A stretch of 29,741 bases of DNA from a virus. Within the stretch, counting starts at the first letter, position 1. Every line of letters starts with the position of its first letter. This document shows, piece after piece, positions 1 to 29,741 of this stretch. Below the pieces are notes generated by a model, which was not told the origin of the DNA, searched no databases, and saw only the letters and a list, made by a program, of their open reading frames with translations. Location of the stretch: the IMG/VR virus record IMGVR_UViG_3300035670_000980, positions 1-29,741 of that record. One strand, given 5' to 3'. The translations under genes were made by a program, and so were the position numbers.

Positions 1-2
1 AT

Positions 3-62
3 CTCGTCATGGGATCGGCAGTGGTAACCCCGGAGGCCGAGACCGTCGGCGCTGCCGCCTAA
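3..62 (+). CDS. 3' end of an unidentified gene cut by the window edge
   Basis: An open frame enters from the left edge and stops at a TAA at 60-62. The last residues read LVMGSAVVTPEAETVGAAA. The Ala/Val/Glu-rich end resembles an ordinary protein C-terminus, and a strong hairpin starts 8 nt downstream, which fits the end of a transcription unit. Nothing can be said about function from 19 residues. Confidence 0.45.
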   Translation, partial: LVMGSAVVTPEAETVGAAA

Positions 63-70
63 TTCTGGTG

Positions 71-118
71 CCCCTCTCCTGCCCTGATGGTAACCTACCG
101 ATCAGGGCAGGGGGGAGG
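71..118 (+). terminator. long GC-rich hairpin between gene blocks, possible terminator or leader structure
   Basis: The arms 71-88 and 101-118 pair over 18 positions (CCTGCCCTGAT with ATCAGGGCAGG as a perfect inner stem, two G-U pairs and one mismatch further out) around a 12-nt loop containing GGTAACC. There is no T-run after it on the plus strand, so it may be a terminator acting without a U-tract, or a structured 5' leader for the gene starting at 154. A related hairpin lies at 2344-2393. Confidence 0.6.
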
Positions 119-153
119 TCTCAGAAGGAGACCGATCAGATAGGGGAGGATAG

Positions 154-378
154 ATGTCTAAGTGTGAGTGTGGCAACGCTGCCACAGAGAACCTAGACGG
201 GCGAGACCTATGCGAATGGTGCGCCCCTCATATCGACTGCACTAAGCCCGAGACCGTCTACTCTTACCTCGCACACTTGTCAGGGGAAGCACTGTGGCGC
301 TGCACTAAGTGTTCGCGGACCTTCCTGGCCCTTGACTGTGTGTGCGAGACCGAGCATGACTGCGAGGAAGAGGCATGA
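154..378 (+). CDS. small cysteine-rich zinc-ribbon-like protein
   Basis: A 74-residue protein with ten cysteines in two clusters (C4, C6, C20, C23, C29 and C50, C53, C62, C64, C70). This spacing suggests two zinc-binding knuckles. The C-terminus is acidic. The ATG is preceded by GGGAGGAT at suitable distance. Its stop overlaps the start of the next gene (ATGA type), so the two are translationally coupled. It is the first of a series of small cysteine-rich genes on this arm. I do not recognise the family. A role in nucleic-acid or protein binding is only an inference from the zinc-ribbon pattern. Confidence 0.75.
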   Translation: MSKCECGNAATENLDGRDLCEWCAPHIDCTKPETVYSYLAHLSGEALWRCTKCSRTFLALDCVCETEHDCEEEA

Positions 379-563
379 TGAGCGAGACCTGGCGACCCCG
401 TTACATTGCCCGCCCGACCATCGAGACGCTACGCAACATGCTTGACGAGATGGAGTCTCAAGGATGGGACGCAAGGCAACAGGTACAGATCAAGCAACTA
501 GCCAACATGCCTGAGCTTTTCATTGTTGAGGCAGTCGAGGAATGGGTAGGGGTGACGGCATGA
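375..563 (+). CDS. small hypothetical protein, coupled to neighbours
   Basis: A 62-residue protein (61 if the second ATG at 378 is used) with a predicted helical core (residues about 14-55) and charged surface. It contains no cysteines and no recognised motif. The start overlaps the stop of the preceding gene, and its own stop overlaps the next start at 560, so it sits inside a tightly packed plus-strand operon. It ends with GVTA, as does the next gene, because the two gene junctions share a 15-nt identical sequence (549-563 and 824-838). Function unknown. Confidence 0.65.
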   Translation: MMSETWRPRYIARPTIETLRNMLDEMESQGWDARQQVQIKQLANMPELFIVEAVEEWVGVTA

Positions 564-838
564 GCGCCTGGCATAGGGCAAGCGTGACCCGATGGGGTAA
601 CCCTGACAGTGCGTGGCTCGCAGAGATTTTTCAGGATGACGAAGACGTAGTTGCAAGTGCGTGGCGCTCCGAGAAAGCCGCTAAGGATTGGGTGAAGCGT
701 CAACTAGCGGAGACTTTCGGGATCGAAAGGAAGCGCCTCCCATGGAAGCGAACCGAGTATCACGGAGCGATTGAATACAGGTTGGAATGGGAGCAGGGCA
801 GATATGAGGATTTCAAGGGGTGGGGGGTGACGGCATGA
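560..838 (+). CDS. hypothetical protein, 92 aa
   Basis: The start was placed at ATG 560, which overlaps the previous stop (ATGA) and has GGGGTGA upstream. A longer frame beginning at 542 is open, but its start would lie deep inside the previous gene. The protein is rich in Trp, Arg and Glu (WLAEIFQDDEDVVASAW, then a basic WVKRQLAETF segment) and looks like a small soluble alpha/beta protein. I recognise no domain. It ends at the second copy of the 15-nt junction repeat, overlapping the next start. Confidence 0.65.
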   Translation: MSAWHRASVTRWGNPDSAWLAEIFQDDEDVVASAWRSEKAAKDWVKRQLAETFGIERKRLPWKRTEYHGAIEYRLEWEQGRYEDFKGWGVTA

Positions 839-1002
839 CCCTCACGAGACGAGGAAGGATCGTGACTACTGCCCTGGCCACGCTAGCCCTGTCCCTTACG
901 GCAATCGGATTCGATGATGACCCGGTGCCCGGAAACCATTGGGACACAACGAGTTACGAGAGGTCTCAGATCGGGGACGAACCGTTATCTAATCGTGATT
1001 GA
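835..1002 (+). CDS. small single-span membrane or exported protein
   Basis: A 55-residue protein starting at ATG 835, overlapping the preceding stop. A basic N-terminus (TRRGR) is followed by a hydrophobic stretch at about residues 8-26 (IVTTALATLALSLTAIGF) and a short acidic tail. This is either a signal-anchor segment or a signal peptide with a small exported tail. It is the last gene of the first plus-strand run. The 69 nt that follow contain a possible promoter for the next gene. Function unknown. Confidence 0.6.
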   Translation: MTLTRRGRIVTTALATLALSLTAIGFDDDPVPGNHWDTTSYERSQIGDEPLSNRD

Positions 1003-1027
1003 ATGTAACCTATGCACTGCCTAGATA
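999..1027 (+). promoter_or_regulatory. candidate promoter ahead of the 131-aa gene
   Basis: TTGAAT at 999-1004 and TAGATA at 1022-1027 are separated by 17 nt, ending about 45 nt before the ATG at 1072. The match to the sigma-70 consensus is partial, so this is a weak prediction. Confidence 0.3.
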
Positions 1028-1071
1028 CCCGCTAGTCTTAGATTGCAACACTAACTACCGAGGGAGGAATC

Positions 1072-1467
1072 ATGGGAGATCGTGCAGTATTCGGAATCAG
1101 GCCCCGATCAGAGGGGCCCACGCTTTACCTTTATTCGCACTGGGGCGGCTCGTCACAGCGTGAGGACCTAGCGACAGCCGTGCTCGCCGCCGCCGACCGG
1201 CTGGCTATGGACGACACTTCCTATGCGAGTCGGATCATCCTGTCTTATCTGATCGGGGATGACTGGCGTCGGGAGACTGGCTACGGACTGTCCGTTGATG
1301 ACTTCGCCTGGCCTGACTACGACTACGTGATGGTGGCCGACCTGGAGTCGAAAGAGGTCATCACGTACAGCGTGCCTATCCCTGGCAACGGCGTGAATCA
1401 GGCTGATGCCATGGTCGAGCAGGAGCGCTGCAATCTCTTTGACTTCGCCCGACTGGCGCATGTGTAG
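1072..1467 (+). CDS. conserved actinobacteriophage protein of unknown function
   Basis: A 131-residue soluble protein preceded by a strong GAGGGAGG ribosome-binding site. The N-terminal portion (VFGIRPRSEGPTLYLYSHWG) and the central ASRIILSYLIGDDWRRETGYG segment match, from memory, a family found widely in actinobacteriophages that has no assigned role. It is rich in Asp and Tyr with no metal-binding cluster and no membrane segment. It is the first gene after a possible promoter, and the next gene starts 9 nt downstream of its stop. Confidence 0.75.
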   Translation: MGDRAVFGIRPRSEGPTLYLYSHWGGSSQREDLATAVLAAADRLAMDDTSYASRIILSYLIGDDWRRETGYGLSVDDFAWPDYDYVMVADLESKEVITYSVPIPGNGVNQADAMVEQERCNLFDFARLAHV

Positions 1468-1475
1468 GGGGAGTA

Positions 1476-1622
1476 ATGAAGGTCGATGAGGCAATCGCTG
1501 AGGTTCGGATGATGTTTGAGTTTGAGTTCTGTCACGACTGTGGTGGTGACTTTGAGGACCATGATCTATGCGTGGTGCCAGGTCTGCCAGGACTATTCGC
1601 CAGATGTCGAGGGGGTGTGTGA
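1476..1622 (+). CDS. 48-aa cysteine-containing microprotein
   Basis: This short gene starts at ATG 1476 behind GGGGGAG. Its stop TGA shares one base with the ATG of the next gene (TGATG). The protein has a CxxC pair (C20, C23) followed by an acidic segment with further cysteines at C32 and C44, so a single zinc knuckle is possible. The spacing and coupling support it as real. Function unknown. Confidence 0.55.
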   Translation: MKVDEAIAEVRMMFEFEFCHDCGGDFEDHDLCVVPGLPGLFARCRGGV

Positions 1623-2149
1623 TGGGTTGGACAGGGTACTCGGGCTTCACAGCCAGTGAGGCAATCGACCACGAGTTGAGAAACTGCGAAGTGTTGCGGA
1701 AGTCTGGATCGTGGCGCATTGTTCGTGCCCCTGACGGAGACATTGCTCTCGTGCATTGTCTCACTGAGCGCCACGGCACTGAGGTCGCAGTGAAACTTGT
1801 GAGCGCAGATATGGGACCTTTGGCTGTGCCATCTCGTGCTGTGCTGTGTGACTACCTGCGGCGCACGAGTGGCCGTGATCGTGGCGATTACGAACGTGAA
1901 TGGCTAGATCGTTGCGAGGTTGAGTTGAACCGTAAGGATGCCTCAAAGAGTATTCGTCCCGGCGATGTGATCCGCTTCACGGGCCCGATCCGCTTCTCGG
2001 ATGGTGTAAGTGAGGACACGTTCACATGGATGGGTAAATATCGGGGTAGGCGTGAACGTGATGGCCAACTTGTGCGCCTCCCGAAGACTTGGCGCTCGCA
2101 ACTTGCCCTGAGTGAGGGGGGTGCATCATGTACTACGCCATCACGCTAG
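1622..2149 (+). CDS. DUF6927-like phage protein
   Basis: A 175-residue protein. The start at 1622 was chosen because it overlaps the previous stop and gives the characteristic N-terminus MGWTGYSG. The pattern, MGWT start, a central KLVSADMGP-type segment, an EWLDRC segment and a C-terminal SIRPGDVIRFTGPIRF segment followed by a short beta-rich region, fits the DUF6927 family as I know it from phage genomes. That family has no established function. The last 22 nt overlap the next gene. A frame extension upstream to 1568 is not supported by context. Confidence 0.7.
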   Translation: MGWTGYSGFTASEAIDHELRNCEVLRKSGSWRIVRAPDGDIALVHCLTERHGTEVAVKLVSADMGPLAVPSRAVLCDYLRRTSGRDRGDYEREWLDRCEVELNRKDASKSIRPGDVIRFTGPIRFSDGVSEDTFTWMGKYRGRRERDGQLVRLPKTWRSQLALSEGGASCTTPSR

Positions 2150-2334
2150 TCATTGAAACCGAAGAGACGGACGGTGATCCCGGCCTCTGGCCTTGGCAAG
2201 AGATCATCGACAGTCCGACTCCAGTGGCAGTAGTCGCCCGCACTGACCTTCCTGATGACCCAACCGACTCTGCGGTTGAGGACCTTCATTCAGTGATGGT
2301 CGAGGCGCACGCCACAGTCGCACGAATCCGCTAA
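2128..2334 (+). CDS. small acidic hypothetical protein
   Basis: A 68-residue, strongly acidic protein beginning MYYAITLVIE, a likely beta strand, and ending with a helical segment (DLHSVMVEAHATVARIR). The ATG has GAGGGGGG upstream and lies inside the end of the DUF6927-like gene, giving a 22-nt overlap. No motif is recognised. It is the last gene of this run and is followed by a hairpin. Confidence 0.6.
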   Translation: MYYAITLVIETEETDGDPGLWPWQEIIDSPTPVAVVARTDLPDDPTDSAVEDLHSVMVEAHATVARIR

Positions 2335-2343
2335 CCCCAGACT

Positions 2344-2393
2344 CCCTGCCCGGGTCGAGCCTTGGTCCTCCCCCCGAGGTTCCCCGGGCAGGG
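2344..2393 (+). terminator. GC-rich hairpin upstream of the WhiB gene
   Basis: CCCTGCCCGGG at 2344-2354 pairs perfectly with CCCGGGCAGGG at 2383-2393. The 28-nt loop can form a second stem (CCTTGG with CCGAGG). No T-run follows. Position between the 68-aa gene and the WhiB gene suggests a terminator or a leader structure. The CTGCCC/GGGCAG core resembles the hairpin at 71-118. Confidence 0.55.
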
Positions 2394-2430
2394 GACTAAC
2401 ACTGATGCAACCTATCTGAGGAGGCAGTAA

Positions 2431-2730
2431 ATGACATTGAATGTGCCGCATTGGCAGGACAATCGAGCCTGCCTAGGTATCTCGACTGACCTGTTCTACC
2501 TGGACTCATCCGAAGCCGTCGAGGTGAACCGACAACTACGGCCGATCTGCGAGGGGTGCCCTGTTCTCCAGGACTGCCGGGATTGGGCCCGTCATCACGA
2601 AGAGCACGGGTTCTGGGCTGGTGAGTCGGCAGCGGCGAGGAAGAAGTGGCGTCGGGAGAACGGGGTTGACATAGAACGTGTGACCGTGCCGAGCGCTTGG
2701 CTGGCCATCGAGAAGGGAGTAGCAGCGTGA
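2431..2730 (+). CDS. whiB: WhiB-family Fe-S transcription factor
   Basis: A 99-residue protein with the full WhiB signature: four cysteines at C14, C40, C43 and C49 (C-x25-C-x2-C-x5-C) that in the family bind a [4Fe-4S] cluster, a DLFYLD segment after C14, and GFWAG at 60-64 corresponding to the G(V/I)WGG turn. A basic segment follows (about residues 69-76, ARKKWRR), as needed for DNA contact. WhiB proteins are confined to Actinobacteria and their phages and act with the primary sigma factor. A phage copy could reprogram host promoters or act in lysogeny, by analogy with WhiBTM4; that is inference. A strong GAGGAGG lies 6 nt before the ATG. Confidence 0.93.
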   Translation: MTLNVPHWQDNRACLGISTDLFYLDSSEAVEVNRQLRPICEGCPVLQDCRDWARHHEEHGFWAGESAAARKKWRRENGVDIERVTVPSAWLAIEKGVAA

Positions 2731-2915
2731 GCGTCTGCATTGCATGTCGAACAGGAGCCCGACTCAACGGCGAGTGGAGGGCTACCGGTGACGAGAGCGT
2801 CGTCAACCTGGCGGCCGATTGGCATGGCCGATGCAAAGGGTGTGACTGCCAGCACGCCGTAGGTCCCGACTCTCGGAGGGTGGTGCCTGATGCCCTGGCC
2901 CTGGCGCAAGAGTAG
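2727..2915 (+). CDS. 62-aa zinc-ribbon-like protein with GTG start
   Basis: A GTG at 2727 overlaps the WhiB stop (GTGA), with GAAGGGAG upstream. The resulting protein has a CIAC pair at C4/C7 and a CKGCDC cluster at C36/C39/C41, which can make one zinc ribbon across a 28-residue loop. A longer frame with an upstream ATG lies entirely inside the WhiB gene and is less likely. Coupling to WhiB suggests a shared early regulatory role, but no function is known. Confidence 0.6.
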   Translation: MSVCIACRTGARLNGEWRATGDESVVNLAADWHGRCKGCDCQHAVGPDSRRVVPDALALAQE

Positions 2916-3168
2916 GTGGACGGTGGGACGGCCCTCCGTCGTTCTATCCATGCCGAAACCGTGGAGCGCTCTATTCTCTACACTTCAAGAGGACGGCCCT
3001 GACCATAGGTGGGCCGGTCCCACTCATATGTGTCTTTGTGGCTGCGACCTCTTCGCCTTGGCCTGCCGATTCCATGAGGGTGAGGTTGCCTTCTACTTCC
3101 TTGATGCCCGTTGCCTGGCCTGTGGCGCGTACCTCACGGCCCCTACGGAGGATGACGATGTCGTCTGA
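2890..3168 (+). CDS. conserved phage zinc-ribbon protein, 92 aa
   Basis: The N-terminus MPWPWRKSRW is short and basic. The conserved portion is residues 40-85: RWAGPTH, then C48, C50, C52, a C59, and a CLAC pair at C75/C78 ahead of a short acidic tail. The pattern W-G-P-x-H-x-C-x-C-G-C ... LDARC-x2-CG recalls small proteins repeatedly found in actinobacteriophage genomes with no assigned function. It overlaps the preceding gene by 26 nt and the next by 11 nt. Confidence 0.7.
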   Translation: MPWPWRKSRWTVGRPSVVLSMPKPWSALFSTLQEDGPDHRWAGPTHMCLCGCDLFALACRFHEGEVAFYFLDARCLACGAYLTAPTEDDDVV

Positions 3169-3340
3169 CTTTCAGAAAGGCGTTCACCTTGGGCTGATGG
3201 ATGGCCGCAAGGAGATGCACAATCGCCTGCTTCTCATGTTCACGCAGTGGGCCACCACGTACCCGGAACCCGACAGCCCCGTCGTGGACGAACTATGGGG
3301 ATTCATCGAACAACTACGAAAGGTGAAGGTCAATGAGTAA
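3158..3340 (+). CDS. hypothetical helical protein, 60 aa
   Basis: ATG 3158 has CGGAGG at 6 nt spacing. The alternative ATG at 3152 would be too close to that site. The protein is mainly helical (GVHLGLMDGRKEMHNRLLLMF) with no motif I recognise. It overlaps both neighbours by a few bases, so it is part of the same packed operon. Confidence 0.6.
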   Translation: MSSDFQKGVHLGLMDGRKEMHNRLLLMFTQWATTYPEPDSPVVDELWGFIEQLRKVKVNE

Positions 3341-3587
3341 CCGAGTGAGCACCACGGGAATGCTATTCGTGTCCTTGTCAGAGGAGGACCACGGTCGAGC
3401 CACCCTTGCCGATATCAGTGACTTTCTGCGTCGCTGCCAAGACCTCGGGGTCCCGAGTAGCGCACGGATGGACGAGTGCTACCTGTCGCTCGCCTATGTG
3501 TCTGAGCACATCGAGCCAGTGGTAGACGATGCGACACGGGGCATTGAAGTAGTGATGGCCATGCCGGGTGAGGCATCCCATGGATGA
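3333..3587 (+). CDS. hypothetical protein, 84 aa
   Basis: Starts at ATG 3333, overlapping the previous stop, with AAGGTGAAGG upstream. It has an N-terminal beta-like stretch (GMLFVSLSE), a helical segment (LADISDFLRRCQDLG) and an alternation of strands and turns. No domain is recognised. The stop overlaps the start of the 38-aa gene. Confidence 0.6.
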   Translation: MSNRVSTTGMLFVSLSEEDHGRATLADISDFLRRCQDLGVPSSARMDECYLSLAYVSEHIEPVVDDATRGIEVVMAMPGEASHG

Positions 3588-3696
3588 TGCTGATTGGCTG
3601 ACCAATTACCTGGACGACCTCCAGTCCGAGCAGGCGCTAGAGATATACAAGGGCGCGTGGGATCGGATGGAGCCTGATGGAGAGCCCCCTCCCTGA
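3580..3696 (+). CDS. 38-aa microprotein ending in a terminator hairpin
   Basis: ATG 3580 lies 8 nt before the end of the previous gene, with GGTGAGG at 6 nt spacing. The product is an acidic helix-forming peptide (WLTNYLDDLQSEQALEIYKG) ending GEPPP. Its stop at 3694-3696 falls in the terminator hairpin, whose left arm (CCCCCT) encodes the last residues. It is the last gene of the main plus-strand run. Confidence 0.5.
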   Translation: MDDADWLTNYLDDLQSEQALEIYKGAWDRMEPDGEPPP

Positions 3697-3707
3697 GGGG
3701 GTCTTTT
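3685..3707 (+). terminator. Rho-independent terminator
   Basis: CCCCCT (3685-3690) and AGGGGG (3696-3701) pair around a 5-nt loop and are followed by TCTTTT. It closes the plus-strand run that ends with the 38-aa gene. Confidence 0.75.
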
Positions 3708-3708
3708 C

Positions 3709-3878
3709 ATCTCGGGTGCCGAAAACCGTTGCTACTCCGTGTCAAGTCTTTTCGAATTGTCGGCGTGTCGCACGTCAAACCTGTTGTGCCGCAACGGGTA
3801 TGGCCCCACTTCAAAAATCTCGAAAGGTAGAATGGTCTCATCCCGCATGGAGCGGGACCACTACCGAAAGGATTCGAG
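3709..3878 (+). promoter_or_regulatory. 170-nt intergenic leader of a two-gene unit
   Basis: No gene is supported here. It lies between a terminator and the 52-aa gene and must hold that unit's promoter. A TAGAAT at 3828-3833 could be a -10, but no convincing -35 sits 16-18 nt upstream. The leader contains a 6-bp hairpin (TCCCGC 3841-3846, GCGGGA 3852-3857) just ahead of the gene, and CGAAAGG occurs twice. Confidence 0.4.
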
Positions 3879-4037
3879 ATGTTTGATCGCATCAAGACTG
3901 TCCGTTGCGATGAGACGGGCCGCCTGATTGAGGAATGGCACGGCACGAAAGAGAACCCGGTGCGGTTCCGAGACATCGCGGAGAAGTACCTCGCCGAATA
4001 CCCGTACGGCGTGATCGAGATTCGGTACGTGCGATGA
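3879..4037 (+). CDS. 52-aa hypothetical protein
   Basis: ATG 3879 with GAAAGGATTCGAG upstream. The sequence reads as a compact alpha/beta mini-protein: MFDRIKTVRC, a polar hairpin (DETGRLIEEW), a basic segment (VRFRDIAEKYLAEYP) and a terminal strand (GVIEIRYVR). No family is recognised. The stop overlaps the next ATG (ATGA), coupling it to the 34-aa zinc ribbon. Confidence 0.6.
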   Translation: MFDRIKTVRCDETGRLIEEWHGTKENPVRFRDIAEKYLAEYPYGVIEIRYVR

Positions 4038-4138
4038 GTGCCCGTGGGCTTTGTTCCGAGTGCCAGGAGTTTGTGGAGTCCCGGGACCCGTTTGGCCGGT
4101 GCCGGATCTGCGTGAAGGTGATCCTGACAAGGGCCTGA
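4034..4138 (+). CDS. 34-aa zinc-ribbon microprotein
   Basis: Starts at ATG 4034, overlapping the previous stop. The whole protein is a single treble-clef/zinc-ribbon unit: C7-x2-C10, a 12-residue loop, C23-x2-C26, then a short basic tail. It is the last plus-strand gene before the bidirectional terminator. An equally small zinc ribbon (4163-4300) ends the opposing operon at the same terminator. Function unknown. The size allows little more than metal-dependent binding to a partner or nucleic acid. Confidence 0.6.
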   Translation: MSARGLCSECQEFVESRDPFGRCRICVKVILTRA

Positions 4139-4147
4139 TCGAGATGA

Positions 4148-4178
4148 GGACCCCGCCCACGGCTAATGGGCGGGGTCC
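4148..4178. terminator. bidirectional terminator between converging operons
   Basis: GGACCCCGCCCA (4148-4159) and TGGGCGGGGTCC (4167-4178) form a perfect 12-bp stem with a 7-nt loop. It lies between the ends of the plus-strand block and the minus-strand early operon. There is no long T-run on either side. The stop codon of the minus-strand 45-aa gene (4163-4165) lies inside the loop. Confidence 0.75.
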
Positions 4179-4300
4179 GTCTCATCCTCCATGCTACCTG
4201 GCTGGTGTCGCTGCACCTGAGCGGCCCGAGCACCGCAGGCTATACAGAAGGACTGGAAGATCGGCCCGTCACACCAGAAACAGACTTTCGGAATCTTCAC
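4163..4300 (-). CDS. 45-aa zinc-ribbon microprotein, last gene of the early operon
   Basis: Reading the minus strand, a GTG at 4300 overlaps the TGA of the one-TM gene (GTGA). The 45-residue product has C7-x2-C10 (CFWC), an 8-residue loop and C19-x2-C22 (CIAC), then a polar tail. The clean zinc-ribbon spacing and start/stop overlap make it convincing despite its size. The stop lies in the loop of the shared terminator, so this gene uses all the space available. Function unknown. Confidence 0.6.
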   Translation of the reverse strand: MKIPKVCFWCDGPIFQSFCIACGARAAQVQRHQPGSMEDETDPAH

Positions 4301-4434
4301 CAGGAGTCCTCATCCCAGATGTCGTACTGGTCCTCCGCCTTCATGGCGAAGATGACGGTTGCCAGGCCAAGCCCGGCGAGAGCGCCGACCAATAAGGCGA
4401 CTACTCCAATTGACACTCCAACAACTAGACCCAT
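4297..4434 (-). CDS. 45-aa single-span membrane protein
   Basis: ATG at 4434 with GAGGGGAACC upstream, overlapping the end of the sigma-like gene by 10 nt. Residues 3-30 form one long hydrophobic, glycine- and valine-rich segment (VVGVSIGVVALLVGALAGLG) followed by an acidic tail (DQYDIWDEDSW), predicting an N-out, C-in single-pass protein or a reverse topology. Membrane microproteins of this kind occur in many actinobacteriophages with unknown roles. Superinfection exclusion or host membrane modulation are possibilities only. Confidence 0.6.
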   Translation of the reverse strand: MGLVVGVSIGVVALLVGALAGLGLATVIFAMKAEDQYDIWDEDSW

Positions 4435-5039
4435 GGTGGTTCCCCTCCGAGTTTATCTGCCAGTTTGATGAGAAGGTTCTTGATCCTGCGCCGCATTGTT
4501 GATTCGCTTGTGTCGTACGAGGCTGCGAGGGCCTGGACCGACATGCCCCCATCTGCATACCTCTCCTTCAAGAGCATCCGGTCGTCCTCGGACAGTCGCC
4601 CGACGGCATCGGATACGTCCACGAGAACGGCTAGCCGAGTACCGTGCTCTCCGGGACGGGAGACGGACCTGCCCTGCGAGTCATCGGCATGAGAGTCCAG
4701 GACCCACGATTCGTAGTCGAAGACATCGGGAAGTACCTCTTCTAGAAGGCCTGTCGAGTAGAAGGCATGGTCGGCAGGTTCCGTCTCGGAGATCCGTGCC
4801 CGCTCACGGGTCGCCCACTTCATGCCCGCCCGGTACAGGGCAGTGTCGAGGCTGCCCTTGCCCTTACGGCCTTCGGTCCTCCACTTCAATACTTTCTGCG
4901 GGTGGGAGCACATCCACAGGTAGCACTCGCTACGAATGTCATCGAACTCGATGAGGTTCCGTTGGATCCGATGGATCCTGCGAGCAACCGAGGTCGCCTT
5001 GCGCATCTCGAACTCAGTGAAGGTGATGGGCTCTACCAC
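4425..5039 (-). CDS. sigma-70-like regulatory protein
   Basis: A 204-residue protein with a GTG start at 5039 behind AAGGAGA. Residues 15-55 (RRIHRIQRNLIEFDDIRSEC then LWMCSHP) resemble the helical start of sigma region 2. Residues 145-193 contain a region-4-like block: RLSEDDRMLLKERYADG, then a helix-turn-helix, LAASYDTSESTMRRRIKNLL. The linker (95-140) is acidic and variable. The arrangement fits the sigma-like proteins annotated in actinobacteriophages. It may redirect host RNA polymerase to late promoters, but could also be a stand-alone HTH regulator. It is the last large gene of the early operon and overlaps the phosphoesterase gene by 7 nt. Confidence 0.65.
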   Translation of the reverse strand: MVEPITFTEFEMRKATSVARRIHRIQRNLIEFDDIRSECYLWMCSHPQKVLKWRTEGRKGKGSLDTALYRAGMKWATRERARISETEPADHAFYSTGLLEEVLPDVFDYESWVLDSHADDSQGRSVSRPGEHGTRLAVLVDVSDAVGRLSEDDRMLLKERYADGGMSVQALAASYDTSESTMRRRIKNLLIKLADKLGGEPPWV

Positions 5040-5773
5040 GAGTACCGCTCTCCTTCGACAACGAAGGAGCGATTGACGATGGGTACGGGCTGAGGTATCA
5101 CTAGGTTACCATCGTGATAGAGAATCCCAAAGCCGGACTGCCAGTTGTGAGTCTTGGCATACAGGGCCTTCCGGAGATCCATGAGATGCCCCACCTCAAA
5201 GCCCCACAGAGTACGAGTCACCCTTCCTTGCACACTTGCGGTGTAGGGCTGGAGCCCAAGCCGGTGGACATGCCCACACACAACCGACAGGCCCGTCTTG
5301 CGACACAGGCCCGCTGCCGTGGTGCCTGCCACCTGGGACAGGCCCGCTTCATCTCCATGCAGGGCGATCCAACCGGGGGCGAAGCGGTACCCGTCCCGAT
5401 GGAAGGTTGCGCCGAGTTCGGGGAGGCGGAGGAAGTTCTCTAGTTCAAGTTCGGGCAGGCCCAGAAGACCGGGCAGGCGTTTCATCAGCGCGGTGTAGAG
5501 GCGGTCCGTGTGGTTGCTGCGAATCACATGCTGCACTTGCAGGTCACGTAGGACCTGCACCGTGGCGTCTCGATCCCTGCCGATGGAGCGTTCCCATTCC
5601 AGGGCGGTCCCTTGGGACCAGCGTGAAATCGTTTGAAAATCCTGCTCATCCCCGATGCTGATGACCTCATCGTCGGGGCCCTTCATGTCGGCGATGCACT
5701 GTGCCAGTGCTGCCACTGCTGCCTTGTCATGGTAGGGCACCTGCAAGTCCGAGATGATCCATATGCGACGCAT
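5033..5773 (-). CDS. calcineurin-like metallophosphoesterase
   Basis: A 246-residue protein with all the metal-binding motifs of the family: SDLQVPYHD at 8-16, GDEQD at 41-45, SNHTDR at 86-91, a histidine-containing HGDE at 139-142 and GHVHR at 167-171. These coordinate two metal ions in calcineurin-type phosphoesterases. Phage members are annotated as phosphoesterases or Mre11-like nucleases. Substrate cannot be read from sequence. The location among primase, helicase and resolvase genes favours a nucleic-acid or nucleotide role. AAGGAGA lies 9 nt ahead of the ATG in a 30-nt gap after the 72-aa gene. Confidence 0.85.
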   Translation of the reverse strand: MRRIWIISDLQVPYHDKAAVAALAQCIADMKGPDDEVISIGDEQDFQTISRWSQGTALEWERSIGRDRDATVQVLRDLQVQHVIRSNHTDRLYTALMKRLPGLLGLPELELENFLRLPELGATFHRDGYRFAPGWIALHGDEAGLSQVAGTTAAGLCRKTGLSVVCGHVHRLGLQPYTASVQGRVTRTLWGFEVGHLMDLRKALYAKTHNWQSGFGILYHDGNLVIPQPVPIVNRSFVVEGERYSW

Positions 5774-5803
5774 GATCGAGGTCTCCTTGGGTTATGTGCG
5801 CGT

Positions 5804-6022
5804 CTACTCTTTGCCTGCTGTCAGTGCGCTTACGCCGTGCTCAAAAAGAATGCAGTAGTCACCCTCTCCGTCACTCAGGAATGTAAATCCGTGCTGCCGA
5901 AGTCGCTTTGCGATGGCAATGACGGACACCTCCGACAGGGTGATAACCGTGCCTCCGGTGAGATAGACACTGACCCGTGGATCGGGAAGTTCGATGGCCT
6001 CGGGAAACTCTGCATCGTCCAT
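5804..6022 (-). CDS. small acidic hypothetical protein
   Basis: About 72 residues. The ATG at 6022 overlaps the previous stop as TGATG, and a GTG at 6025 is an alternative start. The middle portion reads like a small beta-rich domain with a helix (SVYLTGGTVITLSEVSVIAI then AKRLRQHGF), followed by GDYCILFEHGVSAL. No family is recognised. Confidence 0.6.
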   Translation of the reverse strand: MDDAEFPEAIELPDPRVSVYLTGGTVITLSEVSVIAIAKRLRQHGFTFLSDGEGDYCILFEHGVSALTAGKE

Positions 6023-6423
6023 CACCTAGTTACCCCCGGCCACTGCCCGCGAAGGACAATGACAGCGGCGAGGCTGTACCCCATCATGTCGATGAAAGTG
6101 TCCTCCAGGCTCTCGAAGTTTGCATCTTCACCCTTCTTGACAAGGTTGACAGCACGGGCTTGCTTATCGTGGAGACGAGTAAGAAGCCCCTGCATTACTC
6201 CGAAGGGGGATTGCGAGAGGTTGGATGATCCGTAGTCCAGATTCTTGGCGAGGAACAGGGCCTCCACCTGATCGAGAACCATGGCCACGGGCATGGCTAT
6301 CGCCTGAGTATCGGCGGTACTTCCAGAAGGATCCGCCCCGTCACTCTGTCCGCAGATACAATCGTGAGACCGATTCCCTGCACGGCTTCCAAGAGTTTCG
6401 ACCAATCGCTGAGGGTCACTCAT
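6022..6423 (-). CDS. Nmad1/DUF1599-like protein
   Basis: A 133-residue protein. The N-terminal 45 residues are polar and probably disordered. The C-terminal part carries the pattern AKNLDYGSSNL (59-69), FGVMQGLLTRLHDKQAR (74-90), FESLEDTFIDMMGYSLAA (103-120). This matches the nucleotide-modification-associated domain (Nmad1/DUF1599) found in many phages, an all-helical domain distantly like MazG-type pyrophosphatases. It may act on nucleotide precursors, but no partner base-modification enzyme is visible in the window. The start overlaps the primase stop (ATGA). Confidence 0.7.
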   Translation of the reverse strand: MSDPQRLVETLGSRAGNRSHDCICGQSDGADPSGSTADTQAIAMPVAMVLDQVEALFLAKNLDYGSSNLSQSPFGVMQGLLTRLHDKQARAVNLVKKGEDANFESLEDTFIDMMGYSLAAVIVLRGQWPGVTR

Positions 6424-7049
6424 ATCTCCACCATTCTCAGGATGGCCTCCCGGCCACCCGCTAGATATAGGTCGTTCACATCCATCCCATCCGGAAGCGA
6501 GATCGGCACGGCTGTGTCAATCTCCTTAGCGATGGCCTTGCCAAATTGGCGACCCGCCTCATCCCCGTCGCACAGGACGACTACCCGTTCGTAGTCCTGC
6601 AAGAGGAGGCGGTAGTGCGGCTTGAATGCGGAGGCTCCGGGAATGCCGATAGTCGGGAGCCCGACGCTTGAACTAATGACGGCATCGAGTTCGCCCTCAC
6701 ACACATAGATCGCGTCACTCTCGACCAAGAGATCCTTCACATTGAATGGATGAGACTCCGCCCCTGGCCGGGACAGGTACTTGGGTTGGTCATCCGGGGA
6801 GATGGCCCGATACCGAATGTCAATGGGTCCTGCGGCAGGAGTGAGATACGGAATTGCCAGGCGCCCGGCGTAGTCCGCATCGGCTGGGTTGTCACCTGTC
6901 ACGAACCCTAATTGGAATGTATTCGCCTCCACCCGACCGATCCCTCTGGCGGAAAGATACGGCCCGGCTAGATCTACCTGAGAGTGATACCTGTCCACCG
7001 CTTCCGCCAGTGATTTCCGTGCAGCGTCTGTAAGCGTCAGCCCACTCAC
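6420..7049 (-). CDS. DNA primase, Toprim catalytic part
   Basis: A 209-residue protein with GTG start behind AAGGAGG. The N-terminus has the DnaG-type N-core pattern (LAGPYLSARGIGR, then FQLGFVTG), followed by LAIPYLTPAAGPIDIRYRAI at 64-83. The Toprim domain has CEGELDA at 117-123 (metal-binding Glu) and VVVLCDGDEAG at 156-166 (DxD). Together with the upstream zinc-finger protein this makes a complete DnaG-like set split over two genes. Its first 158 nt overlap the zinc-finger gene in another frame. It lacks the helicase-binding C-terminal domain of host DnaG, so it is short for the family. Confidence 0.85.
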   Translation of the reverse strand: MSGLTLTDAARKSLAEAVDRYHSQVDLAGPYLSARGIGRVEANTFQLGFVTGDNPADADYAGRLAIPYLTPAAGPIDIRYRAISPDDQPKYLSRPGAESHPFNVKDLLVESDAIYVCEGELDAVISSSVGLPTIGIPGASAFKPHYRLLLQDYERVVVLCDGDEAGRQFGKAIAKEIDTAVPISLPDGMDVNDLYLAGGREAILRMVEI

Positions 7050-7281
7050 AGCCCTCCACCTCCTTGACCAGTGCCACGAGAGAACCCTTGAACCCGCACG
7101 AGAAGCAATGGATCCTGCCTTCGGCGTTGTTCAGGCGACACGATGGCTTTCTGTCGGGGTGAAGACCACACGATGCCGTCTGCCAACCTGAGCGGGGGCT
7201 GGGGAGTTGCCACCCATAGTGGGACAACACAGTCCATAAGTCACCGGCCTTGTAGGTGTAGGAGGAGTTGGGCAAAGTCAT
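6892..7281 (-). CDS. DNA primase, CHC2 zinc-finger part
   Basis: A 129-residue protein from ATG 7281. A TTG at 7290 gives three more residues. The CHC2 finger is clear: C38-x2-H41 (CGLHPDRKPS), then C59-x2-C62 (HCFSCGFKGS). In DnaG this domain recognises the priming template. The protein continues past the finger with a helical GCEWADAYRRC segment and a Ser/Arg/Gly-rich tail ending VRDR, encoded by the same DNA as the start of the Toprim gene. It overlaps the resolvase gene by 41 nt. The two parts presumably associate to form the primase. Confidence 0.85.
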   Translation of the reverse strand: MTLPNSSYTYKAGDLWTVLSHYGWQLPSPRSGWQTASCGLHPDRKPSCRLNNAEGRIHCFSCGFKGSLVALVKEVEGCEWADAYRRCTEITGGSGGQVSLSGRSSRAVSFRQRDRSGGGEYIPIRVRDR

Positions 7282-7636
7282 CAACCTCAATCACAACGTA
7301 GGCTTTGTCGATTGCTTTCATGCGTCGCTTGACGATGGCTGCACCGATAACGAGTTGGGGGGCATTGGCGTCGTGAACATGGCGCTGTTCCCACCTGATT
7401 GCTTCGGCAGTGGCTTCGCTCATGAATCCGGCGAGGTCAAGGGCCTGCTGATTCTTTGCTTCCACGATCACCGCAAGCCCACCGACCCGAATGAGTAGAT
7501 CACCCTCGTCGTCCTTGCCACGGCGAACGAGACGAATCACTGCTAGTCCGACTCGTGCGAAGAATCCCTCTAGTTCAATCTCAAACTGCGCACCCTTACG
7601 CTTGTTCGCACGAGCACGCTTTGTCGCCTCGGTCAT
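7241..7636 (-). CDS. Holliday junction resolvase (Hjc-like, PD-(D/E)XK)
   Basis: A 131-residue protein. The pattern KRKGAQFEIELEGFF (12-26) supplies the first acidic residue (E19), DDEGDLLIR the aspartate (D46), and VIVEAKN the E59-x-K61 pair of the PD-(D/E)XK nuclease core. Size and order of motifs fit archaeal-type Hjc resolvases commonly annotated in actinobacteriophages. It would cut four-way junctions arising in phage recombination and replication before packaging. ATG overlaps the helicase stop (ATGA). Confidence 0.8.
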   Translation of the reverse strand: MTEATKRARANKRKGAQFEIELEGFFARVGLAVIRLVRRGKDDEGDLLIRVGGLAVIVEAKNQQALDLAGFMSEATAEAIRWEQRHVHDANAPQLVIGAAIVKRRMKAIDKAYVVIEVDDFAQLLLHLQGR

Positions 7637-8409
7637 CGGGCCTCCAGGTCTGCGAGATACATGCGAGCCGGGTCGTACTGCAAGGTCACGACATCACTGC
7701 CCGAAGGATCCGCGGGTCCATAGCGATTCTTGACGGGGGATACCAGGAGGTACCCAGGCGAACTATTGGTAACGGTAAGGATCATCGCCGGAGTCTGAGC
7801 CACCTTGCCCACAATGCTGGCCCGAGGTGGACACGGGTTTCCGTTGTACCCCTCAGACGTGTGATGGAGCACGAGGAATGAACTCTCGATGGATCGTGAC
7901 CACCACTTCAATTCCCTGAGGAGTGAGCGCATGGATTCCCAGGTGTCGCCGTCGTTGTGGGTACAGTCCAGGAGGTTGTCGATGACAACTAACTCCGGGG
8001 GTAGCCCGAACTCACAGAAGGCCCGTATCTCACTCTCAATGTCCGAGAGTGAAGGTGCTGATTCAAAGCACCACCTGATGTGTGAGGCTGCGCTGAGGAC
8101 CTGAGATGCCCAGGCCCTATCCTGCATAGCAGTCTCGACCTGCCGCTGATCGAGATTGGTAATCATCGACCCCAGGCGAAGAGCCATCGTGTCAGCATGG
8201 GTATCGGCACTGAAATAGAGAGTGGGTCTGCGTGCCATCAGCGCCCAGTGCAGCGCCAGGGTGGACTTTCCGGCACCTGGAGGCCCAGAGACCATCGAGA
8301 CCTCTCCTCGTCGCAGACTTATCTGTCGAGCGGCGAAGGAGGAGTAGACAGTCGGCAGTGCGGCAGCGACCGATGCTGCCGTCCTGACCGTCCTGTGGAG
8401 GGATCGCAT
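7633..8409 (-). CDS. DnaB/RecA-type replicative ATPase (helicase-like)
   Basis: A 258-residue protein. ATG 8409 is chosen because it overlaps the previous stop (TAATG). An upstream extension is open but lies inside that gene. Walker A is SGPPGAGKST at 41-50, Walker B is ELVVIDNLLD at 139-148, and LVLHHTSE at 179-186 corresponds to the sensor motif of DnaB/RecA ATPases. There is no DnaB N-terminal domain. Phage proteins of this size and motif order are annotated as DnaB-like helicase or RecA-like ATPase. Its position next to the split primase supports a role in the replisome. Confidence 0.8.
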   Translation of the reverse strand: MRSLHRTVRTAASVAAALPTVYSSFAARQISLRRGEVSMVSGPPGAGKSTLALHWALMARRPTLYFSADTHADTMALRLGSMITNLDQRQVETAMQDRAWASQVLSAASHIRWCFESAPSLSDIESEIRAFCEFGLPPELVVIDNLLDCTHNDGDTWESMRSLLRELKWWSRSIESSFLVLHHTSEGYNGNPCPPRASIVGKVAQTPAMILTVTNSSPGYLLVSPVKNRYGPADPSGSDVVTLQYDPARMYLADLEAR

Positions 8410-8573
8410 TAGACGCTGTGCGCCTCGATATATCTCTTCATGACCGACGGATTGACGGGACCTCGGCGGCCCACGGCAATGCCACGTTCCCGTGCCCACC
8501 GCCGAACCTCAGTAGGCGACGGCAGTTGTTCGTCTGGGTGCGCAGTGCTGAGGTGAGGTGCTTCGTAGGACAT
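8409..8573 (-). CDS. 54-aa Lsr2 C-terminal-domain mini-protein
   Basis: ATG 8573 with AGGAGA at 7-8 nt. Residues 19-51 read SPTEVRRWARERGIAVGRRG then VNPSVMKRYIEAH, which matches the DNA-binding half of Lsr2 (a helix, an R-G containing loop that enters the minor groove, and a second helix). The N-terminal oligomerisation domain of Lsr2 is missing; only a 17-residue polar leader remains. Lsr2 is the actinobacterial xenogeneic silencer, so a DNA-binding-only version could compete with it or help condense phage DNA. That role is inference. It is fused by TAATG to the helicase gene. Confidence 0.75.
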   Translation of the reverse strand: MSYEAPHLSTAHPDEQLPSPTEVRRWARERGIAVGRRGPVNPSVMKRYIEAHSV

Positions 8574-8583
8574 CGCTGGTCTC

Positions 8584-9015
8584 CTAGCCGGGGAACGTGT
8601 TCCACTCAGGGCTTTGCTTGTTGACCCAGATCGGGTCGCACTTCGGGCTTCCCTTGGGGGCGTTGCACATCCAGGCCTTCCACGGTCCCTTCTCACCCAC
8701 CTTGGACACGGCGTTGCGAGGACCATGCGCACAGGTCGGTCCCGTCACAGCGGGCATCGGGGGAGGGGTGCCCCAGGGATCGGCACTAGCAGCCGGGGTT
8801 GGGGCGGGCGCTGGACTGCCATTCATGATGGGGGCAGTCGCCGAGGCAGCGGCGAGCAGGTTGAACGAGTCGATCAGACTGCTGGCGTTTTCTGCCAGGG
8901 CTGCCCACCCAATCTGCAAGTCACGCTCAGTGTCGCCTCGGGCCGTCAAAAGAATCTTCTTGTTCTGGATGTGCAATTCCATGGTCGCCGCAAAGGGCGC
9001 CTCACTGTTACTCAT
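8584..9015 (-). CDS. 143-aa early protein with C-terminal metal-binding-like motif
   Basis: ATG 9015 behind GAGGAGC. The N-terminal half (residues 10-60) is helical and includes RDLQIGWAALAENASSL. A Pro/Ala-rich linker (65-93) follows. The C-terminal 50 residues hold C95-x-H97, C117 and C126 with GPWKAWMC and DPIWVNK, reminiscent of a zinc-binding domain seen in actinobacteriophage early proteins. The two-part structure with flexible linker would suit an ssDNA-binding or adaptor protein, but I cannot assign a function. It lies between the Cas4-like and Lsr2-like genes. Confidence 0.65.
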   Translation of the reverse strand: MSNSEAPFAATMELHIQNKKILLTARGDTERDLQIGWAALAENASSLIDSFNLLAAASATAPIMNGSPAPAPTPAASADPWGTPPPMPAVTGPTCAHGPRNAVSKVGEKGPWKAWMCNAPKGSPKCDPIWVNKQSPEWNTFPG

Positions 9016-9026
9016 CTACTGCTCCT

Positions 9027-9890
9027 CTAGGTTACATTTGTGGATTGAAAGGGGAGTCCATGTGGGGGAGTGCCGCCAACGGCGTAGCAACTACTGGCCA
9101 CCATGCAGGTAGAACAGCGCGAGGTGACCTGGGGGATGAAGGTCTGATTGCGCACCGACTGTTCGAAGGTACCCATGAGATAGGCGACGTACTCATCGGT
9201 GAACAGACTCAGGGATCGGGCCTGCCCGAGCGTGGCCCTACGAGCCAGATAGTAGGCACCAACATGTGCCTCGTACCCCATCTGCCGAAGTCCTGCGGCG
9301 TAGATGCCCAGTTGCGCAGGCGACGCAGGATCATAGGAGCCCGTTTTCAGATCGACCACGACCACTTCACCATTCGGGGAAACCATGACCCGATCTATGA
9401 ATCCATTGACAACAAGGTTGGGCGACGCATCCTCAGAGGTGTCGGGATTGGGAAGGATGAGATTGAACTCGATCTCGACCGCAGGCTTTCCGTCAATGTC
9501 GAGAATCTGATAGCCGCTGGACTGACGCCACCGCAGGTAGTTCTCCACCATGACCGGTCCCTGTAGCCCCCACCAGGCAGCATCTTCCTTGTTGGGGTTG
9601 GCCTTTGTCGCCTTGCCCCCCGCAAAGGTGCGCTTGTTGGGATCAAAGTTTTCCATCTGTTGCGCCCACGCCTCATCCCATACCTCTCGGATGCTGCGGG
9701 TGTCTCCCAGATCAAACATTTCTGTGGAAGAATGAAAGGCACTTCCGCCAATGAACCACCACGCTTGGTCCTGGGGAGCCTTCATAATCTTGGTCAGACG
9801 ATACTTCTCGCCACAGTCCAAGAATGTCGTGAGCGACGAATGCGACAGGGACGGCTTGCCGGTGAGGTCCTTGACCGTAGGTCTACTCAT
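9027..9890 (-). CDS. Cas4/RecB-family exonuclease
   Basis: A 287-residue PD-(D/E)XK nuclease. The order of motifs is SHSSLTTFLDCGEKYRL (15-31, first Fe-S cysteine C26), H53, D166 in NGFIDRVMV, VVVVDLKTG at 176-184 (D180-x-K182), Q193 with Y197, and three cysteines near the C-terminus at C259, C262 and C268. The four cysteines match the Fe-S cluster of Cas4 proteins. No CRISPR array or other cas gene is present in the window, so this is the phage recombination/replication type common in actinobacteriophages, probably an end-processing exonuclease. Confidence 0.85.
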   Translation of the reverse strand: MSRPTVKDLTGKPSLSHSSLTTFLDCGEKYRLTKIMKAPQDQAWWFIGGSAFHSSTEMFDLGDTRSIREVWDEAWAQQMENFDPNKRTFAGGKATKANPNKEDAAWWGLQGPVMVENYLRWRQSSGYQILDIDGKPAVEIEFNLILPNPDTSEDASPNLVVNGFIDRVMVSPNGEVVVVDLKTGSYDPASPAQLGIYAAGLRQMGYEAHVGAYYLARRATLGQARSLSLFTDEYVAYLMGTFEQSVRNQTFIPQVTSRCSTCMVASSCYAVGGTPPHGLPFQSTNVT

Positions 9891-10098
9891 CGTCGGCCAC
9901 CCACCAGATCAGTCGTCCCTCGGATGTCGCAAGAAAGTCGTGGCTGTCCACAACAACGTCCGCGATCTGCAATCGCGTGATGACGGCCTGCCAGTCCTCG
10001 TCAAAGTGTTCCGGGCTAGCCGTGACAATGTAGCCACCATCGACACGATGGGCCGTGACGGTGGGAGTGACGATGGTGCTCTGTCCATGATCGAGCAT
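9883..10098 (-). CDS. first gene of the early operon, 71-aa hypothetical
   Basis: A 71-residue protein, beta-strand rich (TIVTPTVTAHRVDGGYIVTA) with a helix (DEDWQAVITRLQIA) and ending WWVADDE. No family is recognised. A good -10-like TATAAA ends 6 nt before the ATG, so the transcript may be leaderless. The only purine-rich site (AGGGGG) is 12 nt away, too far for an ordinary ribosome-binding site. Overlaps the Cas4-like gene by 8 nt. Confidence 0.6.
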   Translation of the reverse strand: MLDHGQSTIVTPTVTAHRVDGGYIVTASPEHFDEDWQAVITRLQIADVVVDSHDFLATSEGRLIWWVADDE

Positions 10099-10103
10099 GA
10101 TGG

Positions 10104-10134
10104 ATTTATACCCCCTGTCTCATATGGAATGCAA
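10104..10134 (-). promoter_or_regulatory. candidate early promoter giving a leaderless mRNA
   Basis: On the minus strand, TTGCAT (10134-10129) and TATAAA (10110-10105) are separated by 18 nt. The expected transcription start coincides with the A of the ATG at 10098. Confidence 0.5.
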
Positions 10135-10143
10135 GACTACCTA

Positions 10144-10280
10144 AGGCGTGTCGTGAATGTTTCTCAGGTGATCTTCAACCATTCCAAGATTGCTCTAGGC
10201 GTGTCTCCTTGACAGAACTCAGGTTCAGCAAAACAATTCTCGGGTGCGGAGCACCCGTATCCCTCATATAATCCTCAGGT
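10144..10280. repeat. CTCAGGT direct repeats at ~55-nt intervals, probable operators
   Basis: CTCAGGT occurs at 10163-10169, 10218-10224 and 10274-10280, 55 and 56 nt apart. The first two are each preceded by AGGCGTGTC (10144-10152 and 10197-10205), making a composite repeat of about 54 nt. A 7-bp hairpin (CGGGTGC/GCACCCG, 10241-10257) sits between the second and third. The position between the repressor and the early operon, upstream of a candidate promoter, suggests repressor or activator binding sites. No gene is seen in 10099-10355. Confidence 0.55.
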
Positions 10281-10355
10281 ACAGGCTTAGATAAATACTG
10301 TTGTCCGCTTTAGGACAGAACCGTTACGAGAATGAGGGTTTGACATACAAAGAAT

Positions 10356-10379
10356 GACCCCCGGCTTAGGCCGGGGGTC
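10356..10379 (-). terminator. terminator after the repressor gene
   Basis: GACCCCCGGC (10356-10365) and GCCGGGGGTC (10370-10379) form a perfect 10-bp stem with a 4-nt loop. On the minus strand it is followed by ATTCTTTGT. It separates the repressor transcript from the early-operon control region. Confidence 0.8.
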
Positions 10380-10834
10380 TATTCGTAGTCAGCGTAAGTG
10401 ACAGGTCGTGGGCGAATGGGGATGCCCTTGGGCCGATCTCCCTTTTCGTCCGCTTCGACGTAAAAGAATCCGTAGTCCGGGTCGTAGGCCACGACCGCAT
10501 TGTTCGCCTTGATCTTGGCCAACCAGGAATCCAGGCGGCGGGCCTCATCCTCGCGCAGATCCTTGCCTGCCCTCCGACGCCCCAGGTCACGAAGCATCCT
10601 GGCTTGGTAGGCCATGGCGTGCTCAGCACGCACGGTCCAGGGGATCTCCTCATGGTAGCGGGGCAGGCTAGGGGAGATGCCCGCTCGGGCCAGGGCCACC
10701 GAGACGGTGGAAGACCCGACCTTCTCACCGGTCAAGTCATAGACTCGTTCGGTGATCGCTTTGATCGACAGTCCTTCATCGACCCGCCAACGCTTCAATG
10801 TCGCATTGTCGGGAAGTATCCGTCGAGCAGGCAT
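10379..10834 (-). CDS. HTH DNA-binding protein, probable immunity repressor
   Basis: A 151-residue protein. ATG 10834 has an ideal AAGGAGG 6 nt upstream; a longer frame adds nine residues that would span that site. Residues 12-51 form a helix-turn-helix block (LKRWRVDEGLSIKAITERVY, then SSTVSVALARAG). The following PWTVRAEHAMAYQARMLRDL and LDSWLAKI segments and the final DYGFFYVEAD are typical of proteins annotated as immunity repressors or HTH proteins in actinobacteriophages. It stands divergent to the integrase across attP and ends at a strong terminator. It most likely binds the repeats at 10144-10280, but that is inference. Confidence 0.75.
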   Translation of the reverse strand: MPARRILPDNATLKRWRVDEGLSIKAITERVYDLTGEKVGSSTVSVALARAGISPSLPRYHEEIPWTVRAEHAMAYQARMLRDLGRRRAGKDLREDEARRLDSWLAKIKANNAVVAYDPDYGFFYVEADEKGDRPKGIPIRPRPVTYADYE

Positions 10835-10860
10835 ATCTAACCTCCTTCCATACCCTTTCA

Positions 10861-10890
10861 ATCATCGGGTAGAGGTTTCGTAAATGTCAA
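10861..10890 (-). promoter_or_regulatory. candidate repressor promoter
   Basis: A perfect TTGACA on the minus strand (10890-10885) with GATGAT (10866-10861) after 18 nt gives a start about 20 nt before the repressor ATG, leaving room for its AAGGAGG. The -10 is imperfect. This promoter lies on the repressor side of the attP core, so it stays linked to the repressor in a lysogen. Confidence 0.45.
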
Positions 10891-10913
10891 GACGACCGGC
10901 CCAAGAAAGGGGG

Positions 10914-10951
10914 AAAAACGAAAACCCTGCAAAAAACCCCAGTAAAACCCC
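10914..10951. repeat. phased A-tracts beside the attP core
   Basis: Runs of A5, A4, A6 and A4 start at 10914, 10921, 10931 and 10944. AAAACCC(C) recurs at 10921, 10933 and 10944, about one helical turn apart. Such phasing predicts intrinsic curvature, and the repeat could be integrase arm-type sites. Confidence 0.5.
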
Positions 10952-10956
10952 ACGTC

Positions 10957-10980
10957 GTGTCCGAGGGGGGACTTGAACCC
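10957..10980 (-). other. attP: attP core containing the 3' part of a tRNA gene
   Basis: Read on the minus strand, 10980-10957 is GGGTTCAAGTCCCCCC then TCGGACAC: a T-arm with the invariant GGTTCAA loop, followed by a 3' acceptor strand (CTCGGAC), a discriminator A and one C. Identity to a tRNA stops there; CCA is not completed. No anticodon or D arm can be folded upstream, so this is not a tRNA gene. A partial tRNA 3' end next to a tyrosine integrase is the classical attP arrangement. The predicted target has a 5' acceptor strand GTCCGAG. A 7-bp inverted pair (CCACGTC 10950-10956, GACGTGG 11020-11026) flanks the region. Confidence 0.75.
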
Positions 10981-10990
10981 TTGTCATAAG

Positions 10991-11019
10991 TTGACAATCA
11001 ACCTAGTGAATCGTACATT
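10991..11019 (+). promoter_or_regulatory. integrase promoter
   Basis: Consensus TTGACA (10991-10996), 17-nt spacer, TACATT (11014-11019). The expected start near 11026 lies about 40 nt before the integrase ATG. TTGTCA at 10981-10986 and TGACAA at 10992-10997 form an inverted repeat overlapping the -35, a possible operator or integrase arm site that would let the integrase or repressor control this promoter. Confidence 0.65.
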
Positions 11020-11064
11020 GACGTGGTAGGTCATCATCACATTATCTAAACCCTTGGAGATGAC

Positions 11065-12087
11065 ATGCCTCAGAAAATCAGACTTATGGATGCAGTCAGA
11101 GAGTGGGAGGCCCACTCCCGCGCTCGGCGTCTAGCCGAGAACTCAATCAAGAATCGGATCCAACCGTTGAACCAGGCCTTTGATGTCTGGGGGAATATCT
11201 ACGTCTGCAACATTGAGCCCCGCCACATCGACGTTCTGTTCTCCCGGCACTCCTGGGCTGAGTCCACGACAAACCAGTACCTCGCCACGCTGCGCCAGTT
11301 CTTTACCTGGGCCAGAGCCCACAACTATCTGGGGAAGGACGACGACCCCACCGCTGGGTGGTACAACCTTCGAGTTCCCGTTCGGGAGAAGATGCGGATC
11401 CCCGTGGATATGTTCCCCACTCTCCTTGATGCTGCCCCGCACCCTGTGGACCGGATGGTGGTGGCCCTCGGCCTGTTCACCTTCATGAGGGGGAGTGAGA
11501 TCTCGACTCTTCGAGTGTCTGACCTGGAAAACCTGGACTCTAAGTTCCCCCTACTCCACATTGTCCGACATAAGACTAAAGAGGAGGATGCCCTCCCCGT
11601 TGTCCGGGAACTCCAGTTCGAGATCAAGCGGTTTTTCAGGTATTACACGAGCAAGGCGGGGATCCTTCAGCCGCATTGGTATCTCGTGCCCCGACCAAAG
11701 TCACTATTAGGTAACGCAAATGTCAAGCGTGAGGGCGTGGACCCAGGTGTCGATCCGCTGCGTCCCTACACCCACCCTTATCGAGCAGTCCAGCGAGCCT
11801 GGGGAGCCCTGGGTAACGAGACAAAGGGCATCGGTGTCCACGATCTGCGCCGATCCGGTGCTCGGGCCTACGCAGATACTCTCCGCTCCGAAGGCCACGA
11901 TGGGGCACTCCTACGGGTGGCTAGCATTTTGGGACACAAGGACGTAAAACAGACTCAGAAGTACATAGGATGGGGTCTGGAAAGAAAACAGCGAAACGAC
12001 ATGCTCGCTGGGAAGTTCATGTTCCCGCAGTTGCAGGGGGACGCGGTCGTCCTGGAGGTGCCACAAGAGCGGGTCTTAGGGGAGTGA
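11065..12087 (+). CDS. int: tyrosine site-specific integrase
   Basis: A 340-residue tyrosine recombinase. Residues 1-100 form a SAM-like core-binding domain (LAENSIKNRIQPLNQAFDVW, then NQYLATLRQFFTWARAHNYL). The catalytic set is R142 (FMRGSEISTLR), K170 (VRHKTKE), H259-x2-R262 (HDLRRSGARA), H291 (LGHKDV) and Y300 (QKYIGWG), in normal order and spacing. It would recombine attP with a host tRNA gene. A GGAGA site precedes the ATG. The adjacent attP, divergent repressor and the downstream coupled small zinc gene complete a lysogeny module. An excisionase is not obvious. Confidence 0.95.
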   Translation: MPQKIRLMDAVREWEAHSRARRLAENSIKNRIQPLNQAFDVWGNIYVCNIEPRHIDVLFSRHSWAESTTNQYLATLRQFFTWARAHNYLGKDDDPTAGWYNLRVPVREKMRIPVDMFPTLLDAAPHPVDRMVVALGLFTFMRGSEISTLRVSDLENLDSKFPLLHIVRHKTKEEDALPVVRELQFEIKRFFRYYTSKAGILQPHWYLVPRPKSLLGNANVKREGVDPGVDPLRPYTHPYRAVQRAWGALGNETKGIGVHDLRRSGARAYADTLRSEGHDGALLRVASILGHKDVKQTQKYIGWGLERKQRNDMLAGKFMFPQLQGDAVVLEVPQERVLGE

Positions 12088-12305
12088 TCGACGTGCGAGA
12101 AACGCAGGTTGTCTACAGATGTGATGTGTGTGGAGAAGCGGGGGCGGAAACCTGCCAGTTCTCTGTCGCCAAGGGCGACCCCTGGAGGGCTGACCTCTGC
12201 GCCAAACACAAGAAGCAGATAGTCACCGTCATGGAGCACGGGAGTCGAATCCCGAAGCGGACTCGTCGGCCCGCCACTCCGATGGTCGTCAAGAAGAGAA
12301 AGTAG
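12084..12305 (+). CDS. 73-aa zinc-ribbon protein coupled to integrase
   Basis: GTG 12084 overlaps the integrase stop (GTGA). A second GTG at 12093 is an alternative start. C13-x2-C16 (CDVCG), C39 and H42 (DLCAKHKK) would make one zinc site, and the tail is highly basic (RIPKRTRRPATP, ending KKRK), suitable for nucleic-acid binding. A directionality factor acting with the integrase is conceivable from the coupling. No excisionase family is recognised, so this remains speculation. Confidence 0.6.
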   Translation: MIDVRETQVVYRCDVCGEAGAETCQFSVAKGDPWRADLCAKHKKQIVTVMEHGSRIPKRTRRPATPMVVKKRK

Positions 12306-12353
12306 GCGTCCCAGAGGGGGCCTAGACGGGCCTGGAAGGGCCCCTAAACGACG

Positions 12354-12395
12354 AAAAACCCCTGACCCAGGGGTTACCTAGGGTCAGGGGTTTTT
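12354..12395. terminator. strong bidirectional Rho-independent terminator
   Basis: AAAAACCCCTGACCC (12354-12368) and GGGTCAGGGGTTTTT (12381-12395) form a perfect 15-bp stem including A/T tails on both sides, around a 12-nt loop. It separates the converging integrase unit and late lysis genes and works in both directions. Confidence 0.9.
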
Positions 12396-12417
12396 CTTCC
12401 GTTAGAAACGCTCTATA

Positions 12418-12435
12418 AGTTACTTTCGAGTAACT
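12418..12435 (-). other. small hairpin at the end of the amidase gene
   Basis: AGTTACT (12418-12424) and AGTAACT (12429-12435) pair over 7 bp around a 4-nt loop. The amidase stop codon is inside the stem. It may protect the late mRNA 3' end or assist the adjacent terminator. Confidence 0.45.
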
Positions 12436-13055
12436 AGGCGAGCAATCTTCTGTCGGGCCCGGTAGCGCCGGATACGGCGCCTCCACCATGACAACGGCTG
12501 GAGCACGTCATTCTTGCGGCGAGGTGCCCAGTCCGCGTGGCGAATGACCGTATCCACACCTACTCCCATGAGGTCGATCATGGCTGAGGTGAGTTTGATG
12601 GTGGACTTCACTTGGGCACGGGTGATGCCATCAACCGAGGATTCGGCAGCGCGAGTGGAGGGGTCTGTCCCCTTGGACTCGATCTCAATGCCGACCAGAT
12701 ACTTATTACCGGAACTAGACGGGATCCAGGTATCCCCGACCTTCATCCCACCCTCGACTCGACCTGCTCCAGCATGGTAGGAACCCCGGCCGGATAGGAC
12801 GTGAACTGTCCCATCCCGGCCGATGAGGAAGTGGGCCGCTCGGACGGGAGCGTAGGTGTTGTTGAGGCACCAGTACAGGGATGGGGCGTTGCCCTTCGCT
12901 CCGCCATTGGCTGTGTGATGAAGGACCAATCCCGCTGAGGGGGAGACGCCGAAGGGGCAGATCTTCGGGTCATTCCATCCGTCCTCGAAGATGACCCGGG
13001 GAATCCCTGCGTTCTTGACGGCCTTCTCAAAGGCGCTGTAGGTATAGGTTGCCAT
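12420..13055 (-). CDS. endolysin: N-acetylmuramoyl-L-alanine amidase (PGRP/Amidase_2 type)
   Basis: A 211-residue enzyme. GLVLHHTANGG (42-52) gives the first zinc histidine. AHFLIGRDGTVHVLSGRGSY followed by H94 (74-94) is the typical substrate groove, VGIEIES at 121-127 carries the conserved glutamate, and IRHADWAPRRKND (171-183) supplies the second histidine and a terminal aspartate ligand. It would cleave the amide bond between muramic acid and the stem peptide. There is no separate cell-wall-binding domain. Instead the last about 24 residues (WWRRRIRRYRARQ and on) are strongly basic and amphipathic. The start overlaps the holin stop (TGATG). Confidence 0.9.
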   Translation of the reverse strand: MATYTYSAFEKAVKNAGIPRVIFEDGWNDPKICPFGVSPSAGLVLHHTANGGAKGNAPSLYWCLNNTYAPVRAAHFLIGRDGTVHVLSGRGSYHAGAGRVEGGMKVGDTWIPSSSGNKYLVGIEIESKGTDPSTRAAESSVDGITRAQVKSTIKLTSAMIDLMGVGVDTVIRHADWAPRRKNDVLQPLSWWRRRIRRYRARQKIARLVTRK

Positions 13056-13309
13056 CAGTCATCACCGAAGACCGGCTCAACAACTGCCTCATCTGCCAGG
13101 GAGGGGCCGTCAAAGCGGCCCAGACGGAGCGAGGCAACGGAGGTGAGGATGGACAGCACTGCTGCCGTGCCTGCGACTGCCAAACTCTGACCCCAGTCGA
13201 TGTCCAAGATGGTGACTCCAGCGGCGAACACGGCCACAAGGGCCTGGGCAAAGGTCTTGATCGCCCTCTCCAGGGTGGATGCGATCCAGAAGCGTCCATC
13301 AGCGAGCAT
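13055..13309 (-). CDS. holin, r1t-like
   Basis: An 84-residue protein from ATG 13309; a TTG at 13327 would add six residues but lies further inside the neighbour. FWIASTLERAIKTFAQALVA resembles the start of r1t-family holins. Two hydrophobic segments (about residues 20-36 and 44-60), separated by a short DIDWGQ turn, are followed by an acidic tail. The neighbouring amidase needs a holin for access to the wall, which supports the assignment. Overlaps both neighbours. Confidence 0.75.
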   Translation of the reverse strand: MLADGRFWIASTLERAIKTFAQALVAVFAAGVTILDIDWGQSLAVAGTAAVLSILTSVASLRLGRFDGPSLADEAVVEPVFGDD

Positions 13310-13577
13310 AATTTTCCATACCTTCAATCTCTTCGTCTATGCGAACAATCTCTGTTTCGATGCGACTCACTCGTCGCGTTAGGTAGTCAACCTTGTCGTG
13401 CAAATCACTCAGCGATTTCCCGCCGTTCGCTGGCATACGCAAGTCGATATACCTCTCCAAAGGTTTGACAATAAGGAACTTTCCGACTGCCACCACGACA
13501 CCCACGAGGGCAGTGAGAAAGGCCAATACGATTGCAGCATCTTGAATCACCGAGATCCAGGTAGGGGATTGGTACAT
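13299..13577 (-). CDS. small membrane protein with coiled coil (DUF2746-like), second lysis candidate
   Basis: A 92-residue protein. ATG 13577 overlaps the previous stop (TGATG), with CAGGGA upstream. A frame from 13592 is open but has no site. One hydrophobic segment (about residues 8-33, VIQDAAIVLAFLTALVGVVV), then PANGGKSLSDLHDKVDYLTR, then a heptad-like coiled coil to the end. The PANGGKSL-DLHDKVD motif is what I associate with actinobacteriophage DUF2746-type proteins placed beside lysis genes. It may be a pinholin, an antiholin or a membrane anchor for lysis. Confidence 0.65.
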   Translation of the reverse strand: MYQSPTWISVIQDAAIVLAFLTALVGVVVAVGKFLIVKPLERYIDLRMPANGGKSLSDLHDKVDYLTRRVSRIETEIVRIDEEIEGMENYAR

Positions 13578-15448
13578 CACAGTTCCCTGCACGTCACGAT
13601 TAGGACACCGCCTAATCCAGATGAACCACGCGGGGGAGAGGTCTGTGTGAGTTGGATGTCTTCAATGAGGACGGTGTAGGTCTCTCCCGCCATGAAGTCC
13701 TGTAGGACAACGGGCGTCCCTGATAGCAGAGCGTTACGCAGATTGGAGTATCGGACCTGTGCCCTGCCAGGATTGCCGCTGCGATGCCCGTACCTATCGG
13801 TCTCCTCGTCAAAGCAAAGTAAAGGCAAGCGCCACAGTTGCTTACGGGCGATGGCAGGCAGGGCCTTGAACTGCCATCCAGTGATCTCAGGACCCTTCGT
13901 GCTGTCTGTGGCAGATCGAGTCAGGGTGATCTTCAAGCCCAGTGACTCGACAGGCACGGAGGGAACAACCTGAACTTCAACATTGGCTGACCCATCGAGG
14001 TAGGTGTAGAGATCAGCCTCCGTCCCCCCTGGCTGAACCGACCTTACCTGTACTGTCCCGTCCAGAATCTTTCGTTTCAGATTGACGAACCGAAAAGACT
14101 TGTTCTCCAGCGTGTTGTACCGAACCTGCCCGGTGTAGACGAAACCGGACGAGACTAATTCGGTGGGGTGCTGTTCGTAGACACCTTGGCCCGTGACGCC
14201 TACGCAGATTCGGCCAGTGCATCCCAGGGTAGAAACTCCCCCTACCGATCCGGTCTCTCCCGTGTCGAGGTCAGCGGCCCAAGCAGCCCTACCCTCATCA
14301 TCCAGATTGCCCAGGTCCAGTCGAATAACACCAGCATTACCTGAACCCACGTCATCGACTCCGACGTAGACGAACCTGTCGAACCCTGCCGCGTACCCCG
14401 ACGTTGCTCCGAAGTAAGACAAGGGTCCGTAGGTGACTGTCCCGTCTTGCCCGAAACTCCCGATTCTGATTCCCAGGTTGGTCATGATGATGATGTACAC
14501 ACCCAGGTAGGCAAAGATCCCGTTGATGATCTCTCCGGTCGGCATCTCTGCCACTGTCACGGCGGAAGTGAGAGTCGGAAGATCGCCGTCAGCGGCATCC
14601 ACCGTGAAGCGATAGATTGCCGACTGTGCGCCTGCGTAGCCGGAAACCAGGATTGCGTCAGGAGCCTCTACCGCCCCGGTCCAGGTCCAGGTTGAAATCG
14701 GATGTGAGTACAGGGCCGTGGGTAGGGAACCGCCCGTGAAGCCACCCAACTCAAAGAGATCTTCGTCGTAGGCGGCGATGAGGCGCTGCTTCACCCACCA
14801 CCCCTTGCCGACGGCGCTGGCACCTGTCCACAGGGAGGAGGCAGTTGTGCCGGAGGCTGCGGAGTAGTCGATACCACTGGAGTGGAAGCCGAAGATTCCA
14901 TCTCCGTAGGACACGATGTACTCAGGAGTGTTTGTCCAACTTGTGATGGCGGTTGCGGTCGTGCCATCCCAGCGCTTCACTCCGGAGCCTGTTGTCCCAT
15001 AGACGTAGCACGTTGTTGCCGACCTCACCGCGGCAATGGATGCCTCATCAGTAGTGGTGAAGCCCTCACGCATAGTGGGGAGTAACTTCAAGACTCCAGG
15101 GGTCCAGACATCAAGACCTTGCGAACTTGTGAAGCGGGTCATCTCACGCTGGTCATCAGGGGGCTCCAGGTAATTGATCCCTGCCCCGCCAGAGAAGTCT
15201 CTCTGTGACCGTAGCCACCAGCCTGATAGCGACTGCTCACCTGGATCACGGCTGTTGTCGAACTGCTCCTTATTGACAACAGTAAAGGCCCGGATCATTG
15301 GGAACTCGTCACTAGCCACACCGAGGAACGGCTGCCCGGCAATAGCCCACTCATAGGCGAACGACGCCAATTGATACTGGGCCAACTGCGACGAGTAAGC
15401 CAGGCTGATGTCCAGGAGTGGCGAGGACGTGATGTCGAACGTGGTCAA
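13577..15448 (-). CDS. tail protein, 623 aa, probable tail nozzle/knob-type beta-rich protein
   Basis: A large beta-rich protein with repeated short strands and turns (for example DAILVSGYAGAQSAIYRFTV and FDRFVYVGVDDVGSGNAGVI), which suggests a propeller-like middle region (about residues 130-430). The C-terminal third contains QVRYNTLENKSFRFVNLKRK and a terminal VLIEDIQLTQTSPP block like those in minor tail/hub proteins. The best start is a TTG at 15448 behind GGGGGTG; no other start is near. Position between fibres and lysis genes supports a distal tail component. No enzymatic motif is seen. Confidence 0.6.
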   Translation of the reverse strand: MTTFDITSSPLLDISLAYSSQLAQYQLASFAYEWAIAGQPFLGVASDEFPMIRAFTVVNKEQFDNSRDPGEQSLSGWWLRSQRDFSGGAGINYLEPPDDQREMTRFTSSQGLDVWTPGVLKLLPTMREGFTTTDEASIAAVRSATTCYVYGTTGSGVKRWDGTTATAITSWTNTPEYIVSYGDGIFGFHSSGIDYSAASGTTASSLWTGASAVGKGWWVKQRLIAAYDEDLFELGGFTGGSLPTALYSHPISTWTWTGAVEAPDAILVSGYAGAQSAIYRFTVDAADGDLPTLTSAVTVAEMPTGEIINGIFAYLGVYIIIMTNLGIRIGSFGQDGTVTYGPLSYFGATSGYAAGFDRFVYVGVDDVGSGNAGVIRLDLGNLDDEGRAAWAADLDTGETGSVGGVSTLGCTGRICVGVTGQGVYEQHPTELVSSGFVYTGQVRYNTLENKSFRFVNLKRKILDGTVQVRSVQPGGTEADLYTYLDGSANVEVQVVPSVPVESLGLKITLTRSATDSTKGPEITGWQFKALPAIARKQLWRLPLLCFDEETDRYGHRSGNPGRAQVRYSNLRNALLSGTPVVLQDFMAGETYTVLIEDIQLTQTSPPRGSSGLGGVLIVTCREL

Positions 15449-15461
15449 GATGACACCCCCA

Positions 15462-15502
15462 CAGCGCTGGCCCCCACCCGTGATGGGTAGGGGCCAGCGC
15501 TG
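15462..15502 (-). other. long hairpin ahead of the 623-aa tail gene
   Basis: The arms 15462-15479 and 15485-15502 pair over 18 bp with a single mismatch around a 5-nt loop (CAGCGCTGGCCCC core). On the minus strand it is followed by GTGGGGGTGTC, without a T-run, and by a TTG start 13 nt later. It may attenuate transcription or limit translation of the tail gene. Confidence 0.6.
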
Positions 15503-15521
15503 CTACTAGAAGGAATCTGGA

Positions 15522-16004
15522 TTAGGCGTGGGTGTGACCGACAAGGGAGATCTTCACCCAAGCGCTCCCGTTGTAGAAGGCGAGGTCTCCATCAACGTCA
15601 ATCGCAATCGACTTCTCGTCGTCGCCAGGGGCGACCGTGGCGCCCTCGGCGGTTGCGGCAGTCGGAACCACGAAGGCCTTTGAAGCGTCCTCAAATAGTT
15701 CGCCCGCTGCGATAGCCTGCGCAGGATCCGGGCCAGGGCTAAACGTGAGATTCTTGCCATCCTGGATATTGATGGTGCGGGTCCCGTCAGGACTATTTGC
15801 AATTTCAAGTCCGCGACGCTTCACCGAGACAACAATGCCGTCACGGTCAGTTCCCGTGTAGTAAGTCTTCGAGGTAGTGATTGTATCGGGAAACGATACA
15901 TTGCTTCCGGACAGGTCAGCGGCAGCCTTCCAGGTGCCGCCAGTGATGGTAACGGCAAGAGTGTCACCGGCACCATTGGAAACGGTGATAGATCCACCGG
16001 GCAT
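15522..16004 (-). CDS. small virion structural protein, 160 aa
   Basis: ATG 16004 with AAGGAGA close upstream. The protein starts MPGGSITVSNGAGDTLAVTI and is built from short strands and Gly/Thr turns; residues 105-150 carry a common virion pattern, EKSIAIDVDGDLAFYNGSAW, ending VGHTHA. These are features of small tail or decoration proteins. No specific role is assigned. It is set off by a 128-nt gap upstream that holds repeats and a hairpin downstream, so it may be an independently controlled unit. Confidence 0.6.
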   Translation of the reverse strand: MPGGSITVSNGAGDTLAVTITGGTWKAAADLSGSNVSFPDTITTSKTYYTGTDRDGIVVSVKRRGLEIANSPDGTRTINIQDGKNLTFSPGPDPAQAIAAGELFEDASKAFVVPTAATAEGATVAPGDDEKSIAIDVDGDLAFYNGSAWVKISLVGHTHA

Positions 16005-16085
16005 AGCATTCTCCTTCTAGTTTGTTTGTTGATTACGTGCCGCGTGAACACCGGCACAAAGGGTGAAAGCCGATAACCCCAGCAC

Positions 16086-16125
16086 ACCAGTAAAGGATCT
16101 AATCAACCAGTAACTTCTACGTTAC
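16086..16125 (-). repeat. ACCAGTAA direct repeat and GTAAC inverted repeat
   Basis: ACCAGTAA occurs at 16086-16093 and 16106-16113, exactly 20 nt apart. The second copy overlaps an inverted repeat, GTAAC (16110-16114) and GTTAC (16121-16125). It lies in the 128-nt gap upstream of the 160-aa structural gene. Two helical turns between copies is typical of a dimer-bound operator. Confidence 0.45.
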
Positions 16126-16132
16126 GGACAAG

Positions 16133-16504
16133 TCACTCGATAGGGGTCATGTCGACCCACGAAAGGGTTTCCTCGTCCCACTCCCAAGCCCCTTCGGTTG
16201 CCGGCATTGGGGTGGGTGGTTGCCAGTCGTGGTTTGCGTCAAGCGTCCATGATGGAAATGGCTGCGGAGCAATGAACACATCGGCGGTGGCGTCATAGCG
16301 CCATCCGATACCTGCATATGCCTTTCTAAAGTTTGCGTTGTAGGAGGTCTGCCGCCACTCACCGGGCAGGCCGAGTACGTTAGCGATGAAGGCCCGACCC
16401 AGGGGCTCTGAGTTTTCAGTAGCGGGGTCAGGTGCGTCGTCATTGGACACGGCAATTACCTGGATGACCGTCCCAGTTTCGTCAATCTGTGCAAAATATG
16501 CCAT
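16133..16504 (-). CDS. conserved phage tail-associated protein, 123 aa
   Basis: The sequence has the familiar layout of a small protein common in environmental phages: MAYFAQIDETGTVIQVIAV, a middle QTSYNANFRKAYAGIGWRYD, then FPSWTLDANHDWQPP, and EWDEETLSWVDM at the end. Members sit next to tail fibre genes but their role is not established. The two adjacent fibre/adhesin genes are consistent with that. Confidence 0.75.
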   Translation of the reverse strand: MAYFAQIDETGTVIQVIAVSNDDAPDPATENSEPLGRAFIANVLGLPGEWRQTSYNANFRKAYAGIGWRYDATADVFIAPQPFPSWTLDANHDWQPPTPMPATEGAWEWDEETLSWVDMTPIE

Positions 16505-16515
16505 TGTGCGTCCCC

Positions 16516-17373
16516 TTAGATCGCGTACCGGATGATGACGAGGCCACTGCCCCCACTGCCCCCATTGGTATTGGCCTGTCCACCACCACCGCCACCACCG
16601 GTATTCACGGTTGCCGAACCACCGTTACCAACACCGCCACCACCGGTAGTGCTCCCGACTGTGGAGTTCTGGCCACTCCCACCGCCTCCACCAGCGAAGC
16701 GACCCCCGACGCCTTTACCTGAACCGGTTGCCCAATCAGACAACAACAGCCCTAAGCCACCCACTCCCGCCGTAGTTCCCGAGGCTCCGGTACCAGCACC
16801 ACCGGCACCACCACCTCCGCCACCCATGAACACGTTACTTGGTGCCCGCAAGCCATTTCCGCCGTAATTGCCGTATCCGGTAGCACCGGTAGGGCTTCCC
16901 TGGTTTGGCGCACCCCCAGGAGTCGTATTGCCGGTGTTGGTTCCCATGCCACCACCACCGCCCGAGCCTCCTACTCCACCGCCGAACCCCGTGGTAGCCC
17001 AGTAGCCGCCGACTCCACCGCCCTGGGACGTCATTGAATTGAACGAACTATTTGAACCAAGTGATCCGTAGCCCGACGAACCCGAGCGCCCAGCGCCTCC
17101 GCCACCTACGGTAACCGTAAAGGTTCCGGTGGAAATCGTAACTCCCGTCGCAAGGATGAGGCCGCCAGCGCCTCCGCCACCAGCGTAATTGCGCCCTCCT
17201 CCGGCACCACCGGCAATGATTACATAGTCGATCTCACCGCCAGTTGTGACCACAAAGTTTGATGACGCGGAAAACGTGTGGTACTTGTACCCGTCTCCTG
17301 GCGTCGAGGTAGTGCCGCCGGTTGCCGAGACGGGGGGAGGGCCAAACATAAATGGGTTCAATATGAGACTCAT
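16516..17373 (-). CDS. glycine-rich tail adhesin
   Basis: A 285-residue protein. The first 90 residues form a conventional beta-rich attachment domain (YKYHTFSASSNFVVTTGGEI, then YVIIAGGAGGG). The next 190 residues are very rich in glycine with runs of GGGGG separated by short Asn/Ser/Thr segments, ending GGSGGSGLVIIRYAI, a typical end for this family. Similar Gly-rich domains in phage adhesins form sandwiches of polyglycine helices with variable loops that bind the receptor. Start overlaps the fibre stop (ATGA). It is the best candidate for host recognition. Confidence 0.8.
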   Translation of the reverse strand: MSLILNPFMFGPPPVSATGGTTSTPGDGYKYHTFSASSNFVVTTGGEIDYVIIAGGAGGGRNYAGGGGAGGLILATGVTISTGTFTVTVGGGGAGRSGSSGYGSLGSNSSFNSMTSQGGGVGGYWATTGFGGGVGGSGGGGGMGTNTGNTTPGGAPNQGSPTGATGYGNYGGNGLRAPSNVFMGGGGGGAGGAGTGASGTTAGVGGLGLLLSDWATGSGKGVGGRFAGGGGGSGQNSTVGSTTGGGGVGNGGSATVNTGGGGGGGQANTNGGSGGSGLVIIRYAI

Positions 17374-18347
17374 GCCCGCGTCCCAATGAAATAAACCTTC
17401 GCTCCCTTGGCTCCCGTTCCCGCCGTGTCTATATCAATGGTGATCTCCGCATCATCAGCCAACGCCGAGTCCGTAATCGTGGCAGCCGATGCAGCGGTCG
17501 TTGAGGTCTTCTCGTTCGCGTCGATACTCAGTTTTGTCCCCAGGATTGAGGAGCCGCCCTCATTCACATCGAAAGTCGGATTGCCTGAGGTTGACGCAAC
17601 GCTAAGACTCGCCCTGATCGAAGTGAGAGTCATGGCGAACGGCATACGGAAGGTCACCTTCGCAGTGCCAGTTGTAATCGCCGTAGCCTCGTCGCTAATG
17701 GCCACAGCCAGAACAACGGGATCAGACGCCCACTTCAATCCCGTGGTCTCACCGGATGCGGCCTCAAGGCGCTGACCGTTCGTCCCGACCGCAAGTTTGG
17801 CTGCGGTGTTGTCAGCACTTGCTGCGATAAGATCGCCCTTGGCGTCGAGAAGAGTTGCAGGAATACCCGACTCAGCCGCCCACTCCAGCCCGGTCGCAGT
17901 TGTGGAGTTCGCCTTCAAGACCTGGCCGTTTGTCCCAACCGGGAGTTCATCAACCGTGCCACTCCCGGTTGCGGCAATCAGATCGCCCTTGGCCGTGACG
18001 ACATCTTTCTTGATGTACTGGGAATGCACATCGGTGGATGTGTCATTGACATGGCTGTTGGCCTCATCAAAATCACGGCCCGAGACACCATGCCGGAACG
18101 TCGCACCAGCGGAGTGCTGGACGGCGGAGGTGCCGTCCACCCCCCGGGTGACGGTGAGGGTAGTTCCTGAAACGTTAGTGACCTCGACTACTTCCTCACT
18201 GGCCGTGTTCTCATCAATGATGGCAGTCCAGGGAGTCGTATTCGGAAAGCCCGTGAGTGCCGTTACCGTGATGGAGGTATCGGAGTTTGCGGCTAGGGCC
18301 GACAGCGTTGTGGCTACGGCCGTCGAACTGAAATATCTACGTGCCAT
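17370..18347 (-). CDS. tail fibre with ~50-residue repeats
   Basis: A 325-residue protein. Residues 20-90 form a beta module with an RGVDGTSAVQHSAGA motif. Residues 119-156 and 169-206 are two copies of AKGDLIAA-...-VGTNGQ-L-A...TGL-WA, a common repeat of fibre shafts. The C-terminal 100 residues form a beta-rich tip (VTFRMPFAMTLTSIRASLSV, then STSGNPTFDVNEGGSSILG). It is followed at once by the Gly-rich adhesin, presumably mounted on this fibre. ATG 18347 lies 3 nt after the preceding stop with GAGAGGTAAGG upstream. Confidence 0.8.
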   Translation of the reverse strand: MARRYFSSTAVATTLSALAANSDTSITVTALTGFPNTTPWTAIIDENTASEEVVEVTNVSGTTLTVTRGVDGTSAVQHSAGATFRHGVSGRDFDEANSHVNDTSTDVHSQYIKKDVVTAKGDLIAATGSGTVDELPVGTNGQVLKANSTTATGLEWAAESGIPATLLDAKGDLIAASADNTAAKLAVGTNGQRLEAASGETTGLKWASDPVVLAVAISDEATAITTGTAKVTFRMPFAMTLTSIRASLSVASTSGNPTFDVNEGGSSILGTKLSIDANEKTSTTAASAATITDSALADDAEITIDIDTAGTGAKGAKVYFIGTRA

Positions 18348-18349
18348 CC

Positions 18350-19237
18350 TTACCTCTCAAAGTGAACAGCAGTGGGATTCTGGACGCGGAAGCGTGCCTC
18401 TTCCTCGGCGAGTCGCGTCTGGAAGAGGGCGTAGAGAGTGCGGGCGACCCCAGATGCCGATCCAGGCTGACGACGCTCATCAAAGAAGCCAGCCTGAACA
18501 CTGGATGGATCGAGTACGGCAACGTCGATACCGGAAACCAGGCGAGCGGCTGTGCCAAGGACTACGACATCCCGACACGAGGCGGGTAGTCCTGCCGTTG
18601 TCTCTAGTGTGTCCGAACCCAGGGTCAGGTCGGAGGGGTCCTTCGTGTACCGGACCTGGACCGTGCGTCCGGGAACAATGGGGTCATACAGATCAATAGA
18701 GCGCCCTGAGGGGAACTCTGTCAGATTGGCTGCCTTATCGAATCGGAACTTCCGGACGGGTAGCCAGCGAGCGGCAGCGCCCGGCTCATCCCAGGAGACC
18801 TGGAGGATTCCTTCGGTTGCAGCGGGGAGAGAGTAGGCAGCCTTCGCTGCATTGAAGGTAAAGGTCGTAGTGGCCGCTGTGGGCACACGGGCACCGATCT
18901 GGCGGATCGTGTCATTGATGGCCCTCTTCACAAAGTGCCGGGGGAAGAGGGGGTTGTAGGTGATCTTGACGTTCGCTGAGTGAGACGCTGCGGTGGAGCC
19001 ATCCACCCCTCGACCCCAGGGCTGCAAGGTGACAGAGTTGTTGGTCACCGAATCCACGTAGATTATCTCGTCATCAATCTCAGCCCGACCCTGGGCCATC
19101 TTTCCACCGTCCCCCACCGTCAGAGAGGTAGCGGTTGAGTTGATTCCCGAAGCAAGGTATGTGACCTGCTCCTGTGATCGGACGTAGCCTCGGAGCATCG
19201 ACAGAACGTCGTCTGCCAGTTCATCGAATGTTGCCAC
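18350..19237 (-). CDS. virion protein, probable connector/tail component, 295 aa
   Basis: Starts at GTG 19237 overlapping the preceding stop (TAGTG). The N-terminus (MATFDELADDVLSMLRGYVR) resembles the helix that starts many head-tail connector proteins. Residues 28-92 are a beta module with RGVDGSTAASHSA, related to the module in the fibre. The C-terminal part (FFDERRQPGSASGVARTLYA) is helical. I place it in the connector/tail-tube group on position and shape, but the exact component is uncertain. Confidence 0.55.
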   Translation of the reverse strand: MATFDELADDVLSMLRGYVRSQEQVTYLASGINSTATSLTVGDGGKMAQGRAEIDDEIIYVDSVTNNSVTLQPWGRGVDGSTAASHSANVKITYNPLFPRHFVKRAINDTIRQIGARVPTAATTTFTFNAAKAAYSLPAATEGILQVSWDEPGAAARWLPVRKFRFDKAANLTEFPSGRSIDLYDPIVPGRTVQVRYTKDPSDLTLGSDTLETTAGLPASCRDVVVLGTAARLVSGIDVAVLDPSSVQAGFFDERRQPGSASGVARTLYALFQTRLAEEEARFRVQNPTAVHFER

Positions 19238-20025
19238 TAGTACTCCTCCGAGATTGTGTATCCCTCTGAAATCAATTCGGCAGCCAAGGCAGTCGAGACG
19301 GCGTGGTCACGGCCGCCACCTAGGTAGATCTCAGCATCAATCGTTTCGTCAATCGTGGGCCAAGGGACCTCTTCCCACGCACCATTGCGTTTGAGAACGC
19401 TGATCCCTTCGAAACGCTTGTACCATCCCCAGCCAAGAGTCTGCGTGGGTGGCCTAAAGATGAGACGCTTCGTCCGACCAATGGCATTACCGAAATCGTT
19501 CGACGGATCGACGGGTCCGGGAATGATGAACACAGTGGCGATTGTGTCCACGTCTCCGGCTTGGATTGTCGAGGCAATTCCGTCTGGCTCTAGTGACGGT
19601 CGCGTCATCGCTGTTCCGGGACCGCCGCCCTGGGCGTCGAATCCATTCGGATTCATCGACGTGAATGACTCTGCGACGCCGAACGCTACGCTGCCCGCCA
19701 GGGCAGGCGGCGACATTGTCGCGTCTGCCTGCGGGCTGCCAGTCGAATCACTGGCTGCAATAGCGTCGGGCCCAATAAGGCGAACGAGTGAGACCTGACC
19801 GACTCCACCCGTGCCCGTTGTTATCCCCAGTACCTCCACGGAGGCGACAGTTGTCGGGTCTCCGGGAGCAGATGAGGAGGCAATGCCGACGGGACTGAGG
19901 GTCGTTGTCGTGAGAGCCGTGCCGAAGGCCTCTGTTGAGGCCAGACCGCCGGGAGTGACTATTCGGTAGAGTGCGGGTCCTAGGGTTAGAGGGATGCCCT
20001 CAGTGATGTCCAACTGGACAGTCAC
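19237..20025 (-). CDS. structural protein, 262 aa
   Basis: GTG 20025 with AGGAGG upstream. The first 180 residues are low-complexity Ala/Gly/Ser/Thr/Pro with loosely repeated GIAS/AFG units (for example LSPVGIASSSAPGDP and LEPDGIASTIQAGD), about 45-55 residues apart. The last 80 residues are folded (WGWYKRFEGISVLKRNGAWE). Such a repeated body with folded end suggests a fibre- or spike-like virion protein. No family is recognised. Confidence 0.55.
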   Translation of the reverse strand: MTVQLDITEGIPLTLGPALYRIVTPGGLASTEAFGTALTTTTLSPVGIASSSAPGDPTTVASVEVLGITTGTGGVGQVSLVRLIGPDAIAASDSTGSPQADATMSPPALAGSVAFGVAESFTSMNPNGFDAQGGGPGTAMTRPSLEPDGIASTIQAGDVDTIATVFIIPGPVDPSNDFGNAIGRTKRLIFRPPTQTLGWGWYKRFEGISVLKRNGAWEEVPWPTIDETIDAEIYLGGGRDHAVSTALAAELISEGYTISEEY

Positions 20026-20033
20026 GATGCCTC

Positions 20034-20462
20034 CTAGAGGCTAAAGATCTTGTTAGACCCGGAGTCCCACACGACCGTGATGTCTCCACCGGCAGGCTTG
20101 ATCGGGATTCCCGTGCCCGTGTCAATCCAGGCGATAACACGCTGGCTAGAGGTCGCAACGTCGGAGCCACCGCCAACAGCCGAGGACTGGAAGAGGAGCA
20201 GAGCGTGATCGTTCGTGTCGCTGGAGGGAGTCACGAAGGTGACATCATCGGCATCAAAGACGCCGTTCGTCACATCCTTGCTCGCAAGACCCGAAGAGGT
20301 GGCGTGCAACGTGCCGCCCGCTCCGGTAACGTCCGACACGAACTCGTGCGCTGAGTTGTAGGTATATCCCCGAACGAGGGCTACCTTGATGACAGCCGTA
20401 TCCAGGTCAATGCTCCCGTCGAGAAAGCCTTCCTTGGCCTTCGGGAAAACTGCGTTCGCCAC
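20034..20462 (-). CDS. conserved tail structural protein, 142 aa
   Basis: GTG 20462 with AAGGAGA upstream. The sequence follows a pattern I know from many phages: MANAVFPKAKEGFLDGSIDL, then VALVRGYTYNSAHEFVSDVT, a middle FDADDVTFV, and the ending PAGGDITVVWDSGSNKIFSL. It is a small beta-sandwich structural protein located between head and tail genes. Its exact position in the virion is unknown. Confidence 0.75.
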   Translation of the reverse strand: MANAVFPKAKEGFLDGSIDLDTAVIKVALVRGYTYNSAHEFVSDVTGAGGTLHATSSGLASKDVTNGVFDADDVTFVTPSSDTNDHALLLFQSSAVGGGSDVATSSQRVIAWIDTGTGIPIKPAGGDITVVWDSGSNKIFSL

Positions 20463-20471
20463 TGTTTCTCC

Positions 20472-20792
20472 TTATTCGAACTTGACAACCTGCCCCGTCT
20501 TGGGGCTGTAGTGGGCACCGTTAGAAAATGTGTTATCCGTGGCGTCAAAGGCAGCCCCGGCTTTCTCGCTCAACTCAAACGCCCGACGAATGTCAGGGGT
20601 CTTTGTCGTGGCAGGCTGAATACCAGCCCGCCGTGCCTGCTCGTAAAGATCTAGTTCCTGGTTCTTGCTCTTTTCGCGGGAGCGGTCAATCCCAAGGTGG
20701 GACTTCGACCAACCGACCCGGAAAGCCGCGGCCCGAAGGCACTCGCCGTAAGTTGCGTGGTCTTTCGAAAGACATCCGGTCCTGCAAGCCAT
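20472..20792 (-). CDS. conserved phage protein with N-terminal cysteines, 106 aa
   Basis: ATG 20792 with AAGGGG at 6 nt; a frame from 20807 would place the start on the binding site itself. The N-terminus MACRTGCLSKDHATYGECLR matches a family I recall from marine and environmental phages (C3, C7, C18). The rest contains DLYEQARRAGIQPATTKTPD and ends with SPKTGQVVKFE. It lies just after the capsid gene, so a decoration or assembly role is possible. Function is not established. Confidence 0.7.
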   Translation of the reverse strand: MACRTGCLSKDHATYGECLRAAAFRVGWSKSHLGIDRSREKSKNQELDLYEQARRAGIQPATTKTPDIRRAFELSEKAGAAFDATDNTFSNGAHYSPKTGQVVKFE

Positions 20793-20810
20793 ATGTGTCC
20801 CCTTCAATGC

Positions 20811-20850
20811 CCTGTAGGGGCCACCCCACTATTTGAGTGACCCCTACAGG
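20811..20850 (-). terminator. hairpin after the major capsid gene
   Basis: CCTGTAGGGG (20811-20820) and CCCCTACAGG (20841-20850) pair perfectly, extendable to 14 bp with one mismatch. It begins 9 nt after the capsid stop. No T-run follows on the minus strand, so it may be a partial terminator or a 3' stabiliser that keeps capsid mRNA more abundant than downstream tail mRNA. Confidence 0.6.
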
Positions 20851-20858
20851 AACATGAT

Positions 20859-21815
20859 TTATGCGTTGATGCTGGACGCAGACTCGATCCGGTAAAGCGC
20901 AGCCTCGCGGTAGCGCTTCCAGCCGAGAACGCCGTACCACCCGAGCGGGCGGTGACGCATCAACTTGTCCGTAACCGGACCAACAACGGTGTGCGGCTCC
21001 TCGGCGACGGCCTCAGCGAGAGCCTGCTTACCGACAACAATCGTCCGGTAAACACGGGCCGAGGTGTCACCATCGGTAGCGCTGTACATGCGAGGGGTCT
21101 CAATGAAGTAGGCACCCTCAAACGTACCGATGAAGCCGGGCCAGAAGTTCTCCGTAGCGTCGTACTTATGGAGATCCTGGAACCCGCCACCCGTGGCCTC
21201 CTTGCGAAGATCGAAGGAAACCTCGGGGTGGATGTAGGCCGCATACAGCGAGCCCTGACGGGGGACCGCCAGGTTCGCACGCAACTTGGCCACGACGAAC
21301 CGCACATCATCGGCCTTGATGATGTCGGTGATCTCCACCTCAGAGGTCTGAGTCGGAGTGTCGGAGGAATCCCGGGAGAAGCGGACGTTAGAGCCGCCCC
21401 GGAGTTCAGTCATCGCCACGGCGTCAAGCGAATCAGCCATGTTGTATGCGATGATGTCAGCCGCAGCCGGATCAACATCCGACAGAGAGAACAGACCCAA
21501 CTTGCGGGTGAGCAGGGCAGCATTGCCGTACTCGTTCAGGGTCACGGTGACCGTCGAGGTGTTGCTCATCGCAACAGCATCCGGGTCCACGTTCTCCGTC
21601 AAGGTCGCCGTTGCCTGAGCAAGATCCTGATAGATCTGGAAAACAACAGACGAACCAGGCATGGCCTGCTGAACGGGCCGCTTATCAGCGATGTCACGGA
21701 TGAGCGGCTGCGAGCGCAGGGCCATCTCAACATAACGGTCGTACGCGGACTGAACCAGATTCGTCATACCGGTCTGGTTCGAAATCGTTGCCGTACCAGT
21801 GTAGGTGTTAGCCAC
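20859..21815 (-). CDS. major capsid protein, N4-gp56 type (HK97 fold)
   Basis: A 318-residue protein. The N-terminus (TMTNLVQ-like: TGMTNLVQSAYDRYVEMALR), PGSSVVFQIYQDLAQATATL, the EYGNAALLTRKLGLFSLSDV stretch and a late YAAYIHPEVSFDLRKEA block are typical of N4-gp56-family capsid proteins. Absence of an N-terminal delta domain and presence of a separate scaffold gene upstream agree. A GTG start at 21815 follows AAAGGTGGTG. It is the main shell protein. Capsomer arrangement cannot be read. Confidence 0.9.
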   Translation of the reverse strand: MANTYTGTATISNQTGMTNLVQSAYDRYVEMALRSQPLIRDIADKRPVQQAMPGSSVVFQIYQDLAQATATLTENVDPDAVAMSNTSTVTVTLNEYGNAALLTRKLGLFSLSDVDPAAADIIAYNMADSLDAVAMTELRGGSNVRFSRDSSDTPTQTSEVEITDIIKADDVRFVVAKLRANLAVPRQGSLYAAYIHPEVSFDLRKEATGGGFQDLHKYDATENFWPGFIGTFEGAYFIETPRMYSATDGDTSARVYRTIVVGKQALAEAVAEEPHTVVGPVTDKLMRHRPLGWYGVLGWKRYREAALYRIESASSINA

Positions 21816-21860
21816 TGTTGAGATTCACCACCTTTCGCATGTATAAGTTACGATCCTCGG

Positions 21861-22361
21861 TTAGTACACCGCTGGACCAGAGTTGTTGCCGAACAGGATC
21901 TTGTTCAACTCCTCTGGATTCTTCGCTGCCTGGATCATTGCCAAGATTTGCGATTCATCACCAGACGGTGCCTGTCCCGCGTTCACCGTTTCGCTGAACT
22001 GCCTAGCCCACGGTGGGGTCTCAACTACGGACTGCTCTTCCGATTGCTCATCGACCGCTGCCTCGCTACTAGCCGGGTTTACCGGCTGAAAAAGGTCACT
22101 GCGCTCATCAAGCCAGGAAGTAACTTCGTCCTCCGTTGCGACATTTTCCGGGATTAGGTCAGCCAACTTGGGGCTGTATCCACGGGACGAGAGAACGTCC
22201 TGAACGCTACGCTTTCTCGATTCCGTGCGGAACGTCGTCAACTCGCTTTCGAGTTCCTTGATCCGCTTCTGTGCCGCACGATGCGCCTTTCGAACTTGCG
22301 CCATCGCATTGTCATCGAAATCATCGAAATCGTCCGGCAGGTCGTACTCCAATTGCGCCAT
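21861..22361 (-). CDS. scaffolding protein
   Basis: A 166-residue acidic protein; ATG 22361 is preferred because AAGGG lies 9 nt upstream, whereas an in-frame GTG at 22370 directly abuts it. An acidic start (YDLPDDFDDFDDN) is followed by a coiled coil (AQVRKAHRAAQKRIKELESE, about residues 20-50), a folded KLADLIPENVATEDEVTSWL segment and a disordered Glu/Ser/Pro-rich C-terminus. Position directly upstream of the capsid gene and composition match phage scaffolds. Confidence 0.85.
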   Translation of the reverse strand: MAQLEYDLPDDFDDFDDNAMAQVRKAHRAAQKRIKELESELTTFRTESRKRSVQDVLSSRGYSPKLADLIPENVATEDEVTSWLDERSDLFQPVNPASSEAAVDEQSEEQSVVETPPWARQFSETVNAGQAPSGDESQILAMIQAAKNPEELNKILFGNNSGPAVY

Positions 22362-22486
22362 TGCGCTCACCCTTCACTCATCCATTGTGTACGCCACCCT
22401 CATGCCAGACAGGGGGAGTCGGGCATGGCTGTGACTACCGGTCTTGTACTCCGCCTGGGGCCGGTAGGTCCAGGTCGGGAACCTAA

Positions 22487-23737
22487 TTAGAAGTTGCGAG
22501 ACTGCGAGAGTGCCGTCCTACCTGCTCCACCTGAGCCGGAGAATCGTGCCGCTTCTCGCCTTGCTCGCCGCTGAGATTGCAGACGCTTTGTCCCATCACC
22601 AAATGCAGCATCGAGCGTGTCCATATCGGACCACGTTTCGTTATCAATGCCTGAGAGTGTCCGTTCGCGGTCAGCCATAACCCGCGCATTTGCGAAGGTA
22701 GACTCCAGTTGACCCCTCGTATTGGGGTTGAACGGGTCAGCGCCCAAGCCTACGGTTGACGAAGCCAGACGCTCAGACTGAGTTCTGTCCATGGTGAAGC
22801 CGTAACGCTCCGCCGAGCCACCAATCTGTGCTGCTCGCACCTGTTGACGAATTGTCTCCTGAGCCTTATCGGCATCGAGAAGGTACGCCAACGCCCCACC
22901 CTGCGTCACGCCATAGTAGTCCTGCAACTCGGCCAGAACGCTGGGATCGGCATTGTTGAGCATTTCATTGGCGGCAAACACCCGCTCTTCGACTTCCTGG
23001 ATGCTCACATCATTGGCAATGAACTTGGCGTAGTCGTCGTAGTTGTCGTAGAACTCAGGAGGAAGCCCGTACGAGGAAAGGACGCGACGGTAGCCGCGCT
23101 CCAGTTCAATGTACTCGGCCTCACTGATGGCCTGCCCACGCTCAATAAGCGCCTGCATTCCCGAGAAGCGACGCTTATAGACATCGGTGCCGCGGAACTT
23201 CATCAGGATCGCGTCCGTGCCGACATCGGCTAGACCCTCGCCGATCCAGCCATCCACTAGAGTCATGAGGGTTTCAATGTCGGCAGAGTCGAAGCCGAAC
23301 TGTTGGAAAAGCCCCTGCAAGTATGTGCGTGCTGATCCCCGTGCTGCCTCCTGACCGGGGTTCTCCGCTGGGTTCTCCTCCGCTGGGGTCTCCTCCGGTG
23401 GCGGGGGTTCATCTGGTGCCGCCGGATCATCCGGAGCATTCCGGTTCAAGGCCTGCTGTAAGGCACCTTCTAACTCCTCGGCTACCGACGGAAAGCGGAG
23501 TCCTGCCTGCGTCGCGCGGCGTATCAGATTATTGGCCTGCTGTTGAGTAATCTGACCGTCGGCAAGGGCTTGTCGCACGCGCCGAGTAAACGCGAAAACC
23601 CCAGGGAGACCCGTCGGAGGGTCTAATGGTCGTGGTTCGCCTTCGGCGGGCGGCCTAGGAAAGTTTGGGGGATTCTCTACCGGAATGCCCGTGAGGGAGC
23701 CGTCGCCAACCTCGTAGGTGGGCTGCATCATCGACAT
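22487..23737 (-). CDS. internal virion (ejection-type) protein, 416 aa
   Basis: ATG 23737 with GCGAGGT upstream. Residues 20-145 include Pro/Glu-rich linkers (EEPPPPEETPAEENPAENP type). The central helical region contains AEYIELERGYRRVLSSYGLP and DYYGVTQGGALAYLLDADKA, patterns I associate with phage internal proteins. The C-terminus is basic and Gly-rich. Three neighbouring large genes share this long-helix composition. An ejected or core protein is likely, but not shown by any catalytic motif. Confidence 0.55.
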   Translation of the reverse strand: MSMMQPTYEVGDGSLTGIPVENPPNFPRPPAEGEPRPLDPPTGLPGVFAFTRRVRQALADGQITQQQANNLIRRATQAGLRFPSVAEELEGALQQALNRNAPDDPAAPDEPPPPEETPAEENPAENPGQEAARGSARTYLQGLFQQFGFDSADIETLMTLVDGWIGEGLADVGTDAILMKFRGTDVYKRRFSGMQALIERGQAISEAEYIELERGYRRVLSSYGLPPEFYDNYDDYAKFIANDVSIQEVEERVFAANEMLNNADPSVLAELQDYYGVTQGGALAYLLDADKAQETIRQQVRAAQIGGSAERYGFTMDRTQSERLASSTVGLGADPFNPNTRGQLESTFANARVMADRERTLSGIDNETWSDMDTLDAAFGDGTKRLQSQRRARREAARFSGSGGAGRTALSQSRNF

Positions 23738-23739
23738 AA

Positions 23740-25104
23740 TTACCTCGCAAAGCCCATGGCGCGAGTCAATTCAGACCCGATACGTGAGTAGGTATCCAAA
23801 GCATTTCCGGTTTCCTGCCACCTGTCGTCTTTGCGAATCTCCTTTTGGAAGTCCCACAGACTCATGAGTTTTGGCTGGTTCGATTCGTCCATCTGAGAGT
23901 TGAATGCCTTGACGAGAAGATTGTCTCGGAGGTCGATCTTCTCGGGCTCGATCTCTAGTAGACGTGCCATTTGCCCGATGTAGGACCCGGCCAGATCACG
24001 CAGTGTCGTGATTTGGCCATCTGCTCCAACTCCGAGTCGGTCAGAGAAGACGGGGTATAGTTCGGCTGCGGCCTGTGCCATCTCCGCTGCTACGTCCTCC
24101 ACGGACCGCCGAGCATCCGGGTCATTTACCTGACGTGCCTGGCGAGTGAACCAGTCAGCCTCGTACTGCAACCCAAATTGACGGGCGAGTTCCTGTAACG
24201 AGTTCTCCGTCGTTTCTAGGCTGCCGCCTGCGCCTCGGGGGCCGGATGCGACTGCCTGGGCCGACTCCACCGCTGAGCGTGCGTCACGGACCTCCTCACG
24301 TAGCCGCTGAATAACGTCCTTACGCGCACCGCGATCCTTCGCCGACTGTAACTTTTCCTCGGCAGACTGCAGCCGTTGCTGGGCATTGCCAAGGGCTTTG
24401 TCGCTGCGCTGGTCTGTACGAACAAGCCACGTGCGAAGTTCACGGTAATTGTCCTGGTCCCAGCCCTGGTAGATCGAACGGCGGGTGATCTGCTCCAACT
24501 CGTATTCAGTGAGTTGACGACCTAGAACCTCGTCCGCAATGTCCTGAATGTCTCTCTGAGCCTCGTTGACACGAGTGGCCCAGTCCCCATCGGAGAGCCC
24601 GTACTCCAGCATGAATGCGTCACGCCAGGTGCGGTCCTTGCGTTCGTCTCTCCACCAGTCCGTCTGCATGAGGTCTTTGACGAACTCTTCGGCAGAAAGA
24701 CCCTGACGAATGGCCCGCTGGAAAACTCTGCGCAGAGCCGGGTCAGACTGGACTAACTCCTTTACCCACCAGCCGTAGTTGGCATAGTAGTCGTCCAGGT
24801 ACTTCTCAACACGACGCTCCTGTTGCTTTCCCTGGGCATTGTTCAGGCGGTCGAAGGCCCTCTGTGCTTCCTTGACTGCTTCCCGGTAAGGCCGCAGACC
24901 CGTTGGCCCGAGTCCTTCCTCTTCGCGGTCGGCAAGATCCTGCTTCGCCTTATTCAGATCACGCCGTGCATTGTCGAGTGCAAACTTGCGGTCAGCGGCA
25001 CGGTTGCGTGATGCACGCGAGCGACGCGGACGATCTGGGCGGGACTCGTCAGATTCACTTGGCTCCGGAGCCCGCTCATTCGGGGGAGGCGACTGATCCG
25101 ACAC
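23740..25104 (-). CDS. internal virion protein with long coiled coils, 454 aa
   Basis: GTG 25104 overlaps the previous stop (TAGTG), with AGGAGG upstream. The N-terminus is Pro/Ser/Arg-rich and disordered. Residues 35-90 and 230-290 are strong coiled coils (LNKAKQDLADREEEG; NAQQRLQSAEEKLQSAKDRG). A block around 105-165 reads YANYGWWVKELVQSDPALRR, then LMQTDWWRDERKDRTWRDAF, a repeated helical pattern common in actinobacteriophage internal or tape-like proteins. There is no transmembrane segment and it is short for a tape measure. Confidence 0.6.
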   Translation of the reverse strand: MSDQSPPPNERAPEPSESDESRPDRPRRSRASRNRAADRKFALDNARRDLNKAKQDLADREEEGLGPTGLRPYREAVKEAQRAFDRLNNAQGKQQERRVEKYLDDYYANYGWWVKELVQSDPALRRVFQRAIRQGLSAEEFVKDLMQTDWWRDERKDRTWRDAFMLEYGLSDGDWATRVNEAQRDIQDIADEVLGRQLTEYELEQITRRSIYQGWDQDNYRELRTWLVRTDQRSDKALGNAQQRLQSAEEKLQSAKDRGARKDVIQRLREEVRDARSAVESAQAVASGPRGAGGSLETTENSLQELARQFGLQYEADWFTRQARQVNDPDARRSVEDVAAEMAQAAAELYPVFSDRLGVGADGQITTLRDLAGSYIGQMARLLEIEPEKIDLRDNLLVKAFNSQMDESNQPKLMSLWDFQKEIRKDDRWQETGNALDTYSRIGSELTRAMGFAR

Positions 25105-26138
25105 TAGAACCCACCTCCTACCATTGCCTGCATGAACGCCTTGTAATACTGCGACGCCTGTCGGTCCTCAAAGTCGGGTAACGATTCGGCGTAATCGACC
25201 GCCAGGACCCCAGGATCGGTGCCTCCACTGACGGTTACGCCCGATCCCGACCCCGTCACCGTTCGCGGGTTATTGGATTCAGCCTCATTCAGGATCTTGA
25301 TGAAGTCCGAGATCTCGGTATTGGTTGCGTTACGACCAAGGACCTGTTGGATAGTTTGCTGAATCAATCCGCGGGCAGTCGTGGGGTTGGTGAGGTCAAC
25401 CTGGGATGACCCACCACCACCTCCGCCACCGTAGCCACCTCCGCCACCGTAGCCGCCACCACCTCCGTAGTACCCGCCACCGCTCGATTCGCCGCTCTCG
25501 ATTTGCAGAACGCGCTCGTATGCCGCCTGGCCACGGGAAGTGAACTCGTAATTCTCATCGAGAAGCCCGCGTCGCTGTGCGTATGCAAAGGCGGCCTCAA
25601 TGACGTTCGTATATTCACCGGTTCGGTAAAAGTCTTTGAGGGCCTGCTGCACAAATCCGTCGTTTTGCGTTGGGTCAGAGTAGGTTGTCTTACCCTCAGC
25701 GTTCCGGTTGTAGTCCTGGGCAATAACTTCAAAGAGCCACTGGTAGTCGGCAAGCGCCTCTGACTCCCAGTTAGGAATGGTGTTTTGATAGTTCGGGCCG
25801 TCGCCCTCATTACTGAAAGCCGTGTAGAAGCCTGACCACATTGTCTTCTGTGGGTCAAAGGACGGGTCAAAAACCCCCACGGTGCTGTCGTAGATGCGTT
25901 GCCGCTCGGCGGCAGTCAGCGGGATATAGAGCCCGGGCGGCCTCACGTAGGAAGACCCTGACGCCGACGTGGGCGACGGGTTCGTGGCATCGAAGTAAGA
26001 GCCGGTTCTGCCCGTAGAACGTGAGGGAACGGGCGGGCGAGTAGTCGGTGGCGTGTAGGTTCCCGTGCCGGGGACGGACGACGAGGGAGGTCGCCATCCC
26101 CGAGACGGGTCTCTGTTTTCCAGGCCTCTATCAGACAT
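25104..26138 (-). CDS. internal/structural protein with Gly-Tyr-rich segment
   Basis: About 344 residues from ATG 26138; a GTG at 26150 is possible but abuts the AGGGG site. N-terminal 75 residues are Pro/Ser/Thr/Gly-rich. Residues 75-220 are folded and helical (LTAAERQRIYDSTVGVFDPS; LKDFYRTGEYTNVIEAAFAY). Then a GYGGGGGYGGGG-type stretch (about 225-245) acts as a flexible linker to a C-terminal helical domain (TTARGLIQQTIQQVLGRNAT). This domain structure resembles its neighbours. It may be part of an internal core or a portal-associated protein. Confidence 0.5.
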   Translation of the reverse strand: MSDRGLENRDPSRGWRPPSSSVPGTGTYTPPTTRPPVPSRSTGRTGSYFDATNPSPTSASGSSYVRPPGLYIPLTAAERQRIYDSTVGVFDPSFDPQKTMWSGFYTAFSNEGDGPNYQNTIPNWESEALADYQWLFEVIAQDYNRNAEGKTTYSDPTQNDGFVQQALKDFYRTGEYTNVIEAAFAYAQRRGLLDENYEFTSRGQAAYERVLQIESGESSGGGYYGGGGGYGGGGGYGGGGGGGSSQVDLTNPTTARGLIQQTIQQVLGRNATNTEISDFIKILNEAESNNPRTVTGSGSGVTVSGGTDPGVLAVDYAESLPDFEDRQASQYYKAFMQAMVGGGF

Positions 26139-26173
26139 GCGCCAGGACACCCCTCACTATTTCGTCATGACCA

Positions 26174-29100
26174 CTACTGTGAGGCATTTTCAGTTCTCAG
26201 TAGGTTGGTAGGATCGTCAATCATCGGAATCAAGATTCGATCCACAAAGAATTGAGTATTCGGGTCGAGAGTGCCGATGTCTCGCAGGAGACTCGTCAAC
26301 TCGATTTTGAGCATCCGCTTCGCCTCGTCCTCCGCATCGGTCGTTCCCTCGATCTGGCTCAGACGAGAGCGGTAAAGATCAAACGTCGCCAGGGCCTCAT
26401 CAATGTTCTTGGCCTCTTGCGGGACATCATCCCCGCGGGTCTCAAAGAGGTAGGCGAGCATTGGCCGGATTTCGACATCGACCAGTTGTTGCCTCTCGCC
26501 AACATTGATCTCAAAATCCCGTAGGTTGAGTTCGGGGAAGTCGGCCCGGATGAGACTTGCAGTTGCCGTTTTTCGCTCGCGCAATGCGGACAGATTCTCC
26601 CAAGCCCTGCTCGTGGCGTTCTGGTCTCCAGTTAGCCGTGCATCAAGATAGGCCTTTTCCGCCTCAGCGATGTACTGGTCCGCGTATTCCAACTCGGAGT
26701 AGTACGTCCACTTCCCGACCACGAACTGCGCCTCATTCATCATATCCACGTATGACTTGGGCATACGAAGACCAGCGCCCTGCAGCCAGGCCAGCATGTC
26801 AAAGGAGAACTCGCCCTCGCGTGGAATCAGGAAGGCTGCGCCAGTCTTGAAACGTCCGTCCTCGGCAGTGAGCAGGTCGCCGTTCTCCTTGACCCACTTC
26901 TCGCCTTCCTTCGTCGCCTGAACCGACGACAGTCCACTCAGCCCCCCGAACTCATCGCCAGACTCATAGGTAGACATCGTGTATGGAAGTTTGCTCGTTC
27001 CGAACGTCTCCACCCACTTGACCATGGCGTCCGCGAATGGGTTGAGAGACCCCTTTTCTGCTTCTACCTGGATCATCTGTCGCCACAGCGAGTCCATGTT
27101 TATGGCTCCGCCCTCGCGTGCGAAATCACTTACGTCGTTGGCTGTGATGCGCGGGGCGGTAAAGAGGGTAAAGCCACCGATGAATCGCATGACCAACATA
27201 GTTCGCACGAGACTGTCGAGGCTGTTGCGGTAAGCATTCTTCTCTGAGAGGGGAGCGTCCGCAGCGGGCATTAGGCCCGCAGCGGCCGAGACCTGGATCG
27301 CGTCCTTCATGGCCGACGCATACATTGAATGACGCTCATCTGTGTCGTACAGACCCAGAAGCCGAACAACGTGAGAGGGTAGAAGGCTATTCCAGATGGA
27401 CTGCCCCTCGGCGTACTCTCCCAGCACTGCCTGCTCAAACGAGCGCAATGCTGGGAACATTTCAAAGAGGCTCTTTAGGGGGAAGGCGGACAGAGGGCTT
27501 GACAGAGTTGGGAGCCACTGTTGAGGATCCGTCGAGGGAGCCACCATCCGGACGTACCCGCGCATTTCGTAGGAGCCCGGGTCGAGTTGCAGGGTCGAGA
27601 CCCCAAGCCACGAGGAAGCCGTTTGCACGGCTTCGATAACCTGCGCTGATCCGGGAAAGACGAAGTACTTTTCCTCATTCTCGTCCGTGTAGACGAAGCC
27701 AGTGTCATCAAGAACGTCGTAGGTAAGGGCAATCTTCCAGAATCCCTCTGGATAGTTCTTAGAGACGCGCAGGAATCTACGAGCGAAGTCTTCCGTCGCG
27801 CGGTAGAAGCGGGCCACGTTGCGCACATTCCAGGCAAGCAGCGTTCTGTTTGCCGGGTTGTCCGTGTAGGACAGGGTGAGTTCGTAGGCTCGATCCGTAG
27901 CAACCTTCGATGCCCGAATGCGGGCCGCCTTTTCACCCACCTGCTCAGCCAACTTCTTTTCCATTGGGTCGAGCAATCGCCTGCTGGTGAGGTAGTTCGC
28001 AAAGAAGATCGGCTCACGGGCGACGCGGGTGTACTGATCGCCCATCCAGGCCCACAACTTGTCGAAGGACTTGATCGAAGTTGCCATGGGGATAGTCGAG
28101 CGCTGGCGACCCAGCACATTGAGCGGGGCCTCACCGTTCTTTGCAATCTGCATGAGTTCATCTACGGATAGAACAGACTCACCCTCGATGTACCCACGAA
28201 CAACCCGATTGCCGTTGCCGTCCGGGACTGCAATCTTGTCCCACAGTTCTCGATTGAGCGTTCCGTCGGGACGGCTAAAGAGATTGCGCACATCCTGGAC
28301 GTAGCGTCGAGCAAACTCCTCGGACGTTACTCCGTCTTCGGCCATGGCGGCCATTCGCTCCTTGTAGCGGAAGACGGTGTCCTCGTCTATCGCTCGCGCC
28401 AGAACGGGGATGATGTCAGAGTCGGGTCGGTCCAACATGCCGATAGCCAATTTGCCGATGACGCCATCTCTGTCGGCGGCACCTTCAATGGCACTTTGCC
28501 AATACGTGTAGCGGAATGGGTTATCCCCTTGAAGGCTGATATCGCCCCACTCGCCAGGGTACGACACCCGGGCATTGAAGACGCCGTCATCACCGGTAAG
28601 TCCCAGATTAGCCGGATTAGCGACGGCATCGTCGCTCAGACTGGCTCCGCGGCCGATATCCGGCATGGAGCCACTGACGCCGAATCTGCTGGCTTCGGTT
28701 ACCTCGGCCAGCATCCTTTCGCCATGTTCCGTGATGAAGTCAATGAGGTACTGCTCCTCAATCGGGGTGTACCTGGCAAGTTTTTGCCGAGCAACTGCGC
28801 GAGCCACGAGCGAACGCATTTCATAAACGTCGCCCTTCTTCATCGCATTGATTGCCGAGATCTTCTCGGCGTCGGTCAACTCGTCATTGATGATCTTGAA
28901 AGTCGCTTTGAGGACCGGGCTATCGCCCTCGATCTCAACCTTGTTGGTTCCGTACACGACCTTGTTGACAATGCCAAGTTGCTTTTGCGGGTACGGCATA
29001 CCCTTGAAGACGTTTGTATTACCGACTGCTTTCCCGCGAATGGGAGGTAGAATGCCGCGGCCAATCTGAACTCCGCTTGCCCTCCGCTGTGCGGTCGAGA

Positions 29101-29741
29101 ATCGTCGTCCCTTCCAGAGAGCCCCAAAACTGCCCGCCGTCATGGCATAGAAGAGAAAGTCTTCAATCGCATTGCGCATGTAGTACCGCGGACCAGCCAG
29201 GGTTCCGAGTGACCAGGAGTCCACAATAGTTTGCGCAATATGATGATGTGTGAGACCGAAGGCCGCTCCAAAGAGGGATGATCGGACCCCAGCATTTTCC
29301 AGGACGGCAAAGTCGGGCAGGGCCGCATAGTCAGTGGTCTGCCACAGGTGTAGGGCGTGCTCCCGGCCATTGAAGTTGCTTGGTCGCTGTTGGATCTGTC
29401 GCGTTACATTGGCGATAGCGGACGAGTTTGCCGTGCCAGCAGCCGCGTCGCCGATCTGGATAAGCGCAACATTCTCGTCTGCCTGTAGTCGATTCAGAGA
29501 TTCAATGAGTTTCTGCTTGCGCCGTAGTTCCTGCGGTGAGGCTACAAGTGGGTCACCAGTAATCAGGATGGGGTTGAGGCGTCGGGTGCCATCCGGGTTT
29601 CTGGGTAGCAGGAAGTCGGCGTTTTCCTTAGTTGGTCCCTCGACATACTTGGGGAGTGCCTGGCCGGTAATCCCGTACTTTCTGAACGTGTCCATTGACA
29701 CAGCGGTCTCGGTGGCGCGGATATCCATGGCGTCGTCTAGG
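26174..29741 (-). CDS. very large internal virion protein, cut by the right edge
   Basis: The frame is open to the window edge: four codons (L-D-D-A) precede the first ATG at 29728, no ribosome-binding site is seen, so the true N-terminus lies outside and more than 1188 residues are missing an unknown number upstream. About residues 168-195 from that ATG read VDSWSLGTLAGPRYYMRNAI then EDFLFYAM, a hydrophobic amphipathic motif I associate with giant internal proteins of actinobacterial phages. Much of the remainder is helical and polar, with another hydrophobic patch (MLVMRFIGGFTLFTAP). No peptidoglycan hydrolase or polymerase motif is visible. An ejection or core protein is likely. Confidence 0.6.
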   Translation of the reverse strand, partial: LDDAMDIRATETAVSMDTFRKYGITGQALPKYVEGPTKENADFLLPRNPDGTRRLNPILITGDPLVASPQELRRKQKLIESLNRLQADENVALIQIGDAAAGTANSSAIANVTRQIQQRPSNFNGREHALHLWQTTDYAALPDFAVLENAGVRSSLFGAAFGLTHHHIAQTIVDSWSLGTLAGPRYYMRNAIEDFLFYAMTAGSFGALWKGRRFSTAQRRASGVQIGRGILPPIRGKAVGNTNVFKGMPYPQKQLGIVNKVVYGTNKVEIEGDSPVLKATFKIINDELTDAEKISAINAMKKGDVYEMRSLVARAVARQKLARYTPIEEQYLIDFITEHGERMLAEVTEASRFGVSGSMPDIGRGASLSDDAVANPANLGLTGDDGVFNARVSYPGEWGDISLQGDNPFRYTYWQSAIEGAADRDGVIGKLAIGMLDRPDSDIIPVLARAIDEDTVFRYKERMAAMAEDGVTSEEFARRYVQDVRNLFSRPDGTLNRELWDKIAVPDGNGNRVVRGYIEGESVLSVDELMQIAKNGEAPLNVLGRQRSTIPMATSIKSFDKLWAWMGDQYTRVAREPIFFANYLTSRRLLDPMEKKLAEQVGEKAARIRASKVATDRAYELTLSYTDNPANRTLLAWNVRNVARFYRATEDFARRFLRVSKNYPEGFWKIALTYDVLDDTGFVYTDENEEKYFVFPGSAQVIEAVQTASSWLGVSTLQLDPGSYEMRGYVRMVAPSTDPQQWLPTLSSPLSAFPLKSLFEMFPALRSFEQAVLGEYAEGQSIWNSLLPSHVVRLLGLYDTDERHSMYASAMKDAIQVSAAAGLMPAADAPLSEKNAYRNSLDSLVRTMLVMRFIGGFTLFTAPRITANDVSDFAREGGAINMDSLWRQMIQVEAEKGSLNPFADAMVKWVETFGTSKLPYTMSTYESGDEFGGLSGLSSVQATKEGEKWVKENGDLLTAEDGRFKTGAAFLIPREGEFSFDMLAWLQGAGLRMPKSYVDMMNEAQFVVGKWTYYSELEYADQYIAEAEKAYLDARLTGDQNATSRAWENLSALRERKTATASLIRADFPELNLRDFEINVGERQQLVDVEIRPMLAYLFETRGDDVPQEAKNIDEALATFDLYRSRLSQIEGTTDAEDEAKRMLKIELTSLLRDIGTLDPNTQFFVDRILIPMIDDPTNLLRTENASQ

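Follow-up and report, generated by a model that had tools for sequence, protein, structure and literature searches.

A tRNA-Leu(GAG)-derived attP core between divergent repressor and integrase genes in a putative temperate actinophage

Organization of the locus

The window, i.e. the whole stretch of DNA analysed, is a 29,741-base record of an uncultured virus, linear or of unstated topology, and is probably a fragment. The locus comprises a leftward gene for a predicted repressor and a rightward gene for a tyrosine integrase, separated by a copy of the 3' end of a tRNA gene and its two flanking arms. The features are as follows.

10356..10379, minus strand: intrinsic terminator at the repressor gene end (10-bp stem with 9 G-C pairs, about -25 kcal/mol)
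10379..10834, minus strand: putative repressor gene, 151 aa, with predicted N-terminal helices (HTH-like); PHROG 3929, E 2.8e-21
10835..10956, minus strand: P' arm on the repressor side, also holding the putative repressor promoter; delimited from the sequence
10841..10847, minus strand: strong predicted ribosome-binding site of the repressor gene, AAGGAGG; from the sequence
10861..10890, minus strand: promoter-like site of the repressor, TTGACA (10890-10885), 18 nt, GATGAT (10866-10861); 10 of 12 consensus matches
10950..10956, minus strand: GACGTGG, candidate arm-type motif adjoining the tRNA end (GACSTGS in relatives)
10957..10980, minus strand: attP common core, corresponding to the 3' end of tRNA-Leu(GAG) (T-arm, acceptor, A73, C74)
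10981..11064, plus strand: P arm on the integrase side; delimited from the sequence
10981-10997, in the P arm: TTGTCATAAGTTGACAA, a perfect palindrome; overlaps the -35 box of the putative integrase promoter
10991..11019, plus strand: promoter-like site of the integrase, TTGACA-17-TACATT; consensus scan
11020-11026, plus strand: GACGTGG in the P arm
11065..12087, plus strand: tyrosine integrase, 340 aa; PF00589, PHROG 1, invariant catalytic residues

The putative repressor gene and its promoter-like site

The match to the PHROG 3929 'transcriptional repressor' profile covers residues 1-133 of the predicted repressor. Its AlphaFold model contains helices at residues 10-19, 24-35, and 41-50, and comparison of this fold with the PDB returned nothing significant; the resemblances obtained were weak and HTH-like. 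Homologues occur in 172 records of Streptomyces phages, and the listed ones carry the annotation immunity repressor or transcriptional repressor; the putative function of the protein, including a role in superinfection immunity, is assigned from this homology and annotation. The gene starts with an ATG at 10832-10834 and is read from the same strand as the tRNA piece, at a distance of 123 nt; the co-orientation and spacing given in a first-pass annotation of this DNA are exact to the base. The gene is closed by the strong terminator at 10379-10356 and so looks like a self-contained unit. Elsewhere, one viral contig (L167) carries two genes of the repressor family, at 1233-1667 and 10846-11283, and distant homologues on 15 actinobacterial chromosomes from the class sample (L231-L245) lie roughly 100-220 nt from a tRNA-Pro(GGG) gene, on the opposite strand, where they are perhaps a fixed chromosomal copy.

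The scanned region contains three promoter-like sites, defined as consensus matches only, compared with 0.3 expected; one of them precedes the repressor gene and two the integrase gene. The repressor site proposed earlier, at 10861-10890, has a score reached by 1% of shuffles (p 0.01) and, as a promoter-like consensus match, is the sole site of its kind on the minus strand in the scan of 10800-11080. Averaged over 26 relatives, the highest promoter score within the 110 nt that precede the repressor gene is 6.96, against 6.19 (sd 0.11) in shuffles (0/200), while the integrase-side arms show no excess across the family. Promoter-like sites of the repressor thus appear to be enriched across the family, that is, conserved in kind. 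In the window this site lies on the phage side of the core, and therefore it is unaltered by integration.

The integrase and the arms of attP

The catalytic residues of the integrase, R..K..H-x-x-R..H..Y, are invariant in 18 homologues. A single-sequence search for its close relatives in viral contigs found none; the integrase search gave one weak phage match. The P' arms of the family are 104-285 nt long. Past the tRNA end, at offset 1-2 or 22 (two helical turns), the motif GACSTGS is seen in 11 of the 26 relatives (0.36 in shuffles). The arms have 47 8-mers in common, against 14 in shuffles, and the motif and the shared words suggest candidate arm-type integrase sites, as in other tyrosine integrase systems. 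The palindrome TTGTCATAAGTTGACAA, of which there is no other mismatch-free copy in the window, is a candidate operator; a search for operator words common to the arms and the early region gave nothing convincing.

The attP core and its counterpart in host genomes

The plus strand at 10958-10980, between the leftward gene (10379-10834) and the rightward gene (11065-12087), reads TGTCCGAGGGGGGACTTGAACCC. This sequence is present in the window in a single copy, and none of 100 shuffles yielded a match even with three mismatches allowed. It recurs exactly in at least 119 genome stretches, and at nearly all of those checked its complement is recognized by ARAGORN as part of tRNA-Leu(GAG). As base 10957 is common to all the stretches checked, the core is 24 bases long. 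The T-stem begins with A-A in the phage and with G-G in the hosts, hence the shared core starts at the third base of the stem. The window, itself only a fragment, contains no intact tRNA and gave no match to Rfam. Among the 50 viral stretches that contain the 23-mer, 49 have no intact tRNA at that place and in one it lies within an intact tRNA.

The same core lies between homologous repressor and integrase genes in 29 other uncultured viral contigs, and on this sequence evidence the segment 10957-10980 is an attP and not a chance resemblance. The first-pass annotation, which read it as a minus-strand T-arm/acceptor piece forming an attP between repressor and integrase and predicted an actinobacterial tRNA with a matching 3' end, is borne out on all these points. 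Identification of the 3' end of actinobacterial tRNA-Leu(GAG) as the corresponding attB is supported by the same matches. The host predicted from this tRNA is an actinobacterium carrying the matching tRNA-Leu(GAG).

Layout in related viruses

Tblastn recognizes the repressor, at 34-60% identity, as well as the integrase in each of the 29 contigs that contain the exact core. The repressor gene is invariably found beyond the 3' end of the tRNA and points the same way as the tRNA, and the divergent integrase gene occupies the opposite side. A scan with the repressor profile revealed further contigs with variant tRNA pieces at the equivalent position. The phage sequence flanking the core is the same in contigs L181 and L150, although their tRNA pieces are different; a core that follows the host tRNA would give this pattern. 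The eight extra bases CGACGTGG of several phages were considered as host flank and rejected, since L181 has the identical flank next to a different tRNA piece. A second class of core is not derived from a tRNA: in L211, L212, L221, and L223, which carry the same pair of repressor and integrase genes, the sequence GATGAAYTCAGCCAWYGG followed by TCTGACCTGC lies upstream of the repressor gene, and this core has one match in 395 genomes.

In the ten other elements with the same tRNA core that were compared, the integrases are unrelated and are encoded on the tRNA side in seven (L122, L132, L134, L135, L144, L151, and L170) and on the far side in three (L137, L153, and L161). The locus is an ordinary tRNA attachment module in an uncommon, conserved layout. 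Descent of a single integrase together with its site would account for the constant orientation of the tRNA piece, with no need for selection for read-through.

Predicted integration and the geometry of the lysogen

Junctions assembled in silico from the 5' parts of the tRNA of four hosts, the core, and the P' arm are recognized by ARAGORN as intact tRNA-Leu(GAG), in agreement with the earlier proposal that integration would regenerate the tRNA and place the co-oriented repressor gene directly downstream of it. The repressor profile was searched in 10 genomes, in 166 genomes of the G001/G002 order, and in 395 genomes of the class, and the integrase profile in the 395 class genomes and 396 genomes of the phylum; no lysogen of the module at tRNA-Leu(GAG) was found in these sets, nor, in the 10, 166, 395, and 396 genomes, the prophage with this repressor next to the matching tRNA for which the first-pass annotation had proposed a search.

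Three actinobacterial lysogens carry related modules whose integrases are distant relatives (145-244 bits) and which occupy sites other than tRNA genes. In G192 the repressor gene is found on the plus strand at 36.1 kb and the integrase gene on the minus strand at 85 kb of one contig; in G482 they are 41 kb apart in the mirror arrangement. The two genes, 41-49 kb apart, thus lie at opposite ends of these prophages, as the proposed geometry has it, while in G281 they are split over two contigs. Each pair of prophage ends has a direct repeat of 15, 16, or 18 bases in common, 15-16 bp in G192 and G482, located upstream of both genes as the geometry requires. The repeat in G192 interrupts a gene for a GH2 hydrolase, of which both parts are kept; they carry complementary GH2 domains, and the reading frame is continuous across the repeat. 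The repeat of G482 falls inside a pirin gene, whose 3' part is replaced by the phage; the prophage end (L288) carries a diverged pirin 3' end, apparently restoring the gene inserted into. The module is therefore not confined to tRNA genes. Next to the repressor gene of G281, host sequence appears to read in the opposite direction, so that the repressor and the host gene ahead of it need not always share an orientation.

Probable control of repressor expression

Taken as a whole, the locus probably serves a temperate actinophage for integration and for the control of immunity; the repressor would have its own promoter, and read-through would be at most additive. The attP core, copying the 3' end of the host tRNA-Leu(GAG) between the divergent integrase and repressor genes, would be recombined with the tRNA gene by the tyrosine integrase and, judging by the in silico junctions, would restore an intact tRNA. 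With the circle opened in this way, the tRNA would be followed directly by the repressor gene together with its entire P' arm, promoter, and ribosome-binding site, and the integrase gene would come to lie at the far end of the prophage. Transcription of the repressor would start mainly at its own P'-arm promoter both before and after integration, and read-through from the tRNA promoter, which is physically possible in the lysogen, would at most add to it. Any dependence of the repressor on insertion is probably small.

A larger contribution of the host promoter is unlikely, though it is the most probable of the alternatives. According to this reading, transcription from the tRNA-Leu promoter, no longer stopped by the tRNA's own terminator, runs across the P' arm and through the repressor gene as far as the repressor terminator; integration raises the dose of the repressor, and immunity does not require it. 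A strong intrinsic terminator is found within 100 nt of 55 of 114 host tRNA-Leu(GAG) genes (5% in shuffles) and would be displaced by integration, a strong replacement is supplied by only 4 of 30 phage P' arms, and the window has no strong intrinsic terminator between the tRNA piece and the repressor gene and has one right after that gene. An analogue is the integrase of ICEKp1, driven from a tRNA promoter (PMC13023037). On the other hand, four relatives (L121, L125, L162, and L216) do have a strong terminator between the tRNA and the repressor gene, the repressor has a promoter-like site of its own, and at the coding-gene sites of other relatives no tRNA is present. Just past the tRNA end, at 10909-10949 on the minus strand, the window carries GGGGTTTTACTGGGGTTTTTTGCAGGGTTTTCGTTTTTCCCCC, with three G3-4/T4-6 repeats and no strong hairpin; these repeats may slow or end transcription while escaping terminator scans.

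A more specific version, somewhat less likely still, is that in tRNA-Leu(GAG) lysogens the tRNA and the repressor gene are co-transcribed up to the repressor terminator, so that the dose of the otherwise unchanged protein both reports and reinforces the integrated state. This would be the promoter-side counterpart of integration-dependent immunity. No report of tRNA read-through into a phage repressor gene was found in the part of the literature covered.

It is highly improbable that immunity needs integration, with the repressor effectively expressed only behind the tRNA. The geometry alone favours this strong form. Against it, the promoter-like site and the ribosome-binding site, which are conserved in kind, are both found to the phage side of attP, and none of the features of known integration-dependent immunity that were tested (PMC9262239) was found here. 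Even the milder suggestion of the first-pass annotation, that immunity is partly integration-dependent, fits poorly with a promoter-like site and ribosome-binding site that occupy the stretch from attP to the gene and stay the same on integration, with related modules working at non-tRNA sites, and with the four relatives having a terminator ahead of the repressor gene. It is hardly credible that the tRNA piece is left over from an old insertion, or was captured from a host, and is not a working attP: this would agree with the lack of a module-bearing lysogen at tRNA-Leu(GAG) among the genomes searched, but not with an identical piece at an identical place in many divergent contigs, with variants of the piece between the same phage arms (L181 and L150), or with the conserved arm motif GACSTGS.

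With a repressor expressed mainly from its own promoter as the preferred reading, the layout itself means that in many uncultured actinophages it is the lysogeny repressor, and not the integrase, that would sit directly behind a host tRNA gene. If read-through does supply repressor, promoter capture would tie immunity to the state of integration. Even otherwise, the module supplies a link to the hosts, actinobacteria with the matching tRNA-Leu(GAG), and the phages that have or lack a terminator ahead of the repressor gene form a testable set.

Comparison with known systems

The module resembles tRNA-targeting tyrosine integrase modules, such as that of mycobacteriophage Omega at tRNA-Leu-CAA (PMC3706429, PMC10865867), in having a tyrosine integrase, an attP core that matches the 3' end of a tRNA exactly, and a regenerated tRNA (in the window, in silico). 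It differs in the use of tRNA-Leu(GAG) and in that the repressor gene is the first gene past the regenerated tRNA. The Streptomyces phages Daudau and phiHau3 have homologous PHROG 3929 repressors (about 37-41% identity), also encoded near genes for an exonuclease and a DnaB-like helicase, but in Daudau no integrase is annotated beside the repressor gene.

Integration-dependent immunity of mycobacteriophages of clusters G, N, and P relies on attP located within the repressor gene, a repressor-integrase operon, and degradation tags (PMC9262239). The clustering of repressor, attP, and integrase and the attB at a tRNA gene are common to both. In the window, however, the attP core lies outside the repressor gene, 123 nt upstream of its ATG, the repressor and integrase genes are divergent and share no operon, the C termini TYADYE and RVLGE bear no ssrA-like (-LAA-type) tags, and integration leaves the repressor protein unaltered. 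The module also differs from tRNA-dependent lysogeny, in which a short core breaks the host tRNA and the phage encodes a replacement, as its core restores the tRNA in silico and the window, a fragment, holds no tRNA gene.

In the KplE1 intS module, attL overlaps the integrase promoter, which is repressed through integrase binding (PMC2951348); an attL overlapping a phage promoter that adjoins a tRNA is a shared trait, whereas the promoter overlapped there belongs to the integrase. A parallel in placement is offered by the state-dependent promoter switching of ICEKp1, ICEclc, and ICEEc1, for which displacement of the tRNA terminator and transcription into the adjacent integrase gene are documented (PMC13023037). 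In both cases a co-oriented gene of the element lies directly downstream of the host tRNA and the host terminator is displaced, a placement which for the window is deduced from attP and uninfected hosts. In the ICEs this gene encodes the integrase, its own upstream segment is weakly active, and co-transcripts have been measured, while in the window it encodes a putative repressor with a promoter-like site of its own.
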